Of a stretch of 64,000 nt of DNA, positions 1-64,000 are shown piece by piece (positions within the stretch are counted from its first letter, which is position 1; the number at the start of each line of letters is the position of its first letter). Both the position numbers and the translations under genes were made by a program. Source of the stretch: Streptomyces marianii (lineage in GTDB: Bacteria; Actinomycetota; Actinomycetes; Streptomycetales; Streptomycetaceae); contig NZ_VAWE01000002.1 of NCBI RefSeq assembly GCF_005795905.1, positions 186,001 to 250,000 on the forward strand, written 5' to 3'. The notes beneath the pieces were generated by a model. It ran no database searches. It saw only the letters and a list, made by a program, of their open reading frames with translations, and was not told the DNA's origin.

Positions 1-375
1 GCCCGCGGTCAGGGCCGACGAGCCGAAGATGAAGGACCGGCGATGCATGTCACTCCCGACTGAGTCTCTGAGCGCGTCCAGCGCGCCTTGGGGGGTCCAC
101 GGGAAGTCGCTGTACTGCTGAAGCGGGTCGAACTCGAGCCACAGGGGCCAGGGGTGGGTGTCGACGAGGTGCGGGTCGATGTCGAACAGCTCGGCCAGCA
201 GCTTCTGTGTCTCCAACTCGGGTTCGCGGCCGTCCTCCCAGCGTAGGACGCCGGACGGTGCGGTTCCCAGAGGGCGTTTACGCTCGGCGCTCAGTCTGCG
301 CAGTTCGCGGGCGAGATCAGGCCGGTTCATGTTCCGGGCCTGACGTGCGATGACTAACCGGTGGATCTTCCCCAC
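1..375 (-). CDS. HTH regulator, 3' end cut by window edge
   Basis: Reading right to left, a GTG start at 375 follows a GGAGGA Shine-Dalgarno site. The visible 125 codons begin VGKIHRLVIARQ and carry a weak XRE-like helix-turn-helix around residues 8-50 (NRPDLARELRRL ... SGVLRWEDG). Near the window edge comes MHRRSFIFGSSALTAG, resembling the RR-containing segment between the HTH and TPR parts of other Streptomyces regulators, including 43996-45381 here. Codon 7 (355-357) is TTA, the rarest Streptomyces codon, so translation probably needs the bldA tRNA. The gene diverges from the biosynthetic block starting at 562 and is the obvious candidate regulator for it. The C-terminal part is outside the window. 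Confidence 0.75.
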   Translation of the reverse strand, partial: MGKIHRLVIARQARNMNRPDLARELRRLSAERKRPLGTAPSGVLRWEDGREPELETQKLLAELFDIDPHLVDTHPWPLWLEFDPLQQYSDFPWTPQGALDALRDSVGSDMHRRSFIFGSSALTAG

Positions 376-457
376 TGTTCCTCCTGCAAGGGCCCCGCAC
401 GGGCGGATATCCGGGCGACGCTAGCGGTTCGGCACCCGGGGTGGAAGAGCATCGGGC

Positions 458-476
458 GGTGCTCCGATGGTGCTCC
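458..476. promoter_or_regulatory. Paired GGTGCTCC direct repeats, candidate operator
   Basis: Two copies of GGTGCTCC (458-465 and 469-476) lie 11 bp apart, one helical turn, in the gap between the divergent regulator and the methyltransferase. An imperfect inverted partner (GGAAGAGCATCGG, 443-455) sits upstream. The same pair with the same spacing recurs at 8158-8176. Operator function is inferred from position and phasing. Confidence 0.55.
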
Positions 477-561
477 TTGACGCACCCCAACGGCACCACC
501 GGAGTGTCTTCCGCCCGTGGTCGGGCGGCAGCGAGGGTGAGGTCAGCCCGAGGTCGCGGCA

Positions 562-1536
562 GTGAATCTGCTACCGGGCACCGACGCCCCGGACGGCCAC
601 GAACGGAGCACCGCCTTGTCGTTCACCGATATGTCCCTGGACTTCAGCACCCCAGAGCTGGAGGCTCTGGCCCTGGAGGTCATTCCCGAGCAGCACTTCG
701 AGCTGCGAGCGGAGGACGCCCGCGACAGATACTTCACCGACACCAGCAAGCTGGACGCCAAGCAACTGGCCCACGACCGGTTCCGCACCAACCCGCTGGC
801 CCTACACGATCACTTGATCAGAGCCCTGGACCTGCGCGGCACCGAGGAACTGCTGGACCTGGGCTGCGGAAACGGCGAGATCCTGGCCCGAATCCGCCCC
901 TACCTGGCCGCCGGCCACCTCACCGCCTTCGACATCGCCCCCGCCGCCCTGGAGGCCGCCCGGCAGCGACTGGACGGAGTGGCCACCCCGTGCGAGTTCG
1001 TCGAGGGCAACGCGGACGACCTGAGCGCCTTCGCCACCGACAGCTTCGACCGGGTCATGGCCGTCTACATGGCGCACTACGTCACCGACCTGAACGCCTG
1101 CTTCGCCGAGGTACGCCGGGTTCTGCGTCCCCGGGGCCGGTTCGTGCTCGCCACCGACCGCACGGACTCCATGGTCGAGATGTGGAACGTCCACTTCGCC
1201 GCGCTGGGCGAGATGAACGCCCCCCAGAGGCTGTTCCGCGCCACCCCCAAGGCCCGGATCTCCCTGAGTAACGGCGCCGAGCAGCTCGCCCCTCACTTCG
1301 CGTCCGTTGAACGCGTGGACTGGCAGGACCAGCTGCAGTTCGGCAAGGCCGAGCACTTCATGGCCTTCTACCGCAGCTGCAACCACTGCTGCGCCGGCTC
1401 CAGGCCGGGCGAAGGGCTGCCACCGGCGTTCTTCACCGAGCTCGAGGAGCGCGTGCACGCCCACGTCCAGGCCGCCATCGAGACCACCGGCTACTTCGCC
1501 CTGACGAAGTACACCGGCCACTTCATCTGCTCCTGA
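562..1536 (+). CDS. Class I SAM-dependent methyltransferase
   Basis: The 324-aa product has the glycine-rich SAM motif LLDLGCGNGEI near residue 95, an acidic segment after strand 2 (AFDIAPAAL) and a post-motif LRPRGRFVLAT, all typical of class I methyltransferases. The acceptor cannot be read from sequence. A cysteine-rich stretch (SCNHCC) near residue 272 is unusual for the family and could bind metal. The GTG at 562 is preferred because GAGG lies 5-8 bases upstream; an in-frame ATG at 631 is the alternative. It is the first gene of the block and lies just downstream of the 458-476 repeats. It likely methylates an intermediate or the final product; O-, N- or C-methylation is undecided. Confidence 0.85.
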   Translation: MNLLPGTDAPDGHERSTALSFTDMSLDFSTPELEALALEVIPEQHFELRAEDARDRYFTDTSKLDAKQLAHDRFRTNPLALHDHLIRALDLRGTEELLDLGCGNGEILARIRPYLAAGHLTAFDIAPAALEAARQRLDGVATPCEFVEGNADDLSAFATDSFDRVMAVYMAHYVTDLNACFAEVRRVLRPRGRFVLATDRTDSMVEMWNVHFAALGEMNAPQRLFRATPKARISLSNGAEQLAPHFASVERVDWQDQLQFGKAEHFMAFYRSCNHCCAGSRPGEGLPPAFFTELEERVHAHVQAAIETTGYFALTKYTGHFICS

Positions 1537-1566
1537 CCCCTCCGCACCTCCACCCGGGAGACTTCT

Positions 1567-2643
1567 GTGCCTGCCCCGCTGCACAACGACCTGACCGACG
1601 CCCGCGTTCTGATCACCGGCGGCGCCGGGTTCATCGGCGCCGCGCTGCGCGCCACCCTGACCCGCGCCGGCGCACGCCCGGCCCTGCTGGACGACCTGAG
1701 CGCCTACGGGCCCACGACCCTGACCTTGCTGGGCACCGGCCCCACCGACCCGGCACTGACCATCGGCGACATCAACGACGAGCAACTGGTGCGCCGCATG
1801 GTCGCCGACGCCGACTACGTCGTCCACGCCGCCGCCCACTCCTCCGTCCACGGCTGCACCACCGACCCGGACAAGGCCTTCCGCTCCAACCTGGCGGGCA
1901 CCGACACCGTGCTGCGGGCCGTGGCCGCCGCCCCCCACGTACGCCGCTTCGTCCTGCTGTCCACCGCCCAGGTCTACGGCCACGGCGCCCCGCACGCCCC
2001 CCGCAGCGAGCGGGCCGGCTACTTCACCGAGGACCAGCGACTCGACCCGCTGAACATCTACGCCAACTCCAAGCTGTGGGCCGAGGGGCACACGCGGCAG
2101 ATCCTGGACCTCGCCGGACGGGACTACACGATCGTGCGCCCGTTCAGCGTCTACGGGCCCGGACAGGTCCCCAAGCAGGGCGCCGCGTCGTGGGTGGTGG
2201 CGCAGTTCACCATGTACGCGGCCCTGGACCAGCAGCTGCTGCTCAACAACGGCGGCCGGCAGGTCCGCGACTTCATCCACCGCGACGACGTCGCCGAAGC
2301 CCTGCGGCTCTGCCTCACCATCCCCGCGGCGGCCGGGCAGACCCTCAACCTCGGCACCGGCATCCAGACTTCCGTCCGCCAGGTCGCCGAGCACGTGGCC
2401 CGTCACATCCCCGGCGCCCGGATTGTCGACGCCCCCCGCGTCGCCCAGGACCCGCTCGGCGCCTGCGCCGACACCACCCGCATGCGCACTGTCCTGGACT
2501 GGCAGCCGGCCATCCGCGTCGCGGACGGCATCGCTGGCTACGTCGACTGGGTGCGCACCACCCCCAACGCGATCCCCGACTGGATGCGCGCCGAGACCAG
2601 CACCAGCCGCATCGCCGCCTGGAGCGCCCCCGCCCCCCGGTGA
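1567..2643 (+). CDS. NAD-dependent sugar epimerase/dehydratase (extended SDR)
   Basis: The 358-aa protein starts with the Rossmann motif GGAGFIG (VLITGGAGFIGAAL), followed by an acidic residue that selects NAD (LLDDLSAYG). The catalytic YxxxK is seen as YANSK after the STAQVYG serine segment. This is the extended SDR family that epimerises or dehydrates nucleotide sugars. No sugar nucleotidyltransferase is visible in the window, so the substrate may be supplied from primary metabolism or may not be a nucleotide sugar. GTG start with GGGAG upstream. It follows the methyltransferase by 30 bases and is probably co-transcribed. Confidence 0.85.
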   Translation: MPAPLHNDLTDARVLITGGAGFIGAALRATLTRAGARPALLDDLSAYGPTTLTLLGTGPTDPALTIGDINDEQLVRRMVADADYVVHAAAHSSVHGCTTDPDKAFRSNLAGTDTVLRAVAAAPHVRRFVLLSTAQVYGHGAPHAPRSERAGYFTEDQRLDPLNIYANSKLWAEGHTRQILDLAGRDYTIVRPFSVYGPGQVPKQGAASWVVAQFTMYAALDQQLLLNNGGRQVRDFIHRDDVAEALRLCLTIPAAAGQTLNLGTGIQTSVRQVAEHVARHIPGARIVDAPRVAQDPLGACADTTRMRTVLDWQPAIRVADGIAGYVDWVRTTPNAIPDWMRAETSTSRIAAWSAPAPR

Positions 2644-2675
2644 CCCGCCGCCCCCGTTTCGAAGGAGAGAACCCC

Positions 2676-3680
2676 GTGACGAAGCTGCGTACCGGTGTGG
2701 TGGGCCTGGGCTGGGCGGGCACCGTCCACGCCCGCACCATGGCCGCCTTGCCCGGCGTCGACCTGGTCGCCGTCAGCGACCTCGACCCCGCCAAGCACAC
2801 CGCCTTCCCCGACATCCCCCTGTACAGCGACGTGGAAGAGATGCTGCGCCTCGAGCTGGACTACTGCGTCATCGCCACTCCAAGCGCGACCCACGAGCAC
2901 TACGCCCTGGCCCTCGCTGCGGCCGGCGTACCCGCGCTGATCGAGAAGCCGCTGGCGCCCACCGGCGCGGCGGCCCGCCGCATCCACGACGCCTTCACCC
3001 GCACCGGGACCTTCGCCGCCGTCGGGCACACCGAACGCCACCAGGCACCGCTGGCCGAACTCGCCCGGCTCCTTCACGGCGGGGACTTCGGCGAACTGTG
3101 GCAGATGGAAACCCGACGCCAGGGCCCCTACTCCGGCCGCATCCTGGACGTCGGCGTCGCCCTGGACCTGCTGGTCCACGACGTCGACCTGGTCTCCTGG
3201 CTCGCCAGACAGCCCATCGAGTCGGTCACCGCCGCCACCCGCACGCTGGCCGGCCCGTACGAGGACACGGCCACCGCCACCACGCTCCTGCGCGGCGGGG
3301 TCCTTGCCCACCACCACGCCGACTGGATCACCCCGTTCAAGCACCGCCAGGTCCAGGTCCACACCGCGGCGGGGGTCCTGACCGCCAACACCGTCGCGGG
3401 CACCCTCACCCACCACCCCAACACCGCCTCCCCGCCCCCAGCGGGGTCCTTCCCCGGTGTCCAGGGTGGCGAGGCACGGCTGATCACGCTGCCCGCGCAG
3501 GAGCCCCCCTTCACCGTCGAGCACCGGCTGATGCGCGACGCCCTCCTCGGGGCCGGCCCCCGCGGCCTGGTGACCCTGGCCGAGGGCGCGCACGCCGTTG
3601 CGGCGACCGAGGCGCTGCTGACGGCGGCGGGCTCCGGACAGGCCACCGCAGTGACCGCCCGCGAGCCCGCCCTCACCTGA
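2676..3680 (+). CDS. Gfo/Idh/MocA-family oxidoreductase
   Basis: GTG start at 2676 with a strong GAAGGAGAG site; 334 aa. The N-terminal Rossmann fold shows GVVGLGWAG, and the family's EKP motif is present (ALIEKPLAP). A later HDVD segment (LLVHDVDLV) matches the usual catalytic His/Asp region. The family oxidises or reduces a sugar or cyclitol hydroxyl with NAD(P), for example making a keto sugar before transamination. With two DegT aminotransferases in the block, oxidation-then-amination is a natural reading. Substrate unknown. Confidence 0.85.
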   Translation: MTKLRTGVVGLGWAGTVHARTMAALPGVDLVAVSDLDPAKHTAFPDIPLYSDVEEMLRLELDYCVIATPSATHEHYALALAAAGVPALIEKPLAPTGAAARRIHDAFTRTGTFAAVGHTERHQAPLAELARLLHGGDFGELWQMETRRQGPYSGRILDVGVALDLLVHDVDLVSWLARQPIESVTAATRTLAGPYEDTATATTLLRGGVLAHHHADWITPFKHRQVQVHTAAGVLTANTVAGTLTHHPNTASPPPAGSFPGVQGGEARLITLPAQEPPFTVEHRLMRDALLGAGPRGLVTLAEGAHAVAATEALLTAAGSGQATAVTAREPALT

Positions 3681-3708
3681 CCGTCCACCCTCGGAGGGGA
3701 GAGACCCT

Positions 3709-4455
3709 GTGCCTGTTCAGCCTGAGCGCTCTGTGCGCGAGTTGGCCGCCGCCCGGACGCTGCCGGAGCACCAGAGGATGGACGCCGCCACCCTCGACTG
3801 GATCGCCGGCAACCCGCCCCCGCCCGCCGCCGACACCCCCCGCCTCGCGGCGGACGACATCCCCGTGCTGACCCCCGACCCGGCGTGGTTCACCAGCCCC
3901 GTGCAGGCCGAGGGCCTGCACGGCATCAGCCACGGGGCCCGCACCAGTGTCCTCGCCTTCCTCCTCGCGCGCGCCCACAAGCTCGACGGGCCGCACACCG
4001 CCGCGCTGTGCACCGCGGCCGCCCTCCACGACTGCCGCCGCCACGACGACCGCGCCGACCCCGAGCACGGCCGGCGCGCGGCCGACTGGTTCACCGAGCA
4101 CGCCGAGCACGTCCTTCCCGCCCTGGGACAGGACGTCCCCCCGGCCCTGCGCGAAGAGGCGGCCTCGGCGATCGCCGTGCACAACCTGCCCTACGACGCC
4201 TTCACCCCCGCCCAGCACACCGCCTACCAGCGGGCCCCGCACCTGACCGACCTGCTCAAGGCCGCCGACTGCCTGGACCGCTACCGCCTGCCGCTGGAGC
4301 GCTGGTGGCCCAACCTCATCCACCTGCGCGTGGCGGTCCCCGACTGGCTACCGCCTCTCGCACACGGCCTGGTCGTCCACAGCGAGCAAGCCCGCTTCCA
4401 CGGCGCCGGACACCGCGACGCGCTCACCGACGCCCTGACCGCCCTGACCCGATAG
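3709..4455 (+). CDS. HD-domain putative phosphohydrolase
   Basis: The 248-aa protein has the HD-domain metal-binding set: an early His (HGISHGAR, about residue 66-70), the His-Asp doublet H107-D108 (ALHDCRRHDD) and later His residues (AVHNL). HD proteins are metal-dependent phosphohydrolases acting on nucleotides or similar phosphates. In a sugar/nucleoside pathway, a phosphate-removing step is plausible, as with OxsA in oxetanocin biosynthesis, which also pairs an HD enzyme with a cobalamin radical SAM enzyme. That comparison is analogy only. Start GTG with GGAGGGGAGAG upstream. It sits 16 bases before the next gene. Confidence 0.8.
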   Translation: MPVQPERSVRELAAARTLPEHQRMDAATLDWIAGNPPPPAADTPRLAADDIPVLTPDPAWFTSPVQAEGLHGISHGARTSVLAFLLARAHKLDGPHTAALCTAAALHDCRRHDDRADPEHGRRAADWFTEHAEHVLPALGQDVPPALREEAASAIAVHNLPYDAFTPAQHTAYQRAPHLTDLLKAADCLDRYRLPLERWWPNLIHLRVAVPDWLPPLAHGLVVHSEQARFHGAGHRDALTDALTALTR

Positions 4456-4471
4456 AAGAGAGAGAGGGGGG

Positions 4472-5860
4472 ATGACCCTCGTGTACGCCGCCTGGGACCC
4501 CGTCCACACCGACTACGCCGCCGACACCGCACTCCCCGGCCCCCGCGGGCTCGCCGAGAGCACCGACGACTGGCTCGCCATCCACCACGGCGCCCCGAAC
4601 GGACACCTGCTGCACCCCGACACCAACCAGATGCTCGCCTCCCTCACCAGCGGCGGGCCCGTCCACCTGATGCACACCACGCCCTACCTGGACGCCATCC
4701 GCGCCTCGGGCGAGCTCCACGGCTCCGGCGGCTGCCTGGTCGGCGCCCTGTACTGCGCCCCGCTCACCCCCACCCCCGACGGACTGCGCCCGCACAACCT
4801 CGGCACCTACCTGCTGCGGACCAAACCCGACACCAAGACCCTCGTCTTCGAGGTCCGCCCCGAAGCACCCGCGCCGCCCAAGGGCCTGAACTACCTCCAC
4901 CTCGGCGGCATCCACCTGGACACCTACCTGACCCACCGCGGATTCCTGACCGCGGGCGAGGACGACCACCTCCGGCAGAGCGCCGTAGGAAGGCTCCGTG
5001 AGGCTTCCGGCTTCCTGGACCTGCTGCTCGCCGACGCCCGCGGCGAGCGCACCGCCTCCACGACCGCGTTCTTCCACCAGCTGGCCGCGACCGTCCCGCA
5101 CATGCCGTTCTTGGGCTACCTGTACTTCGAGGTCCTGTCCGAGTACCTCCTGCTGCACTCCACCAGTCCCGAGACCAAGGCGTACGCGTTCGCCGGGGAG
5201 ATGAACAACCGCCTCTACAAGGAGGTCGCGTTCTCCGCTGTCAAGACGATGGGCCGCCTGTTCGACCTCGCCCTGTTCAACCCCGACCGCACCCAGCTCA
5301 CCGAGCTGATCGACCGGATCGACCCCGCGCTCGCCCTGGGCGCCGACGCATACGTACGCCGGCGCCTGCCGCACCTGTTCGCCTGCGCCGCACTCGGCCC
5401 TGACCGCGACGCGGGCGCGGTGTCCTTCCGGCACGCGGGCACCGACTTCGACACCCTGGCCACCATGGCGCCGCACCTGGCCGGACAGCTCGTCTTTCGC
5501 GAGATGCGGACCCTGCCCCGCTACCCGGCGCTCTTTCCGGTGTTCGAACAGGCCAAGGCGACCTCCGTGTACGCGTACTGGAACAACCAGAACATCGCCG
5601 TCCCCTTCAACGGAGTGCTGCCCAAGGGCGAGCTCGGCCTCAACCTCGCCTTCCCCCGAGCCTCGTGCACCGCGTGGGTGGCCGAGACCTGCGAACGCGG
5701 GCTGCTGCACCCCACCGAACAGCTCAACCTCCTGCCCGTCCCGCGCCTGGCCGACCTGCGCGGCACCGCCCTGGGCCGCGCGGCATTCCCCGGCCCGCCC
5801 GCGCCCCCGGCCGACCCGTCCACGCGCCCGGCTCTGGTCGGCGCAACCTCCGCCGCCTGA
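4472..5860 (+). CDS. Protein of unknown function in biosynthetic block
   Basis: I do not recognise this 462-aa protein. It is clearly a gene: it sits in the operon with short gaps on both sides and a purine-rich site (GAGAGGGGGG) before ATG. Around residues 69-90 it reads HLMHTTPYLDAIRASGEL, which resembles the opening His-x-Thr strand and following helix of ADP-ribosyltransferase-fold proteins (DarT and Tpt1/KptA have a similar H-T ... GL pattern). The remainder is mostly helical-looking and soluble, without signal peptide or membrane segment. The ART resemblance is weak and may be chance. It could be an enzyme acting on a nicotinamide or nucleotide substrate, or a scaffold or self-protection protein. 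Confidence 0.7.
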   Translation: MTLVYAAWDPVHTDYAADTALPGPRGLAESTDDWLAIHHGAPNGHLLHPDTNQMLASLTSGGPVHLMHTTPYLDAIRASGELHGSGGCLVGALYCAPLTPTPDGLRPHNLGTYLLRTKPDTKTLVFEVRPEAPAPPKGLNYLHLGGIHLDTYLTHRGFLTAGEDDHLRQSAVGRLREASGFLDLLLADARGERTASTTAFFHQLAATVPHMPFLGYLYFEVLSEYLLLHSTSPETKAYAFAGEMNNRLYKEVAFSAVKTMGRLFDLALFNPDRTQLTELIDRIDPALALGADAYVRRRLPHLFACAALGPDRDAGAVSFRHAGTDFDTLATMAPHLAGQLVFREMRTLPRYPALFPVFEQAKATSVYAYWNNQNIAVPFNGVLPKGELGLNLAFPRASCTAWVAETCERGLLHPTEQLNLLPVPRLADLRGTALGRAAFPGPPAPPADPSTRPALVGATSAA

Positions 5861-5891
5861 CCACCCCCTTCCCATCCACAGGGAGCACCTG

Positions 5892-6950
5892 ATGCGTATC
5901 GTCCTGCTCGGCGGCGCCGGTTACCTGGGCACCGTCGCCGCCCGTCACCTGACCGAACTGGGCCACCACGTCACCGTCGTCGACGGCCTGATCTACAGCC
6001 GCGGCGACGACCCCGCCTGTCTCCTGCCGCCGACGAGCACATTCGTGAACGCCGATCTGCGGGATGCGGACGCGTTGCGCCGGGCGGCCACTGGCGCCGA
6101 CGCCGTCGTCCACCTCGGCGGGCTGGTCGGCGAGCCCGCCTGTGCCCTCGACGAAGTCCTGGCCGTCGAGCTCAACTACGCCTCGCCCGTCCTGGCCGCC
6201 GAGGCAGCCCGCGCGGCCGGCGTCGAGCACTACGTCTTCTTCTCCTCCTGCAGCGTCTACGGCCGCCACGCCGGCACCGTCGACGAGGACACCGCGCCCA
6301 ACCCGCTCGGCATCTACGCCCGCACCAAGGTTCTGGCCGAACGCACCCTGACCGGCCTGCTGGAGGACCGGGCACTGAGCGTGCTGCGGCTGGCCACCGT
6401 GCACGGGCGCTCCCCGCGCCAGCGCCTGGACTCCGTCGCCAACCGCATGACCGCCCAGGCCGTCGCCACCGGGCGCATCCCGCTCAACGGCGGCGGCCAG
6501 CGCCGCCCCCTCGTCCACGTCGCGGATGTCGCCGACGTCCTCGCCAAGGTCCTCGCCACCCCGGCCGGACACCGGATCTTCAACGTGGGCGCCGAGGAGG
6601 AGAACTACACCATCGCCCAGATCGCCGCCGTGGTGGAGCAGGCCGTGCCTGGAACCCGCATCGACGCCGGGCCCGAGCGCGACGAGGCGGACGCCCGGGA
6701 CTACCGCACCAGCTTCGCCCGCCTGGCCGCCGCCTTCCCCGGCGCCTGCCCCACCCCCCTGGACCAGGGCGTGCGCGAGGTCGCCGCCGCCGTGGAGTCC
6801 AAGGAGCTTGAGGACCCCGACCTGCCCGAGTACGACAACCTCGCCGGCCTCAAGCACTCCCTGGCCCAGGGCCGCATCCGCGCGCTCGGCAGCGGCGACT
6901 GCGCCCGCCTGCACGCCGACTACACCGACGCCACCTGGAGCCCGCGATGA
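5892..6950 (+). CDS. Second NAD-dependent epimerase/dehydratase (extended SDR)
   Basis: The 352-aa protein opens with GGAGYLG and an Asp for NAD specificity (VVDGLIYS). The serine/tyrosine/lysine set appears as SSCSVYG and YARTK. C-terminally there is an extension (EYDNLAGLKHSLAQG) beyond the usual fold. ATG start with AGGGAG upstream. It overlaps the downstream aminotransferase by 4 bases (ATGA), so the two are probably translated together and may work in sequence: oxidation or epimerisation to a keto sugar, then transamination. It is only distantly similar to the SDR at 1567-2643, so the two likely catalyse different steps. Confidence 0.85.
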   Translation: MRIVLLGGAGYLGTVAARHLTELGHHVTVVDGLIYSRGDDPACLLPPTSTFVNADLRDADALRRAATGADAVVHLGGLVGEPACALDEVLAVELNYASPVLAAEAARAAGVEHYVFFSSCSVYGRHAGTVDEDTAPNPLGIYARTKVLAERTLTGLLEDRALSVLRLATVHGRSPRQRLDSVANRMTAQAVATGRIPLNGGGQRRPLVHVADVADVLAKVLATPAGHRIFNVGAEEENYTIAQIAAVVEQAVPGTRIDAGPERDEADARDYRTSFARLAAAFPGACPTPLDQGVREVAAAVESKELEDPDLPEYDNLAGLKHSLAQGRIRALGSGDCARLHADYTDATWSPR

Positions 6951-8104
6951 ACCAGACCCTCGCACCGGCGACCGACCCGCTGCCGTGGAACCGGCCGCTG
7001 ATCGGCGAGGCCGAGATCGCCAGCGTCGTCGACACGCTCCGCTCCGGCTGGCTGACCCACGGCCCCAAGGCCACCCGCCTGGAGCACGCCGTGCGCGAGC
7101 GCCTGGACGTCGAGGATGCCTTTGCCGTCACCTCCTGCACCGCCGCCCTCCACCTCGCCTTCCTCGCCGCCGACATCGGCGCCGGCGACGAGGTCATCAC
7201 CCCGAGCCTGACCTTCTGCGCCGCCCCGAACGCCATCCGCCAGGTCGGCGCGAACCCGGTGTTCGTCGACGTCGACCCCACCACGCTGACCGTTGCCCCC
7301 GAGGCGGTGGAGGCCGTGATCACCCCGCTCACCAGGGCCATCGCCGTCATGCACTACGGCGGCCAGATGTGCGACATGCGCGCCCTCCGCCAGCTCGCTG
7401 ATCGCCACGGCCTGCTGCTGATCGAGGACGCCGCCCACGCCCTGCACGCCAGCCGCGACAGCCTGCCCGCCGGCAGCGCCGCCGACCTGTCGACGTTCAG
7501 CTTCTACGCCAACAAGGTCGCTGCCGGCGGCGAAGGCGGCCTGCTCGTCGGCCGTGGTGAACTCGTCCACAAGGCCCGGCTGCTGGGCCGGCACGGCATC
7601 GACTCCTCCGCCTGGCAGCGGCACGGCAAACGCAACACCGCCGACTACGAGGTCACCGTCCCCGGCCTGAAGTACGTCATGTCTGACCTCACCGCCGCCC
7701 TCGCCGTCGTCCAGTACGACCGGCTGGAGGAGTTCACCCGGCGCCGCGCCGACATCGCCGCCGCCTACACCAGCGCCTTCGCCCACCTGCCCGGCCTGGC
7801 AACACCCGCTGTCCTGCCCGGGGTCGAGCACGGCTGGTTCCTCTACGCCATCCTCATCGACCCCGCCGCCGCGACCCTGGACCGCGACCAGCTCGCCGCC
7901 ACGCTGCTGGAGCGCCACCAGATCTCCACCAGCGTCCACTTCAAGCCCGTCCACCTCCTGGGCCCCTACCGGAACATGGCCCACCGGCCGCTGCCCGTCA
8001 CCGAGACCGCCGCCGCCCGCCAGCTGTCCCTCCCGTGCTACCCGGCGATGACCGACCAGGATGTCGAACGCGTCATCCACGCCGTCCGGGAGCTGTGGAG
8101 CTGA
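6947..8104 (+). CDS. DegT/DnrJ/EryC1 PLP-dependent sugar aminotransferase
   Basis: The 385-aa protein is a fold-type I aminotransferase of the DegT family: TPSLTFCAAPNAI near the N-terminus, IEDAAHAL for the PLP-ring Asp, and the Schiff-base lysine K190 in SFYANK followed by GGEGG. The family transaminates keto sugars or keto cyclitols using Glu or Gln. ATG overlaps the SDR stop by 4 bases. After its stop comes a 13-bp perfect inverted repeat (8133-8170), which may terminate this first sub-operon or act as an operator for the next one. Confidence 0.9.
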   Translation: MNQTLAPATDPLPWNRPLIGEAEIASVVDTLRSGWLTHGPKATRLEHAVRERLDVEDAFAVTSCTAALHLAFLAADIGAGDEVITPSLTFCAAPNAIRQVGANPVFVDVDPTTLTVAPEAVEAVITPLTRAIAVMHYGGQMCDMRALRQLADRHGLLLIEDAAHALHASRDSLPAGSAADLSTFSFYANKVAAGGEGGLLVGRGELVHKARLLGRHGIDSSAWQRHGKRNTADYEVTVPGLKYVMSDLTAALAVVQYDRLEEFTRRRADIAAAYTSAFAHLPGLATPAVLPGVEHGWFLYAILIDPAAATLDRDQLAATLLERHQISTSVHFKPVHLLGPYRNMAHRPLPVTETAAARQLSLPCYPAMTDQDVERVIHAVRELWS

Positions 8105-8130
8105 CCGGCGGGCGCACAGAGTACCCGGAG

Positions 8131-8176
8131 CGCCGGCGGAGCACCACGGTCTGAGGCGGTGCTCCGCCGGTGCTCC
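8131..8176. promoter_or_regulatory. Second GGTGCTCC repeat pair with inverted copy
   Basis: GGTGCTCC occurs at 8158-8165 and 8169-8176, spaced exactly as at 458-476. In addition, 8133-8145 (CCGGCGGAGCACC) is a perfect inverted copy of 8158-8170, leaving a 12-base loop. The element lies between the first aminotransferase and the RpiB-like gene. It could be a regulator-binding site for a second promoter, a hairpin terminator for the upstream genes, or both. No T-run follows, which argues against a simple terminator. Confidence 0.55.
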
Positions 8177-8297
8177 GGGCCGCACCGCTGAAGCACCACC
8201 CGACTGCCTTCCGGCCGACCGGCGCCCCGCCCATCGTGAAACCGCCGCAGAACACCGCGCCCCGGCCTCTTCCCGTATGCCGTCCAGGAGATCACCC

Positions 8298-8777
8298 ATG
8301 CCCGAAAGCCCCGAAAGCCTGCGCATCGTCGTCGCCGGCGACCGGGCCGGCGCCGCCTACGCCCACACCCTGTCCGACCACATCGCGGCGCACCCGCGCG
8401 TCGGGTCCCTGGTCCAGGTCGGCCTCGGCGAGGAGACGCCGCCCTATCCGTACATCGCCTTCGCCGCCGCTCAACTCATCGCCAGCGGGCACGCGGAGCG
8501 GGCCCTGCTCATCTGCCACACCGGGCTGGGCATGGCCATCGCCGCCAACAAGGTCCGCGGCGTGCGCGCGGTCACCGCCCACGACCCGCTGAGCGTGGAG
8601 CACGCGTTGACCCACAACGACGCCCAGGTCCTGTGCCTGGGCGCCGGAGTCGTCGGCCTCGCCCTGGCCCGGGACCTGACCGGCCAGTGGCTGAACCACA
8701 CCTTCGACCCCGCCTCCCGTGCCGCAGCGAAGGTCGCCCTCATCACCGCGCACGAGCACCGCTCAGCCCACCGCTGA
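8298..8777 (+). CDS. RpiB-like sugar-phosphate isomerase, altered active site
   Basis: The 159-aa protein aligns by eye with ribose-5-phosphate isomerase B: the GDxAG loop (VVAGDRAG), the glycine/cysteine loop (LLICHTGLGMAIAANK), GVRAVTAHD and the HND motif (LTHNDAQVLCLG). Two positions differ from the RpiB consensus I know: GSDHAG reads AGDRAG (His to Arg) and CGTGIG reads CHTGLG (Gly to His). The catalytic-type Cys and Asp are kept. It probably isomerises an aldose/ketose phosphate other than ribose-5-phosphate. ATG with AGGAG upstream. It opens the second half of the cluster behind the 8131-8176 element. Confidence 0.8.
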   Translation: MPESPESLRIVVAGDRAGAAYAHTLSDHIAAHPRVGSLVQVGLGEETPPYPYIAFAAAQLIASGHAERALLICHTGLGMAIAANKVRGVRAVTAHDPLSVEHALTHNDAQVLCLGAGVVGLALARDLTGQWLNHTFDPASRAAAKVALITAHEHRSAHR

Positions 8778-8844
8778 GCGCCCGGCCCCCGCCACCGGCC
8801 AGCCCAGCCGAGCCCGGCTCGGCCCGCACCCGAGGAGATGCGAC

Positions 8845-10050
8845 ATGCCCACCGACGCCACCACCGTTCCCCGCTCCCGCGCCCCACGACGCTGGCCCGA
8901 CGAACCGGCCCAGGGCGGCTGGTACACCGACGCCGAGACCGCCGCCGCCCAGAAGATGCTGGACGAGTCGCGGTCGTGGCGGACGGGGTGGCGCAACAAG
9001 GACCTCGTGGCCGCCTTCGAGGAAGCGTTCGCGCAGGCGACCCGCGCCCGGCACGCGATCGCCTTCAACGGCGGCGGCACCGCCCTGGAGATGGTTCTCA
9101 GATGCCTGGAGATGCAGCCCGGTGACCAGGTGGTCTCCTGCGCCCTGAACTTCGTTGGCACTCACCTGCCGGTCATCCACCAGGGCGGCGACCTCGTCCT
9201 GGCCGAGCCCGACCCGCTCACCTTGAACCTGGACCCGGCCGACGTCGAGCACCGCCTCACCGACCGCACCCGCGCGATCGTGGTCACCCACTGGAACGGG
9301 CTCGCCGCCGACCTGAGACCGTTCCTCGACCTCGCCGAGCGCCACCCGCACCCGCACCACGGGCCGCCGGTGGTGATCGTCGACGCCGCGCGCGCGGCCG
9401 GCGGCATCACCCCCGCCGGGCTCCCGGTCGGCGCCGAGGGGTGGGCCACCATCTTCAGCTTCGAGACCAAGAAGCTGATGACGACCTTCGGACAGGGCGG
9501 CATGGTCACCACCGGCGACGCGCGGCTCGCCGACCGGCTGCGGCGCCTGCGCACCTACGGGCTGAGTCAGGAATGGGGCACCAACCAGCAGCTCTCCAAG
9601 ATCCAGGCAGCCGTCGGCCTCGTCCAGCTCGGCCGCCTCGACGAGATGAACGCCGCCCGCATCGCCCGCGCCCACGAGCGCACCCGCCTGCTGCACGGCA
9701 TCGAGCACCTGACCCTGCCGCCCGAACTCGACGGCGGACGGCACCTGTACTACCGCTACAACCTCCTGGTCCCCGCATCCTGGGCCGGAGCCGGCCGCGA
9801 CGCCCTTATGGAACTCCTCGCCGACCGGTACGGGCTCGGCAGCATCATCAACGACCCCGTCACCTACACCGGGCACGACTACATCCGCGCCCACACCGAC
9901 GGCCAGGCCTGCCCCCGAGCCGAGGCTCTCGCGGCCCGCCTGCTCTGCCCGTGCCTGCACCCGCAGATCCCCGCCGACGAGGAGCGCGAGATCTGCGACG
10001 CCATCCGCCGGGCCACCGACGAGATCGCCCGCACCTTCGCCACCACCTGA
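8845..10050 (+). CDS. Second DegT-family aminotransferase
   Basis: 401-aa protein (ATG at 8845, GAGGAG upstream). It has the DegT signatures NGGGTALEMVLRCL, the Asp in VIVDAARAAGG, and the Schiff-base lysine, most likely K210, in SFETKKLMTTFGQGG. It is clearly divergent from the aminotransferase at 6947-8104 and is followed closely by the radical SAM gene. Two aminotransferases suggest the product has two amino groups, or one enzyme acts in the reverse or a non-transaminating (dehydratase-type) mode known in this superfamily. The substrate cannot be read from sequence. Confidence 0.88.
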   Translation: MPTDATTVPRSRAPRRWPDEPAQGGWYTDAETAAAQKMLDESRSWRTGWRNKDLVAAFEEAFAQATRARHAIAFNGGGTALEMVLRCLEMQPGDQVVSCALNFVGTHLPVIHQGGDLVLAEPDPLTLNLDPADVEHRLTDRTRAIVVTHWNGLAADLRPFLDLAERHPHPHHGPPVVIVDAARAAGGITPAGLPVGAEGWATIFSFETKKLMTTFGQGGMVTTGDARLADRLRRLRTYGLSQEWGTNQQLSKIQAAVGLVQLGRLDEMNAARIARAHERTRLLHGIEHLTLPPELDGGRHLYYRYNLLVPASWAGAGRDALMELLADRYGLGSIINDPVTYTGHDYIRAHTDGQACPRAEALAARLLCPCLHPQIPADEEREICDAIRRATDEIARTFATT

Positions 10051-10079
10051 ACCACACGGACCCGACCCCGTACGCACCA

Positions 10080-10099
10080 CCGCCCCGGGCCTGGGGCGG
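10080..10099 (+). promoter_or_regulatory. GC-rich hairpin before radical SAM gene
   Basis: CCGCCCC and GGGGCGG form a 7-bp stem with a 6-base loop in the 63-base gap, ending a few bases before the GAAGGAG ribosome site. It may tune translation or mRNA stability within the operon; no T-tract follows. Confidence 0.35.
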
Positions 10100-10113
10100 T
10101 CGAAGGAGCCAGC

Positions 10114-11919
10114 ATGTCCCTGCTCGACCAGGAGATCGACGCGATCCGCGGCCGCGAGACGACCGTCCTCGGCGACCCGTACCCCACCACCCACGGCGCC
10201 AACGACCTGCGGATGGTGTTCCTCTTCCCCTACGGCCACGCCTACTCGCTGATGTGCAACGGGCCGATGGCGCTGTACGACCTGATCAACCGCGATACCA
10301 CGCTGCCCGCGTACGCCGAGCGGGCCATCCAGTACGACAGCCTCATCCGCGACGGCAACCGCCTGCGCACCCGCGCCGGCGCCCCCTACCGCACCATCGA
10401 GTCCGCCGCCCCGGTCCGCGACGCCGATGTCATCGGGGTGTCGGTGACCAACGCTGGCGACCTGCACTCCGTCTTCCGGCTCCTGGACCTCGCCGGCATC
10501 CCGCGTCGCACCGCCGACCGCGTCCCCGGCGTGCATCCCCTCGTCATCGGCGGACAGGGCGGCCTGGCCAACCCCGAGGTCCTGGCCGACTACCTCGATG
10601 TCGTCGCCCTCGGAGAGGCGGAGAAGTCCCTGCCCCAGCTCCTGCGCACCGTCCACGCCCACCGGCAGACCGACCCCGAAACCCCTCTGCTGGAGCAGCT
10701 CGCCCGGATCCCCGGCCTGTACGTGCCCTCCCTCTACACGTGCGACTTGGTCGACGGCGGAGGAGTGAGCGCGGTGCGGCCCACGTCGCTGACCGTGCCG
10801 GACCGCGTGAGCGCCCAGTGGCTCGAGCTGGCCGACCTCCACGACGCCCACTTCGCCTACCCCGTCACCGACGGCACGGCCGCCGGGATCATCCCGCTGG
10901 TCGGATGCCGCCACACCTGCTCCTTCTGCACACTGGGCGTCCCGCCGTTCCGGCAGGCGCCCCTGGAGAAGATGCTCGCCTACATCGACCGCCTCGAAGA
11001 GCTCAGCGTGCCGCTGATCATCATCAGCGCCCCGACCTTCACCCAGTACCGCCACCGCGCGGAGATCCTCCAGCGGATCCGCGCCTACCGCGACCGGGCC
11101 GCGGCCCGCGGCGTCAAGGTCAGCACCATCATCGGCTCTGTCCGCGCCGACGAGATGACCGCCGACTACCTCCGCGACGTCAACGAACTCGGCGACTTCG
11201 GTCACCTGTTCACCGAGCTGAGCCTGACCCAGGCCCGCGGCATCGTCACCATCGCCCCCGAGTTCGCCGCCGCCGACCTGGTCGCCATGTACGGCAAGAC
11301 CATGCCGCCCGAGCGCGTCGACCAGGCCATCGACCGGTGCCGCCACTCCTCCGACGTCATCAACACGATCATGCTGTACTTCATCATCGGCGCCCCCGGC
11401 GAACGCGAGGAGGACCGGCTCGCGATCGCCGACCGCGCCCGGGAGATCCGCGACCGCCTCGGCCGGCCGGACGGCTCGGTCATCGTCAAGCTCCACCAAT
11501 TCATGCCCGAACCGGGCACCCCCGCCCAGCGCCTGCCGATGACCGACCCCGCCCTCCTCGACGGCTACGTCACGCAGATCACCGACCGGCTGCGCGACCT
11601 CGTCGGCCAGGAGACCTTCGCCGAGCACTACCGCGTCCAGTACGGCGAGACCAACCGCCTCTACCTGGAGGCCGTCTGCCTGCGCGGCGACAGGCGCGTC
11701 GGCCGCGTCCTGGAGGACCTCTACGACAGCGGCGCCGATCTCACCTGCCTGGACCGCGAGGTCCTGCTGAAGGCACTGGACGACCACGGCCTCGACTTCG
11801 AGCGCCACCTGCGCCGCATCGACGACCCCGTCCTGCCTTGGCACACCGTCAACGAAGTCGACCCCGCAGACGAACAGCGCCTGCTGCGCGCTATCGAGCA
11901 GCGGACGACCACCCGATGA
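10114..11919 (+). CDS. Cobalamin-binding-type radical SAM enzyme
   Basis: 601 aa. The radical SAM cluster motif CxxxCxxC is C265-C269-C272 (GCRHTCSFC). The N-terminal ~190 residues look like a B12-binding-type Rossmann domain (DVIGVSVTNAGDL, PLVIGGQGG, NPEVLADYLDVVALGEAE). The wording of this region (ERAIQYDS, LLDLAGIPRR) follows the TIGR03960-type B12-binding radical SAM family, whose function I do not know, more than the methyltransferases Fom3 or GenK. Expected chemistry is a radical methylation, ring rearrangement or C-C step on a sugar or nucleoside. ATG with AAGGAG upstream; it ends in a 4-base overlap with the phosphorylase gene. Confidence 0.85.
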   Translation: MSLLDQEIDAIRGRETTVLGDPYPTTHGANDLRMVFLFPYGHAYSLMCNGPMALYDLINRDTTLPAYAERAIQYDSLIRDGNRLRTRAGAPYRTIESAAPVRDADVIGVSVTNAGDLHSVFRLLDLAGIPRRTADRVPGVHPLVIGGQGGLANPEVLADYLDVVALGEAEKSLPQLLRTVHAHRQTDPETPLLEQLARIPGLYVPSLYTCDLVDGGGVSAVRPTSLTVPDRVSAQWLELADLHDAHFAYPVTDGTAAGIIPLVGCRHTCSFCTLGVPPFRQAPLEKMLAYIDRLEELSVPLIIISAPTFTQYRHRAEILQRIRAYRDRAAARGVKVSTIIGSVRADEMTADYLRDVNELGDFGHLFTELSLTQARGIVTIAPEFAAADLVAMYGKTMPPERVDQAIDRCRHSSDVINTIMLYFIIGAPGEREEDRLAIADRAREIRDRLGRPDGSVIVKLHQFMPEPGTPAQRLPMTDPALLDGYVTQITDRLRDLVGQETFAEHYRVQYGETNRLYLEAVCLRGDRRVGRVLEDLYDSGADLTCLDREVLLKALDDHGLDFERHLRRIDDPVLPWHTVNEVDPADEQRLLRAIEQRTTTR

Positions 11920-12713
11920 GCATGCCCGCGCCCGGGGCCCCGCTGCCCGCGGACAAGCACCTCCTGCCCTCACTCACCGACCCGGCCGAACACGCCGCCT
12001 ACATCCGCGCCCGCCACCCAGACGCCGACCTCGCCCGCAGTCCGGGAGTGATCCTGCTCTACCAGTCCTCGCTGGCGGAGCACGCCGCCCGCCGCACCGG
12101 TACCAGGCCGCTGGAACGCTGGGTGTCGGCCGATCTCCACCGCACGGCCGAAGGCGTCGTCCTCTGCTCCGGCTTCGGGCGCGGCGCCCCGGCCGCCGGC
12201 CTCGTCGTCGAACAGCTCATCGCCCTCGGTGCCCGCGCGGTCATCACGATCGGCACCGCCGCCACCCTCACCGACATCCTTCAGCCCGGCGCCCTGGTGA
12301 TCTGCCAGGACGCCCTGCGCGGCGAAGGCCTCTCCCACCACTACCTGCCCCCCGGCCGCTACGTCGCCCCCGATCCCGACCTGACCGACCGCCTGGCGGC
12401 CGCGGCCGCCACCCTCGGCGCGGCCGCCCGCCGGGGGCGCGCCTGGACCACCGACGCGCTGTACCGGGAGAGCGCCGCTGAAGTGCGGCAGTACACGGCG
12501 GAGGACGCCGTCGTCGCCGACATGGAAGCGGCGGGCATCCTGGCCGTCACCCGCTACCGCCACGTGCCGGCCGCCGCCGCGTTCGCGGTCGCCGACTCCC
12601 TCGCCAGCCGAGCTCCGCGCACCAACGCACCGCAGACCGGCGAAGGACTTCGACTTCTCCTCGACGCCGCCACCCGCGCTCTCACGGATCGGGATGCCAA
12701 GTCAGGTCGGTGA
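11916..12713 (+). CDS. Nucleoside phosphorylase (uridine/purine phosphorylase family)
   Basis: The 265-aa protein resembles family I nucleoside phosphorylases, especially uridine-phosphorylase-like members: GFGRGAPAAGLVVEQL (phosphate/ribose loop), GTAATL, the SHHYLPPG segment, WTTDALYRE, and the ribose-binding acidic motif VADMEAAG. These enzymes split or form the N-glycosidic bond of nucleosides with phosphate. In this cluster it may release a base and sugar-1-phosphate from a nucleoside precursor, or join a modified sugar to a base. ATG overlaps the radical SAM stop. Its 3' end overlaps the convergent gene at 12702 by 12 bases. It is the last gene of the block. Confidence 0.87.
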   Translation: MSMPAPGAPLPADKHLLPSLTDPAEHAAYIRARHPDADLARSPGVILLYQSSLAEHAARRTGTRPLERWVSADLHRTAEGVVLCSGFGRGAPAAGLVVEQLIALGARAVITIGTAATLTDILQPGALVICQDALRGEGLSHHYLPPGRYVAPDPDLTDRLAAAAATLGAAARRGRAWTTDALYRESAAEVRQYTAEDAVVADMEAAGILAVTRYRHVPAAAAFAVADSLASRAPRTNAPQTGEGLRLLLDAATRALTDRDAKSGR

Positions 12714-13169
12714 CGGCGTAGGTACATCGGTGGTGGTGAGGACCCCGTAGGCGTGACCGAGACGGATCAGGTGCGCCTCGTTGCCCGCACCCGCCTTAGC
12801 CATGAGGCGAGCGGTAGCACCAGCGAGATCGAACTGGTCGATCCGGGCGTGCTTGGCGATGGCGGCGGCCGTGTGGTGCAGAGCGTGGGCCTGCCACAGC
12901 AGCCGTTCCTGCTCGTCGAACGGCACAGGCGCCGACAAGGGTTCAGGGAGAGGCAGTTCGCCGGAGACGAAGCCCATCTGTACCTTGAGCGTGGGCTTCC
13001 TGGCTTGCAGTTTGTGGCCGATCTGGGTGGAGTGGCGGTTGAAGGTGCCTGGCGCCATCTTCAGGTTCGAGGAGCCGACCGCCGGCGCATGACCGAGGGA
13101 GATCTCTTCGAGGACCCTCCGCTCGGTAGCGGTCAGCGGGGTGATGACGGGAGCGCTCCGCTGGGTCAT
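12702..13169 (-). CDS. Double-HTH regulator, LuxR-like (paralogue 1)
   Basis: 155 aa starting at ATG 13169 with GGAGG nine bases upstream. Residues ~10-65 look like a GerE/LuxR-type HTH (LTATERRVLEEISLGH ... TFNRHSTQIGHKL). A second half ends in NEAHLIRLGHAYGVL. The same two-part layout and closing motif recur in 30723-31301 and at the C-terminus of 34369-35355, so these are paralogues. No receiver or ligand-binding domain is present. It lies 91 bases downstream of the tandem STAND genes and may be the DNA-binding output of that block. Confidence 0.7.
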   Translation of the reverse strand: MTQRSAPVITPLTATERRVLEEISLGHAPAVGSSNLKMAPGTFNRHSTQIGHKLQARKPTLKVQMGFVSGELPLPEPLSAPVPFDEQERLLWQAHALHHTAAAIAKHARIDQFDLAGATARLMAKAGAGNEAHLIRLGHAYGVLTTTDVPTPSPT

Positions 13170-13260
13170 GTGTAGGTGCCTCCGTGATTCGGCGGGTGGT
13201 GCGGGTGACGGTGAGGATTCGGCCCGCTCGGGACGGGGCCGAGAAGCTAGCTGTCGTGGG

Positions 13261-15459
13261 TTATGAGGCGGACGGGAGCTGTCGGCGTACGCGGTCGGCG
13301 TCGCGCGGGTTGAGGTCCGTGTAGATCTGGAGCGACTGCTCGAACGCGGCGCGGGCCTGGTCGTGGTGACCGGCCTCCTGCAGGGTGCGACCGAGGAGTT
13401 CGAGGCTGCGGGCCGTCCAACGAGGGGAGCGGACCGCGGTGCACTCGGTGACGGCCTGCCTTCCTTCACGTTCGGCGGCGTCGAGGTCGCCGGACAAGGC
13501 GTGTGCGCGTGCGAGCCAGGCCAGGGCGCGGGCCGCGTCGAAGGCGTCCTGGATGTCCAGGAGCGTCGTGCGCGCGGCCGTGAGGCGGGTGATGGCTCCG
13601 GCAGGGTCACCGAGGCTGATGGCCACCTGCCCGAGGGCGGTGTCGCTGAGGGCGACCGCGCGGGTGTAGGTGCGCTGTTCGTGCGGGTCCGTGGCCTCAG
13701 CGCCAAGGATCTGGCGTAGAGCGCGGCCCTGTTCGAGCGGCGCGCGGGCGGCGTCCATGCGGTCGGCGGCCAGGTAGGTGGCGCCGATTTCGTGCAGGGC
13801 CTGGGCCTCGCCGCGTCGGTCGCCGCGGGCGCGCGCCATCTGCAGAACCTGCTCGAATCGCTCGACGGCGGCCTCCAACTGGCCGTCGCTGCGCAGGCCG
13901 ACACCCCAGGTGTTGAGCATTTCCTGCTCGGCGAGCTGGTCACCGCACTCGCGCGCGGCCATGAGGCCGAGTTCGTGCGCCTCGAACCAGAGGGCGTGGT
14001 CGTGGGTGAGGCGGAGGTAGGCCCACAGCGCGTGGACCAGCTGCCAGGTGGTCTGTGGGAGCCCGGCCACCGCTGCGGTGCGAACGGCGGGCAGCAGGTT
14101 GTTGCTCTGGGCGTGGAGCCAGGCGGCCGCTCCGTCCTTGTCGGTGAACGGGGCGGGTTTATCGGGTTCGAAGCGGTAGTCGCGGGCCAGACTTCGGTGG
14201 GTGTCCGTCAACAGGCGCTCGGCCGTGGTGATGGTGGCCAGGTAGAAGTCGAGTCCGCGGCGGGTCTGCTCGTCGAGTTCACCGTCCGTCGCCTCGGCCA
14301 CCGCCCGGTGCCGGGCGTACGCGCGGACCTCGTCGTGGAAGCCGTACACCGTGCCGCGGGCCGCGTCTTCGCGCACCGTGATCAGGAGGCCGGCGCCCGC
14401 GAGTGCGGTCAGCTCCTCTGCGGCCTTCTCCAGGGGAAGGCCGCAGACGGCGGCGGTCACTGCCGCGTCGAGGTCGTAGGGGAAGAGGTGGCCCATGCTG
14501 CGAAAGACGCGGGCGCTCGGGCGGGGCAGGCCCCAGTAGGTCTCGTTCAGGGAGCTGTTCATGGCGACTCCGAGGGGGGTGAGGCCGTGCGTCGAGGCGA
14601 GGACCTGCTGGCGCCTGCTGGTTAGTGCGGTGGCCAGCTCGGCCAGGGAGCGGTCGGGGTGGGAGGCCAGAATGGTCCCCGCCAAGGCCAGGGAGAGGGG
14701 AAGCCCGGCGCCCAGGGAGGCGATGGCTTGCGCGGCCCGCCGGTCGCTCGCGACGCGGTGCTCGCCAGCCACGGCCGCCAGGTACTCCTGGGCGGCGGCG
14801 GGGGAGAACGGCTGAAGATGGTGGTGGCGGGCTCCGTCGCGGCCGAGATCAGCCAACGGCGTCCGGCTGGTAACCACGAGCAGGTGTTCGCGCCCGCCGG
14901 GCAGTAGCGCGCGCACCTGATCCGCCCAGACGGCGTTGTCCACGAGCACCGCAACCGGTCGGCGGGACCGCTCGGCCGTCACTGACCGCCACCACGCGGC
15001 ACGCTCCTCCACCCCGGAGGGCAGATCACCGCCGTACAGGGAGCGCAGCAGCTGCCCGAGGGCTTCGTCGAGCCGTGCCGGGCCCGCCGGGTCGTATCCC
15101 TGCAGGTCGACGTAGAGCTGGCCGCCGGGGAATTCGTCGCGCAGTTCGTCCAGGAGGCGCTGGGCCAGGGTGCTCTTGCCGACGCCGGGCGGCCCGTGGA
15201 CGGCCACCATGCGGACGTACGGCGATCTGCTCCGGATCCACGCGATGAGGCTCGCAAGGTCCTCGGTGCGGTCCGTGAACGATGCGGGGACAGGTCTGAC
15301 CTGCCACGGGGTGGGCGGGCCGAGCCGGGTCTGATGGAAGTGGACGCCGCCGGTGATACTGCCTGACTGGATGGTCGGTCCGTGCACGGTGACATCGCGC
15401 ATCGTGTTGTCGGTCCGAGATCCCGTCCCGGCCCCCGGGGCGGGCGAGGCGGCCGTCAT
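13261..15459 (-). CDS. STAND/NB-ARC ATPase with TPR repeats (copy 1)
   Basis: 732 aa. After a short N-terminal motif (GPTIQSGSITGGVHFHQ, ~residues 26-43) comes an NB-ARC-type ATPase: Walker A GPPGVGKSTL near residue 90, Walker B VAVLVDNA, sensor segment LVVTSRTPL, and GLPLSLALAG. A winged-helix-like segment and about six TPR-like helical repeats fill residues ~450-725. It is AfsR-like but has no SARP DNA-binding domain. STAND proteins are ATP-driven signalling switches. ATG overlaps the stop of the upstream STAND gene by 4 bases, so the two are translated together and may form a hetero-complex. Confidence 0.82.
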   Translation of the reverse strand: MTAASPAPGAGTGSRTDNTMRDVTVHGPTIQSGSITGGVHFHQTRLGPPTPWQVRPVPASFTDRTEDLASLIAWIRSRSPYVRMVAVHGPPGVGKSTLAQRLLDELRDEFPGGQLYVDLQGYDPAGPARLDEALGQLLRSLYGGDLPSGVEERAAWWRSVTAERSRRPVAVLVDNAVWADQVRALLPGGREHLLVVTSRTPLADLGRDGARHHHLQPFSPAAAQEYLAAVAGEHRVASDRRAAQAIASLGAGLPLSLALAGTILASHPDRSLAELATALTSRRQQVLASTHGLTPLGVAMNSSLNETYWGLPRPSARVFRSMGHLFPYDLDAAVTAAVCGLPLEKAAEELTALAGAGLLITVREDAARGTVYGFHDEVRAYARHRAVAEATDGELDEQTRRGLDFYLATITTAERLLTDTHRSLARDYRFEPDKPAPFTDKDGAAAWLHAQSNNLLPAVRTAAVAGLPQTTWQLVHALWAYLRLTHDHALWFEAHELGLMAARECGDQLAEQEMLNTWGVGLRSDGQLEAAVERFEQVLQMARARGDRRGEAQALHEIGATYLAADRMDAARAPLEQGRALRQILGAEATDPHEQRTYTRAVALSDTALGQVAISLGDPAGAITRLTAARTTLLDIQDAFDAARALAWLARAHALSGDLDAAEREGRQAVTECTAVRSPRWTARSLELLGRTLQEAGHHDQARAAFEQSLQIYTDLNPRDADRVRRQLPSAS

Positions 15460-17531
15460 CGCTCTTCCTCCAGCCGGCGCAGCCGTTCCGCCTCGTCCGG
15501 CCGGATCACCTCGACGAGGTCCGCGGCCTGCCGGAAGCAGTCCCGGGCAGCGCTGTCACGCCCGCGCGCCCGGTGCGCGCGGCCGAGCATCTCGAGCGCG
15601 CGGGCCTGCCAGCGGGTGCTGCTCGCTGCGGCGAACACGGTGAGTGCCTTCTCCAGGTCGGTTACGCCGACGTCGAGATCACCGAGCAGGACCCGGGCGT
15701 GGCCCCGTAGGGCGAGCGCGCGAGCCGCGTCGTAGGAGTCATCGATGCCAGCGAGGACGCTGTGCGCGGCTGTGAACTGGTCGAGGGCCTCGGACTGCGC
15801 GCCGCGGCTGAGTGAGATCTCGCCGAGCAGGATCGTCGCCAGCGCTACGCCGCGCCGGTACCCGCAGGACTTCCACAGGGCCACGGCCTGGGTGAGGTAC
15901 GGCTCGGCCTGCTCGGGGCGGCCGCTCTCGTGGTGACAGGCGCCTATCCCGAGCAGCGCCTGGCCTTCGTCGCGCACGTCTCCTTCGGCCTGTGCGGCCT
16001 GCCGGGCTTCGCCGTACCAGGTGAGTGCCTCCTCCAGGCGACCGGCCGAGCTCAGGCCGATCGCCCCGGACAGCAGCATCTGCCGGACGGCAGCGGCGTT
16101 CCCGGTACGGCGCGCCGCGGCGAGTCCGTCCTCGTGCGTCTGGATCCACAGGGGGTAGGGGTGGCGGCGCAGGAACAGGGGCCAGAAGGCGTCGACGAGC
16201 ATCCAGGCCACGTCGTCGGCGTCGTTGGTGACTGCCGCCTCCAGCACGCCGAGGAGGTTGGACTCCTGCGCCTCCAGCCAGGCCATCGCGCCGGCTTCGT
16301 CGTGGAAGACGGGCGGGGCGTCGGCTTGGGCGGGCAGCTGGCTGCGCAGCGTGGCCTGAGCGGGAGTCAGCATGCGTTGGGCCTGGGTGGCGATCGCGAG
16401 CACCCACGTATACAGCCGCCCGACCTGCCGCCGCCGCTCCGCCGGATCGTCGTGCCGTTCGGCGAGCGTGAGGGCGTGCTCGTGTACGGCCGACGCCAGT
16501 CGGTAGCGCGGAGCAAGGCCGGCCACGGACGTGTCGGGGGTCAGCAGCTGCTCGTCGGCAAGGACACCCAGCAGCCGCTCGGCGTCGGCCCGCTCCAGAC
16601 GGCAGACGGCGCTCACCATGTCCGGATCGACGGCGGCGACCGGCAGCAGCGCGATGGACCGGTACACGTACTGCGCCATCTGCCCCAAGGAGTTGTAGGT
16701 CTCGGTCAGTCCAGCGGAGATGGCCATCCGTACGGGGTCCTCACTGCGGGGGTGGGCAAGGGCTGCGGCGGCCGCGGCGAGGGCGTGTTCGGGCCGGGAC
16801 TTCAGCCGGGCCCCGGCCAGGGCGAGCGGCAGCGGCAGGTGCGCGCACCGGGTCGCGAGCCGGGCGGCGGCCTCAGGCTCGGCTGCGATCCGCTCCTCGC
16901 CGATGAAGCGGGCCAGCAGGGTGATCGAGGAACTGGGGGCGAGCGGGCGCAGGGGCAGGTGTGCGGCGCCGTCCACCGCGAGCTCCCACAACGACCCGCG
17001 GCTGGTGACGACGGTCGTGCTGGAGGAACCCGCGGGCAGCAGTGGCGGGACCTGATCGGCTTCGACCACGTTGTCGAGCAGGATCGTGACCGGGCGGGCG
17101 GCCGTGACCGAACGCCACAGGGCGCTCAGCTCCTGCAGCCCGGCCGGCGGCCGGTCGATCCCGAAGGCGCGAAGCCACGGGCGCAGCACGTCCTCGGGCC
17201 GGGCCGGGCCGGCCCGGCCGCTCAGTTCGGCGTACAGCTCCGGCCGTGCGGCGTCGGTGGCGGAGGAGAGCCACCGCGTGGCGAGCGCCGTCTTGCCGAC
17301 CCCGACGAGTCCGGTGATCACCACCAGGCTGCTGCCGTCGCGACGTGCGGCGTCCAGGGCGTTGATTTCCGCCGCACGGTCCACGAAGTGCGGTGCGACC
17401 GGTGGCAGTTGGTGTGGCGTGGGCAGCGGTTGCGGGGCCGCGTGATGGTGGAGGTCGCCGTGGATGTCACGGGCCTGGACGACGAGGCCGGACAGCCGGG
17501 CATCCCCGCTGATCTCATTCGACGTCGTCAC
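15456..17531 (-). CDS. STAND/NB-ARC ATPase with TPR repeats (copy 2)
   Basis: 691 aa from GTG 17531. It has the same architecture as its neighbour: N-terminal VVQARDIHGDLHHH motif, Walker A GLVGVGKTAL, Walker B VTILLDNV, VVTSRGSLWEL, LPLPLALAG, then TPR-like repeats. It is divergent enough from copy 1 to be an old duplication. It starts inside the end of the small HTH gene (17-bp overlap), so HTH, STAND 2 and STAND 1 form one translational unit. It could be a regulatory switch for secondary metabolism or a defence-type STAND; sequence alone does not decide, and no obvious effector domain is fused. Confidence 0.8.
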   Translation of the reverse strand: MTTSNEISGDARLSGLVVQARDIHGDLHHHAAPQPLPTPHQLPPVAPHFVDRAAEINALDAARRDGSSLVVITGLVGVGKTALATRWLSSATDAARPELYAELSGRAGPARPEDVLRPWLRAFGIDRPPAGLQELSALWRSVTAARPVTILLDNVVEADQVPPLLPAGSSSTTVVTSRGSLWELAVDGAAHLPLRPLAPSSSITLLARFIGEERIAAEPEAAARLATRCAHLPLPLALAGARLKSRPEHALAAAAAALAHPRSEDPVRMAISAGLTETYNSLGQMAQYVYRSIALLPVAAVDPDMVSAVCRLERADAERLLGVLADEQLLTPDTSVAGLAPRYRLASAVHEHALTLAERHDDPAERRRQVGRLYTWVLAIATQAQRMLTPAQATLRSQLPAQADAPPVFHDEAGAMAWLEAQESNLLGVLEAAVTNDADDVAWMLVDAFWPLFLRRHPYPLWIQTHEDGLAAARRTGNAAAVRQMLLSGAIGLSSAGRLEEALTWYGEARQAAQAEGDVRDEGQALLGIGACHHESGRPEQAEPYLTQAVALWKSCGYRRGVALATILLGEISLSRGAQSEALDQFTAAHSVLAGIDDSYDAARALALRGHARVLLGDLDVGVTDLEKALTVFAAASSTRWQARALEMLGRAHRARGRDSAARDCFRQAADLVEVIRPDEAERLRRLEEER

Positions 17532-17799
17532 GGTGCTCCTCCAGCCCGGAGGGCCTCTGGTAGCCGCGGTTGCGCATGGTGACCTTGGCGTCGCTGAGGA
17601 TCCGGTGGATGTTGCCGTAAGACCTTCCCGTCTTCTCGCAGATGGCGCGGATGGCCATGGGCTCGGGTTCGACATAGAGCGAGACGACGTAGGCGCTGAA
17701 GGCTTTCGCGAGGTCGCCGGTGAGGCGCTGGCCGGGCTTGACCACCGGCGCCTGCTCTCTCGCTGCGGGTGATGGGGAGGAGTACGCGGCTGTTGGCAT
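17515..17799 (-). CDS. Small HTH DNA-binding protein
   Basis: 94 aa. The segment AIRAICEKTGRSYGNIHRIL is a compact helix-turn-helix of a type common in small Streptomyces proteins, followed by a basic tail (MRNRGYQRP). It is coupled by overlap to the STAND gene and is a plausible DNA-binding partner for it. The start GTG or ATG near 17799 cannot be settled; the HTH lies well inside. Confidence 0.7.
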   Translation of the reverse strand: MPTAAYSSPSPAAREQAPVVKPGQRLTGDLAKAFSAYVVSLYVEPEPMAIRAICEKTGRSYGNIHRILSDAKVTMRNRGYQRPSGLEEHRDDVE

Positions 17800-17811
17800 G
17801 ACGTGTCCTGT

Positions 17812-18315
17812 TCAGAGTCGGGTTTCGTCGAGGGCGAGGTCGAGGAAGCCGCCTGCTGCCCACAAGCGGCGAAGTTCCTGCTCGTACACGGAGTCGATGG
17901 GAGAGATGTCGACCTGCGAGGCGACGACCAGGCCATGGATGTCACGTCGGCGCAGCGCCGCGTAGGCCCGGGCCAGGGCGAAGCGGCTCACCGGGTCGCT
18001 CCTCCACGTGTCGTCGACGTAGGTCTCGGCGACCTCGAAGCCCGCCCGCCCGGCGCAGGCGAGCGCTACGGCGCGCCGCTCACCGGCGCTGCTGTTGTCC
18101 TTGACCAGGACATAGAGGCCGACCCGGGGCTGGCCCGGGACACCAGTGGTGAGCGAGCGCAGGATGCTCAGGCGTAGATCTCTCAGCTGGCGGGAGCGCT
18201 CCGCAGAGCCCGGTCGGCTCCCGCTCGCCGCAGCTCCGGAGGAGGCCGGTGCGGAGCGGCGGGCCAGGAGGGACTGCTTGTCGACGCTGGAGGTGACGTC
18301 CAGGATGAGGCTCAT
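17812..18315 (-). CDS. Degenerate resolvase/invertase-like protein
   Basis: 167 aa. The C-terminal ~110 residues follow the pattern of a serine-recombinase catalytic domain: a starting strand (VGLYVLVKDNSS), GFEVAETYVDDT, then IHGLVVASQVD and an ending VYEQELRRLWAAGGFLDLAL. The usual catalytic R-x-S pocket is not conserved and no C-terminal DNA-binding domain follows, so it is unlikely to be an active site-specific recombinase. Similar stand-alone proteins may have been reused as regulators. ATG overlaps the upstream gene's stop by 4 bases. Moderate confidence in the fold, low in any function. Confidence 0.55.
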   Translation of the reverse strand: MSLILDVTSSVDKQSLLARRSAPASSGAAASGSRPGSAERSRQLRDLRLSILRSLTTGVPGQPRVGLYVLVKDNSSAGERRAVALACAGRAGFEVAETYVDDTWRSDPVSRFALARAYAALRRRDIHGLVVASQVDISPIDSVYEQELRRLWAAGGFLDLALDETRL

Positions 18316-18611
18316 GCCGATTCACCTGCCGGGGTGTGAGCGTGCAGTACGGCTAGCGCTTCCGGGACTCGGACGGTCCCGTCGTTGCGGAAGCTGGTGC
18401 CCGGTCCCTCCATGCCGTACTGCCCAGGCCCGACAGGACGGAGGAGCACGGCGTACTCCGCCACGGCGAGCAGCGCCAGGTGGACGGTCGCCAGGAGCCG
18501 GCGGGAAATCTCGAGGAACCGCCCAACGCGGAGCAGCGGGGGCAAGGTCTTCACGAGCATCCCTTCGGAGCAGGGACACATGACACGGACGCGGTCTTCG
18601 CCTTCCTCCAT
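18312..18611 (-). CDS. Hypothetical protein in STAND operon
   Basis: 99 aa, not recognised. It starts with a CPC motif (MCPCSEG) and contains a hydrophobic helix (LATVHLALLAVAEYAVLL). The ATG at 18611 has no clear ribosome site; an internal ATG at the MCPCSEG position is an alternative. It is included because its stop overlaps the next gene's ATG in the ATGA pattern seen throughout this operon. Confidence 0.45.
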   Translation of the reverse strand: MEEGEDRVRVMCPCSEGMLVKTLPPLLRVGRFLEISRRLLATVHLALLAVAEYAVLLRPVGPGQYGMEGPGTSFRNDGTVRVPEALAVLHAHTPAGESA

Positions 18612-18642
18612 AGGCCGTCCGGCGTGGGCGGGGGCAGATGAG

Positions 18643-19266
18643 TCACCGCGCCTCCCGGTCGGACATGGACCAGAGAAGGCCCGTGCGGGCGGCGTAGGCG
18701 ACTGCCTCGGCTCGCTGGTGCACGCTCAGCCGGACGAAGATGTTCTTGAGCGTGGACCGGATTTGCTCGGGGGTTCGGGCGAGCCGCCGCGCGATGCCCG
18801 TACGCGTCAGCCCCTCGGCCACGAGGACCAGGACGTCGACCTCCGAGGGCTTCAAGAGGATGCCGGGCTGCCCGAGCGTTTGCTGACGCGTCGGCTCGGC
18901 CGCGGCAGCCCGAATACAGCTGCCCAGTCCAGCCGGGAGACGGTGCCCGCCTTCGGCGGCCAGGGCCTTCACGCGCTGGAGGAGGTCGGGGTTGTCGTAT
19001 AGCTCGGCGGTGCGCACCACCGCTGCCACGCCGTACGGCGCGACAGCGACGATGTCGTGGGCGCCGACGAGGTCTGCCACCAGCACGACCGCGACATCGG
19101 GATGCCGCTCGTAGTGGGACGTCAGAGCGTCATGGCAGGCGCGGTCGACGCGGTCCGCGGTCACAACCACGACGTCCCTGGGGGCCACGGCGCTGCCGCT
19201 GACGGGATCCGTGGCGGAAGCGCCGACCCCGGGAGGCACGCCCTCAGCAACGGCGCTCCGACTCAT
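18643..19266 (-). CDS. LuxR-type response-regulator-like protein
   Basis: 207 aa from ATG 19266. The N-terminal ~110 residues resemble a receiver domain in secondary-structure pattern (DVVVVTADRVDRAC, VAVVLVADLVG) but lack the phospho-acceptor Asp and Lys set, so it is probably not phosphorylated. The C-terminal ~65 residues are a clear LuxR/GerE HTH (LKPSEVDVLVLVAEGLTRTGIARRL ... IRSTLKNIFVRLSV). It behaves like an atypical response regulator with a degenerate sensor part. Its ATG overlaps the upstream gene's TGA. Confidence 0.78.
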   Translation of the reverse strand: MSRSAVAEGVPPGVGASATDPVSGSAVAPRDVVVVTADRVDRACHDALTSHYERHPDVAVVLVADLVGAHDIVAVAPYGVAAVVRTAELYDNPDLLQRVKALAAEGGHRLPAGLGSCIRAAAAEPTRQQTLGQPGILLKPSEVDVLVLVAEGLTRTGIARRLARTPEQIRSTLKNIFVRLSVHQRAEAVAYAARTGLLWSMSDREAR

Positions 19267-19760
19267 CGGGGCTCTCCCCCGAGTGCAGGGAACGGCGCCC
19301 GGTCGTCGCAGATCTCCTGGAAGGTGACCGTGCGGCCCGGGGAGCGATAGGCCGCCGCGACCTTCTTCGCGAACTTCTCCCGCGCGGCGTCGGTGAGCTT
19401 CTTGCCTGTCTCGATGAAGGGCAGATGGAGGCGTACGGGGTGAGGTGCCGACTCCGGGCTCCGTGCCGTCACGGCGGCCGCGGGCGTTCTGGGTGAGGTC
19501 ACAACGTCTTCCTCGCGCGCGAGGGCGAGTCCGGCGCCCAGGGTTCGGATCTGTTCGAGCATCGCCTTGTACTCCCTGTCGTCGTTGATGTCGACCCGGA
19601 AGTCGGCGAGGATGCCGTGGATCTCCCGGCACCGGGCTGGGGCGAGCAGCCGGGCGAGTTGGGGTTGTGTGACCGGATCAGTCGGCCCCGTGAGGTTGAA
19701 GGTGCGGACCGGCCAGGGAGGGCGCCGTGGTCGCAAGAGACCGCCGGACGCTAGCGGCAC
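19263..19760 (-). CDS. Hypothetical protein upstream of LuxR gene
   Basis: 165 aa from a GTG start, CGGAG about ten bases upstream. I see no known domain. The N-terminal third is helical (REYKAMLEQIRTLGAGLALAREED), the middle is a Pro/Ala/Ser linker, and the C-terminal part reads KLTDAAREKFAKKVAAAYRSPGRTVTFQEICDD, which could be a small interaction domain. It overlaps the LuxR-type gene by 4 bases and is probably its functional partner. Confidence 0.5.
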   Translation of the reverse strand: MPLASGGLLRPRRPPWPVRTFNLTGPTDPVTQPQLARLLAPARCREIHGILADFRVDINDDREYKAMLEQIRTLGAGLALAREEDVVTSPRTPAAAVTARSPESAPHPVRLHLPFIETGKKLTDAAREKFAKKVAAAYRSPGRTVTFQEICDDRAPFPALGGEPR

Positions 19761-19832
19761 TGGTCGCTGACTCCGAGGCTGCCGTGGAAGAAGTCACGGC
19801 TGGAACGAGAGTCATTCCGTTTCTGACGGACG

Positions 19833-20927
19833 CTATGGCACTGCCTTCGCTGAGGCGGCATGCTGGGCGAGTTCGGCGTGCAGAGTCGAATACGCGCGCT
19901 CAGCGAGGGCGTAGTCGTCGTCACTCACCTCGGCATTGAGGCCCTCGAAGTTCTTGTTCACTTGTTCTGGGCTGGAGGCCCCGGCCAGCACGATGGAGTC
20001 AGGGCAGCGCCTGAGGCAGTAGTGCAGGGCAATCCGCGCGAGAGCCTGCGGGTCCCTCCCGAAGCGACTGCGGAGCGCCTCCAGGCCGCGGTCGATGATC
20101 TCGAGGTCCGCAGGGGTGTACCGGGTGCGAATGTCGCCGGGGGAGAAGGCCGCGTCGGGACTGTACTTCCCGGTGAGCAGTCCGTGCAGGAGTGGTTCGT
20201 GGATCATGGTGGCGGCACCGTGTCGGCGCGCGAAGGAGAAGACGCTCTCCCCACTATGAGCTTCGGCCGCGGCAGCGTGATCGGTCTGCGGTTCGAGCGG
20301 ATTGACTGCGGTGCTGAGGACCTGAGGGTTGAGCTGCTCGAAGAGGAAGTCGTAGCGCGGCTGGCTTCCCCAGTGGCCGGTGCTCGGGTCGGCAGCGGCT
20401 GGACTTGCTGGCAAGATGCCCGGCACGCGCATGCCGATCGCGGCGACGTCGCCGGAGTCGCGCAGGGCCTGCAGGGTGTCCCGCGCTTCATCGAGGTAGC
20501 GGTCGCCCGGACCGAAGTCGGCGTGGGCGAGGACCAGCACGTCGAGGTGCTTCACACCCAGGTTTTCCTGGGTCTGTTCCACCTGACGGAAGAGGTTGAG
20601 GGAGCTATAGGCGTGCTGGCCGGTCCCCTTGTACGTGCCGACCGTGCATGTGATGCGCACGCTCGTGCGCGGCACTTGGGCGAGCATCCTGCCCAGCAGC
20701 CTCTGGGAGTGGCCGAGCCCGTAGACGTCCGAGGTGTCGTACACGGTCGCCCCCAGGGCGTGCGCGCGGAGCAGGGCGTCGACCGCGCTGCTGTCGGCCA
20801 CATGGGCCCATCCGACCGGACGGCCCTCGTTGGTCGCCGGACCACCGATGGGCCGGCAGCCGACCCCCAGGGGATGTTCGTCCCTTCCGGCAATCAGGCG
20901 CCGGGGGGAGAGGTATGAAGCGGTCAC
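19833..20927 (-). CDS. Aldo/keto reductase
   Basis: 364 aa. It follows the AKR (beta/alpha)8 pattern: YDTSDVYG near residue 62 (catalytic Asp/Tyr region), a lysine candidate in TVGTYKG, His in VLVLAHAD, and the C-terminal cofactor segment DSIVLAGASSPEQV. AKRs reduce carbonyls with NADPH; the substrate cannot be assigned. It is the first gene of the minus-strand regulatory block, 72 bases ahead of the next. The Y and K positions should be checked by alignment, since the K motif is less standard. Confidence 0.82.
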   Translation of the reverse strand: MTASYLSPRRLIAGRDEHPLGVGCRPIGGPATNEGRPVGWAHVADSSAVDALLRAHALGATVYDTSDVYGLGHSQRLLGRMLAQVPRTSVRITCTVGTYKGTGQHAYSSLNLFRQVEQTQENLGVKHLDVLVLAHADFGPGDRYLDEARDTLQALRDSGDVAAIGMRVPGILPASPAAADPSTGHWGSQPRYDFLFEQLNPQVLSTAVNPLEPQTDHAAAAEAHSGESVFSFARRHGAATMIHEPLLHGLLTGKYSPDAAFSPGDIRTRYTPADLEIIDRGLEALRSRFGRDPQALARIALHYCLRRCPDSIVLAGASSPEQVNKNFEGLNAEVSDDDYALAERAYSTLHAELAQHAASAKAVP

Positions 20928-21083
20928 GAAGGCTCGCTCTCTTCGCGGGGATCAGGGCGCCGCTTCGGCCCGCTGAGGCGGGCGCGGGCGCGTCGGCGCG
21001 AAAGAAGTTGGTGGGCGGCGGCGGTGCTGCCAGCCAGCCGCCACTCACCGTGGCATTCGTCCGGTACCCGCGTCCAGGAGACC

Positions 21084-21215
21084 GGTGTGTCACCCCGGTG
21101 GTCACTTTTCCAGCGGCCAGCCCTCAACGACCTCAAGATTTGTAAGGGTTGTGCCGTTTTCGCCGTCCAGGTTGACGGGGCGGGACAGGAAAAGTGACCA
21201 CCGAGGTGACACACC
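21084..21215. mobile_element. 132-bp element bounded by 28-bp inverted repeats
   Basis: 21084-21111 (starting GGTGTGTCACC and ending TCACTTTTCC) and 21188-21215 are inverted copies of 28 bases with one mismatch. The interior of 76 bases has no coding capacity. TGTGTC outer ends fit terminal repeats of IS-type transposons such as IS481 or IS21 relatives, so this is most likely a MITE or an internally deleted IS. I see no target duplication directly at the ends. TCCAGGAG occurs on both sides, but 3 and 17 bases away. Confidence 0.6.
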
Positions 21216-21371
21216 CGCACCCTGGCGAACCCTCCAGGAGCGCGGCAGGGTGTTGATCAGTTCCGAACTGGCCCCTCGGGGTCCGGTCTTGGTTCTGACA
21301 ACGGCTGCACCACCCCTCACGTCCCTCAGGCGAGGGTCCGGGAGCACTCGACCACTCGCCTGTCACCATCC

Positions 21372-21442
21372 GCCGCTTCCCCGGATGCCGGGCATCCCCC
21401 AGGGTGACCCTGACATCACCCAACGGTGTCCGGGGAAGCGGC
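21372..21442 (+). promoter_or_regulatory. Branched inverted-repeat leader before conservon
   Basis: A perfect 14-bp inverted repeat (21372-21385 with 21429-21442) encloses two further palindromes, GGATGCCGGGCATCC (21383-21397, sharing 3 bases with the outer arm) and CAGGGTGACCCTG (21400-21412). It ends 22 bases before the GTG of cvnA. Drawn as RNA it would be a multi-branched fold just ahead of the ribosome site; as DNA it could bind a dimeric regulator. Confidence 0.5.
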
Positions 21443-21464
21443 CTCGATACCCGAGGACCTGACC

Positions 21465-22778
21465 GTGACTGCGATACACGAAGTGGCCATCGCGGCCTTG
21501 AGCGCCACAACCGCCGGCGCCGTCACCGCCGCGGCGCTCGTGGCACGATCACGCCGGACGCTCTCTCGCAGTCACGCCCAGACCCGAGCGAGCGCTGCGG
21601 CCGAGGAACAGCGGAAGATCGAGGCGCTGCAGCAGCTCGTGAACGTGCGGTTGCCCAGCCAGGCTCTGCATCTGCGCAGCGCCCACTACCCCGTTCCCGG
21701 CCTGACGGACGCCGGCCTCTCCGGCACCGAGTTCGCGGCCCTCCTCGACTCCCTCCAGGAGCTGTTCGCGAAGGCGGTTCTCGAAGAGCGGCAGCGTGTG
21801 GATGCGGCCGCCCGCGCCGCACTGCGCGGCGCCTGCATGGAGATCCAGGCGAAGTCGTACCAGCTGCAGACCGATCTCGACACGCTGCAGCAGACGTGCG
21901 AGGACGACGAGACCCTCCAGAACTACTTCCGTCTCGACCACCTCAACGAGCAGCTGGTACGCCTGGTGCAGAAGGCGGCGATCGTCACCGGCTCCTGGCC
22001 CGGACTCGTCCGCCCGGACACTCATCTGCCCGACATCGTCGCCGGGGCGACTTCCCGCCTGCACGGCTTCGAGCGCATCAGCGTCCACTCCAAGCTGCGC
22101 ACCGACACCGTCGGCGTTGTCGGACGTGCTGCGGAGCCGATCGCGGTGGCTTGCACGGAGCTGCTGGCGAACGCCTTGGAGTCGTCACGGGCGGACCTCT
22201 CGGTGGAGGTCACCCTCCTGCAGACCGACAACGGCGCGGTGTGCATCCAGATCGACGACGCCGGCAAGGGCATGACCACCGAGGAAGCCAGTCGCGCGGC
22301 ACGGCTGCTCGCCGGCAGGCAGCAGGTTCTGCTGACCGAGCTCGGCGATCCTCCCGCCCTCGGCTTCGCGGCCATCGGCCAGCTGGTCGCCGACCACGGA
22401 TTCCAGGTCACCGTCGATCAGGCGTCCCCCTACTCGGGGGTCCGCGCGATCATCACCATCCCCCCGGCTCTGGTCACTTCGATCGACCCTCACACGGCCC
22501 CCCTCTCCGCCATGTCCCCCATACCGGCCCCCGCCCCTCGCGCACCACGCAGAGCGATCACCTCCGACGATCCCGGGTCCGCCAGTTCGGACAGCGGGGT
22601 TTTGCCCCAGCGGCACCGCCGCGGCCGCAGGGTGCCCGGTTTGGAGGAGCGCGCCGTACCCGGAGGTCATCCGCCCGAGCCGGAGCAGGCCCGCGACACC
22701 TGGGACGCGTTCGAACAGGGGATAGCCGCCGGACGAGCCGCAACCCCTTCTGACATCCGAAACGAGGACCGAACATGA
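21465..22778 (+). CDS. cvnA: Conservon sensor-kinase-like protein CvnA
   Basis: 437 aa from GTG 21465, chosen because GAGG lies nine bases upstream and because an earlier in-frame GTG (21426) falls inside the 14-bp repeat. It has an N-terminal membrane helix (VAIAALSATTAGAVTAAALVA), a coiled middle region, and a HATPase-type domain with the N-box asparagine (ELLANALESSRADL) and IDDAGKGM. There is no obvious phosphorylatable His. The C-terminus is a Pro/Arg-rich tail. CvnA proteins are the membrane sensor part of conservons, which work like eukaryotic G-protein-coupled complexes with CvnB, C and D. Overlaps cvnB by 4 bases. Confidence 0.88.
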   Translation: MTAIHEVAIAALSATTAGAVTAAALVARSRRTLSRSHAQTRASAAAEEQRKIEALQQLVNVRLPSQALHLRSAHYPVPGLTDAGLSGTEFAALLDSLQELFAKAVLEERQRVDAAARAALRGACMEIQAKSYQLQTDLDTLQQTCEDDETLQNYFRLDHLNEQLVRLVQKAAIVTGSWPGLVRPDTHLPDIVAGATSRLHGFERISVHSKLRTDTVGVVGRAAEPIAVACTELLANALESSRADLSVEVTLLQTDNGAVCIQIDDAGKGMTTEEASRAARLLAGRQQVLLTELGDPPALGFAAIGQLVADHGFQVTVDQASPYSGVRAIITIPPALVTSIDPHTAPLSAMSPIPAPAPRAPRRAITSDDPGSASSDSGVLPQRHRRGRRVPGLEERAVPGGHPPEPEQARDTWDAFEQGIAAGRAATPSDIRNEDRT

Positions 22779-23266
22779 GCAGCTCCACCCTCGGTGCGCA
22801 GATCGCCGATCCGTCCTGGGTCCTGGACCCGATCACCACGATCAGCGGTGTCCACATCGCACTGATCATCTCCTCTGACGGAATCGTCGTGGGGGTGTCC
22901 GAAGGCACCACCAAGGGCACGGCCGACCGGGCCAGCAGGGACACGGTCGACCGGGTCTCCGCAGCGATCTCGTCCCTCCACGGAGCGAGCCGTGCTGCGG
23001 CAGTGGAGGCCCTCGGCGCTCACGAGAAGACGCCCATCTCCACCATCACCGTGCAGCTGGACGTCGACCCCACGTCGCAGGACGGCGTGAGCGCCGGCAC
23101 CCTCATGGTCATGCCCGTGGGCGGAGGGACGAACGCCTACCTGGCCGCCGCGTTCGGCCCGGCGACGCCGATGGGCATCATCGCGCAGACCATGGCCAAG
23201 CAGGCGAAGAACCTCGGTGAGCAGCTCATGGCCGTGTCCTCGCGAAACGACGGCCCCGCCTCATGA
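22775..23266 (+). CDS. cvnB: Roadblock/LC7-domain protein CvnB
   Basis: 163 aa. It has the roadblock/LC7 pattern: ITTISGVHIALIISSDGIVVG, central helix RVSAAISSLHGASRAAAVEAL, then strands (GTLMVMPVGGGTNAYLAAAF) and a C-terminal helix. Roadblock proteins regulate small GTPases; in conservons CvnB is thought to modulate CvnD. ATGA overlaps on both sides show strict translational coupling with cvnA and cvnC. Confidence 0.9.
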   Translation: MSSSTLGAQIADPSWVLDPITTISGVHIALIISSDGIVVGVSEGTTKGTADRASRDTVDRVSAAISSLHGASRAAAVEALGAHEKTPISTITVQLDVDPTSQDGVSAGTLMVMPVGGGTNAYLAAAFGPATPMGIIAQTMAKQAKNLGEQLMAVSSRNDGPAS

Positions 23267-23643
23267 GCCAAGGCCAGGGACGCAGGCTCGTCCCGAGCTA
23301 CCTGGCCCCCGGAGGCAGCAGCGCCCCCACCCGCAACTCACTGCAGGCGCTGACCGTGCTTATCGCCACCGGCCTGCCGGCCAAGTCCCACCACACCCCG
23401 GCACAGCAGCGGCTGCTGGACCTGATCGCCAGGGGGGCGCTGACCGTCGCGGAATCCGCTGGCTATCTGCGACTGCCGATGGGGGTCTGCAAGATGCTCG
23501 CCTCCCAGCTCGTCGACGACGGCTGCCTGATGGCACGAACGCCTCTCTCCGGGATTCCCGACGGCATTCGGACACCCGGGGCCGGGCGGCCCCCCATGTC
23601 TCTCCTGGAAAGGGTCCGCGATGGTCTCCTCACCGCCCTCTAG
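23263..23643 (+). CDS. cvnC: DUF742 protein CvnC
   Basis: 126 aa. It matches DUF742 by eye: an N-terminal RLVPSYLAPGG, then a winged-helix-like region (QQRLLDLIARGALTVAESAGYLRLPMGVCKMLASQLVDDGCLM). This is the third conserved conservon component. Its end overlaps cvnD by about 23 bases, as expected for a tightly coupled operon. Confidence 0.88.
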   Translation: MSQGQGRRLVPSYLAPGGSSAPTRNSLQALTVLIATGLPAKSHHTPAQQRLLDLIARGALTVAESAGYLRLPMGVCKMLASQLVDDGCLMARTPLSGIPDGIRTPGAGRPPMSLLERVRDGLLTAL

Positions 23644-24232
23644 CAGCCCGCCGTCACCGGTGTACCTGCCCGACGGGGATTTCGACCTGGTGAAGATCCT
23701 CATCGTCGGGCCGTTCGGGATCGGTAAGACCACGGCCATCGAGACGGTGTCCGAGATCCGCAGCCTGCACACGGAAGAGCCGATGACGCAGGCCGCGGCG
23801 TCGGTCGACGACCTGGTCGTCGACGGCAAGGACACGACCACGGTCGCCCTCGACTTCGGCCGTCTCACGCTGCCCGGCGCCCGCATCGTCCTGTACCTGT
23901 TCGGGACGCCGGGGCAGGAGCGGTTCCGGGTCATCTGGGAGGACATCGCCCAGGGAGCCCTCGGCGCCCTGGTCCTCGTCGACACCCGCAGACTGGGCGC
24001 CTCCTTCGAGGTGATGGACCTCGTCGAGGAGGCCGGACTGGACTACGTCGTCGCGCTGAACCAGTTCCCCGACACCCCCGAGCACGAACTCGACCTCGTG
24101 CGCAAAAGGCTCGACCTGGAAGAGCACACCCCCCTGGTCACCTGTGATGCGCGGGACCGCACGTCGGTACTGGACGCGCTCAGAACACTGGCCGACCACC
24201 TCGTATCCCGCGCCGGAGCCGATCTGTCATGA
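23621..24232 (+). CDS. cvnD: Conservon small GTPase CvnD
   Basis: 203 aa. P-loop GPFGIGKTT with K36, switch II FGTPGQERFR (the G3 motif with Gln), a guanine-specificity segment VALNQFPD in place of the canonical NKxD, and DARDRTS near the G5 position. These are the usual features of the conservon ATP/GTP-binding protein family (MglA/Ras-like). ATG preceded by GGAAAGGG. It overlaps the P450 gene by 4 bases. Confidence 0.9.
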   Translation: MVSSPPSSSPPSPVYLPDGDFDLVKILIVGPFGIGKTTAIETVSEIRSLHTEEPMTQAAASVDDLVVDGKDTTTVALDFGRLTLPGARIVLYLFGTPGQERFRVIWEDIAQGALGALVLVDTRRLGASFEVMDLVEEAGLDYVVALNQFPDTPEHELDLVRKRLDLEEHTPLVTCDARDRTSVLDALRTLADHLVSRAGADLS

Positions 24233-25518
24233 CGTCCGTCCCCCAGTTCTCCGCCGTGCCGCTCTACACCGCCGAGCACGCCGCCGACCCCCAGCGCAGC
24301 TTCGCCCGCCTGCGAGAGCAGGGCCCCGTGGGACTCGCCGAGATCGACGCCGGCGTGCTCGTCTGGGTGATCACCGACTACCGGGCCGCCCTGGACCTCT
24401 TCCACGACCAGACCGGCCTGTGGACCAAGGACACCCGCGGGTGGATGGAGCACGTCCCGGCCGACAGTCCGGTCATGCCGATGCTCCAGTGGCGCCCCAG
24501 CCTGTTCTTCGCGGACGGGCAGGAACACGCCCACCTGCGCCGGGTCATCACCGACAGCTTCGCGCTCCTCGACCCCCGGCACGTGCGGGAAACGACGCTG
24601 CGGCATGCCGACATGCTTCTGGCCGAGTTCTCCCACGCCGGCCGCGCCGACCTCGTCAACCAGTACGCCCGGCGGCTCCCCCTGATGGTGCTCAACTCCC
24701 TTTTCGGGATGCCCGACGCTGGCGCGGCCCAGCTCATCGGCGCGGTCGAGGCGATGACGAGCACAGATCTCACCCGCAAGGCCCAGGGCGAGGAGTCCCT
24801 CGGCGCCTACCTCGGCACGCTCTACCAGACGAAGGCCGCCCAGCGAGGCAACGATCTCACCTCGTGGTTCATCGACCACCCCAACGGCCTGTCCCCGGAA
24901 GAAGTGACCAACCAGGTCTTGATCACCCAGGGTGCCGCCTGGGAAACGCTGGCCGGTCTCATCGCCAACACCGCCGCCCGCATACTCTCCGACGACCGCT
25001 ATCGAGGCACCCTCACGACCGGCAGCCTGCCCATCCGGCACGCCATCGACGACGTCCTGTGGAACGACCCGCCCCTGGCCATGTACAGCCTCCACCGGCC
25101 GAACCGTTCCGTGCACTTCCACGGACGTGACATCGAGCAGGGCCAACCGGTCTTCGTCTCCTACGCCGCGATCAACACCTGCCCCTACACCGGACAGACC
25201 AGTGAGGGATTCCGCTCCGACCGCAAGGCGCACCTGGCGTTCGCCGCCGGCCCGCACGAGTGCCCCGCGCAGTCCATCGCCCTCGTCGTCGCGATCGCGG
25301 CGATTGAGCGGCTCACCGCCACCCTGCCGGACATCGAACTCGCCGTACCGGCCGAGCAGCTGGCGCACCGGCCCGACCCCATCTACCGCGTCCTGACGGC
25401 ACTTCCCTGCCGCTTCACCCCGCTCACACCGGCACCGAGCACCCCGCCTCGCCTGGCGAGCACTGAGCCGCGACGGCCCGCGGCCGGGCGGCTGCCGGCC
25501 TCCGCCCGGTCGCGCTGA
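24229..25518 (+). CDS. cvnE: Conservon-associated cytochrome P450 (CvnE)
   Basis: 429 aa. Heme-ligand Cys345 lies in FAAGPHECPAQSIAL, a variant of the FxxGxHxC motif. The middle has the I-helix region (LITQGAAWETLAGLI), where the usual acid-alcohol pair is replaced by AAWET. Many conservons end with a P450; its substrate is generally unknown. Here it is followed, 127 bases later, by diterpene genes with their own P450, so CvnE could act either in signalling or as an extra tailoring enzyme. Confidence 0.85.
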   Translation: MTSVPQFSAVPLYTAEHAADPQRSFARLREQGPVGLAEIDAGVLVWVITDYRAALDLFHDQTGLWTKDTRGWMEHVPADSPVMPMLQWRPSLFFADGQEHAHLRRVITDSFALLDPRHVRETTLRHADMLLAEFSHAGRADLVNQYARRLPLMVLNSLFGMPDAGAAQLIGAVEAMTSTDLTRKAQGEESLGAYLGTLYQTKAAQRGNDLTSWFIDHPNGLSPEEVTNQVLITQGAAWETLAGLIANTAARILSDDRYRGTLTTGSLPIRHAIDDVLWNDPPLAMYSLHRPNRSVHFHGRDIEQGQPVFVSYAAINTCPYTGQTSEGFRSDRKAHLAFAAGPHECPAQSIALVVAIAAIERLTATLPDIELAVPAEQLAHRPDPIYRVLTALPCRFTPLTPAPSTPPRLASTEPRRPAAGRLPASARSR

Positions 25519-25645
25519 ACCTCGCCTTTCCCGCACCACGCAGCAAGGAGTGCTGCCGCGCCACGGGTAAGTCCGGCCCGGCGACGTCGACACGCCCCCT
25601 CACAGCCGCCCATCTCGGTCCGCTCTGAAGAAGAAGGAGGCCCCC

Positions 25646-26752
25646 ATGACGGTCCTCGACCAGACGGGGAAACGCCGGCCGGTGACATCCGCCACCGCCC
25701 TGCCGGATCTGCCCGCCGTACGGGACGAAGTCGACGCGATCCTCACCGACTTCCTCGCCAAGAGGGCCCAGGCCGCGCCTGGGCCGGAGATGACTCCGCT
25801 GTTCACGACGCTAAGCAGTCTCCTGCACGGCGGCAAGCGCCTACGGGCGCACCTGTGCGTCACAGGCTGGTACGCCGGTGAGGGGCGCGGCGACCGGGAC
25901 CGGATTCTGCGTGTGGCCGCGTCCCTGGAACTCTTCCATGCCTTCGCTCTGATCCACGACGATGTGATGGACAGCAGCGACCTGCGCCGCGGCCGCCCCA
26001 CGGCGCACCGCGCGCTCGCCACGGCGTACGTCGCCGATGGGCACCCGCCCCGCCGGGCCACGGCTCACGGCCTGGCCGCCGGCCTCCTGCTCGGCGACCT
26101 CGTCCTGACGCTGTCGGACGACCTCATCCGCACCGGCCCTGGCGCGGAGGCGATGTGGCGGATCCAGCCCCTGCTGGAGACCATGCGCAGCCAGCTCGTG
26201 TACGGCCAGTACCTCGACCTGGTGGCGACCGGCCGCCCCTGCGACGACCTCGAGGCCGCGCTGCGGATCGTGCGCTACAAGACCGCCTCCTACACCGTGG
26301 AATGGCCGCTGCGCATCGGCGCGGCTCTCGCCGGCGCCGGACCCGATGTGCACAGCGCCTGCAGCGAGTTCGCCATCCCGCTGGGGGAGGCCTTCCAACT
26401 GCGCGACGACCTCCTCGGCGTCTTCGGCGATCCGGCCAAGACCGGCAAGCCGGTCGGTGACGACATACGGGAGGGCAAGGCCACCGTGCTGATGGCGCTC
26501 GCCCTGCAATCGGCTTCCGCCGCCGACAGGCGGCTGCTGCGCACGGCGGTCGGCAACCCGGACCTGTCGGACGAGGACTTCGGGCGCGTACGTGACGTCA
26601 TCGAGCACTCCGGCGCTCACCGGCAGGTCGAGACGATGATCATGGCCCGGCGCCATGCGGCCCTGACCGTACTCGACCGGGCCCCGTTCCCCTTCCCCGC
26701 CGCCGAGGCCCTGAGGGAGATCGCCGGCATAGCCACGGTGCGGCAGTCGTGA
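25646..26752 (+). CDS. Geranylgeranyl diphosphate synthase (polyprenyl synthase)
   Basis: 368 aa with both aspartate-rich motifs of trans-prenyltransferases: DDVMD at 105-109 (IHDDVMDSSDLRRG) and DDLLGVFGD at 254-262. It condenses IPP with allylic diphosphates to GGPP, the expected substrate of the two cyclases downstream. Product chain length cannot be read with certainty, but the operon context makes C20 the likely answer. ATG with AAGGAGG upstream; GTGA overlap with the class II cyclase gene. Confidence 0.9.
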   Translation: MTVLDQTGKRRPVTSATALPDLPAVRDEVDAILTDFLAKRAQAAPGPEMTPLFTTLSSLLHGGKRLRAHLCVTGWYAGEGRGDRDRILRVAASLELFHAFALIHDDVMDSSDLRRGRPTAHRALATAYVADGHPPRRATAHGLAAGLLLGDLVLTLSDDLIRTGPGAEAMWRIQPLLETMRSQLVYGQYLDLVATGRPCDDLEAALRIVRYKTASYTVEWPLRIGAALAGAGPDVHSACSEFAIPLGEAFQLRDDLLGVFGDPAKTGKPVGDDIREGKATVLMALALQSASAADRRLLRTAVGNPDLSDEDFGRVRDVIEHSGAHRQVETMIMARRHAALTVLDRAPFPFPAAEALREIAGIATVRQS

Positions 26753-28362
26753 CCGGCACCCGGGCCAGCACCGCTGTCATACCGCAGGCGCTTCGGCGGT
26801 TCGACTCCCAGGCCGTCCGCCTGATGGCGGACATCGACGCCGACCCGTGGGGCAGCGTCCGCGCGTCGGCGTACGAGACGGCGCGCGTCATCTCCCTGGC
26901 ACCGGAGCTCGACGGGCACGGTACCCGGCTCGGATGGTTGCTGAACCAGCAGCTGCGGGACGGCACCTGGGGCGAAGGGCCAGCGCGGTACCGGCTGCTT
27001 CCGACGCTCAGCGCTGTCGAAGCCCTGCTCGCCACCATCGTCCGGGACGAGACCCCCGCCGTCCCGACCCGAGGCCGGCTCGCGTCGGCGGCGGCCGACG
27101 GCGTCGCCGCGCTGCGCGCCCTGCCGGCCGACGGGCCGTGGCCGGACACCGCAGCCATCGAAGTCCTCGTCCCCAGCCTCGTCGCCCGCATCAACGACCT
27201 CCTGGACCGGCCCGTGTTCGGCACGCTGCCCCGCCTCGGGCCGGTGTCGCGCGGGGCGCGCCTGAGCGTGCCGCCCGGATTCCGGCCCGATCGGCACGAG
27301 GAGATCGCGCAGCGGTGCCGCGCCGGTGTCCCGGGCAAGCTCCACCACACCTTCGAGGGCGTCGCTCGGCATCTGCCCGGCGGCGTGGTGCCCGTGCCGG
27401 ACGGCCTGCTCGGTAGCTCGCCCGCGGCCACGGCCGCATGGCTCGCCTCTCAGCCGGACCATGCGCAGGGAGAGCAGGCGAGGGCGGCCCTGTCGGCTGC
27501 GGCCCGCCGTTATGGCGGGCTCCTGCCGGAGGCCGCACCGGTCCGTGTCTTCGAGCGGCTGTGGGTCGCCGCCGCCCTCGCCCGCCCCGGCCTGCCGCCC
27601 GCGTGCCGCGCCGCGGCCGAGGGCTGGGCACACGACATCTACGACCCGGCCGGGGTCCGCGGCGCCCCGGGTCTCCTGCCCGACGCCGACGACACCTCGA
27701 TGGCCGTGCTGGTGGCCGCCGTCACCGGCACAGCCTGTGACCCGGCCCCGCTCGCCGCGTTCTGGGCCGACACCCACTACCGGTGCTACATCGGCGAGGA
27801 CACCGGATCCGTCACGGCGAACGCCCACGCCCTCCAAGCCATGACAGCCCACCTCCGTCTGCGGTCGGCCGCGCGCCCGGTCCACCGCCCGCGCATGGAC
27901 CTCGTGCGCGACTGGCTGGTGGAGCAGCAGACCGACGGCGCCTGGACGGACAAGTGGCACGCCTCCCCGTACTACGCCACCGAGCGGTGCGTTCGAGCCC
28001 TCCTCGGCCACCCCGGACCGGGCACCCGCCGAGCCATCCAGACGGCCGTCGACCGGGTCCTGGCCAGCCAGCACGACGACGGAACCTGGGGCGTCTGGGG
28101 CGGCACGGCGGAGGAGACCGCGTACGCGGTGCAGATCCTCCTCGCCGATCCCGCCGCCGCCACCCGGCCCGGGTGGCGCACAGCGCTCCAGCGCGCCGAG
28201 AACGCCCTCGACGACCGTGGCAGCCGAGACCGGCCCCCGGCGCTGTGGCACGACAAGACGCTCTACGCCCCCACCGCGATGATCCAGGCCGAGATCCTTG
28301 CCGCCCGCGAACTGCTGACCCGGCACGGCCCCGGACGGCACACGGAAGGAGTGGCCTCGTGA
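26749..28362 (+). CDS. Class II diterpene cyclase (labdadienyl/copalyl-type)
   Basis: 537 aa. The protonating DxDD motif is DADD at residues 312-315 (LLPDADDTSMAVL). QW-like repeats occur (QLRDGTWGEG near residue 65 and DGTWGVWGGTAEE near 445), giving the beta-gamma architecture of bacterial class II diterpene synthases; the length is normal for that group. It protonates GGPP to a bicyclic diphosphate (labdane, halimane or clerodane type). Which skeleton and stereochemistry cannot be decided here. Translationally coupled to both neighbours. Confidence 0.88.
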   Translation: MTGTRASTAVIPQALRRFDSQAVRLMADIDADPWGSVRASAYETARVISLAPELDGHGTRLGWLLNQQLRDGTWGEGPARYRLLPTLSAVEALLATIVRDETPAVPTRGRLASAAADGVAALRALPADGPWPDTAAIEVLVPSLVARINDLLDRPVFGTLPRLGPVSRGARLSVPPGFRPDRHEEIAQRCRAGVPGKLHHTFEGVARHLPGGVVPVPDGLLGSSPAATAAWLASQPDHAQGEQARAALSAAARRYGGLLPEAAPVRVFERLWVAAALARPGLPPACRAAAEGWAHDIYDPAGVRGAPGLLPDADDTSMAVLVAAVTGTACDPAPLAAFWADTHYRCYIGEDTGSVTANAHALQAMTAHLRLRSAARPVHRPRMDLVRDWLVEQQTDGAWTDKWHASPYYATERCVRALLGHPGPGTRRAIQTAVDRVLASQHDDGTWGVWGGTAEETAYAVQILLADPAAATRPGWRTALQRAENALDDRGSRDRPPALWHDKTLYAPTAMIQAEILAARELLTRHGPGRHTEGVAS

Positions 28363-29720
28363 CGGCCGACCACCGGCTCGCGCCGATCGCTCCGGGCAGG
28401 CGCCCGCTCATCGGACACGCGCTGCCGCTCCTTCGCGACCGGCTGGGCCTCCTCCAGCAACTGCGCGCCCACGGCCCCATCGTGCGGATCATGCTCGGTC
28501 CGAAGTCCGTGACCGTGGTGAACTCGCCCGAGTTGATCCACCAGATGCTCACCGCCCAGTCCGGTCACTTCACCAAGGGGCTGCTCTTCGAGAAGCTGAG
28601 GCTCTTCGGCAAGGACGCCCTTCCCGTCGCCGAAGGCCCCGGGCATCTCGCGCGCCGCCGGATGATGCAGCCCGCCTTCCACCGCGAGCGGGTCACCGGC
28701 TACGTCCGGACCATGCGCGACACCACCGCCTTCGCCATCGGAGCCTGGAGCGAAGGCGGCGAACTCGACCTGAAGACCGAGATGCAGCTGATGGCCCAGA
28801 ACATCGTCATGCGCGCCGCGTTCTCCGCCGCCCCCGCACCTCACACCGCCCGCGCGATCCTCACGAGCGTGGACACCCTCTTCAAGGCGGCCCTCCGGCG
28901 CGCCCTCGTGCCGCTGCCCCTGCTCGACCGGCTGCCCACCCGCCACAACCGGCGGCTCGCCCGCGCCGGCAGCACCCTGCACCACGCGGTGGCCGGCATC
29001 ATCACCGACCACCTCACACGCCCCGACGACTACGACGACGTCGTCTCGATGCTCCTGGACGCCCGGGACGAGACCGGCGCCCCGCTCCCGGACGACGAGA
29101 TCCTGTCCGAAGTCACCGGCCTGCTCGCCGCAGGATCTGAGACGACGGCCGTCGTCATGGCCTGGCTCTTCCACGAGATCGGCCGCCAGTCCGACCTCGA
29201 GGCACGACTCCACACCGAAGTCGATACCGTCCTGGCCGGACAGGAACTCACCGCCGACCACCTGCCCCGGCTGACGTTCACCCGCGCCCTCGTCCAGGAG
29301 ACCCTCCGCCTGTACAGCCCCGGCTGGCTGGTGACCCGGCAGGCCACCGCCGCGGTCCGGCTCGGCGACTTCACCCTGCCCGCCGGCACCGACGTCGTCT
29401 GGAGCCCCTACACCCTGCACCGCGACCCCGGCCTCTACCCGGACCCGTTGCGGTTCGACCCCGACCGCTGGCTGCCGGACCGGCCCCAGCCGCCGAAGAA
29501 CGCCTTCATCCCGTTCGGCGCCGGCAAGCGCCAGTGCCTCGGCGACGCGTTCGCCTGGACCGAGATGACGATCATCACGGCCCTCATCGCCTCCCGCTGG
29601 CGGCTGCGACCGGCCCCCGGGATCCGGCCCGTGCCAGTCGGCGCGATCACGGTCCACCCGTCCGTCCTGCGGATGAGAACTGAAGCCCGCCAGAGCGGCA
29701 CCGCCCGGGAGGCGGCGTGA
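28359..29720 (+). CDS. Cytochrome P450, diterpene tailoring
   Basis: 453 aa. Heme Cys393 lies in FGAGKRQCLG; the K-helix ExxR is ETLR, and the I-helix is AAGSETTAVV with the acid-Thr pair intact. Sequence style (LPLLRDRLGLLQQLRAHG; WLPDRPQPPKNAFIPF) is that of terpene-oxidising bacterial P450s. It likely hydroxylates the diterpene made by the flanking cyclases. GTG overlaps the cyclase stop by 4 bases. Confidence 0.9.
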   Translation: MTADHRLAPIAPGRRPLIGHALPLLRDRLGLLQQLRAHGPIVRIMLGPKSVTVVNSPELIHQMLTAQSGHFTKGLLFEKLRLFGKDALPVAEGPGHLARRRMMQPAFHRERVTGYVRTMRDTTAFAIGAWSEGGELDLKTEMQLMAQNIVMRAAFSAAPAPHTARAILTSVDTLFKAALRRALVPLPLLDRLPTRHNRRLARAGSTLHHAVAGIITDHLTRPDDYDDVVSMLLDARDETGAPLPDDEILSEVTGLLAAGSETTAVVMAWLFHEIGRQSDLEARLHTEVDTVLAGQELTADHLPRLTFTRALVQETLRLYSPGWLVTRQATAAVRLGDFTLPAGTDVVWSPYTLHRDPGLYPDPLRFDPDRWLPDRPQPPKNAFIPFGAGKRQCLGDAFAWTEMTIITALIASRWRLRPAPGIRPVPVGAITVHPSVLRMRTEARQSGTAREAA

Positions 29721-30682
29721 ACAGCGGCCCCGGCATCGCGCCCGTCCCCCTCACCCTGCCCGATCTCGGTGCCGCCTTCCCCGGCCCGTTCCCGACCAGC
29801 CCCCACGCTGTCACCGCGGACAGACACCTCCGACGCTGGGCCGCCGAACGAAACCTCCCCGTGCCGGCCGACGAGCTCCGCACCCTGTGCGGCATCACCA
29901 GCCAGGGCATCGTCCGCGCGCTGCCCACCGCCGATCTCGACAGCCTGCTGCTCGCCGCCGAGCTCTTCCTGTGGCTCGTGGCCTTCGACGACACCCACGG
30001 CGAGACGACCGCCGCGGCCGACCCCGCCGCCCTGGCCGGCCACATCGACGAGCTGACCGGCGTCCTGGCCGACAACACCCCAACGTCACCGCCAGGACCG
30101 TTCACGACAGCGCTGCTCGACCTCCTCGACCGCATCCGGGACAGGGCCACGCCCAGCCAGTACCTCACCCTCACCGGACACCTGCACGGAAACCTCCGCG
30201 GGCTCCTCTGGGAGGCCCACTACCTGAACGACCCCAGCCGCGTCCCGCTGCACACCTACCGCACGATGCGGCCCCTCACCGTCTTCGCCCGCACCCTCAC
30301 CGCCATCACACCGATCGCCCTCTCCTACGAACTGCCCGACCGGCACGGCGCTGCGCACCTGGTGGACCGGTCGGAGTCCGCGGTCGCATGTCTGGCCGGG
30401 TGGGTCAACGACCTCGCCTCCTACTCGCGGGAGGCGAGCCGGAGCCCCGTGCCGCCGCTGAGCCTGCCGACACTGCTGATGCGCGAGCACCGCCTGCAGC
30501 TTCCCGAGGCGCTCAGGGCCGCCGCCCGGTTGTGTGACGAGCAGGCCGTGCTCGCCCGCGCGCTCATCGACGAGCTGTCCGCCACCGGCTCCTTGCCGCT
30601 CACGCACCACGCCCAGGCCCTGAAGCACATCGTCCACGCGTTCATCTGGCACATCGACCACGACCGGTACACCACCCCGTGA
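29717..30682 (+). CDS. Class I terpene synthase
   Basis: 321 aa. Metal-binding motifs are present: the aspartate-rich DDTHGE at residues 91-96 (LVAFDDTHGE) and the NSE triad N231-S235-E239 (NDLASYSRE). It ionises a diphosphate; with a class II partner it most likely finishes the bicyclic intermediate. The order GGPP synthase, class II, P450, class I is, as I recall, that of the cyslabdan/raimonol-type labdane clusters. GTG start overlapping the P450 stop by 4 bases. Confidence 0.88.
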   Translation: MNSGPGIAPVPLTLPDLGAAFPGPFPTSPHAVTADRHLRRWAAERNLPVPADELRTLCGITSQGIVRALPTADLDSLLLAAELFLWLVAFDDTHGETTAAADPAALAGHIDELTGVLADNTPTSPPGPFTTALLDLLDRIRDRATPSQYLTLTGHLHGNLRGLLWEAHYLNDPSRVPLHTYRTMRPLTVFARTLTAITPIALSYELPDRHGAAHLVDRSESAVACLAGWVNDLASYSREASRSPVPPLSLPTLLMREHRLQLPEALRAAARLCDEQAVLARALIDELSATGSLPLTHHAQALKHIVHAFIWHIDHDRYTTP

Positions 30683-30722
30683 CCTGAGCCGGGCACTCAC
30701 CACACCACCGAAAGCACCTCCC

Positions 30723-31301
30723 ATGCCTGCGAAGATCCGCACCGCACGAGAACTCACCCAGCTCACCCCCGCCGAGAAACGGGCCGCCGGACAACTGGTC
30801 GCCGGAGCATCAAACGCCAAGGGTGCCCAGGCCCTGGGCATCAGCACCACGACGTTCACCGGCCACATCGTCGCCATCGGCAAGAAGTACGGCATCACCA
30901 GCCGGAGCGGCCGGCCCGCCCGCGCCCACGCCGTACTGGCCAGCGGACAGGTACCTCCGCCGCCGGCCCCCGAGCGCATCCCCGACTTCACCGAGCGGGA
31001 CCTGCGGCTGCTGCGCGCGCTTGCCGAGCACCCGGAGACCCATGACATCGCCATGGCGGTCGAGATCGCCCCGGCCGATGTCCGCCCGATGATCGCCGAC
31101 CTCGTCGACAAGGCCGGGGCTGCCAACGACACGCACCTGATCGGCCTCGGCCACGCCTGGGGGCTCCTCAAAACCGGCCCCGCCCAGGTGGCAGGCACCA
31201 CGCCGTTCCACGCCGCGAATCGGACCCTGCAGGCGAGCCGGTCGCCGCGGGGCGCGACGCCTACGACGGCGGGACGGTCCCCGGCGACGGTTCGAAGGTG
31301 A
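30723..31301 (+). CDS. Double-HTH regulator, LuxR-like (paralogue 2)
   Basis: 192 aa, 40 bases after the terpene synthase and on the same strand, so it may be the last gene of the diterpene operon. N-terminal HTH (LTPAEKRAAGQLVAGASNAKGAQALG ... TFTGHIVAIGKKYG) and a second half (FTERDLRLLRALAEH ... NDTHLIGLGHAWGLL) match the paralogues at 12702-13169 and 34369-35355. Its last 41 bases overlap the convergent PPC-domain gene. Confidence 0.72.
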   Translation: MPAKIRTARELTQLTPAEKRAAGQLVAGASNAKGAQALGISTTTFTGHIVAIGKKYGITSRSGRPARAHAVLASGQVPPPPAPERIPDFTERDLRLLRALAEHPETHDIAMAVEIAPADVRPMIADLVDKAGAANDTHLIGLGHAWGLLKTGPAQVAGTTPFHAANRTLQASRSPRGATPTTAGRSPATVRR

Positions 31302-31743
31302 GCGTCGGGACGCTGTGCGGCCCGCACTCGGGCCGCAGCATCGACGGCCCGATGACCTCCTGCAACGCCATCTCCTGGATGAACTGGACCTCCGCCCACA
31401 GCAGATGGGACACGCTGCCGGCAGCCTCGAGGTCTTTGCGTCCGACCGCGACGTGGAGGTGCGGGGCCAGGGAGTCGGTATCCGGGCTCCAGGCGAGGGT
31501 CCCGGCGCCGACGGCCTCCACCGTCTCCAGGACCGTCTTGTCCCACACGGGCGCTTCCGGGTCCTGCAGCGGGCCAGCGGCCCCCACCAGGTGCACCCGC
31601 CGGAATCCGCCGAGGAACATCGGGATGATCGCCTGCCGGATCCCCTGCTCCGCGCAGAAGCAGGTGAGCTCCTTGACGAAGTCGTCGCCGTCGTCGAAGG
31701 CCAGCGCGAAGGAGCGCCCCAGGGTCAGTTCGGTGGCTCGCAT
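31261..31743 (-). CDS. PPC/DUF296-domain protein
   Basis: 160 aa. The pattern of an N-terminal strand (RSFALAFDDGDDFVKELTCFCAEQGI), FLGGFRRVHLVG, and a central LAPHLHVAVG matches the PPC (plant and prokaryote conserved) domain, DUF296, which forms trimers and in plants is attached to AT-hook DNA-binding proteins. The His-containing HLH segment is the putative metal site. Function in bacteria is not established. It overlaps the asparaginase stop by 1 base (TGATG). Confidence 0.75.
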   Translation of the reverse strand: MRATELTLGRSFALAFDDGDDFVKELTCFCAEQGIRQAIIPMFLGGFRRVHLVGAAGPLQDPEAPVWDKTVLETVEAVGAGTLAWSPDTDSLAPHLHVAVGRKDLEAAGSVSHLLWAEVQFIQEMALQEVIGPSMLRPECGPHSVPTLTFEPSPGTVPPS

Positions 31744-32768
31744 CAGCCTCGTCCCTCCGCGGTCGTTCCGGCGGGAGCGAACGTCGCGCGGATCGTGTCG
31801 TTGTCGGCGCCGCTGCGCAGCAGCACTGTCAGGAGGTGGCGGGCTTTGTACGGGTCGAGGTGTCCTGCGCCGATGAGACCGCGGGAGAGCAGGTCCTTCT
31901 CCGATCCGTCGAACCCGTACGCGCGCGTGAGGGTGGTGCCGGCTCCGGTGCGGGAGGCGAGGACGACCGGAATCCGCTGGGCCGCCTTCGCGAGGATGGG
32001 AACCCAGGCCTCGGGGACGTGGCCGACTCCGAAGCCGGCGATGACCATGCCGTCGACCTGGTGCAGCAGCACCTCCAGGAGAGCGCCGTCGTCGCCGAGG
32101 GTGGCGGGGTACAGGGCGACGCGAGCTGGTCTGTCGAGGGGCGGGGCGAGGGGGCGGGGCGTGTGTGCGGGGACGGCGAGCAGGCGGAGGGCGCCTTCCG
32201 CGACGACGCCGAGGGCCCCGGTGTCGGGGGCGGCGAACGCGCTGGTGCTGGTGCTGTGTGCCTTGCGGACACGCGCGGGGTCGAAGACCTGGTCGTTGAA
32301 GACCACGAGAACGCCCAGGCCGCGGGCGTGGGGGCTGGCCGCGACGGTGACGGCGGCGAGCAGGTTGGCGGGCCCGTCGGCGCCGGCCTGGTGCGGGGCG
32401 CGCATGGCTCCGGTGACGACGAGTGGGGCCTGCTCCGCGTACAGCAGGCTCAGCAGGTAGGCGGTCTCCTCCAGGGTGTCGGTTCCCTGGGTCACGACGA
32501 TGCCGTCGACGGCGCCTTCGCCGGCCATCGCCCGGAGCCGGTTCGCGAGGCGGTCGATGTCATCCAGCGTCAGCGAGGCGCCGGGCTTGCCCGCGAAGGA
32601 CAGCGTCTGGATGTCGACGTCCGAACCGTCCATCTGGGGTACCGCGGCGAGCAGGTCCTCCGCGCTCAGGGTGGGGCGAGCCGCTCCATCACGGTCGGAG
32701 GGCATCATGGCGATGGTGCCACCGAGGCCGACCACGACAACGGTGGGACGGGTGCGGTCCTTCGTCAA
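31743..32768 (-). CDS. L-asparaginase family protein
   Basis: 341 aa. Both catalytic threonine motifs are present: GLGGTIAM near residue 15 and GTDTLEET near residue 96, with the Lys region (KAHSTSTSAF) further on. The family hydrolyses Asn to Asp and ammonia. No signal peptide is seen, so it is probably cytoplasmic (type I-like). Its location in a regulator-rich train suggests a specialised role, but the sequence gives no hint of a different substrate. Confidence 0.85.
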   Translation of the reverse strand: MTKDRTRPTVVVVGLGGTIAMMPSDRDGAARPTLSAEDLLAAVPQMDGSDVDIQTLSFAGKPGASLTLDDIDRLANRLRAMAGEGAVDGIVVTQGTDTLEETAYLLSLLYAEQAPLVVTGAMRAPHQAGADGPANLLAAVTVAASPHARGLGVLVVFNDQVFDPARVRKAHSTSTSAFAAPDTGALGVVAEGALRLLAVPAHTPRPLAPPLDRPARVALYPATLGDDGALLEVLLHQVDGMVIAGFGVGHVPEAWVPILAKAAQRIPVVLASRTGAGTTLTRAYGFDGSEKDLLSRGLIGAGHLDPYKARHLLTVLLRSGADNDTIRATFAPAGTTAEGRG

Positions 32769-32833
32769 CGTTGATTCCTCAGATCACCTTGGGAGCGGAG
32801 CGGGTTGAGCCTATCGACCTCCACCGCGGCTGC

Positions 32834-34372
32834 CTACAGCGCGCCGAGGAAGCGCAGAGTCTGGTCGAGGGCCATGAGCGTGAGATGACGACTGCGGGGC
32901 CGCAGCATGCCAGTGATCCCGCTCTCACCGAGCGCGCGACACCGGACAACCAGCCATGTCCAGTCCAGCTCGAGGTACTCGGCCAGCGCCTGCAGCCGGG
33001 CGGCAGGGGTGGGCCCGTCGACGATGCTGTGTGCCTGGGCGTGCGCAATCGCTTCCCGGTAGGGGGCGACGTCCTGGACGGCGCTCGTGGTGGCGACACG
33101 CCACACGGAGTCCTCGCGTACCCAGTTGGCCAGGATGGCCCGGTCCTGGGCCAGGACGAACCCCTCGGTCTGGGCGTAGGCCGGGTCGCTGGTGATCCAC
33201 ACCGTGATCCGGTGCATCTCCATCATCGCGACGGTGAGGAGCAGCAGGATCCGCTCAGACGGCTCGGTGCTGTCAACGGCCTGCTCCGGGACGCAGAAGG
33301 CACGCCCCAGAGGACTGGCTGCGCCGGCGAAGCGGCTGGCCACGGCCTGTAGGTACTCGTGTTTGTGCCGGAACAGGAGCCAGGGAGCGCACTCGTCGCC
33401 GGTGGCTTCCCGGGTCCAGAACACGGGGACGGCAGGCAGTTCGTCGAGACGCCGGGTGATGTACTGCGCGCACAGGCTGGAGCCGAGCCACGCGGCGCCA
33501 ACCGGTGAGAGTTCCGGCATGTCCGATCTCGGCGGTGCCGAGTCACCGGTCTTGACGTAGTAGCCGAGCTCCTCTGCCCGGTCGGTCAACGGCAGGTCGT
33601 CGGCGAGCATGCCGTCGTCCAGGACGTACAGCGCCCGCGCGAGCGAGAAGGTGAGATCGTCCAGCTGGTAGGCGGCAGGGATGCGAGGAACCTGGCCGGT
33701 GGTGAGCTGACGGCGGGCGTGCGCGGCGTCCAGCAGATACAGGCCTGTCCCGCCCGCGGCGCCGAGGGAGGCGAGGACCACCCCACGGCGCGACGATCGG
33801 ACGTAGGACTGCAGGTGCGGCAGGTCGGCTTCCTTGAGCTCGACCTGATCGCCGTCGGGCGCGGCTTCGTACAGCTGCAAGCCGATGGCCGTCCCGTCGA
33901 AGTGCCGGCCGCCGGAGAGCTCCCAGGTCCCGATGACGCCGGTGTTCGGCTCGCCCGGCACGTATCGGGAGGTGTTCCAGGTGTAGTCCAGGGCCCGCGT
34001 GGCAGCGGTGAGGGTGCTCGGGTCAAGCGGGCTGGGACGCACGATCTCCCGGTGGGGTACGGGCCGGGCCAGCTCGGCAGCGCTCTTGCCGAAGTACCAC
34101 TCCAGGATCACCGCCGTGTCGCCCTTGGTGACGTGAGCGCCGGAGAGCCATCGCTGGTAGCTGGAACGCGATACGCGGACTTGGGCGAGCTTCGGGAGTC
34201 CTAAGCCCTGTGCTGCCTCGCTCGCCATGCGTCCCCACAGAACCTGAAACCGGGCCCACGTCGTGCAGTTCAACCCGGGGGTGGTCTCCAGGAGATGCTG
34301 CAGCAGGGTACGTGGTTGCGGCTGCGGCATTCCGGACTCCTTGACGGCCACGGAGTTGTTGAGGTGGGTCAT
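32834..34372 (-). CDS. HTH regulator with long sensory region, TTA codon
   Basis: Up to 512 aa. Two starts are possible: ATG 34372 (overlapping the upstream stop as ATGA) and ATG 34330, which has AAGGAG six bases upstream. An N-terminal XRE-like HTH (VRVSRSSYQRWLSG) is followed by SSRRGVVLASLGAAGGTG, the RR/hydrophobic linker typical of Streptomyces HTH-TPR regulators, and a ~300-residue helical part. A TTA codon (34202-34204) in AAQGLGLPK puts translation under bldA control. Likely a development-linked regulator. Confidence 0.75.
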   Translation of the reverse strand: MTHLNNSVAVKESGMPQPQPRTLLQHLLETTPGLNCTTWARFQVLWGRMASEAAQGLGLPKLAQVRVSRSSYQRWLSGAHVTKGDTAVILEWYFGKSAAELARPVPHREIVRPSPLDPSTLTAATRALDYTWNTSRYVPGEPNTGVIGTWELSGGRHFDGTAIGLQLYEAAPDGDQVELKEADLPHLQSYVRSSRRGVVLASLGAAGGTGLYLLDAAHARRQLTTGQVPRIPAAYQLDDLTFSLARALYVLDDGMLADDLPLTDRAEELGYYVKTGDSAPPRSDMPELSPVGAAWLGSSLCAQYITRRLDELPAVPVFWTREATGDECAPWLLFRHKHEYLQAVASRFAGAASPLGRAFCVPEQAVDSTEPSERILLLLTVAMMEMHRITVWITSDPAYAQTEGFVLAQDRAILANWVREDSVWRVATTSAVQDVAPYREAIAHAQAHSIVDGPTPAARLQALAEYLELDWTWLVVRCRALGESGITGMLRPRSRHLTLMALDQTLRFLGAL

Positions 34373-35355
34373 GATGCCTCCGTGCCCGACATCGCGATCG
34401 GGCGGCTCTGGGCAGCGGTGAGCTGTGTCCAGGCCAGGGCGACGAGGTGTGCGTTGCTTCTGGCTCCGGCCACCTGCCGAAGCTGCGCGAGGTGGTCCTC
34501 CTGGGAGTCGCGCAGGTGCATCGGCACGCTGGCCGGGTGGGAGAGCTCTGCGACGGCTCGGATGAGGGCCAGGTCGTCGGAGGTGAAGTCGGGCGCGGCC
34601 ATGGCGGTCTGCGGCGGTGGGAGATGTCCGCCGGCCAGGAGGGCGGCAGCTCGGCCAGCCGGGGTGGTTCCGCCGGCCCGGTAGCCGATCCCCTTCAGGT
34701 GCTCGCGCACGGTCGTCACGGACACCTTCAGTTCGGCGGCGATCTCCTGATTGGTATTCCCGGCGAGCAGGAGCCGGCCGGTGCGCAGCTGCGTCGGTGT
34801 GAGCGGCCGGGGGTTCAAAGGGAGCGCTGCTGTGTCCGGCGCCGGGGCCAGACGCCTCGCCGGTGAGATGGGGCGATTCACCGGGCGCAGCACGGGAAGG
34901 GAGGGGGCGGTCTCGGCAGCGATCAGGGCCTCGCGCAGCCGGGTCGCGGAGGTGGTGTCGGCCCCCGGGGTGACGACCCAGTGGACGTCCTTGCCTCCCG
35001 TGACCTCGCGCGGCGGTATGCCGATGACGGTGCCCCGACGCAGGACCCGGACCCCGGGCGCCCAGCGGCCCGGCTCGGCTTCCCCGAGCGGCAGGAGGAC
35101 CCACCAAACGCGGGTGACGTCGTTGGCCAGGACCGGCCCCGAACCGCTGCCGAGGCGCCGGAGGACGGGCATGGCGATGTCGGCCGGCATGCGGACGGCG
35201 TCGAAGTACCTCCCGCACGGGACCGGGACGGTCCGGGACCGAGGAAGCCACGACCACTCCGGGTCGCCCTCGTCGGCCCACGTCCAGACGCCGTCGGCCG
35301 AGTCCGTCGGAACACGACCCGTACCGCGAGCGGGCTGCGTGGGTGACGCGGTCAT
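34369..35355 (-). CDS. Regulator: prim-pol-like N-domain plus double HTH (paralogue 3)
   Basis: 328 aa from ATG 35355; an upstream TTG (35388) is less likely. Residues ~40-150 resemble the degenerate bifunctional primase/polymerase-type domain often annotated in Streptomyces (GRYFDAVRMP ... GPVLANDVTRVWWVLLP), without visible catalytic acidic residues. The C-terminal ~150 residues are the double HTH (LTPTQLRTGRLLLAGNTNQEIAAEL ... NAHLVALAWTQL), paralogous to 12702-13169 and 30723-31301. The N-domain may serve as a ligand or nucleotide sensor. Confidence 0.68.
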   Translation of the reverse strand: MTASPTQPARGTGRVPTDSADGVWTWADEGDPEWSWLPRSRTVPVPCGRYFDAVRMPADIAMPVLRRLGSGSGPVLANDVTRVWWVLLPLGEAEPGRWAPGVRVLRRGTVIGIPPREVTGGKDVHWVVTPGADTTSATRLREALIAAETAPSLPVLRPVNRPISPARRLAPAPDTAALPLNPRPLTPTQLRTGRLLLAGNTNQEIAAELKVSVTTVREHLKGIGYRAGGTTPAGRAAALLAGGHLPPPQTAMAAPDFTSDDLALIRAVAELSHPASVPMHLRDSQEDHLAQLRQVAGARSNAHLVALAWTQLTAAQSRPIAMSGTEAS

Positions 35356-35486
35356 GGGGACCTGCCTTTCTTCATGGGTGTCGATCAAGTGCGGGGGCCC
35401 CGCGTGGGAAGGTGACGCTTCCGCTCCGCGGAACGATCAGCAGGGCTGCTCGGGGTCTGGCGCGCGCCCCGCGGCGGGAAGGGGCT

Positions 35487-36614
35487 TCACGGCCCAGACG
35501 GTCCGGACGGTTGGAGGACGATCCCCGCCCGCCGGTTGAGCCGGAACATGTCCCGCACATGCCAGCCGTCATTGCCGAGGGACGAGATCTCCTCCTCGGT
35601 CATTGCGCACTCGTACGGAGGGAGCTGCCCGTCGTGCTGATCGGCGACGTCCGTGAGGATGTAGAGCCGGCCTCGCGGGGCCAGCCACCGCTGCACGTTC
35701 GGCAGCAGCCGGGATCGGTCGAAGAACGAGAAGGAGAGCCGACAGGAAACGATGTCGACGCTGCCCGGAAGTAGCAGGCCGGACGTCGCGTTGTTGTCGA
35801 TGTCCCACAGCTCGTAGCGGGCGCGGCTCACTGCAGCGCAGGCCTGCTCCAGGGCGACCTGGGAGAAGTCCAAGCCGATCGCGTCCAGGCCCCAGGCCGC
35901 GAGCTGCCGTGTCCACTTCCCGGTGCCGCAGCCAAGATCGACCGCACTCATACCGCGGACCAGGGACAACCTGCTGTGGGCGGCCCGGCGTTCACCGTCG
36001 CCGATGAGCCGGGGTGTCACCCGCCCGGAGGCATAGAGGTGATTCCAGACCTCGGCCGTCAAGGACGGTACGGCCGTCCTGGTCATGCTGATCTCATGAG
36101 TCTGCTGGGGGAGCGCGGCGTACGGGCCGGATACAGCGATCGCGCAGACTGCACCGAGAAGGACGTCGTTTCCCGGGACTGCCCGCTCGCCGGAAGTCTG
36201 GGCCTGTGGCCTTCCGTCATCGGGAGTGTGGTTGGTGCCGCCAGGTGCCGCCGTGGCATTGGTCGCCGCGTGAGGCGACTGCTCTTCGGTAGCGAGGGGG
36301 TACGAGGCCGGTGCGATCGTTCCAGCGGGTGTGGCGGCGGCTTCGCCGGCGGTGATCACGACGACCAGCACCAGGCCGCCGATGACGGCTCCGACCCATA
36401 AGAGGGACAGGAGCGGCTCACGGTCCGAGGCAAGGCGCCGCCGAGCCCGAGGCCGGCGCTCGTACACCCACGCGGCGATGCCGACGGGCAGACGGAGTGT
36501 GGCGAGGTAGACGCCCGTGTGGACGGCGTGCCGCAGCCACCGCACCATCTTCACCGGCGGTCGGACGGGGACGGCGTCGTACGGCGCGTACGCCGGGGGG
36601 TTCAGGGCCTTCAC
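35487..36614 (-). CDS. Membrane-anchored class I SAM methyltransferase
   Basis: 375 aa if started at GTG 36614, which overlaps the glucanase stop (GTGA) and has GGAGG upstream. Residues ~60-85 form a strong membrane helix (LLSLLWVGAVIGGLVLVVVITA), then a Pro/Thr-rich linker and a second hydrophobic stretch near 160-180. The C-terminal ~200 residues are a class I methyltransferase (AVDLGCGTGKWTRQL, VDIVSCRLSFSFF, LAPRGRLYIL). If ATG 36086 were used, only the soluble enzyme would be made, but its ribosome site is poor. I favour one fused protein; two genes read in the same frame remain possible. Confidence 0.65.
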   Translation of the reverse strand: MKALNPPAYAPYDAVPVRPPVKMVRWLRHAVHTGVYLATLRLPVGIAAWVYERRPRARRRLASDREPLLSLLWVGAVIGGLVLVVVITAGEAAATPAGTIAPASYPLATEEQSPHAATNATAAPGGTNHTPDDGRPQAQTSGERAVPGNDVLLGAVCAIAVSGPYAALPQQTHEISMTRTAVPSLTAEVWNHLYASGRVTPRLIGDGERRAAHSRLSLVRGMSAVDLGCGTGKWTRQLAAWGLDAIGLDFSQVALEQACAAVSRARYELWDIDNNATSGLLLPGSVDIVSCRLSFSFFDRSRLLPNVQRWLAPRGRLYILTDVADQHDGQLPPYECAMTEEEISSLGNDGWHVRDMFRLNRRAGIVLQPSGPSGP

Positions 36615-38482
36615 GGGACGGCCACCTCCGCCGAGTCCTGCTCCACTGCGGTGGGCGCGGCCGCCAGCACCAGGAGCGCCGCGGTGTGCGAGAAGGCCTG
36701 CGGGAAGTTCCCGAGCTGCTGCTCGGCATGCGGGTCCCACTCCTCGGAGAGGAGTCCGACGTCGTTGCGGGCATGGAGCAGCGCGTCGGTGAGAATCTCA
36801 GCCTCGTCGGTCCGCCCGATGCGCCGGAGGCAGACGGTCTGCCAGCCCAGCCCGATCAGGAAGGTGCCCTCGTGGCCGGTCAGGCCGTCGACGCCCGGCC
36901 CGTCGTCGCTGGTGCGGTAGCGCAGCAGGTAGCCGCCCTTGATGGACAGATCCCGCTGGACCGCTTCGATGGTGCCGATGGCCCGCTTGTCGTCGGCGGG
37001 CAGGAAACCGGAGAGCAGGGCGTGCAGGACGGCGGCGTCCAGCTCGGTGGAGCCGTAGTACTGGGTGAAGGTGTTGCGCTGCGGGTCGTAGCCCTTCTCG
37101 CAGACATCCCGGTGGATCTCGTCGCGCAGCACGCGCCAGTGCTCCAGCGGCCCGTCCATGTGGCCCGCCTCGGTGAACCGGACGGCCCGGTCGAGGGCCG
37201 CCCAGGCCATGACCTTGGAGTGGACGAAGTGACGGCGCGGCCCGCGGATCTCCCAGATCCCCTCGTCCGGCTCCCGCCACAGCTTCTCCACGCACCGGAC
37301 AAGCCCGGTGATGAGCGGTGCCACCGCCGGCGCCAGGTCCGGATAGTGCTGCTGCGCCTTGTACAGGGCGCAGACGACCTCGCCGAACACATCGAGCTGG
37401 AGCTGCCCCGCCGCGCCGTTGCCGATCCGTACCGGACGAGAACCGGCGTGGCCGGGCAGCCAGCCGAGTTCCTCCTCGGCCAGGTCCCTCTCACCACCGA
37501 CCCCGTACATGATCTGCAGGTTGTCGAAGTCGTCACCGATGACGGTGGTGAGCCAGCCGATCCAGTCCTGCACCTCCTGCCGGTAGCCGAACTCGGCAAG
37601 AACTTCGGCGGCGAACGCGGAGTCGCGCAGCCAGCAGTACACGTAGGACCAGTTGCGGGTGCCGCCGATCTCCTCGGGCAGCGAAACGCTGGGGGCGGCC
37701 ACCATGGCGCCGGTCGGCTCGTAGGTGAGCGCCTTGAGCACGATCAGCGAACGGATGACCTCGTCGCGGCGGGCGCCGGTGTGGGTGCAGTGCGAGGCCC
37801 AGGTGGTCCAGAAGTCCGTGGTCTGCCGCAGCAGGGCGGCGGGTGCGGGCAGCGGCGGCGGGGTGGTCTGGTCCGGCTGCCACGACAGAGTGAAGGCCAC
37901 CTGCTCGCCCTCGGACACGGCGAACTCGGACAGCAGGTCATCGCCGCGCGCGCCGAGGTGGACGTCCGCGTCGAGCCAGAACCTGCCCTCGTCCAAGCGG
38001 GCACTCACCCGGCGCCCGCCGAAGACGAGTTGCGGCGTCGTGCGTCCGTAGCCCGTCCGCGCCCGCAGAACGGAGCGCATGGCGACCCGGCCGGCGACGC
38101 CCTGGACGATGCGGACCAGCTGCGCCGCGTCGCCAGTAGTGGGCATGAAGTCGAGCACCCTGACGGTGCCGGCCTCGGTGGTCCAGACGGACTCGAGGAT
38201 GAGGGTGTCATCGAGATAGCGCCGCCGGTCCGCCGCGGGCGTAGCACCGTCCGGGCCGACGGGGCCGATGCGCCACAGCCCGTGCTTCTCGGTCCCCAGG
38301 ATGCTGGTGAAGTGCGCCTTGGAGTCGAAGCGCGGCAGGCCCATCCAGGCGATGCTGCCGTCCCGGTCGACCAGGGCACCGGTGCGCATATTGCCCAGGT
38401 AGGCGTGGTCCTCGATCCGGCCCACACGGCGTTTCGACAGGGGCGCCTCGGCGGGCTGGCGGGGGGCGGGGATGAGGCTCAC
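36611..38482 (-). CDS. GH15-family glucoamylase/trehalase-like enzyme
   Basis: 623 aa. It has the N-terminal beta-sandwich opener (RIEDHAYLGNMRTGALVDRDGSIAWMGLPRFDS) and the (alpha/alpha)6 catalytic domain with the general-acid region PDEGIWEIRG and the base region LLSEEWDP...GNFPQAFSH, as in GH15. Actinobacterial members of this length include trehalases and glucan hydrolases. No signal peptide, so it is intracellular and probably acts on glycogen-derived oligosaccharides or trehalose. GTG start overlaps the DUF5999 stop. Confidence 0.88.
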   Translation of the reverse strand: MSLIPAPRQPAEAPLSKRRVGRIEDHAYLGNMRTGALVDRDGSIAWMGLPRFDSKAHFTSILGTEKHGLWRIGPVGPDGATPAADRRRYLDDTLILESVWTTEAGTVRVLDFMPTTGDAAQLVRIVQGVAGRVAMRSVLRARTGYGRTTPQLVFGGRRVSARLDEGRFWLDADVHLGARGDDLLSEFAVSEGEQVAFTLSWQPDQTTPPPLPAPAALLRQTTDFWTTWASHCTHTGARRDEVIRSLIVLKALTYEPTGAMVAAPSVSLPEEIGGTRNWSYVYCWLRDSAFAAEVLAEFGYRQEVQDWIGWLTTVIGDDFDNLQIMYGVGGERDLAEEELGWLPGHAGSRPVRIGNGAAGQLQLDVFGEVVCALYKAQQHYPDLAPAVAPLITGLVRCVEKLWREPDEGIWEIRGPRRHFVHSKVMAWAALDRAVRFTEAGHMDGPLEHWRVLRDEIHRDVCEKGYDPQRNTFTQYYGSTELDAAVLHALLSGFLPADDKRAIGTIEAVQRDLSIKGGYLLRYRTSDDGPGVDGLTGHEGTFLIGLGWQTVCLRRIGRTDEAEILTDALLHARNDVGLLSEEWDPHAEQQLGNFPQAFSHTAALLVLAAAPTAVEQDSAEVAVP

Positions 38483-38679
38483 GCGGCTACCGCCCCGTTC
38501 GGCATGGCACGGTGCGGGGCGACGACCTGCCCGTCGGGGAGGAGCTCACCGGTGTCCTCGAAGAGCAGGACACCGTTGCACAGCAGGCTCCAGCCCTGCT
38601 CAGGGCGGTGCGCCCGCAGGCGCGCGGCCTCGCGGTCGGCGGCCTCGGCGCCGGGGCAGGGCGGCTCGTGGATACACAT
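38479..38679 (-). CDS. DUF5999 family protein
   Basis: 66 aa. The N-terminal MCIHEPPCPGAEAADREAAR and C-terminal CNGVLLFEDTGELLPDG are hallmarks of DUF5999. Conserved Cys/His residues at the start (C-x-H-x4-C) and a later Cys suggest metal binding. AAGGAA precedes the ATG. A second DUF5999 unit is fused to the protein encoded at 42663-43238. Function unknown. Confidence 0.85.
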   Translation of the reverse strand: MCIHEPPCPGAEAADREAARLRAHRPEQGWSLLCNGVLLFEDTGELLPDGQVVAPHRAMPNGAVAA

Positions 38680-38693
38680 GACAGTTCCTTGGG

Positions 38694-39647
38694 TTACGGG
38701 GCGGTGATGATGGCGGCGTAGGCGTGCGAGTAGTCACCCGGGGGCAAGCGGTGGCTCTTCTCCGCCGAAGGGCCCATACCGGGCGGAAGTCTCCGATCCC
38801 GGCGCCACAGGCCGGTCGGCAGGACGCCGGGCGAGAGGACGGTCCACGCACCGAGCAGCGACTGGATCTGCTGCAGCGTCCTCGGCCGGTAGAGGATGCC
38901 GGCGTCCGCGTAGTGCCCGACGAGCGCCGCCATCATCCCGGGCGCCACGTCAGTGGTCGCGTGGGTCACCGAGATGGCGCTGCCGGCCGGGAGCCGCTCG
39001 CGCAGCGCATGCATCATCTCGGCAGCGTCAGCGTCGTCCATCCACGGCAGGAGGTCGTGTGCGAGGGCGGCGACGGGCCGGTCGAAGTCGAGGACCCGGC
39101 AGGCGTCCGAGGTGAGCAGCGCGGTCACGTCCCGTGCGTCGGCGTGCAGGTGCCGGGTGCCGGGCTCTTCGGCCAGGACGACGTTGGCATGACCCGCTAC
39201 GCGGGGGTCGTTGTCCACGTAGACGACCCGGGGCTTGTCGTGGAACGCCCGCGCGACATCGTAGGTATGGACCGGCCAAGGGAATCTGCTCTCCCGTGAC
39301 TGCGGCGTGGACGGCAGGCCGTACGAGGGCAGGCCGCACCCCAGCTCGATGAACTGCCCGATCCGCAGCTCGTGTGCGAGCACGGCCACTGCCCGGGGCC
39401 GGAACGCGCCGCTGATCTGCACCATCGCCCGCAGCGGCGGGGCGACGGCCAGGAGTCGCTGGGCGAACTCCCGGTCGACCTCGTAGTTGTCGGTCCCGCC
39501 CATGAGGTAGTCGGTGACCCGGGCGATGGCAGGACGCCGACGCCAGTCGTCGTCGCTGCCGTACGGGCCAGCAGGCCCCCCGGGCAGCGGACGGCACAGC
39601 CTCAGGTGTGGGGAACCGGCCTCGTGGTCGGGGTCATGCGGGGGCAT
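38694..39647 (-). CDS. DUF574-type SAM-dependent methyltransferase
   Basis: 317 aa from ATG 39647. It belongs to the large Streptomyces DUF574 methyltransferase family: PAIARVTDYLMGGTDNYEVDRE, QFIELGCGLPS (SAM motif), VVYVDNDPRVAGHA and AALAHDLLPWM. Substrates of the family are generally unknown. Its start overlaps the preceding DUF6302 gene by 14 bases. Confidence 0.87.
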   Translation of the reverse strand: MPPHDPDHEAGSPHLRLCRPLPGGPAGPYGSDDDWRRRPAIARVTDYLMGGTDNYEVDREFAQRLLAVAPPLRAMVQISGAFRPRAVAVLAHELRIGQFIELGCGLPSYGLPSTPQSRESRFPWPVHTYDVARAFHDKPRVVYVDNDPRVAGHANVVLAEEPGTRHLHADARDVTALLTSDACRVLDFDRPVAALAHDLLPWMDDADAAEMMHALRERLPAGSAISVTHATTDVAPGMMAALVGHYADAGILYRPRTLQQIQSLLGAWTVLSPGVLPTGLWRRDRRLPPGMGPSAEKSHRLPPGDYSHAYAAIITAP

Positions 39648-40050
39648 CGGGCATCTCCTGTACCTGCGGGAAGCGGGAGAGGAAGTCGTTGATCGCCGTC
39701 TCGCTGTAGCCGTAGAACCGGCCGCGCGCCCTGTCGCCCTCTTGCGGAGGTTCGGCGCCCCAGATGACGTTGTGGCACACCTCGAGATCGCGGGACCAGC
39801 GGATCCGTGTCCGGGGAAAGCCCTGCCGGCGCCTGATGCGAAGCCAGATCTGCAGGGTGGTGCTCCAGGTCGCCGCCGGGTAGTAGCCGCCCCGGCGCTG
39901 GCCGCCGACCGGAACGAGAAGCAAGGGGGAGCCCCAGGTCTGGACGGCGATTCCCTCATCGGCCAGGGCGGGATCGTCCAGGATCGAACGGAACTGCTGG
40001 TAGTCACTGGCCCGGGCTGCGGGAAGAAGGCGCACAAGCACGCTGCTCAC
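39634..40050 (-). CDS. DUF6302-like protein (copy 1)
   Basis: 138 aa. The pattern is IAVQTWGSPLLLVPVGGQRRGGYY, then GFPRTRIRW and CHNVIWGAEPP...GRFYG. This matches the protein at 42250-42666 (PLLAVPAGRGRRGG, VVWGEPVP, RRFFG), so the two are paralogues. I assign DUF6302 from memory of this layout. Function unknown; members tend to sit with HTH regulators and DUF6415 proteins near Streptomyces biosynthetic loci. Confidence 0.7.
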   Translation of the reverse strand: MSSVLVRLLPAARASDYQQFRSILDDPALADEGIAVQTWGSPLLLVPVGGQRRGGYYPAATWSTTLQIWLRIRRRQGFPRTRIRWSRDLEVCHNVIWGAEPPQEGDRARGRFYGYSETAINDFLSRFPQVQEMPDAPA

Positions 40051-40784
40051 CCCGCTTCCTGGTTGCAGGGGACAGCGTTGAGGTAGAGGTCCGGGTCGGA
40101 AAGATCGACCGGGGTCATGCCACGAAGCTGCCGGACCAGATGACGGGCGAGCATGAAACGCGGATCAACGGTGCTCTCGGGCTGCTCCTCCTCGTCGGAC
40201 GGGTCCAGTTCGCACATCGCCCCCTTGAAGACGTGGATGCCACCGGCAGGCGACGGACGGTAGACGGTGCCCTCGACGGCGACGAGCTCCGCCTCGCGGA
40301 CGAAGAAGGCGCCGTACCCGAAACGGCGCATCCGCTTACAGCCGCGAGCGGCGTGCGGCGCGTGAAAGGCGCACACCGGGGGCTCGGTCGTTCTTATCTC
40401 CGGCCATCGGGGGTGGACCGGATCCTGGGCTGTGCCGGTGGCCTTGGGGACGAGCCACAGCACACCGGCATCGGTTCTGGTCGCCGGACCCATCCCGACC
40501 TGGCACAGCAGCCGGTGGGGACTCTGCATCGCGAGGCGCTGTTTGACCGGGTTGACGTCAGCGTAGAGGTAACGGCCGGTTTCCGGGCCGATGACCTGTG
40601 GCCACAGAAACCCTTCGGGGTCGCGGTCTGCCGGGCCAGCACCGTCGTAGGTGAGGCCGTCCCGGCTCATACGGAGCCTGGGGGCGTGGATCCGCTGGTC
40701 GGACCGCATCACGATCCCGGGCTCCGGCCGAGGTCGGGACACCGGGCAGCGGGAGGCTTCGGCGTTCAGCAGCATCGCGGTCAT
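40047..40784 (-). CDS. Hypothetical protein, Cys/His cluster
   Basis: 245 aa, not recognised as a named family. A central block (LLCQVGMGPATRTDAGVLWLVPK ... TEPPVCAFHAPHAARGCKRMRR) looks like a zinc-ribbon-type arrangement in which one Cys pair has been lost. It ends with an acidic segment and a short helical tail. ATG with GGAGG nine bases upstream, inside the preceding small gene; overlaps of 4 bases at both ends show it is part of the operon. Confidence 0.6.
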   Translation of the reverse strand: MTAMLLNAEASRCPVSRPRPEPGIVMRSDQRIHAPRLRMSRDGLTYDGAGPADRDPEGFLWPQVIGPETGRYLYADVNPVKQRLAMQSPHRLLCQVGMGPATRTDAGVLWLVPKATGTAQDPVHPRWPEIRTTEPPVCAFHAPHAARGCKRMRRFGYGAFFVREAELVAVEGTVYRPSPAGGIHVFKGAMCELDPSDEEEQPESTVDPRFMLARHLVRQLRGMTPVDLSDPDLYLNAVPCNQEAG

Positions 40785-41005
40785 GGCGTGCGGCCTCCAG
40801 GCGAGGCAAGGCAGGCGCAGGCGGGGGCGGCCATGCCCGCACCCCTGCGCCCGGAGCGCCGGATCTCGGAGCCGTCGCTGTCGTCGTGACGCGGGGTACG
40901 GACACGCCGTATGAAGGCCTCCTCATCGAGGACGAGAAGCCGGGCCATGGGCACGTCAGGCGGCGCGACGCCGAGCAGGAGGGTGAGCAGGCGGGCGAGG
41001 ATCAC
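40781..41005 (-). CDS. Small protein between XRE and Cys/His genes
   Basis: 74 aa. GTG at 41005 overlaps the XRE stop (GTGA) and its own stop overlaps the next ATG (ATGA), which supports it being translated. It has a hydrophobic N-terminus (ILARLLTLLLGV) followed by a charged, Arg-rich part. No family recognised. Confidence 0.5.
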   Translation of the reverse strand: MILARLLTLLLGVAPPDVPMARLLVLDEEAFIRRVRTPRHDDSDGSEIRRSGRRGAGMAAPACACLASPGGRTP

Positions 41006-41922
41006 GAGGTGGCCCTCCGCTGCATGGCGTCGGCCGCGCGCACGAGCCGGTCGTAGGTCTCCTCACGACTGCACGCGGCGGCGACGGCCTCCCTCAGCCC
41101 GGCGCTTATGGCCCGGGCTGCGCCGGAGCCGGTCTTGTAGGTGGGGAAGAGGCCGATGCTCGTCACCAGGCGGTGCCCGTGGAGCGTCACCTCCGCGTAC
41201 GAGCCGACCGTGTGGACGAAAAGGACCGGGCTCATCGGCAGGATGCGGACAACCAGGCCCCGGACGCCGGATTCCTCCCGGCTCACGAGGTCGGCCAGAT
41301 GACGAAGCTGGCCGGCCACCGCCTCGGATTGGCTGCCTCCCCTGGTCAGCACGGTCTCGTCCAGCAGCACCGTGCGCCGCTGGCCCGCGGCCCACGGGAC
41401 CCTGTGCACCCATGACGGCAGTCCGAGCACGGGCTCATCGGGGGTGGCACAGACGTCGGGGTCCAGCACGATCTGCTGGTACGCCGGAGTGCGCAGGCCG
41501 GCGGGGACCGCCATGCAGAACTGGGTTACGTCGTTTGCTGTCCGCATCACCGCGATGTAGCGGGCCGTCGCCTCGTGGTCGGCCACATCCGCCCAGAAGT
41601 CGTGCGGAGCCCGCCGGGCGAGGCCCTGCTCGTCGCGCTGGTCGCGGCTGTAGCTCTGCGGCGGCATGTGCAGCATCAGGAAGGCGGCGTGCTTCCCCAC
41701 CACTCCGTAGCGCGTCAGCAGCGTCTGCAGCGCGTCCTTCCGGATGGGGGACTCAGCACGCTCCCACCGGCTGACGGCGGAGGTCGACCCCCCTACGGCG
41801 CGGGCCGCGTCCTCGAGCGTGGTGCCTCTCGCTTCACGCAGGCACCGCAGGTAGAGGCCCGTCACGATCCGGGCGGGCGCCTGCGGCACCTCAGTGGGTG
41901 ATGCGGGAACGGCATGAAGCAT
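41002..41922 (-). CDS. XRE regulator with DUF5753-type domain
   Basis: 306 aa. Clear N-terminal XRE HTH (LREARGTTLEDAARAVGGSTSAVSRWERAES). The remainder resembles DUF5753 (ARYIAVMRTANDVTQFCMAVPAGLRTPAYQ ... RRTVLLDETVL ... LVVRILPMSPV), a putative sensory domain common in Streptomyces, where such regulators often sit beside DUF397 and HATPase genes. The HATPase at 43235 fits that pattern; no DUF397 gene is seen. Confidence 0.85.
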   Translation of the reverse strand: MLHAVPASPTEVPQAPARIVTGLYLRCLREARGTTLEDAARAVGGSTSAVSRWERAESPIRKDALQTLLTRYGVVGKHAAFLMLHMPPQSYSRDQRDEQGLARRAPHDFWADVADHEATARYIAVMRTANDVTQFCMAVPAGLRTPAYQQIVLDPDVCATPDEPVLGLPSWVHRVPWAAGQRRTVLLDETVLTRGGSQSEAVAGQLRHLADLVSREESGVRGLVVRILPMSPVLFVHTVGSYAEVTLHGHRLVTSIGLFPTYKTGSGAARAISAGLREAVAAACSREETYDRLVRAADAMQRRATS

Positions 41923-41955
41923 GGAGGTGGGTCCTTGTGTCGTCGTTCGGATGAG

Positions 41956-42222
41956 TCAGGACAGGTCGCGCGGCGGGGACGGACTGTGGTGATCAGGGCG
42001 CTCGTGCGGTCGCGTCGAGGGCTTGTGGTCCGGCCGAGGCGGCCAAGGCCGGCCGGTTCGCGCTCCGAAGTGGATGAGGAGGCCCATGGCCGTCACGATG
42101 AGAACGGTGATGATCACACCGGGGGTGGTCACCACGGCGTCGGCCCGGATCCGGCATAGCTGATGGTGACCATCGCCAGGACGAAGACCGCGATGCGGAC
42201 CTGAAGACGGCTCGGTCGCCAT
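41956..42222 (-). CDS. Possible small membrane protein
   Basis: Up to 88 aa, with one membrane helix (VIITVLIVTAMGLLIHFG) and a Pro/His/Arg-rich cytoplasmic tail. Neither ATG 42222 nor the internal GTG before the helix has a good ribosome site, so the start and even the gene are uncertain. The position between two coupled genes on the same strand favours a real gene. Confidence 0.4.
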   Translation of the reverse strand: MATEPSSGPHRGLRPGDGHHQLCRIRADAVVTTPGVIITVLIVTAMGLLIHFGARTGRPWPPRPDHKPSTRPHERPDHHSPSPPRDLS

Positions 42223-42249
42223 GTCCGTGATCGCTTTACCGACGGCGGT

Positions 42250-42666
42250 TCAGGCATGGCACGCCTGCCGTTGGTACGCGGTCGACGGCCGGGCCTGGGG
42301 CTGTGCGTGAAGACCGAAGAACCGGCGTCGGGCATCGGGGGTCAGGTCCTTGGGTACCGGCTCGCCCCATACGACGTCCGTCCCTATCGCTGCGACGCTG
42401 TGGAATCCGGGGCGTCCGTGAAGCTCGCGCGCGGCGAGTTCCGCGCAGCCGGCGAAGACCATGTCCATGCGACCGCCGCGGCGTCCCCTGCCGGCCGGGA
42501 CCGCGAGGAGGGGGAGCCGGTACAGGGCCACCGCTACTGCGTCACGCAGAAGCTCGATGTGGACGAGCCGCGCGGCCCAGTACTCGAAGTCGCACGCCTC
42601 CTCGGGGGCAAGGATGTGGACTCCCAGGTCCTGCCGAGCGGGAGAAGTCAGGTACGTGGAGATCAC
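42250..42666 (-). CDS. DUF6302-like protein (copy 2)
   Basis: 138 aa from GTG 42666, which overlaps the upstream stop (GTGA). Residues ~45-125 (LLRDAVAVALYRLPLLAVPAGRGRRGG ... VVWGEPVPKDLTPDARRRFFG) parallel copy 1 at 39634-40050. The two are the same length but diverged, indicating an old duplication inside the train. Function unknown. Confidence 0.7.
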   Translation of the reverse strand: MISTYLTSPARQDLGVHILAPEEACDFEYWAARLVHIELLRDAVAVALYRLPLLAVPAGRGRRGGRMDMVFAGCAELAARELHGRPGFHSVAAIGTDVVWGEPVPKDLTPDARRRFFGLHAQPQARPSTAYQRQACHA

Positions 42667-43238
42667 GACGTCACCGCCTTCGGGCCGCTTGCGACCAGAG
42701 GCAGAGGCCGCCGCGGGTCGACGACCTTGCCGGACGGGAGGAGACATCCGGTGTCGTCGAAGACGAGGACACCGTTGCACAGCTCGCTGCACCCGATCTC
42801 GGAGTGGCGAACACGTACCTGCGCGGCCTGGAAGTCACGGTTCTCAACGGAGGGACATTCGGGCTGGTGACCGCACACCGCGCCGGCGTTGGTCAGCTCG
42901 GTGATGACCAGGTTCACGGCTTCGGCCAGCTGTCGCAGATGAACGCGAGCCTGAACGTGCCCCGTCGGCACGTCGATGTCCGCAAGCAGCCGGGCTGCCT
43001 TGAACGCTTCCTCGATGGCCGGACGTGGCGGCTCGGGCGTGGCATGACCGAGTTCCATGAGGTGACCGCGCAGACGGAGGACTACGTCGTCGATGTCTTG
43101 GTCGCTGTCGAGGATGGGTGCGTTCTCGTCGAGCACCAGGGCCAGGGTCTCCCTGACGGGAGCTGCAAAAGAGCGGGAGCTGCCAACTACCTCAGCGGAC
43201 CTGCGGCGAATGGTGACTCGTGACAGACGGAGGTTCAC
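42663..43238 (-). CDS. DUF6415-DUF5999 fusion protein
   Basis: 191 aa from GTG 43238. The first ~120 residues resemble DUF6415 (IDDVVLRLRGHLMELG ... HVQARVHLRQLAEAVNLVITEL), an all-helical Streptomyces family. The last ~70 (CGHQPECPSVENRDFQAAQ ... CNGVLVFDDTGCLLPSGK) are a DUF5999 unit like the separate one at 38479-38679. Fusion of the two suggests they act on the same target. Overlaps at both ends (GTGA). Confidence 0.72.
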   Translation of the reverse strand: MNLRLSRVTIRRRSAEVVGSSRSFAAPVRETLALVLDENAPILDSDQDIDDVVLRLRGHLMELGHATPEPPRPAIEEAFKAARLLADIDVPTGHVQARVHLRQLAEAVNLVITELTNAGAVCGHQPECPSVENRDFQAAQVRVRHSEIGCSELCNGVLVFDDTGCLLPSGKVVDPRRPLPLVASGPKAVTS

Positions 43239-43786
43239 GACGCGGCCTCCTCATCGGCAGCGTCCAGTTCCATCCACACCGTCTTGCCTTGGCCGGGCCC
43301 CGGCTTGGATCCCCAGCGCGTGGCGACCTCGTTGACGAGCACCAGGCCCCGGCCTCCCTCGCAGTCGTCGCTCGCAGAACGAGGGAGCGGTAGGTCGGGG
43401 GAAGGGTCCTGCACTTCGATCCGAACACGTCCACGCAGGCAGGACGCCTTAAGTGTGAACTCCCTTGCCGCCTGTCCGCGGCAACCGTGGGTCACCGCGT
43501 TCGCCATCAGCTCCTGGGCGCCAAGCGTGAGGTCGTCCGCGACCAAGGCCAGTCCGAAATTGCACATCAACCGGTGCAGCTGTCGACGGGCCTGGGGCAC
43601 AGCGGCCGGGTCCGCAGAGACCACGACCACCTTCTCGAAGGGGCGCCACTCAAGCGACGTCGGCGAGATACGGCCGGGCGCCTGGGCCATGACCGCTTCG
43701 GCAACGTTAGGCCCCTGCAGACTGCGGGCGGCCAGGGTGGCGTTGGCCGGCTGGTAGAGGTCGACCGCGGAGTCGTGCACGTTCAT
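43235..43786 (-). CDS. HATPase-domain (RsbW-like) protein
   Basis: 183 aa. GHKL ATPase motifs are visible: N-box ELMANAVTHG, the G1 box VQDPSPDLPLPR and GGRGLVLVNEVATRWG. Such stand-alone ATPases resemble anti-sigma factors and are abundant in Streptomyces, often beside XRE/DUF5753 genes. ATG with GGGGAG upstream. It is the first gene of the 12.5-kb minus-strand train and diverges from the NsdA-like regulator. Confidence 0.85.
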   Translation of the reverse strand: MNVHDSAVDLYQPANATLAARSLQGPNVAEAVMAQAPGRISPTSLEWRPFEKVVVVSADPAAVPQARRQLHRLMCNFGLALVADDLTLGAQELMANAVTHGCRGQAAREFTLKASCLRGRVRIEVQDPSPDLPLPRSASDDCEGGRGLVLVNEVATRWGSKPGPGQGKTVWMELDAADEEAAS

Positions 43787-43948
43787 CAGCTCCCCTTCTC
43801 AGCCCCATAGGGGCCAATTCCGGTCACCGTCCGAGCTCGTAGGCATGACGTGGCCGATTCCGTTGCAAGGCAGGAGGGTTGGAGGAATATCGTCTTCACG
43901 AGACAACCGCGTGCGAGGGCTGACGGGAATCCCGGCCAGCGCGCCGAT

Positions 43949-43965
43949 GTGGTGCACGTGGTGCA
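43949..43965. promoter_or_regulatory. GTGGTGCA direct repeat in divergent promoter region
   Basis: GTGGTGCA occurs twice with one base between (43949-43956, 43958-43965), 30 bases before the NsdA-like ATG in a 209-bp divergent gap. A CCCCATAGGGG palindrome also lies near the HATPase start (about 43803). These are possible regulator sites; no experimental parallel is known to me. Confidence 0.35.
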
Positions 43966-43995
43966 AGATCGTTTCGGGGACAGGGGCGCACACGT

Positions 43996-45381
43996 ATGGG
44001 GCGCACACGCAACACTCGACTGGAAGCCGTCGTCCAGGAATGGGGCCTGTCGCAGCGGCAACTGGCCGCTCGCTTCCGGGCTGTCGCCGCAGAGAACGGC
44101 GCGACCGAGCTCCTGCGCTATGACCATTCCCGCATCGCCCGCTGGATCGGTGGCGCCACACCCGAAGGCCGTGCAGCGCATATCTTGGCCGAGACGCTCT
44201 CCCGTGGCCTCGGCCGCACCATCACGCTGACCGACATCGGGCTGGCAACGGACGATGCCGCCGACCCACAGACGCCGACGTGGAGCGTCGACACCCTCGC
44301 GACGCTGGCGACCCTCGGGAGCACGGACATGGACATTGCACGGCGCCAGGTACTGGCACAGTCGGCCTACTCGGTCGCCGGCCTGGCCCTGCCCACCGAA
44401 GGCTGGTGGCAGGAATCTGCTGCCCGAGCCCGCACCCGCAAGCCCCTGTCGAAGCACACGGTGACGGCCGAGGACGTCACCAGCGTGCGCGAGATGACGG
44501 CCTTCCTGTCCCGGCGGGACCAGCAACGCGGCGGCCGGGGGGTGGGGCGCGCCGCCCTGGTGGCCTACCTGCGCACCGACGTCACCGAACTCCTTGGGGG
44601 ACGCTTCTCCTCCGATGGTCTGCGCCGGGATATGACGTCGGCCGCTGCCGAGCTCGCCTACCTCGCGGGCTGGACGAGTTTCGACGCCGGGGAACACCCG
44701 ATTGCGCTGCGGTGGCTGACTCTCGCAACCCAGTTGGCCGAGGAGGCCGGCGACGCGCCGCTCGCCGGGCACGTGCTGCGGGCGATGGCCCACCAGGCCG
44801 TGGACCTGCATCAGCCCAAGGAAGCCGTACGCCTGGCCGAGGGCTCTCTCTCCAGCCGGCGCTACGCCGAGGCCTGTTGGAGGGAGAAGGCCCTCCTCGG
44901 CGTCGTCCATGCCCGCGGACTGGCCGCCGCTGGCTACAAGAAGCAGGCCGCGGAGGCGCTCAACCGTGCAGAGTCCGATCTCTCGCGCGCCCCCCAGGAC
45001 GGCGACGAGCCCGCTCGGGTGTGGTTCTTCGGCGAGGCGAGCCTCGCACATGAGACCGCCGCCGCGTTGCGGGACATGGGCGATCTGAAGGGTGCTGAGC
45101 AGCAGTTCAAGCGGAGCGTCCGCACGCGCCAAACGCCGTTCAAGCGGACCCACTCCGTCACCCTCGGGTACCTCGGTGAGGTACAGGTCCAGCAGGGGCA
45201 ACTCGAGGCGGCCTGCGCCACGTGGCATCAGGCACTCGACACGATGACCGGCGTCCAGTCCGGGCGAGCCCGACAGACCGTGGTGCAGATGCGCCGCGCG
45301 CTGAGCCCCGTTCTCCGCCGAGGCGGAGGCCCGGCCGCCGACCTCGACGTACGAGCCCGTGCCGTCCTTGCAGACCGGTAG
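43996..45381 (+). CDS. NsdA-like HTH/TPR regulator
   Basis: 461 aa. N-terminal atypical HTH (VVQEWGLSQRQLAARFRAVA ... YDHSRIARWIGG) reads like the NsdA/XRE-type regulators of Streptomyces, followed by an RR-hydrophobic linker (DIARRQVLAQSAYSVAGLALP) and TPR-like helices to the end. NsdA-type proteins repress antibiotic production and development. ATG with CAGGGG upstream. It diverges from the HATPase gene. Confidence 0.8.
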   Translation: MGRTRNTRLEAVVQEWGLSQRQLAARFRAVAAENGATELLRYDHSRIARWIGGATPEGRAAHILAETLSRGLGRTITLTDIGLATDDAADPQTPTWSVDTLATLATLGSTDMDIARRQVLAQSAYSVAGLALPTEGWWQESAARARTRKPLSKHTVTAEDVTSVREMTAFLSRRDQQRGGRGVGRAALVAYLRTDVTELLGGRFSSDGLRRDMTSAAAELAYLAGWTSFDAGEHPIALRWLTLATQLAEEAGDAPLAGHVLRAMAHQAVDLHQPKEAVRLAEGSLSSRRYAEACWREKALLGVVHARGLAAAGYKKQAAEALNRAESDLSRAPQDGDEPARVWFFGEASLAHETAAALRDMGDLKGAEQQFKRSVRTRQTPFKRTHSVTLGYLGEVQVQQGQLEAACATWHQALDTMTGVQSGRARQTVVQMRRALSPVLRRGGGPAADLDVRARAVLADR

Positions 45382-45459
45382 CCCGTACGGTAAGGAAGCC
45401 CGGAGCGGAACGCGCGTGCGTCGGCGCCCGAGGAGAAGGTCCAGGAGGGGAGCGGAAGC

Positions 45460-45948
45460 GTGTTCGACCAGTTCATCCAGGTGCCCGTGATCGCCACGGT
45501 CGTAGGGGGCCAGACCGGTCGCCTTGACGACTACAAAGGCGGAGTCGAGTCGATCATCCGTCTCGTCCCGAGCATCCCCGAAAGTGCCCTCCAGGGCATC
45601 GAGGAGTTCAGCCACCTGGAAGTGGTCTGGCACTTCAGCCTGGGATCGGACAGCGACATCGAGCTCGAGCCCCGGAGTCCCCGCGGCAATCCGGACTGGC
45701 CGGCCACCGGCGGCCTCGTTCACCGCAACCACAGGCGGCCGGCCCGGATCGGAATCTCCTACCCGCGCCTGCTGGGAGTGGAAGGACGGGACCTGCGCGT
45801 CACGGACCTGGACGCGGACGCCGGCACCCCTGTCGTCGACCTGGCGCCGGTCTTCCAGGAGATGCTGCCCCGCGGAACGGTGCACCAGCCGCCATGGCCC
45901 ACCGACATGCTTCAGAACTACTGGAAGAACGCTAGCGAGCGCCCCTGA
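45460..45948 (+). CDS. TrmO-family (UPF0066) tRNA methyltransferase-like protein
   Basis: 162 aa. It has the TrmO/YaeB barrel pattern: GVESIIRLVPSIPESALQGIEEFSHLEVVWHF, a mid segment with RPARIGIS, and VEGRDLRVTDLDADAGTPVVDLAPVF. TrmO methylates N6-threonylcarbamoyladenosine-37 in tRNA using SAM; related proteins lie in some Streptomyces biosynthetic clusters, so the true substrate may differ. GTG start with GGAGCGG upstream. It sits 78 bases after the NsdA-like gene. Confidence 0.82.
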   Translation: MFDQFIQVPVIATVVGGQTGRLDDYKGGVESIIRLVPSIPESALQGIEEFSHLEVVWHFSLGSDSDIELEPRSPRGNPDWPATGGLVHRNHRRPARIGISYPRLLGVEGRDLRVTDLDADAGTPVVDLAPVFQEMLPRGTVHQPPWPTDMLQNYWKNASERP

Positions 45949-46016
45949 GCCGTTCTGTTCCCCAGGAAGTCGCCCCGATACAGCTGTACGCGGCGTCTGT
46001 GCTGGTGTCGTCGCCA

Positions 46017-46598
46017 TCACGACCTCCTGGAGGACGGCAGAGCGGACCTGACCACTGCCACGGCACGACGCAGTGGCGTTTGCTCCGCGGGGGCGTGGAG
46101 GGTGAGAGCCTCCGCGAGGCATCGGGCGAGCGGCGCAGGGCTTGTCAGCAGCGGCGCTCCGCCGATCGCCTGCTCCTCGTCGGGCGGGACGAGCCACTGT
46201 GCGACTCCGGTCGCCAATCGGGGGGCGGGGGCGGGCACGAGGATGGCGTGGCCTAGGCCGAGGCAGGCCGGCCTGGGGAGCCCACTCGGCCACTGGGAGG
46301 CGGCCACCAGACTGCTCCAGCTCTCAACTGTGCCGCTCGGCACCAACACGGCGGCGGAGCGGAGGCTGGTGAACCTCACAGCGGGCCCAAGGGGCTGCTC
46401 GTACTGATCAAGGAGCCGGTAGGCAGCTTCGATCAGCTGCCGATCTGCCATGACGACGTCGAAGGTCACGCCGCACTTAAGACGGCGTGGAAGGTGAGGG
46501 TTCTCCTGCCACCAGTTGGCCGCCGTGTCCGGGCACGGGGTAGCCGTGGAGAACCACACGGACAGAGCCGTGCTCTCGGCGACCTCGCCGACCTCCAT
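46017..46598 (-). CDS. Degenerate prim-pol-like protein
   Basis: 193 aa from ATG 46598 (GGGAG upstream; a GTG at 46646 is the alternative). Segments such as FTSLRSAAVLVPSGTVESWSSLVAAS, CLGLGHAILVPAPAP and AQWLVPPDEE resemble small Streptomyces proteins annotated as bifunctional DNA primase/polymerase, without visible catalytic acids. A related domain forms the N-terminus of 34369-35355. It is probably a binding protein rather than a primase. It is the only minus-strand gene within this plus-strand stretch. Confidence 0.55.
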   Translation of the reverse strand: MEVGEVAESTALSVWFSTATPCPDTAANWWQENPHLPRRLKCGVTFDVVMADRQLIEAAYRLLDQYEQPLGPAVRFTSLRSAAVLVPSGTVESWSSLVAASQWPSGLPRPACLGLGHAILVPAPAPRLATGVAQWLVPPDEEQAIGGAPLLTSPAPLARCLAEALTLHAPAEQTPLRRAVAVVRSALPSSRRS

Positions 46599-46772
46599 GA
46601 GCTCTCCCACGTATCGCGATGAAACACACGGTGTCTGCAACGTCACCTAGTGCAGCGAACGACTGGAGCGGTGAACAGGTCTTTTCCCCGGAACTCTGGC
46701 CGCCTCCTACACGCCCTTTGGCCGCCCTTTCACCTGCCCTTTCCCTCTGACCTGGGGATCTAGGTGACGAAC

Positions 46773-46807
46773 CCTCACGCGAGGCTGTCGAAGTCGCTAC
46801 CGTGAGG
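46773..46807. promoter_or_regulatory. CCTCACG/CGTGAGG inverted repeat, candidate operator
   Basis: CCTCACG (46773-46779) and CGTGAGG (46801-46807) flank 21 bases immediately upstream of the XRE/TPR regulator start (46833). This is a plausible dimeric operator for autoregulation; inferred from symmetry and position. Confidence 0.35.
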
Positions 46808-46832
46808 CCATCCAGACGGTGAGGAGGTGGCC

Positions 46833-48149
46833 ATGCGTGAACTCAAGCGGTTACGCACCCGTGCAAACCGCACGCAAGAGGACGTCGTACGGGAACTCTC
46901 AGCCCTTGCCCGACGCCTTCGGGCAGAAGGGCGCTTGAGCAAGACGCCTACGTTCACGATCCGCCAGTACTCCAAGTGGGAGAACTCCGACCCTCCTCCC
47001 TGGCCGCATCCTGACAGCCGGACGGTATTGGCCGCCTACTGGAACTGCCCCGTCGAGGAACTGGGATTCCGCCCTCCAACGGATGAGGAGGCGGGTCCTG
47101 CGGTTCTCACGCCGGTGCCTTTGGTGAGCCAGGCCTCACCCGGTCCTCTCCTGGTCGCCGCCGGCTCCAGTCCTCTCACGGATGAGGCGCCGCCCCCATG
47201 GCTGGCCGAGACGACTACCGGTACCAACCGCAGCGGCGAGTGGCGAATCTCGCCGGAGGAGGTCGAGCTGCTGTCCGGCGCAGCCGACGACAATTACGCG
47301 ATTGACCAGCAGTTCGGCGCGAATCGACTGTGGCGACCGACCAGGGCTCATCTGCTCTGGACACACCACATGATCGACCGGGGTATCTACGACGAGGCTC
47401 TGGGCCAGCGGCTGCACGCGCTCGCGGGGAAGCTGACGACGTCGCTCGGATGGTTCTGCTACGACGCAGGACTGCAGACCCAGGCCCGCCAGTACTTCTC
47501 CGAGGCGCTCAACGCGGCCAACTACACCAGCGACGACGTGCTGGCCAGCCGCACCCTGAGCAACATGGCCCGCCAGGCCGTCGACCTGAACAAGGGACGG
47601 GAAGCCGTGCGGTTCGCCAAGCTCGGACAGCGGCATGCCGAGCTCTGGAACGCGCCGAGCCGCGTCACCGCGCTGCTGGCTATCCGAGAGGCCCAGGGCC
47701 ACGCACGCATCGGGGACGTCTTCAACGCCGAGGCTGCCATCAGGCGCGCCTGGCAGGAGTGGGAGCGCGGAGACCACGAGCTGGACCCGGACTGGGCGCA
47801 CTTCCTCAACCTGGCCGAGCTGACATGTCTGGAGGGCATGTGCCGGCTCGACCTCGGACAGGTGGCCCGAGCTCAAGAGCTTCTCGCACGGTCTGAGACG
47901 CTTCAGGACGTCGCCCACTCCAGGAACCGCGGGATGTGCCTTGGCCGGCTCGCGGTCGCGGCTGTGCAGAACGGCGACATCGACCACGGCCTGGCCGCCG
48001 CGACGCAGGCACTCCAGCTCGTCGAAAGCGGGATGTCGTCCACACGGACGACTGCGCAGTTGACGATCGTTCATGACGGCTTGATTCCCCATCGACGCGC
48101 CCGCGGCGTGGGGGACCTACTCGAACAGATCCGAACTCACGTCGCGTGA
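46833..48149 (+). CDS. XRE/TPR regulator with TTA codon at position 7
   Basis: 438 aa from ATG 46833 (GAGGAGG five bases upstream). The N-terminal HTH is stretched (LRTRANRTQEDVVRELSALARRLRAEG ... TIRQYSKWENSDP). After an Ala/Pro linker come TPR-like helices covering residues ~140-430 (SRTLSNMARQAVDLNKGREAVRFAKLGQRHAEL). Codon 7 (46851-46853) is TTA, so expression is probably bldA-dependent. Its stop overlaps the GNAT start (GTGA), suggesting the acetyltransferase is a direct target or partner. Confidence 0.8.
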   Translation: MRELKRLRTRANRTQEDVVRELSALARRLRAEGRLSKTPTFTIRQYSKWENSDPPPWPHPDSRTVLAAYWNCPVEELGFRPPTDEEAGPAVLTPVPLVSQASPGPLLVAAGSSPLTDEAPPPWLAETTTGTNRSGEWRISPEEVELLSGAADDNYAIDQQFGANRLWRPTRAHLLWTHHMIDRGIYDEALGQRLHALAGKLTTSLGWFCYDAGLQTQARQYFSEALNAANYTSDDVLASRTLSNMARQAVDLNKGREAVRFAKLGQRHAELWNAPSRVTALLAIREAQGHARIGDVFNAEAAIRRAWQEWERGDHELDPDWAHFLNLAELTCLEGMCRLDLGQVARAQELLARSETLQDVAHSRNRGMCLGRLAVAAVQNGDIDHGLAAATQALQLVESGMSSTRTTAQLTIVHDGLIPHRRARGVGDLLEQIRTHVA

Positions 48150-48718
48150 GCAAGCAGAGGAGAGTGCAGACGGTGGACCCGGAGTTCCAGCGGCACGACG
48201 CGCAGTCAGCGAAGGCGATGCTCACCGAGCTGGTCGACGTCTACGCCACGGTGTACGACACGCCGCCCTACATCGGCGACCCCTTCTTCTCCGTCGACTC
48301 GTTCCGGAATCGACTCGAGGCCGCATTCGACACCGAAGGCTTCGAGACGGTGACAGCCCGGCTGGACGGCCGGATCGTCGGATACGTCCACGGCGCCACC
48401 CTGCCCCCCGACAAGCCCTGGTGGACGTCCCTCGGAACCCGGCGACCGACCCTGTTGCAGGAACTCGCCGACTCGGGCGGCATCTTCTGGCTGCGGGAGC
48501 TCATGGTGCTGCCTGCTCAGCAAAATCGCGGTCTCGGACGCCAGATCCACGACACCGTCATCTCCGGCCGGGAGGAGACCGTCACAGCCCTGACCTGCAT
48601 CGTGGATAACCAGCCAGCTCACGATGCCTATCTCCGGTGGGGGTACACGGTCCTCGGCCAGATCAAGCACGCCCCCGAATCACCCGTCTACGACGCGATG
48701 TACCTGACCTCCCACTGA
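48146..48718 (+). CDS. GNAT-family acetyltransferase
   Basis: 190 aa. The acetyl-CoA-binding motif is QNRGLGRQIHDTVIS, preceded by the strand FWLRELMVLPAQ and followed by ALTCIVDNQPAHDAYLRWGYTVLG, all typical of GNAT enzymes. Substrate unknown. GTG overlaps the XRE/TPR stop. It precedes the GGCT-fold gene by 13 bases. Confidence 0.85.
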   Translation: MSKQRRVQTVDPEFQRHDAQSAKAMLTELVDVYATVYDTPPYIGDPFFSVDSFRNRLEAAFDTEGFETVTARLDGRIVGYVHGATLPPDKPWWTSLGTRRPTLLQELADSGGIFWLRELMVLPAQQNRGLGRQIHDTVISGREETVTALTCIVDNQPAHDAYLRWGYTVLGQIKHAPESPVYDAMYLTSH

Positions 48719-48731
48719 GACCGGAAAGCAC

Positions 48732-49220
48732 ATGACGCAAGCCATAGCCTCCTCGGTTCCTGAAAGCACTCAGCGCCAAAACCGACTCTCGCAACGCCCC
48801 GACGCGCTGTTCTGCTACGGAACGCTCCAGTTCGATGTCGTCCTCCGGGCCCTACTGGGTCGAGTTCCGCAGAAAACTCCGGCTTTCGTGCCGGGCTACC
48901 GCGCCGCCGCACTCGAAGGCCGCGTCTACCCGGGCCTTGTCGTCGGACCGCCCGCCAACCTCGCCTCCGGGGTGCTTTTGACCGACCTGAGCGACAAGGA
49001 GTGGCGCATCCTCGACGCGTTCGAGGACACCCGATACGAGCTGCGAGAGTTGCCGCTGGCCAACGGTGGGCGGGGTTGGGCGTACGTCTGGCCCGGAGGC
49101 GATGTACAGGCAAGTGACTGGGACGCCGCCGAGTTCGAAGCCCAGCACCTAGCTGCTTACGCGGCCCGCTGCGCGCGGCTTGCCCCTGGGCTGGCCTCAG
49201 GGCGGCCGAAGGGCGAGTAG
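48732..49220 (+). CDS. Gamma-glutamylcyclotransferase/AIG2-fold protein
   Basis: 162 aa. The family signature YGTLQ appears at LFCYGTLQFDVVL; the putative catalytic Glu lies in ILDAFEDTRYELRELPL. GGCT-fold enzymes release 5-oxoproline from gamma-glutamyl compounds. It may act with the GNAT protein on the same amine metabolite. The first ~25 residues precede the fold, so a later start is possible. Confidence 0.82.
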   Translation: MTQAIASSVPESTQRQNRLSQRPDALFCYGTLQFDVVLRALLGRVPQKTPAFVPGYRAAALEGRVYPGLVVGPPANLASGVLLTDLSDKEWRILDAFEDTRYELRELPLANGGRGWAYVWPGGDVQASDWDAAEFEAQHLAAYAARCARLAPGLASGRPKGE

Positions 49221-49455
49221 ACCGACGCATCCCCCAGATGTTCGGCTGCTGCCCAGTGAAGCGGATGGCTTCGGCCGACCGTCCCGCATGAGCGCCGGGA
49301 GCTGATCAAGGGCTCCAGCAGTGCAGCGTCCCTCCTCCACCCAGACGAGGACGGACGCTGCCGTGCTTCTGGCTTCCGCCGCGCCGATCTCGTGACGACT
49401 GCTTGGCTCGCCCACCAGCGTCGTCGACTGGCCTGTGCCGTCCGCCGAACCAGCG

Positions 49456-51021
49456 CTACGCCGAGAACGCGGGCGGCCGGGGCGGCTTGGGAAGACGACG
49501 GGCGAGCTGCCTGGCTGCTTCTAGAACCGTTCGATCACTGTGGTAGGGCCCGATGATCTGGATGGCGAGCGGCAGTCCGTCCGCGGTCTTTCCAGCGGGG
49601 AGCACGAGAGAGGGCAGGCCAACGGGACTGGTCAGGTTGAGCCAGCCGGTCTGGTCGTAGTACGAGCGCTTCTGTCCGTCGACGGTGATGTATCGCTGAG
49701 GTGGCGGCGTGCTCGTCTGGTCGAGAACGGCAGCGGTAGGCGTGGCCGGCGTGATGAGGATGTCGTGCTCCGAGAAGTAGTTCTCCCAGGTCGTGCGGAG
49801 CTTCTGGCGGGCCTCATCGGCGACGCACCAGTCTCTGTGTCGCATGGTCCGGGAGTGGAGGAACATGCCGCTCGGGTCACCGGCCGGGATCTTCTCGGCT
49901 GCCTCGACCTCCGCGGCGAAGGCGGCATCGGTCGTGGCCGCGGACGAGGTGGCGTACATGAGTCGCTGGAACAGCGTGTCGCTCTCGCGGAAGTCGACGG
50001 GCCGGGTGGTGTCGTCGATGTCTGCGCCGGCGTCTCGGACGAGTTCGGTGACGTGCTGGAGCAGCGCGCGGGTGTCGGCGTCGACGTGGCAGTACGGGTC
50101 GTCGGCCCAGATCCCGATGCGGTAGTCGCCCAGCCTGCGCTTGGCCGGAGCCGGCAGGTCGACCTTCCAGCCGGCTCGGTCGGCGGGGGCCGGGGCAGCG
50201 AGGACGTCCAGGAGCAGAGCGAGGTCGTCGACGGTGCGGGCGATCGGGCCGAGCGTGAGCATGTCGCTGCTGGTGGACCAGCCGGGAGGACGGGGGATGT
50301 GGCCGCGCGTGGGCACGATCGGGCTCGCGCCGCGGGAGGTACGCAGGGCGTAGACACCGCAGTAGGCGGCCGGGAGGCGCAGGGATCCGGCGAGGTCGGA
50401 GCCGACCTCCAGGCTTGTGAGCCCTGCGGCAACGGCGGCGGCGGGACCGCCGGAAGAGCCGCCCGCGGTCCGCTGGGCGTCGAAGGGGTTCGCGGTCTTC
50501 CCGAAGAGCGCGTTCGACGTCTGGATGTCCTGGCACATCGCCGGCACGTTGGTGTGGCCGATGATGATCGCGCCGGCTGCGCGCAGGAGGGCGACCGCGT
50601 CTGCGTCGCGGTCGGGAACGTGCTCCGACAGGTCGGGAGAGCCGCAGGTCGTGCGCATCCCCGCGACCTCGAGGGCGTCCTTGACGGTCATCGGCAGACC
50701 GTGGAGGGCTCCGAGTGGCTCGCCGGTCCGGCGGAGGTGCGTGTCGGCCCTGTCCGCGGCAGCGCGGGCGCCGTCGGCGTCCAGCGTGACGATGGCGTTG
50801 AGAGCCGGGTTCGCTCGCGTGATGTGAGCGAGGTGCTGTTCGAGCAGGCGGCGGCTGGTGATCCGGCCTTCGCGTAGTGCGGTGAGCTGCTCGCCGGCGG
50901 ACGCCAGATGCAGCTGCGACGTCTGCCATGGGTGGCGGTGACGTGCGCTGGCTGGAGTGGCTATGGCGGTGACCGCGGCAAGAGCCGTCGCAGCGGTGAG
51001 CACGGTTCGGCGGAGGATCAC
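49456..51021 (-). CDS. Secreted amidase (amidase signature family)
   Basis: 521 aa from GTG 51021, which overlaps the upstream stop (GTGA). The N-terminus is a signal peptide (LRRTVLTAATALAAVTAIATPASA). The Ser-cis-Ser-Lys triad is recognisable: Lys in MTVKDALEVAG, Ser in GGSSGGP and Ser in GSDLAGSLRLP (a small change from the usual GSDxGGSxR). It hydrolyses a carboxamide outside the membrane. It is the last gene of the EspR-like/IrrE/7TM operon and could be its extracellular effector. Confidence 0.88.
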   Translation of the reverse strand: MILRRTVLTAATALAAVTAIATPASARHRHPWQTSQLHLASAGEQLTALREGRITSRRLLEQHLAHITRANPALNAIVTLDADGARAAADRADTHLRRTGEPLGALHGLPMTVKDALEVAGMRTTCGSPDLSEHVPDRDADAVALLRAAGAIIIGHTNVPAMCQDIQTSNALFGKTANPFDAQRTAGGSSGGPAAAVAAGLTSLEVGSDLAGSLRLPAAYCGVYALRTSRGASPIVPTRGHIPRPPGWSTSSDMLTLGPIARTVDDLALLLDVLAAPAPADRAGWKVDLPAPAKRRLGDYRIGIWADDPYCHVDADTRALLQHVTELVRDAGADIDDTTRPVDFRESDTLFQRLMYATSSAATTDAAFAAEVEAAEKIPAGDPSGMFLHSRTMRHRDWCVADEARQKLRTTWENYFSEHDILITPATPTAAVLDQTSTPPPQRYITVDGQKRSYYDQTGWLNLTSPVGLPSLVLPAGKTADGLPLAIQIIGPYHSDRTVLEAARQLARRLPKPPRPPAFSA

Positions 51022-52238
51022 GTACGAGCTCCTGATGTGGTGCTGGCGGGGTCGGTGACGGAGGTCTCCGCGCGTGGCGGGGTGAAGAAGCCGGCGACGC
51101 GTTCGAGGTGACGCAGCTCGTCTTCGTAGGACGGCAGGGGCAAATCCGAGTCCGCGTACTCGGCCGGGTCGCTGACCGGCGCGCCGGCGTGAAGGCGCGT
51201 GAGCGCGGCCTGGAGCTGGTCGGCGGTGACGGCCGCGATCAGGTCGGCATCCGCGAGCCCTTCCTGTCGGCGGAGGGCTTCGGACTCGGCGCGTACGGCG
51301 GGGTCCAGGTAGATGCGGAGCAGTTTCTGGCCGTGGCGGATCTCGGTGCTGCGGCGCTGCAGGGGGAAGTTGACGCTGCGGCCTTGGAGGAGGGCTTCCT
51401 GCTGCCGGTTCGGCTGGAGCAGACTGATGCCGGGGTGGGCCTCGGTGAGCGCGGTCCACAGGCCCCGCAGCCGGCGGTAGACGAGGTGGGTGTTGACCCA
51501 TGCCCTGAGCGAGTCCGCGCGGAGGGCCAGCACGGGCAGGAAGTAGCCGATCTGGGTGAGGGTGGCGCCGATGTCGCCGCAGAGCCAGGCGTAGGGGTCG
51601 AGGCTCTTGACGCTGAAGCCGAAGATCCCTCCGAGGGCACCGGCGATACGGATGCCGCTGTAGCCGAGGGTGATGGTCGCGCCGACTGCTACGACCCTCA
51701 GGCCGGTGGCGATCGACCGGTTCGACGCGGAGCGGGCGTACTTCCAGCAAGACCGGACGAGGTACAACTCGGCTGCGGTGTATACGCCGATGTAGAGGAA
51801 CAGGTAGGCCTGGAAGTACGGGTCGTGCGCGTAGTAGAGCGAGAAGTCGGTGGGGCGCTGCGCGGTGGGGGTGAGGAGGTTGAACAGCACGCCCATCGCG
51901 GCGATGACGAGTCCGGCGGCGAGGAGCAGGTGCCGGGTGCGCCGACGCGCGGCGTCGGCGGGCTTGGACCAGTACGCCAGGACGCTGGCCTGGAGGGCCA
52001 GGACCAGCACCACACAGCTCTGGGCGATCGGCACGGCGATGTTCGGGACGCCGAAGACACCGTCGATGCGCACCCACACCCACGTGAGCGAGATGGCGTA
52101 GCTGAGCGCGGAGAACCCGTAGGTGAAGCCCAGAGCGACCAGTGCCGGGTTGCGCCGGTGCTTGCTCATGTCACGAAGCAGGAGAAGGAACCCGGTGCCG
52201 GCGATACCCAGGCACAGCGGGTGAAGTATGTCTTTCAA
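51018..52238 (-). CDS. MAB_1171c-type seven-helix membrane protein (module A)
   Basis: 406 aa. Seven hydrophobic helices occupy residues ~5-22, 31-54, 68-90, 103-122, 140-160, 175-203 and 218-238. A cytosolic region of ~165 residues follows, with the family-type segment LRGLWTALTEAHPGI and EIRHGQKLLRIYLDP. This matches the actinobacterial MAB_1171c family. A 7TM domain plus cytosolic tail looks like a sensor. The paralogue at 54797-56032 has the same layout. It follows the IrrE-type protease gene by 15 bases. Confidence 0.8.
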   Translation of the reverse strand: MKDILHPLCLGIAGTGFLLLLRDMSKHRRNPALVALGFTYGFSALSYAISLTWVWVRIDGVFGVPNIAVPIAQSCVVLVLALQASVLAYWSKPADAARRRTRHLLLAAGLVIAAMGVLFNLLTPTAQRPTDFSLYYAHDPYFQAYLFLYIGVYTAAELYLVRSCWKYARSASNRSIATGLRVVAVGATITLGYSGIRIAGALGGIFGFSVKSLDPYAWLCGDIGATLTQIGYFLPVLALRADSLRAWVNTHLVYRRLRGLWTALTEAHPGISLLQPNRQQEALLQGRSVNFPLQRRSTEIRHGQKLLRIYLDPAVRAESEALRRQEGLADADLIAAVTADQLQAALTRLHAGAPVSDPAEYADSDLPLPSYEDELRHLERVAGFFTPPRAETSVTDPASTTSGART

Positions 52239-52253
52239 GGTGCTCTGTTCCGG

Positions 52254-52808
52254 TCAGCGCAGCAGCGTGCGGGCGATGGGATCGTCGGCCTCCGGCGCGC
52301 GGGCTGCCGCGGCGCGGGACCTGCGGACGTGCTCCTGCAGGAGGGAGCCGATCATCTCGGCCTCGAACTCGTCCGGCTCGGTGAAGCGGGTGCGACCGAG
52401 GATCAGCTGGGCAGTGGCGGGATCGATGTCCGTGATGAGGCCACTGAGGCTGGAGAGGTCCAGGGACTCCTTGGAGTCCCGGTGCCTGAGCATGTGGGCG
52501 AACTCGTGGCCTGCGACGACCTCGGCGTACGCCGGGCTCACTCCCTCGTCGTAGAAGAGGTAGTCAGTGGTGGCCGTCGCCAGCCACGCGCCGCACGCCG
52601 CCACCGGCTCCAGGGAGTCGGGGTCCGACACGTCCGGAGTGAACGGCATGAGACGGATCTCTCGACCCGTGAGCTGCTCCATGAAGGGCACGAGGTCGAG
52701 AACACTGTCGACCGCCGGCAGTCCCAGGTCCTTGACGAAAGCACGGCTACGCTCTTCGATCTCCGCGGACTTGTCCGCAGGCCGACGCGCACGACGGCGA
52801 TGCCACAT
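52254..52808 (-). CDS. ImmA/IrrE-type metalloprotease (module A)
   Basis: 184 aa. Zinc-binding HEFAH in VVAGHEFAHMLRHRD (about residue 101-105) and a downstream acidic ligand in FEAEMIGSLL fit the ImmA/IrrE family, whose members cleave XRE-type repressors (ImmA-ImmR in ICEBs1, IrrE/PprI-DdrO in Deinococcus). Here the likely target is the EspR-like HTH encoded directly upstream, but that is inference. Confidence 0.83.
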   Translation of the reverse strand: MWHRRRARRPADKSAEIEERSRAFVKDLGLPAVDSVLDLVPFMEQLTGREIRLMPFTPDVSDPDSLEPVAACGAWLATATTDYLFYDEGVSPAYAEVVAGHEFAHMLRHRDSKESLDLSSLSGLITDIDPATAQLILGRTRFTEPDEFEAEMIGSLLQEHVRRSRAAAARAPEADDPIARTLLR

Positions 52809-52854
52809 GCGTGTTCCTCTCGAGATCCCCCTGGAGCCGAAGCGTAGTAGCAGG

Positions 52855-53349
52855 TCAGGAAAGATCGTCTTCCGGGGCGGGCGGCAGGCCCTCCTGCGCC
52901 CGTACGGCCTCGATCTTCTTCATCACCTCGTTGAGGCTCTGCGGGGAGAGCCCGATCGCACGAAGGGCGACCTGCTTCACACCCGCCTGACTCAGCTCAC
53001 GCAACAGCTCGAACTGGCCAGTAACCCTACGGGTTGTCTCGTCCTCGACGAAGAAGGCGGCCTTGACGCCGAAGAACTTCGCGAACAGCGGGACCAGCTG
53101 CAGCCCTGGTGTCTTGGCGCCTTTGCGGAGCTGCCCGATGTAGGCGCCTGTGATGCTTGTCTCACCATACGAAGAGATTGTCCGGGCGACGTGCGCGTTG
53201 CTGTACTCCTCCGCCCCCGGCGGGCGCACGCGGTCGAACAGGTAGTTCAGGCGCTCGGCGAAGGAGGCCCCCGGGCCGGGAACGGGAACCGGCGGAGCCG
53301 CCTCCGGCGTCTCGCTCTCCAGCTTCTCGTTCACTCGGGCCACAGTCAC
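52855..53349 (-). CDS. EspR-like HTH regulator (module A)
   Basis: 164 aa from GTG 53349 (GAGAGA upstream). Residues ~30-155 align by eye along their whole length with mycobacterial EspR: FAERLNYLFDRVRPPG, ITGAYIGQLRKGAKT, LFAKFFGVKAAFF, and the C-terminal helix GVKQVALRAIGLSPQSLNEVMKKIEAVR. EspR is a nucleoid-associated regulator that loops DNA and controls ESX-1. A Pro-rich N-terminal tail of ~28 residues is extra. It begins the module A operon. Confidence 0.83.
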   Translation of the reverse strand: MTVARVNEKLESETPEAAPPVPVPGPGASFAERLNYLFDRVRPPGAEEYSNAHVARTISSYGETSITGAYIGQLRKGAKTPGLQLVPLFAKFFGVKAAFFVEDETTRRVTGQFELLRELSQAGVKQVALRAIGLSPQSLNEVMKKIEAVRAQEGLPPAPEDDLS

Positions 53350-53370
53350 TGCTCTCTCTCGAAGTGCCTA

Positions 53371-53407
53371 AACTATAGTTGACGCTGTGATGGCTGGGAG
53401 ACTACGT
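53371..53407. promoter_or_regulatory. AACTATAGTT palindrome and TTGACG promoter-like elements
   Basis: The 10-bp perfect palindrome at 53371-53380 is strikingly AT-rich for this DNA and lies 21 bases upstream of the EspR-like GTG. Its TATAGT could be the -10 of that gene. On the other strand TTGACG (53379-53384) is followed 17 bases later by CTACGT, a possible rightward promoter. A natural site for autoregulation of both directions. Confidence 0.45.
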
Positions 53408-54122
53408 TCACCTGGCGAGAAACGGGGGGTCTCCTATGGGGGCGGCACCCCTGCGATGAACGACCAGAGGTGTACCAGTGATGAGCATGCGGCGGGCCGG
53501 GCAAGTCCGGCCTCTCCTGGGCTCGCTGGGCACCATCCGATGCATGCCGGCGCACCAAGTCGATGCCGGTGCGGATATTACGCAGAGTACCCACGATCAA
53601 GGCAAGCATGCGGCGATACCTCTTTCTGCCGCGGCCTGTCGGTCGGCAGCCGCACGGCAGGAGGCGGGCCGGCGGCCGCGTACCGGCGGAGCGCCTTACC
53701 TGCCAGGAGTGGGTGCGACTCTCACCTCGCGCCGCAGCAGACGCCGCTGGCGAAGAGAACCGAACATGCCGCTGCCCCGTCTCCATCCAAACCCATTATG
53801 AGCTGGGCAAAGCTGCGACGTCCGCTCTGAGGTCCGGCCCGGCGTATCCCATTTGCGACTCACCTCCGTTTTCTGCATCGCCAGACACAGTGCCCCGAAG
53901 TGGGAGCCCGTCAGGTAAGTGGAATTCGTGGTTGCATTTGCGTGACCCGGTGGACATAGTGGGCGCGCTGCGCAACCGAATGCTTGCGCATGGTCGCCGC
54001 GTTTTGATCACGCTGAGCGACAGGGGGGCTCCGAAAGCACAGGGCGGCCACTACTTGCTGGTCGCGCGAGCGGTGCGGGGCGTGCCCTCGGACGTGGATC
54101 CGGGCAGGGCGAGGAGGACGGG
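53408..54122. other. Gene-free region between divergent modules
   Basis: About 700 bases without a convincing gene. Several overlapping frames stay open on both strands, but none has a ribosome site together with a protein-like sequence. A small hairpin, GGCCGG-GCAAGT-CCGGCC (~53492-53509), is visible. A long leader or an unannotated small RNA is possible, but I see no proof of either. Confidence 0.5.
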
Positions 54123-54788
54123 ATGATGAAATGGGTTCCACGACAGACGACCACCCAGTGCGTGGAGAGCCGCGGCTCGCGCGCAGAACCGGGCGGTAGA
54201 ACGCGACAGCTCGCGAACGCTGTCATGCGGTGGCGCAGGAACCCTGCACGGCGAGACCTCATGAAGGAGTGCGAGAAGCTCCTCGCCGATCTGCCGGTGC
54301 CCACCCCCTTCAGCGTCGAGGCACTCGTCCGAAACATGGAGCACGCACTGCAGCGTCAGATTCGGCTCGTGCCGTTCGACGACCCAGACGGCGGGCTAGG
54401 CACAGCCTGCGGCCTTCGAGTCAAGACACCAGACTTCACGGTCGTGCTCTACCGCCGCCGAATCAGCCGCAACCAGACCGAGCACATCATCCTCCACGAA
54501 CTGGCGCACGAGTGGTTGGACCACGGAAGCACCCTGACCGCGGAAGAGACCGAGCGATACGTCCCTGAACACATCCGGGAGGAAGTCCTTCGCCGGTTCC
54601 CCTCGGCTCTGGTCCAGGGACGCGTCAACTACGACAGCCCTGAGGAGCAGCAAGCCGAGCTGTCAGCTTCCCTGATCAAGCGGTTGGCGCGCCGTCAGCC
54701 GCCGACCGGCGACGACATGGTCAGCCTCCTGGAGTCCTCGCTTTCTCATCCCGTTGCTCCGCCGCGGCGTGGCTCCAAACACGAATAA
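54123..54788 (+). CDS. ImmA/IrrE-type metalloprotease (module B)
   Basis: 221 aa from ATG 54123 (GAGGAGG five bases upstream); homology to module A's protease starts only at MRWRRNPARR, so ATG 54225 is an alternative start. Zinc motif HELAHEWLDH near residue 125 and a later acidic ligand (EEQQAELSASL) are intact. Length and layout parallel 52254-52808. It is followed nine bases later by the seven-helix protein gene, as in module A. Confidence 0.82.
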   Translation: MMKWVPRQTTTQCVESRGSRAEPGGRTRQLANAVMRWRRNPARRDLMKECEKLLADLPVPTPFSVEALVRNMEHALQRQIRLVPFDDPDGGLGTACGLRVKTPDFTVVLYRRRISRNQTEHIILHELAHEWLDHGSTLTAEETERYVPEHIREEVLRRFPSALVQGRVNYDSPEEQQAELSASLIKRLARRQPPTGDDMVSLLESSLSHPVAPPRRGSKHE

Positions 54789-54796
54789 CGGACGGC

Positions 54797-56032
54797 ATGC
54801 TCGACTTCTTCAGGTACCTGACCGCTGCAGTGATGACCCTCATTGCAGTGTGGCGATTCCCCGCCGTCCGGTACGGCGACGCGCACCGCCGCGCCCTCTG
54901 GGGCGGCTACGCCGGATTCTCCGTGGCCTTGTGGCTCTACACGCCGGCCGCGATGGATGCGGTGGACCGCATCCCCGTGATCGACCTAAACGCTCTCCTC
55001 AGGCACTTCGCCAGCACCGCGGCGATCATCGCGTCCTTGACGTACGTGGCGACCAGCTACGGCAAGAGCTCCGAGGCCGTGACGCCCCGGCACGTCACGG
55101 TGTCCCGCTGGATAGCCCGCGCTTCCTACAAAGCAGGCGCAATCGGCGTGACTCTGCTCACTTTCCTCTTTTTCTTCGTGGTAGACCGCCAGCGACAGAG
55201 CGAAGACTTCCTCATCGACCACGCAGGGGAATGGGGCGCCGCAGCGTACATGAGCGTCTTCTATTTCTTCCCGTTGGTCACCACGGCAGTCTGCGGCTAC
55301 CAGTGGTCAAGGGGAGCGCGAGCCGCCGAGACGACCAGTATGCGCATCGGCCTCAGGCTCATGGGTATCTCCATGTGGATGGGGCTCCTCCACACGACGG
55401 CTCGAATCGTCATCGTGTGGACGGCGGTGCTCTTCCCGATGAGCCGTTCCACAGTGGAGACGCTCATCGATCTCACGGCAATGTGGATGAACTTGCTCTT
55501 CCTCATTGTGGCGGTGGGCGCGAGCATTCCCACGACCAGCGTTGTAGCCGCTCGCTGGAAGACATGGAAAACCCTCTACCGGCTCCACCCGCTCTGGTTC
55601 GACCTGGTGAAGGCCTTCCCTGGAACCAGCCTCTACCCGCCCGGGTCGCGCCTGGCCGAGCTGATCCACATGCGGGTCCCAAGCGACGTTCGCCTGGACC
55701 GATGGACCCAGGACATCGCCGACGCCTGCGAGAAGCTCCGGTACTACGCCCCGGAGGCGCTCTTGTGGACTGCGGAAGACGCAGCCGCCTCGCACCCCGA
55801 TCCCGAGCCGGCGGCCGAGGCGTACTGGATCGCCGCAGCCCTCCGTGCTGCTGCCACCACGAAGGCCAGCCAGTACGCGACCGGTCCGCTTCAGGAGAAA
55901 CCTTTCGTTGACACGAACAGCGAGGCGGCCTGGCTCATCCGGGTGAGCAAGGCGTACACGCTCATCGCCCCGGACGCCGCTCAGGAGCTTCTGCAGCAGT
56001 CCGCAGAACTGAGCCTTGAATCGGACGCGTGA
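54797..56032 (+). CDS. MAB_1171c-type seven-helix membrane protein (module B)
   Basis: 411 aa. Seven predicted helices in the first ~245 residues (for example GVTLLTFLFFFVV, SVFYFFPLVTTAV, MWMNLLFLIVAVGA), then a cytosolic part containing YRLHPLWFDLVKAFPG and DVRLDRWTQDIADACEKL, the same family segments as in module A. Overall identity between the two copies looks low, so the duplication is ancient or the copies were acquired separately. Weak ribosome site; probably translated by coupling with the protease gene. Confidence 0.8.
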   Translation: MLDFFRYLTAAVMTLIAVWRFPAVRYGDAHRRALWGGYAGFSVALWLYTPAAMDAVDRIPVIDLNALLRHFASTAAIIASLTYVATSYGKSSEAVTPRHVTVSRWIARASYKAGAIGVTLLTFLFFFVVDRQRQSEDFLIDHAGEWGAAAYMSVFYFFPLVTTAVCGYQWSRGARAAETTSMRIGLRLMGISMWMGLLHTTARIVIVWTAVLFPMSRSTVETLIDLTAMWMNLLFLIVAVGASIPTTSVVAARWKTWKTLYRLHPLWFDLVKAFPGTSLYPPGSRLAELIHMRVPSDVRLDRWTQDIADACEKLRYYAPEALLWTAEDAAASHPDPEPAAEAYWIAAALRAAATTKASQYATGPLQEKPFVDTNSEAAWLIRVSKAYTLIAPDAAQELLQQSAELSLESDA

Positions 56033-56350
56033 AAAGCTGCAACCGGAAATGCGGGTTCCCGTAATTCTGTACCAGTTCCTTGAGCTGGGAAATTCGATTC
56101 CATTTGGAGGGTACCTGGCATAGGGAAGTCCAGGGTGCCATGCGGCATCACTGAATGTGGACGGGGTCACAAGCTCCGCAAAGTGGTGAATGGTACCGTG
56201 GGTCAGATGTGGGTGGCATCGTTTTCCGCCCTGTAGATACCGCCGACCCTGGCAAGCGAAGCGCAGGCGCTGCCGCCGCCACGCGTACGCCGGGGCCGGG
56301 AAGCTGTCCAGTACGGGCGGCGACCAGATTCTCAGCACTGGAGTTCCTGC
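56033..56350. other. Gene-free spacer before HAD gene
   Basis: 318 bases with no convincing gene. GGTACC occurs twice (about 56115 and 56192) and CGGGTTCCCG forms a small hairpin near 56052. The length suggests the HAD gene has its own promoter, which I could not place. Confidence 0.45.
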
Positions 56351-56980
56351 ATGTCTCAGCGCACCGGCCTCGTCCTCGACTTCGGAGGCGTGCTCACTAC
56401 GCCGCTCCTGCCCGTGGTGATCGACTTCGAGCAGCGCGAAGGCCTTCCCGAGGGCGCCTGCATCGCCGCCCTGTACCTGGACGAGGAAGGCGTCCGGATC
56501 ACCAGCGACCTCGAGCGCGGAGCCGTCACCCAGACGGAGTGGAATGAGATCGCCGGCAAGAAGCTGGGAGTCTCTCCCGACAACCTGATGGGCAGGATCT
56601 TCGGCGGCCTGCGCCCGGAGCCGCTGCTGATCAACGCGGCCGCCGCGGCAAGGCGAGCGGGGATCAAGGTGGGCATCCTGTCCAACAGTGTGGGGCTCGC
56701 TCCCTGGGACCTCTACGACGGCTACGACCTGGAGAAGCTCTACGACGTCGTCGTGATCTCCGAGCACCACCAGTTGCGCAAGCCCGACCCTGAGCTCTTC
56801 GAGATCACGCTCAAGCTCATGGAGATGCCCGCCGAGGAGTGCGTGTTCGTCGACGACACCGAGGCGTACGTCCAGGCGGCGGAGCAGCTCGGTTTCGCAG
56901 GGGTGTACAACAAGGACCCCAAGCAGACGGTGGCTGCCCTCTCGAACCTGCTGGGCGTGGACCTCACCGCCGCGCCGTAG
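56351..56980 (+). CDS. HAD-superfamily hydrolase
   Basis: 209 aa. Motif I is DFGGVLT (nucleophile Asp9), motif II is ILSNS, motif III Lys lies in QLRKPDPELFE and motif IV is VFVDDTE. The DFGG opening, with Gly in place of the usual second Asp, is typical of the epoxide-hydrolase-N-terminal/haloacid-dehalogenase-like branch. Small-molecule phosphatase or dehalogenase activity is likely. It is downstream of module B but separated by 318 bases; a strong terminator follows. Confidence 0.85.
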   Translation: MSQRTGLVLDFGGVLTTPLLPVVIDFEQREGLPEGACIAALYLDEEGVRITSDLERGAVTQTEWNEIAGKKLGVSPDNLMGRIFGGLRPEPLLINAAAAARRAGIKVGILSNSVGLAPWDLYDGYDLEKLYDVVVISEHHQLRKPDPELFEITLKLMEMPAEECVFVDDTEAYVQAAEQLGFAGVYNKDPKQTVAALSNLLGVDLTAAP

Positions 56981-57014
56981 TCGTCCCCCGGGCGGGCGCC
57001 GCCCGGTTCAGCCG

Positions 57015-57068
57015 CCCCCGGCCGTCGTCACCTCGTAGCGAGGTCACGACGGCCGGGGGTTTGTGTTT
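57015..57068 (+). terminator. Strong hairpin terminator after HAD gene
   Basis: CCCCCGGCCGTCGT pairs with ACGACGGCCGGGGG, then one C-C mismatch and six further pairs (ACCTCG/CGAGGT) around a TAG loop (57015-57059), followed by TTTGTGTTT. It may also serve the convergent HTH gene. Confidence 0.85.
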
Positions 57069-57186
57069 CTGGGGGCTGATCGAGCCTAGGCCGTGCGCCT
57101 CGGAGCCGTGTGCGACGTCCCCGGCAGGCCCTGCTGCGACGCCGCGTGGGCAGTTGGGCGGCGTGTCCGGACCCGCTGCCCGCGGG

Positions 57187-58062
57187 TCACTCCTCGCCGT
57201 GTGTGTCCGGCAGCTTGTTCTTCAGCTCTCCGACGACCTCGTTGATCTTGGCCATCATGCCGGCCGACAGGCCTGCCTGGTTGCCGCGGGCGGCCAGACC
57301 GAGGATCTGACCTTGCTGAATCGACCCGAGGAAGCGAATGGCTTCCAGGAACTCACCGGCCGCGGGACTCAGCTCCGCGTCGTCTTGGAAGAGAGCGACG
57401 TCGACCTGGAGGGCATGAGCCAGCCCGGCACGGACTGCGTCCGAAGCAGTCGTCGTGGCGCCGGAACGGAGTGAGGCGATGTCGGCGGCGGTTATGCCGG
57501 CCGTGCCGCTGTGCTCGTTGACGGCCCGTGCGATCTGCTCGTCGGACGGAGGCGTCCGGCCGACGTACCCGTGCTCCAGGAGATAGTTGATCTTCTCGCC
57601 GACCGTGCGAGGTGCGGACGGCCGCACATCTCGCAGCGACCGCACCCGGCGTATCCCGAAGGACACGTCCTGAGCGGCTAGCAGCTCCTCCGTCGTGACT
57701 CCGTAGGCGTCCGCGAGCGGGCCCACGTAGGCATCCTGGAGCCGGCGCCTGCCGGACTCCGCGTTGCTCAGCGGTACGCGACTGGCGTTGATGATCTCGG
57801 AGGCCTGCGCCACGCTGAGGCCGGCGTCGCAGCGAAGGAGCTGCAGGTCGACGGGTCCGTCATGAGGGAAGAGCACATCGAGGTCCTGGCCAAGTGCCTT
57901 GGCGATGCCAGGGAGTTTCTCCCCCTTGGGGAACTCCTCGCCGTTCTCCCAGCGCGCCACGGTCGGGCCGCGGACGCCAACTCGCGCGCCCAACTCCTTC
58001 TGGCTGAGCTCCTTACCCCGTCTGACAGCCCGAACTCGGCTGCCGTCGAACTGACGTGGCAC
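57187..58062 (-). CDS. Three-domain regulator: two XRE HTHs plus EspR-like domain
   Basis: 291 aa from GTG 58062 (AGGAG five bases upstream). Residues ~4-60 are a classical XRE HTH (VRRGKELSQKELGARVGVRGPTVARWENG). Residues ~70-125 look like a second, weaker HTH (DAGLSVAQASEIINASRVPLSNAESG). The C-terminal ~130 residues (INYLLEHGYVG ... ITAADIASLRSGAT ... FLEAIRFLGSIQQGQILGLAARGNQAGLSAGMMAKINEVV) follow the EspR-like plan of the 52855-53349 protein. It converges on module B and is the likely repressor partner of that module's protease. Confidence 0.75.
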   Translation of the reverse strand: MPRQFDGSRVRAVRRGKELSQKELGARVGVRGPTVARWENGEEFPKGEKLPGIAKALGQDLDVLFPHDGPVDLQLLRCDAGLSVAQASEIINASRVPLSNAESGRRRLQDAYVGPLADAYGVTTEELLAAQDVSFGIRRVRSLRDVRPSAPRTVGEKINYLLEHGYVGRTPPSDEQIARAVNEHSGTAGITAADIASLRSGATTTASDAVRAGLAHALQVDVALFQDDAELSPAAGEFLEAIRFLGSIQQGQILGLAARGNQAGLSAGMMAKINEVVGELKNKLPDTHGEE

Positions 58063-58230
58063 ATGAACTCCTGCGACTTGGCGGTCTAGACCCTGGGTGG
58101 CGACGACAGAACCATAACGGCAACCGGCTTGATCGATCCACACATCTACCGTACGTTTCTGTATCGCACCTGATGGTGGGGCTCTGCATCGCGCGTCGAT
58201 CTTATGCCCTGGTTAGTCCATCGCTGAACT

Positions 58231-58303
58231 ACCCGCCTCGAACGGGCGGGTCCACCGGACCCGGTCATGCAACGGCCTAGGAACCTGAATGGCCGGGTCC
58301 GGT
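58231..58303 (+). promoter_or_regulatory. Leader with three overlapping hairpins before surface-protein gene
   Basis: Stem A pairs 58231-58237 with 58245-58251. Stem B pairs 58248-58253 (GGGTCC) with 58257-58262 (GGACCC). Stem C pairs 58254-58264 (ACCGGACCCGG) with 58293-58303, perfect over 11 bp. A overlaps B and B overlaps C, so they exclude one another, like an attenuator or a translational switch. The ATG is at 58329. Confidence 0.45.
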
Positions 58304-58328
58304 TGGTAGTCCCCGAACGGAGATCTGG

Positions 58329-59576
58329 ATGAGTGTTGCATCAAAGCGCCCCTCCCCGCAGGACCCCAGCCGAATTCGGCGTCATGTCGTGTTTGGCACG
58401 GCGGTGGCGCTGGGTGCGGGCATCCTGCTGGCGCCGCAGGCCGTCGCGGCGGACAAGTGGGGCCCGGGATACCTGATTCCGGACAGCACCGGCAAGCCGG
58501 ACACCTCCCACATCGGCGCGTACAACGTGCCCGGAGTCGACGGCGTCGCGTACTGCGCAGACCCGGAACTCGCCGGCCCCGACGCCGCCGACGGATACAG
58601 CTCCGCCCAGACCGTCACCTCCTGGACCTCCAAGGCCACCGGCAAGACCGCTTCGGCCGAAGACCTCGCCCGGGCCGCATACGTGCTCGGCAAGTACGGC
58701 CAGACGAAGAACGACGAGCAGGCCGCCGCCGTCGACGCCGTCGTCTACACCTACCTCGAGGCCGGCTCCACCTACGCACTGCCCAACGGCAAGCGGGCCC
58801 TGGAGCGTCTGGGCTACCCCAACGTCTCCCCGGACGCGAAGAAGTGGGCCACCGGCTACCTCAACGAGGCCGCCATGTTCGCCGGCCCCTACAAGATCAA
58901 CATCAAGCCGGCCGACGAGCAGCTCAAGGCCGGGGCGAAGACCTCTGTCACCCTCGACGTCACCTCCGCCACCGGCCACAAGGTGCCCGGCGTCAAGCTC
59001 GACCTCGACGTCTCCGGCGCGGCCGCCGGCGCCGCGAGCGTCACGACCAACGCCGAGGGCGTCGCCACCGTGAGCCTGACGCCCGCCGAAGGCGGCACGG
59101 TCGACTTCAAGGCACTGGCCAAGACGCTTCCCGCCTCGCAGCTGCGCTCGTTCACCCCGACCAACGCCAAGGCCCAGCGCCTGGTCCTGGCAGGCGGCTC
59201 CTCGAGCGCCCAGGCCGAGATCCACCTCACCACCCACAGCCCCAAGGGCGGGCTGATCGTCACCAAGACCGCCGCCGACACGAAGAAGCCGCTCGCCGGC
59301 GTCGAGTTCGCGGTCAAGGACAGCGCCGGCAAGACCGTCTCCACCGGCACGACCGACACCAACGGGACGTGGAAGGTCGACGACCTCACCCCCGGCACCT
59401 ACACGGTCCACGAGGTGAAGGCGGTCGAGGGCTACCAGCTCGCCGCCGACCAGCAGGTCACCGTCACCGACGGCGCCAAGGCCGACGTCGCGGTCAAGGA
59501 CATCAAGATCCCCGAGCAGCCGAAGCCGAAGCCGCGCCCGGTCACCATCCCCGTCCTGCCGCAGACCGGCGCCTGA
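58329..59576 (+). CDS. Thioester/SpaA-type surface protein with truncated sorting signal
   Basis: 415 aa. Signal peptide (VVFGTAVALGAGILLAPQAVAA). Residues ~70-190 fit a TQXA thioester domain: Cys in GVAYCADPEL and Gln in NDEQAAAVDAVVYTYLE, which would form a covalent Cys-Gln bond able to attach to host or surface amines. Then come an Ig-like repeat and a SpaA/prealbumin-like repeat (GGLIVTKTAADTKKPLAGVEFAVKDSAG). The chain ends in IPVLPQTGA with the stop directly after the LPxTG-type motif; the usual hydrophobic helix and basic tail are missing in frame but seem present in another frame (see findings). Confidence 0.85.
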   Translation: MSVASKRPSPQDPSRIRRHVVFGTAVALGAGILLAPQAVAADKWGPGYLIPDSTGKPDTSHIGAYNVPGVDGVAYCADPELAGPDAADGYSSAQTVTSWTSKATGKTASAEDLARAAYVLGKYGQTKNDEQAAAVDAVVYTYLEAGSTYALPNGKRALERLGYPNVSPDAKKWATGYLNEAAMFAGPYKINIKPADEQLKAGAKTSVTLDVTSATGHKVPGVKLDLDVSGAAAGAASVTTNAEGVATVSLTPAEGGTVDFKALAKTLPASQLRSFTPTNAKAQRLVLAGGSSSAQAEIHLTTHSPKGGLIVTKTAADTKKPLAGVEFAVKDSAGKTVSTGTTDTNGTWKVDDLTPGTYTVHEVKAVEGYQLAADQQVTVTDGAKADVAVKDIKIPEQPKPKPRPVTIPVLPQTGA

Positions 59577-59705
59577 CCGCCACTGCGCACGCGTTCACCG
59601 CGGGCCTGACCGTCGTCGTCGCCGGGGTGGTGACCCCAGCCCCCAGCCGATCACCACCCCGGCCGGCCGCCCGGACCGCGCCGCCCTCACTCGCAGGAAT
59701 CACCG

Positions 59706-60533
59706 ATGCCTCGCACCACCAGCAACTCCGAGTCCACCGACAACGCCTCCTCCCGCGAGTCCGCCCCCCGCTCCAACCGGCACCGCCTCACGCTCACCGC
59801 GGTGGCTGCCACGGGCATCACCTTCGCCGCCCTCCTGGCCCTGCAGGCCGGTCACGACTCCGGTGGCAGCTCGCCGGCAGCCGTGAAGTCCTCCGCCGCG
59901 CCGGCGCCCACCGTGCACACGCCGGACCCGCTGACCACCTCCTCCGCTCCCACCGGCGACGTCGCGAAGCCGGCCGACAACACCAGCACCTCCCGCGACG
60001 CAGCCACCCGGACCCTGTCCGACTGGAGCGCCGGCAACCCGGCCGCCAGCGGCAAGCACGCGGTGGGCAGCAAGCCCCGAAGCGGCCCGGGTGGCCCCAT
60101 CGGCGAGGTCCTGCGCATCCCCGCCCTGGGCAAGGACTGGGCCCAGCCGGTCTACGACGGGGTCGGAGACAAGCAGCTGCGGGCCGGCGTCGGACACTTC
60201 CCGACCACCGAGGAGCCAGGCCAGATCGGCAACTTCGCGATCGCCGGCCACCGCTCCGGCGTCGCCGACCCCGCCTTCCGCGACATCGACCGCATCACCA
60301 CCGGCGCCGAGATCCAGGTGACCACCGCGCACCGCATCACCTACACGTACACCGTCACCCGCGTGCACACCGTCGCCCCGACGGACGTGAACGTGATCGC
60401 CCAGGTACCCGGCCGGCCCGACGCCACCCCCACCAAGGCCAAGCTCACCCTCGTCACCTGCTGGCCGGCCAACGGCCACTCCAAGCGAGTTGTCGTGGAG
60501 GCCGACCTCGTCTCCGCCAAGGGGGGTGCCTGA
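59706..60533 (+). CDS. Class E/F-type sortase
   Basis: 275 aa. One N-terminal membrane helix (LTLTAVAATGITFAALLALQAG), a Ser/Pro/Thr-rich stalk, then the sortase barrel: His in AIAGHRSG, catalytic Cys in LTLVTCWPANG and Arg in HSKRVVVEADL. It would cleave an LPxTG-like signal, presumably that of the adjacent surface protein. It lies 129 bases after that gene. Overlaps the next gene by 1 base (TGATG). Confidence 0.88.
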   Translation: MPRTTSNSESTDNASSRESAPRSNRHRLTLTAVAATGITFAALLALQAGHDSGGSSPAAVKSSAAPAPTVHTPDPLTTSSAPTGDVAKPADNTSTSRDAATRTLSDWSAGNPAASGKHAVGSKPRSGPGGPIGEVLRIPALGKDWAQPVYDGVGDKQLRAGVGHFPTTEEPGQIGNFAIAGHRSGVADPAFRDIDRITTGAEIQVTTAHRITYTYTVTRVHTVAPTDVNVIAQVPGRPDATPTKAKLTLVTCWPANGHSKRVVVEADLVSAKGGA

Positions 60534-60931
60534 TGTCCGAGGAGCACGAACCGCAGGAAGAGACCGAGAAGGTCACGATCCTGCCAGCACGGCCCTGGCC
60601 GGTCTACAACGTCGACCGCGCCCGCGCCGAGCTCATCGCCATCGAGATGCTCACCCGCGGCGCCAGCTACCTCCGAGTCCGCCACGCCACAGGACTGTCC
60701 CCCAAGAACGTCCGCCGGCTGCAGACCCTGGTCGCCGAGGAAGCCAAGAACCCGGCCAACCCGCGCATCGTGTGCCGCACCCCCGCCCGCGTCCAGGCCA
60801 TGCGCGCCCGCGCCCAGGCCCTGCCCGGCCAGCCCCGCCGACGCCCCACACCCTCGGCAGAACCTCCCCGGCCCAACCAACCGGACGAGACGTCCGAGCC
60901 CGTCCAGATGACGCTCGCGCTCGACTGCTGA
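60533..60931 (+). CDS. Small HTH-like protein
   Basis: 132 aa. ATG overlaps the sortase stop, with AAGGGGGG upstream. Residues ~28-65 (ARAELIAIEMLTRGASYLRVRHATGLSPKNVRRLQTLV) form an HTH. The C-terminus is Pro/Arg-rich and disordered. It may be a DNA-binding accessory to the Rep-like protein that follows. Confidence 0.6.
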   Translation: MSEEHEPQEETEKVTILPARPWPVYNVDRARAELIAIEMLTRGASYLRVRHATGLSPKNVRRLQTLVAEEAKNPANPRIVCRTPARVQAMRARAQALPGQPRRRPTPSAEPPRPNQPDETSEPVQMTLALDC

Positions 60932-61019
60932 CACCCGGCGCCTTCCCCGGCGTCACCCCGTTCCTTCAGGCCCGCCCGCCACGGGCCTACTTCGCGCACC
61001 CACAAACCCAGGAACTCCT

Positions 61020-62408
61020 GTGCCCACGACCCTTGCACCCCCGCGGCCGACGCCCTCGGCGTCCGCCGCGGAGCATGCCGTCGCCGGCCACCGCGTGCCC
61101 TCCAACGGGCAGTGGATGTCCACGACGGCCGGCCGGATCGCGCCGAGCGGAGAGGCGTGGCTCGAAGCCGTGTACTGGTTCTACAAGTACGGGCCCTACT
61201 CCTCCACGAGCTCCCACGGCCCGAAGAAGTTCGGCGACACCACCCTGCGCATGGCGAGGAAGATCGCCCACCTCACCGAATGCCGTCCCAGCGTCGGCAA
61301 GCTCGTCGAGTGGCTGAACCTCTCCAAGCGCACGGTGCAGTACCACCTCGGCATCCTTCGCGAGAGCGGCCTGCTCACCTACCGCTCCAAGGGCACCCGC
61401 GTCTGCGGCGTCGGCAGCCGGGCAAGCGAGTTCGAACGCACCATCCCCCAGATCTTCGACGACGCCGCAGGACTGCGTACCGGCCCCTCCGACACCCTCA
61501 TCCGCTCCGTGCGCGGCTTTGCCCCGGAGCGCATCCCGCTGCTCAAGGAGCTCCACACCGCCGCCCGCAAGCCCCGCAGGCAGAAGCGGACAAAGAGGGC
61601 CAACCGCCCTGCGCGGCGGACGCCTTCCGGTACCTCGTCTTGCACCCCAATGGTGGGTAGTACTTCTAGCTCTTCTACTGCAGGTGATCTCTCCTCTCCC
61701 TCTGAGAGCAAGCTCGCCAGCGGGAAGCGCAAGTCCCCCACCCCGAAGAAGCCCACCCCCAAGCTCAACAAGACCGGGCGCCGCTACCAGCTCGCCGCCC
61801 AGCTCATCCAGCAGATCGGCTGGCTCGGGCGCGCCGCCACCCCGCGGATCGCCTGGATCTGCCGGCACGTCGCCGACGCCGGCTGGAGCGCGGACGAGGT
61901 CATCGCGGTCGTCGGTCTCGAAGCCCCCGCTCGCCGGGTCCACCGCCCCTCCGGCTTCCTCGCCAGCCGCCTCAAGGGCGCCCACCTGCTCTACGACACC
62001 CCCGCCAAGCGGGCCGCCCTCGTCGACCACTGGCGCGACACCCGGCGTGCAGAACGCGACCGGCACGCGGAGTGGTGGGCCGACGACTGCCGCATGCCCG
62101 CCAGCCGCGCCGTCGCCCGCGAGGTGGAAGCCGCCTTCGCCCAGCTGCAGCAGCCGACCGACCCGGCGCCGGCCGAACGTGAACTCGACCTCGACGACGA
62201 CGGCCTGGTCGACCTCAAGCAGCTGACCCGCGACGAAGTCATCGAGCTGCGGGCCGCCGCGCTCAAGGACCCCGCCCTCGTACGCGCCACCGTCAACACC
62301 TGCGGCGAAACCTACGCCCGCCGCCTGTACACGTCCGCCCTGGTCGACCAGGTCCAGCGCGTCGCTCGACTCGGACGCACCGTCGTCCACGGATGGAGGC
62401 CAGCGTGA
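61020..62408 (+). CDS. Winged-helix, replication-initiator-like protein
   Basis: 462 aa from GTG 61020. Residues ~85-130 are a winged HTH (LTECRPSVGKLVEWLNLSKRTVQYHLGILRESGLL). A low-complexity Ser/Pro/Lys linker (~200-250) follows, then a second helical domain (RYQLAAQLIQQIGWLGRAATPRIAWICRHVADAGWSADEV). The layout is like helix-turn-helix replication or regulator proteins of actinomycete plasmids; I infer this partly from the DciA-like gene coupled behind it (GTGA overlap). It could be a transcription factor. The linker DNA has unusual T-ending codons. Confidence 0.6.
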   Translation: MPTTLAPPRPTPSASAAEHAVAGHRVPSNGQWMSTTAGRIAPSGEAWLEAVYWFYKYGPYSSTSSHGPKKFGDTTLRMARKIAHLTECRPSVGKLVEWLNLSKRTVQYHLGILRESGLLTYRSKGTRVCGVGSRASEFERTIPQIFDDAAGLRTGPSDTLIRSVRGFAPERIPLLKELHTAARKPRRQKRTKRANRPARRTPSGTSSCTPMVGSTSSSSTAGDLSSPSESKLASGKRKSPTPKKPTPKLNKTGRRYQLAAQLIQQIGWLGRAATPRIAWICRHVADAGWSADEVIAVVGLEAPARRVHRPSGFLASRLKGAHLLYDTPAKRAALVDHWRDTRRAERDRHAEWWADDCRMPASRAVAREVEAAFAQLQQPTDPAPAERELDLDDDGLVDLKQLTRDEVIELRAAALKDPALVRATVNTCGETYARRLYTSALVDQVQRVARLGRTVVHGWRPA

Positions 62409-63256
62409 CCACCGACAAGCCCACCGGCGTCGACCTCGCCCGGGTCGCCCTGGCCGCCGCGAAAAAGGCCGCCAAGGAGCGCGGCGCCCACACTTCGGCC
62501 AAGCGGACCGTCAAGCGTCGCCCTGCCACACGCGGAGACGGCCGCGAGCCCATGGGTCTCGGCAGCGCCCTGGCCCAGCTCGTCACCGAACGCGGCTGGG
62601 AGGCCCCCGCGGCCGGCGGATCGGTCATCGACCGGTGGCACACCATCGTCACCCCCGACATCGCCGACAACCTGCGCGCCGTCGCCTACGACCCCCACAC
62701 CGGCCGCCTCGACCTGCTCCCCGCCACCCAGGCCTGGGCGACCCAGGCCCGCCTGATCAGCGCCCAGCTCATCCGGCAGGCCAACTCCGCGGTCGGCACG
62801 ACGACGGTCCGCCAGATTCGCGTACTTCCGGCCGGCTCACGCCGCACCCCCGCCGCAGAAGTACCCGCCGAGCCGGCAGCGCCCATCGCGCGCGGAGAGA
62901 TCCGCACCCGGGAGACGGCCTCGGACGGCTACCGCCAAGCGCAGGCAGCGATCTCCCCCGTCCTGGCCGAACCGACCGGCGGACCTGTCCGCACCCGGGA
63001 CGACGGCTGCGACGGCTACCAGCAGGCCCGGGCCCTGATCAGGACCCTGCCCGCCACACCCGCCGAGCCGACACCCGTCCGCACGCGGGACGACGGCTGC
63101 GACGGCTACCGCAAGGCGCTCGCGAACATCGGCGCCCCCGTCCCCGACCTCGAACAGCCCAAGGCGCAGGCCCACACCCGGAAGTCAGCCGGATACCAGC
63201 TCGCCCGCCGCGCGCACCTGGAGGGCAAGAGCCGCAGCCGAGCCCGCACCACGTGA
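62405..63256 (+). CDS. DciA/DUF721-domain protein with C-terminal repeats
   Basis: 283 aa from GTG 62405. Residues ~50-145 fit DUF721/DciA (LGSALAQLVTERGWE ... VIDRWHTIVTPDIADNLRAVAYD ... LDLLPATQAWATQARLISAQLIRQAN). DciA recruits the DnaB helicase in most bacteria. After it come four repeats of the form R-T-R-x4-DGY-x2-A (around residues 171, 197, 222 and 258). The normal dciA lies beside recF/gyrB near oriC; this is therefore a second, element-borne copy, probably used for replication of this replicon. Confidence 0.75.
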   Translation: MTTDKPTGVDLARVALAAAKKAAKERGAHTSAKRTVKRRPATRGDGREPMGLGSALAQLVTERGWEAPAAGGSVIDRWHTIVTPDIADNLRAVAYDPHTGRLDLLPATQAWATQARLISAQLIRQANSAVGTTTVRQIRVLPAGSRRTPAAEVPAEPAAPIARGEIRTRETASDGYRQAQAAISPVLAEPTGGPVRTRDDGCDGYQQARALIRTLPATPAEPTPVRTRDDGCDGYRKALANIGAPVPDLEQPKAQAHTRKSAGYQLARRAHLEGKSRSRARTT

Positions 63257-63305
63257 CCAGCCCTGCCACAAGCACCCGTACGACCGGACCGAAAGCAGCC
63301 CATCC

Positions 63306-63476
63306 ATGAAGTCACCCCTCGCCGAGCAGCCCTCCGCGGACACGACCGACACGGACCTGCTCGCGCGACAGACCGCCTCGACCATCACCGACCCCCAGCT
63401 CGAAGCCCTCTACGCCCAGCGCGACGCACTGCTGAGGCTGCTGGCCGTCTCCCTCATCGCCGGAGCAGAGGCATGA
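63306..63476 (+). CDS. Small protein upstream of whiB-like gene
   Basis: 56 aa (MKSPLAEQPSADTTD ...). ATG at 63306 has GAAAGCAG upstream and the stop overlaps the WhiB start (ATGA). The second half is helical (ITDPQLEALYAQRDALLRLLAVSLIAGAEA). Not recognised; the coupling to whiB is the reason for listing it. Confidence 0.5.
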   Translation: MKSPLAEQPSADTTDTDLLARQTASTITDPQLEALYAQRDALLRLLAVSLIAGAEA

Positions 63477-63883
63477 ACACCACGACCGACGCGCCGACTC
63501 CGCTTCCCTGCTCCGGAGCCGATCCCGACATCTTCCACAACGAAGCCCGAACCGCCCGGGCCAGGAAGCTGTGCGCGGCCTGCCCCCTCACCAACCCTTG
63601 CCGTGAACAGGCCCGGATCGACCGGGAGTGGGGCACCTGGGGCGGCGAGACCAGCTCCGAACGCGCAGCCGCGGGATACCCGCCGGCCGGCTGGCGCGGC
63701 CGCGGGCACAAGGTCCGCCTCAAGCCCTGCGGAACCCTCGCCGCCTACCGCCGTCACCTGCGGGCCAAGCAGAAACCCTGTCCGCCCTGCACGGCCGCCG
63801 AGTACCGCCGCCGCGCCGAACGCGACTCCCGACCCCGCAGGCACAGAACCACAGCCACGACCAGGACAAGGAGCGCGGCATGA
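63473..63883 (+). CDS. WhiB-family iron-sulfur regulator
   Basis: 136 aa. Four cysteines bind the [4Fe-4S] cluster: one in PLPCSGADPDIF, then CAAC...C (LCAACPLTNPC). The family's GTWGGE turn follows, then a basic C-terminal region with two extra Cys (KPCPPC). Wbl proteins act with sigma factors in development, secondary metabolism and on linear plasmids. ATGA overlaps on both sides. Confidence 0.9.
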   Translation: MNTTTDAPTPLPCSGADPDIFHNEARTARARKLCAACPLTNPCREQARIDREWGTWGGETSSERAAAGYPPAGWRGRGHKVRLKPCGTLAAYRRHLRAKQKPCPPCTAAEYRRRAERDSRPRRHRTTATTRTRSAA

Positions 63884-64000
63884 CCGGACCGAGCAGCACC
63901 CCGCGAGGCGACCACGTGGCAACCCCCGGAGCCCGCTGGGAGACCGTGCTGACCTCGGCGGAGACCATCGTCGCTGACGACACCTGGGACGACGACCTGC
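63880..64000 (+). CDS. Start of unknown gene, cut by window edge
   Basis: ATG at 63880 overlaps the WhiB stop (ATGA), with AAGGAG upstream. The first 40 codons (MTGPSSTPRGDHVATPGARWE ...) give no family. The rest is outside the window. Confidence 0.55.
   Translation, partial: MTGPSSTPRGDHVATPGARWETVLTSAETIVADDTWDDDL

What the first reader, a model, noticed from the sequence alone, without database searches (positions are those of the whole stretch)
49456..58062. Duplicated EspR-like / ImmA-IrrE protease / 7TM sensor module
Module A (minus) encodes an EspR-like HTH, an HEFAH metalloprotease, a MAB_1171c-type 7TM protein with cytosolic tail and a secreted amidase. Module B (plus) encodes an HELAH metalloprotease, a second 7TM protein and, convergently, an HTH with an EspR-like C-terminal domain. 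In ICEBs1 and Deinococcus, ImmA/IrrE proteases cleave XRE repressors after a signal. The arrangement suggests a three-part transmembrane route (7TM sensor to protease to DNA-binding protein), here in two diverged copies that may cross-talk. I know of no described system with these three parts.
Basis: partly seen in the sequence, partly recalled or inferred. Interest (0 to 1): 0.78.

Follow-up and report, generated by a model that had tools for sequence, protein, structure and literature searches.

The report
Receptor, protease and gene-switch module
Two copies of a three-gene unit, a seven-helix membrane protein shaped like animal hormone receptors, a metal-dependent protease and a DNA-binding regulator, sit back to back here, and the same unit recurs across many related soil bacteria, which suggests an unstudied way of carrying outside signals to genes.

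Summary
Both modules encode an IrrE/ImmA-like zinc protease, a DUF6545/MAB_1171c seven-helix membrane protein and an EspR-like DNA-binding protein. In 80 genomes of the order, DUF6545 and this protease occur in the same 71 and are both missing from the other 9. Of 150 listed 7TM matches, 116 have a listed protease within 4 kb on the same strand; 0.45 pairs are expected by chance. At 22 of 22 7TM genes sampled outside the order all three genes sit together. The protease model matches IrrE and CapP; the 7TM model has the GPCR arrangement. The gene after the 7TM, mostly an enzyme, tracks the 7TM tree. Modules A and B are old paralogs. Exceptions exist: protease-EspR pairs without 7TM, and 7TM genes without EspR. 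The mycobacterial espR gene sits beside the same 7TM and protease in one mycobacterial clade and in other genera; another lineage apparently lost them. Best reading: the 7TM receptor controls the protease, which cleaves the EspR-like regulator. Cleavage, binding and ligands are untested. I found no paper describing the unit.

The parts
52855..53349 (-). Module A EspR-like DNA-binding protein (164 aa), proposed protease substrate and autoregulator
   Evidence: phmmer vs PDB EspR E 1.2e-18 over residues 25-154
52254..52808 (-). Module A IrrE/ImmA-like zinc metalloprotease (HEFAH, 184 aa, essentially the catalytic domain)
51018..52238 (-). Module A DUF6545/MAB_1171c seven-helix membrane protein with cytosolic helical tail
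49456..51021 (-). Module A linked enzyme: amidase with an apparent signal peptide, start overlaps the 7TM stop by 4 bp
   Evidence: Pfam Amidase E 2.5e-99; ORF coordinates
53371..53383 (-). GTCAACTATAGTT, candidate operator ending about 22 nt and beginning about 34 nt upstream of the module A regulator
   Evidence: GTCAAC upstream of 31 of 73 EspR-like genes vs 23 of 468 controls; no other copy of the 13-mer at 0-1 mismatch in the 9.0-Mb genome, while the reversed control pattern has 3
54123..54788 (+). Module B IrrE/ImmA-like zinc metalloprotease (HELAH); start codon uncertain
   Evidence: 29% identity to module A protease, E 1e-12; in family alignment
54797..56032 (+). Module B DUF6545/MAB_1171c seven-helix membrane protein
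   Evidence: Pfam DUF6545 E 2.1e-25, NCBIfam 138.1 bits
56351..56980 (+). Module B linked enzyme: HAD-family hydrolase
   Evidence: Pfam Hydrolase E 2.6e-14; same gene in the same place at 3 of 94 7TM genes, one 7TM clade
57187..58062 (-). Module B regulator: N-terminal XRE helix-turn-helix region plus an EspR-like C-terminal half, convergent with the operon
   Evidence: Pfam HTH_3, two stretches; EspR match E 0.0085 at residues 180-300 of the longer ORF

Best explanation
Each module is a dedicated membrane-to-gene signalling unit. A 7TM receptor (N-terminus outside, C-terminus inside) senses a small, probably lipophilic or extracellular, molecule. Through its cytosolic DUF6545 helical domain it holds and controls a stand-alone IrrE/ImmA-type zinc protease. 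The active protease cleaves the EspR-like regulator encoded beside it, which changes expression of the module and of the enzyme gene coupled to the 7TM. That enzyme (amidase in A, HAD hydrolase in B) probably makes, modifies or removes the molecule sensed, or acts in the response. Shown: gene content, conservation, operon-like spacing, conserved active site, folds as models, membrane topology by charge. Inferred: ligand sensing, 7TM-protease binding, cleavage, and the role of the enzyme.
For: Same 71 of 80 genomes carry DUF6545 and the protease, 9 of 80 carry neither. EspR-like genes occur in 76 of 80 at E <= 0.001; at E <= 1e-10 (a threshold chosen after seeing the table) in all 71 and in 1 of the 9. 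116 of 150 listed 7TM matches have a listed protease within 4 kb on the same strand, chance expectation 0.45 pairs; both lists are capped. In 80 loci of the order, 69 of 81 7TM genes have the protease directly upstream on the same strand, 63 with a gap of 20 bp or less, 25 with a 4-bp overlap. 22 of 22 7TM genes in 20 loci outside the order have all three genes. HExxH and a downstream Glu invariant in 86 proteases. The protease is about 184 aa and its model aligns, residues 11-160, to the catalytic part of IrrE, so a sensor probably acts in trans. Loops 1, 3, 5 and the tail net positive, loops 2, 4, 6 net negative over 91 sequences. Distance correlations in 89 modules: protease-7TM 0.49, regulator-protease 0.44, regulator-7TM 0.27, permuted maxima 0.15-0.22, as expected if the protease lies between the other two. 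Class of linked gene follows the 7TM tree, 9 changes vs 38.2 shuffled. Relatives of the protease are reported to cleave or inactivate XRE-type regulators: ImmA/ImmR (passages of PMC2701414), PprI/DdrO and CapP/CapH (passages of PMC10904395).
Against: No cleavage, binding or ligand is shown. The 7TM family is named a putative transporter by NCBI. At 17 of 20 loci fetched from the 31 listed proteases lacking a listed 7TM there is an EspR-protease pair with no 7TM of the family in the stretch, so the protease can do without this receptor. In a divergent 7TM group (20 of 31 loci fetched) only 8 of 29 7TM genes have an EspR-like gene within four genes, so the substrate there must be another protein or encoded elsewhere. 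The profiles A5 and A10 were built from genes found beside 7TM genes or proteases in these same genomes, so the genome-level agreement is partly built in. Tree correlations also arise from plain co-inheritance. EspR of M. tuberculosis is described as a nucleoid-associated protein (title and abstract passage of PMC3315491), a role that does not need cleavage.
Confidence: 0.6

Rival explanations
1. The 7TM is an exporter or importer of the enzyme's substrate or product, and the protease/EspR pair regulates the transport-plus-enzyme operon in response to an internal signal (as IrrE and CapP respond to internal stress).
For: NCBI names the family 'putative transporter'; protease/EspR pairs without 7TM exist; the linked gene tracks the 7TM, also expected for a product-specific transporter.
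Against: The 50 listed structural matches to the 7TM domain are receptors or designed GPCR-like folds (a second look at Foldseek's own list, so not an exhaustive search; Foldseek's list also holds a rhodopsin entry); a conserved cytosolic tail is fused to it; the gene lies closest to the protease, 25 of 69 adjacent pairs with a 4-bp overlap.
Confidence: 0.2
2. A stress or defence regulator of the CapP/CapH or toxin-antitoxin type in which the 7TM is a membrane effector that kills or arrests the cell when the repressor is cleaved.
For: PADLOC hits to capH (module A HTH E 0.0038; module B HTH E 1.2e-6) and capP (module B protease E 0.031); CapP among the best structural matches; both modules lie on a plasmid-like contig.
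Against: In the 8 module proteins scanned the PADLOC hits are HTH-level or weak; the linked genes scanned are mostly metabolic enzymes, not nucleases or pores; many sampled loci lie on contigs over 1 Mb.
Confidence: 0.1
3. The three proteins form a complex, but the protease does not cleave the EspR-like protein; it processes the 7TM or the secreted enzyme, or acts as a non-proteolytic switch.
For: Tightest coupling is protease-7TM; in the divergent group the EspR-like gene is often missing.
Against: The relatives whose target is stated in the passages seen act on XRE-type regulators, and 19 of 20 proteases lacking a listed 7TM have an EspR-like gene next to them.
Confidence: 0.1

Closest known systems
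ImmA/ImmR of ICEBs1
   Same: Zinc protease of the same fold class (class recalled) next to an XRE-type regulator
   Different: Two parts, no membrane receptor, an internal signal (recalled), no linked enzyme
IrrE (PprI)/DdrO of Deinococcus
   Different: Sensor parts lie in the protease itself (recalled); here the protease is essentially the catalytic domain
CapP/CapH of CBASS
   Different: Controls an immune operon and is activated by single-stranded DNA (passage of PMC10904395); no 7TM (recalled)
BlaR1/BlaI and MecR1/MecI (recalled, no call)
   Same: Same logic: membrane sensor to zinc metalloprotease to helix-turn-helix repressor
   Different: Sensor and protease are one protein with a penicillin-binding sensor; here they are separate genes of other families
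EspR (Rv3849)
   Same: Module A regulator is a relative over most of its length; mycobacterial espR loci carry, or seem to have lost, the same protease and 7TM
   Different: Studied as a nucleoid-associated, autoregulated protein with consensus TTTGC[TC][GA] (passages of PMC3315491); no partner receptor or protease is known to me
Animal GPCRs; bacterial 7TMR-DISM receptors and sensory rhodopsins (the latter two recalled)
   Same: Seven-helix arrangement and N-out/C-in topology
   Different: No hit to a 7TM receptor family in Pfam, no sign of G-protein partners; output is proposed to be a protease

Membership tests
MAB_1171c / DUF6545 | Score above NCBIfam and Pfam curated cut-offs | tested here: met
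   205.5 and 138.1 bits vs 100; 86.5 and 90.2 vs 24.4
ImmA/IrrE (Pfam Peptidase_M78) | Score above the Pfam gathering cut-off | tested here: not met
   A: 14.1 bits vs 22; B: no M78 hit. I therefore call it IrrE/ImmA-like, not a Pfam M78 member
ImmA/IrrE (Pfam Peptidase_M78) | Catalytic HExxH plus downstream Glu | tested here: met
   H101, E102, H105, E147 invariant in 86 of 86 aligned, of 90 found; that E147 is the third zinc ligand is inferred
ImmA/IrrE (Pfam Peptidase_M78) | IrrE fold | tested here: met
ImmA/IrrE (Pfam Peptidase_M78) | Cleaves the adjacent XRE-type regulator | not testable with these tools
   needs biochemistry
EspR family | Sequence similarity over most of the protein | tested here: met
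   module A E 1.2e-18; module B only its C-terminal half, weakly
EspR family | Nucleoid-associated, genome-wide binding | not testable with these tools
   one copy of the candidate site in the genome would fit a local role, if that site is the operator
GPCR | Seven-helix arrangement, N-out/C-in | tested here: met
GPCR | Detectable sequence homology to a GPCR family | tested here: not met
   no such Pfam hit at E <= 0.1; Foldseek best E 0.093
CapP/CapH | Protease and HTH match the capP/capH models next to CBASS genes | tested here: inconclusive
   capP E 0.031, capH E 0.0038 and 1.2e-6, no CBASS effector among the 8 module proteins scanned; wider neighbourhood not scanned
BlaR1/BlaI | Penicillin-binding sensor fused to membrane protease | tested here: not met
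   no such domain in either 7TM; protease is a separate gene

The most novel reading that the evidence does not exclude
Actinomycetes carry a family of receptor systems with a GPCR-like seven-helix fold, each clade paired with its own enzyme that makes or removes the ligand, signalling through a dedicated IrrE-type protease to an EspR-type regulator. The well-known regulator EspR of slow-growing mycobacteria would be an orphan of this system, left after its receptor and protease were lost once.
Probability: 0.35. Interest if true: 0.92.

Novelty: new variant of a known kind. Interest (0 to 1): 0.8.

Why it matters
A gene unit present in 71 of 80 sampled genomes of the window's Streptomyces-like order (65 of the 80 being of the window's genus), and whose 7TM family occurs in 19 of 99 genera sampled in the class, has no described function in the papers I could search; its members are annotated as transporters, toxins and hypothetical proteins. 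If the reading is right, it adds a receptor class to bacterial signalling, links an enzyme to each receptor (a route to new signal molecules), and explains where EspR came from.

Tried and rejected
Recent tandem duplication: rejected by the 7TM tree. Chance adjacency: rejected. A mobile-element anti-repressor like ICEBs1: not pursued. A palindromic operator: GTCAAC followed by GTTGAC (gap 2-12) was found upstream of 0 of 73 regulators; the enriched motif is directional. The site is absent upstream of module B, so shared control of A and B by one site is not supported. EspR's published consensus TTTGC[TC][GA] differs from this motif. Uniqueness of the 13-mer is weak evidence: the reversed control pattern has 3 matches. 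Viral contigs gave no close relative of the protease (single-protein query). The promoter/terminator scan of 53300-54300 found nothing. Foldseek alone was weak for the protease (best E 0.0079) and the 7TM (best E 0.093); the second look was clearer but only re-aligns Foldseek's list. That no transporter is listed does not exclude one.

Rows dropped and choices made. L001-L004 and L014-L021 (short duplicates of longer loci) were left out of neighbourhood counts. The 80 in-order loci cover 82 of the 150 listed matches, taken mostly from the best-scoring end; in one (L066) no 7TM was called. The 20 loci outside the order cover 22 of 28 matches outside the window's genus; the six left out are weaker ones. 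A4 holds 91 of 94 7TM proteins (L085, L087, L095 left out); A5 holds 86 of 90 proteases (L029, L059, L068, L069 left out). One search covers the best 80 of 285 relatives; one search dropped 3 of these 80 (L227, L229, L243) for want of the flanking gene. One search covers the 30 loci returned, the best of those listed. Classes of linked genes come from Pfam/NCBIfam scans of cluster representatives, not of every gene; 57 of 94 7TM genes carried a label. The gene caller is my own script and can miss genes. Papers: passages only of PMC8707978, PMC3315491, PMC2701414 and PMC10904395; all else are search listings.
Full report
What is there. The window lies in contig C2 of a 9.0-Mb genome; the contig appears to be 338,184 bp long (longest contig listed for the window's own 7TM). 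Relatives of the locus lie on linear Streptomyces plasmids. Module A reads, on the minus strand, EspR-like regulator, protease, 7TM, amidase; the amidase start overlaps the 7TM stop by 4 bp. Module B reads, on the plus strand, protease, 7TM, HAD hydrolase, with the regulator convergent. A plasmid of NBC_00239 has the same back-to-back pair. Plasmid pFRL6 has module A back to back with a third kind of module whose enzymes are annotated as a FAD monooxygenase and a squalene/phytoene synthase. Contig C1 of the own genome (8.4 Mb) carries one more module of that third kind and a shortened 7TM gene about 10 kb away.

Is it more than chance. DUF6545 occurs in 71 of 80 genomes of the order, 65 of the 80 being of the window's genus (of 14 control genomes one matched, below the cut-off). 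The protease profile A5 finds 71 of 80, the same 71. The EspR-like profile A10 finds 76 of 80 at E <= 0.001; at E <= 1e-10, a threshold set after seeing the table, it finds all 71 and one of the other nine. A5 and A10 were built from genes next to 7TM genes or proteases in these genomes, so this agreement is partly built in; the positions below are less affected. Of 150 listed 7TM matches 116 have a listed protease within 4 kb on the same strand, 93 of the best 100; 0.45 pairs are expected by chance; both lists are capped. In 80 fetched loci there are 81 7TM genes: 69 have the protease directly upstream on the same strand, 77 within four genes, 64 have an EspR-like gene within four genes, 62 have both. 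In 20 loci outside the order 22 of 22 7TM genes have the protease directly upstream and an EspR-like gene within four genes. In the class, 42 of 236 genomes and 19 of 99 genera have DUF6545. In a draw over the phylum 10 of 296 genomes did, all of the same class.

Exceptions. Of 31 listed proteases without a listed 7TM within 6 kb, 20 loci were fetched: 19 of the 20 proteases have an EspR-like gene adjacent. At 17 of the 20 loci (L271-L286, L288) there is such a pair and no 7TM of the family; at L289 the pair lies apart from two 7TM genes; at L287 and L290 a protein with seven hydrophobic stretches that my 7TM profile does not find lies next to the protease. At the one locus scanned with Pfam (L271) the pair lies near a 4'-phosphopantetheinyl transferase and a metallophosphatase. 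So a two-part version without the receptor exists. Of 31 listed 7TM matches without a listed protease, 20 loci were fetched: they hold 29 7TM genes, 26 with a protease within four genes (17 directly upstream), but only 8 with an EspR-like gene and 6 with both. In three of these loci the gene after the 7TM was scanned and is a FAD_binding_3 oxidoreductase (L291, L293, L298); in 10 of the other 17 a gene of 465-486 codons follows there.

The fourth part. Of 94 7TM genes, 72 have a same-strand gene within 350 bp downstream. Clusters, named by Pfam or NCBIfam hits of a representative: P450 13, PAP2 phosphatase 12, amidase 9, short-chain dehydrogenase 6, NUDIX 4, NsdA-like regulator 4 (not an enzyme), FAD oxidoreductase 3, HAD 3, amidohydrolase 3; single cases include a methyltransferase and an aldo/keto reductase. 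At three loci (L024, L033, L034) the EspR-like gene and protease themselves follow the 7TM. On the 7TM tree nine label classes (57 rows) need 9 changes, the minimum being 8; shuffled labels need 38.2 on average. Near-copies contribute to this; P450 and PAP2 modules fall in several separate places (4 and 3 changes). This is what is expected if each receptor type works with one enzyme type.

Co-inheritance. Distances in 89 modules correlate for protease and 7TM (0.49), regulator and protease (0.44) and less for regulator and 7TM (0.27), each above the largest of 500 permutations. The order fits a chain with the protease in the middle, but co-inheritance alone could give it.

A candidate operator. 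GTCAAC in the sense direction lies within 200 bp upstream of 31 of 73 EspR-like genes and 23 of 468 control genes; GTCAACTA in 11 of 73 and 0 of 468; the reverse GTTGAC is not enriched (8 of 73, 38 of 468). Related promoters inflate this. In the window the site GTCAACTATAGTT lies at 53383-53371 on the minus strand; the genome has no other match with at most one mismatch, but the reversed control pattern has 3, so its rarity proves nothing by itself. It would fit local autoregulation.

The espR link. In a family draw, genomes of genus code g7 (taken to be Mycobacterium from EspR identity; unnamed) fall in two groups. In three (L165-L167) espR sits directly beside a 218-aa gene; the EspR of one (L167) matches PDB EspR sequences at E 6.7e-73. 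In four others (L161-L164) the 7TM and protease lie beside espR, and the same holds for other genera: in all, 19 of 30 returned loci have protease and/or 7TM within 1.5 kb, 11 do not. In a named set of 80 mycobacterial loci, 17 have the 7TM beside espR (16 with a protease called), for example Mycolicibacterium novocastrense and M. setense; 62 have espR next to a relative of the 218-aa gene without either, for example M. leprae, M. szulgai and M. simiae; one contig ends too early. On a FastTree tree of the flanking protein plus EspR the label changes once (15 rows with, 62 without; support 93 for that branch, under the 95 mark). With the other genera as outgroup (inference, not in that tree) the simplest history is one loss in the lineage that I recall as the slow growers; independent gains are not excluded. 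M. tuberculosis itself was not among the 80; that its espR lies beside Rv3850 is recalled.

What is known. MAB_1171c appears in one paper of the library, where its mutant lost about half the biofilm mass (passages of PMC8707978); DUF6545 appears in none. A 2009 survey of toxin-antitoxin-like pairs describes protease/XRE pairs and states that it set aside XRE pairs with membrane proteins (passages of PMC2701414). Further searches for the combination listed nothing that fits by title and abstract start. The library lacks most subscription papers and preprints, so absence there is weak. In logic the unit resembles BlaR1/BlaI (recalled), with sensor and protease as separate proteins of other families.

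Verdict. The three-part unit is real, old and widespread, with two-part relatives. I am nearly certain that the parts work together and about 60% confident in the receptor to protease to regulator route.

Noticed in passing
58329-60533: A SpaA-like surface protein gene and a sortase gene run divergently from the module B regulator; the same order follows the B-type regulator on plasmids of NBC_00239 (L006) and MMBL 11-1 (L011), so they may be a target operon.
   Followed up: partly
61020-63256: An HTH protein and a DciA/DUF721 protein follow; similar pairs lie near B-type modules on NBC_00239 and NBC_01304, perhaps the plasmid replication region.
   Followed up: partly
L005:16228-16725: A shortened DUF6545 gene (165 aa, no seven-helix part) on contig C1 of the own genome, near a gene that looks like a cytochrome P450 (by eye, not scanned).
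   Followed up: no
L271:6447-8964: A conserved EspR-like/protease pair without 7TM near a 4'-phosphopantetheinyl transferase and an MmyB-like regulator; EspR-protease pairs without 7TM at 17 of 20 fetched loci.
   Followed up: partly
L155, L156, L023, L027, L010, L006: Further loci carry two modules side by side, in tandem or head to head, as in the window.
   Followed up: partly
L011:2606-4877: Genes annotated as a ScbR-type autoregulator receptor and a P450 lie beside a NUDIX-type module, a possible link to butyrolactone-like signalling.
   Followed up: no
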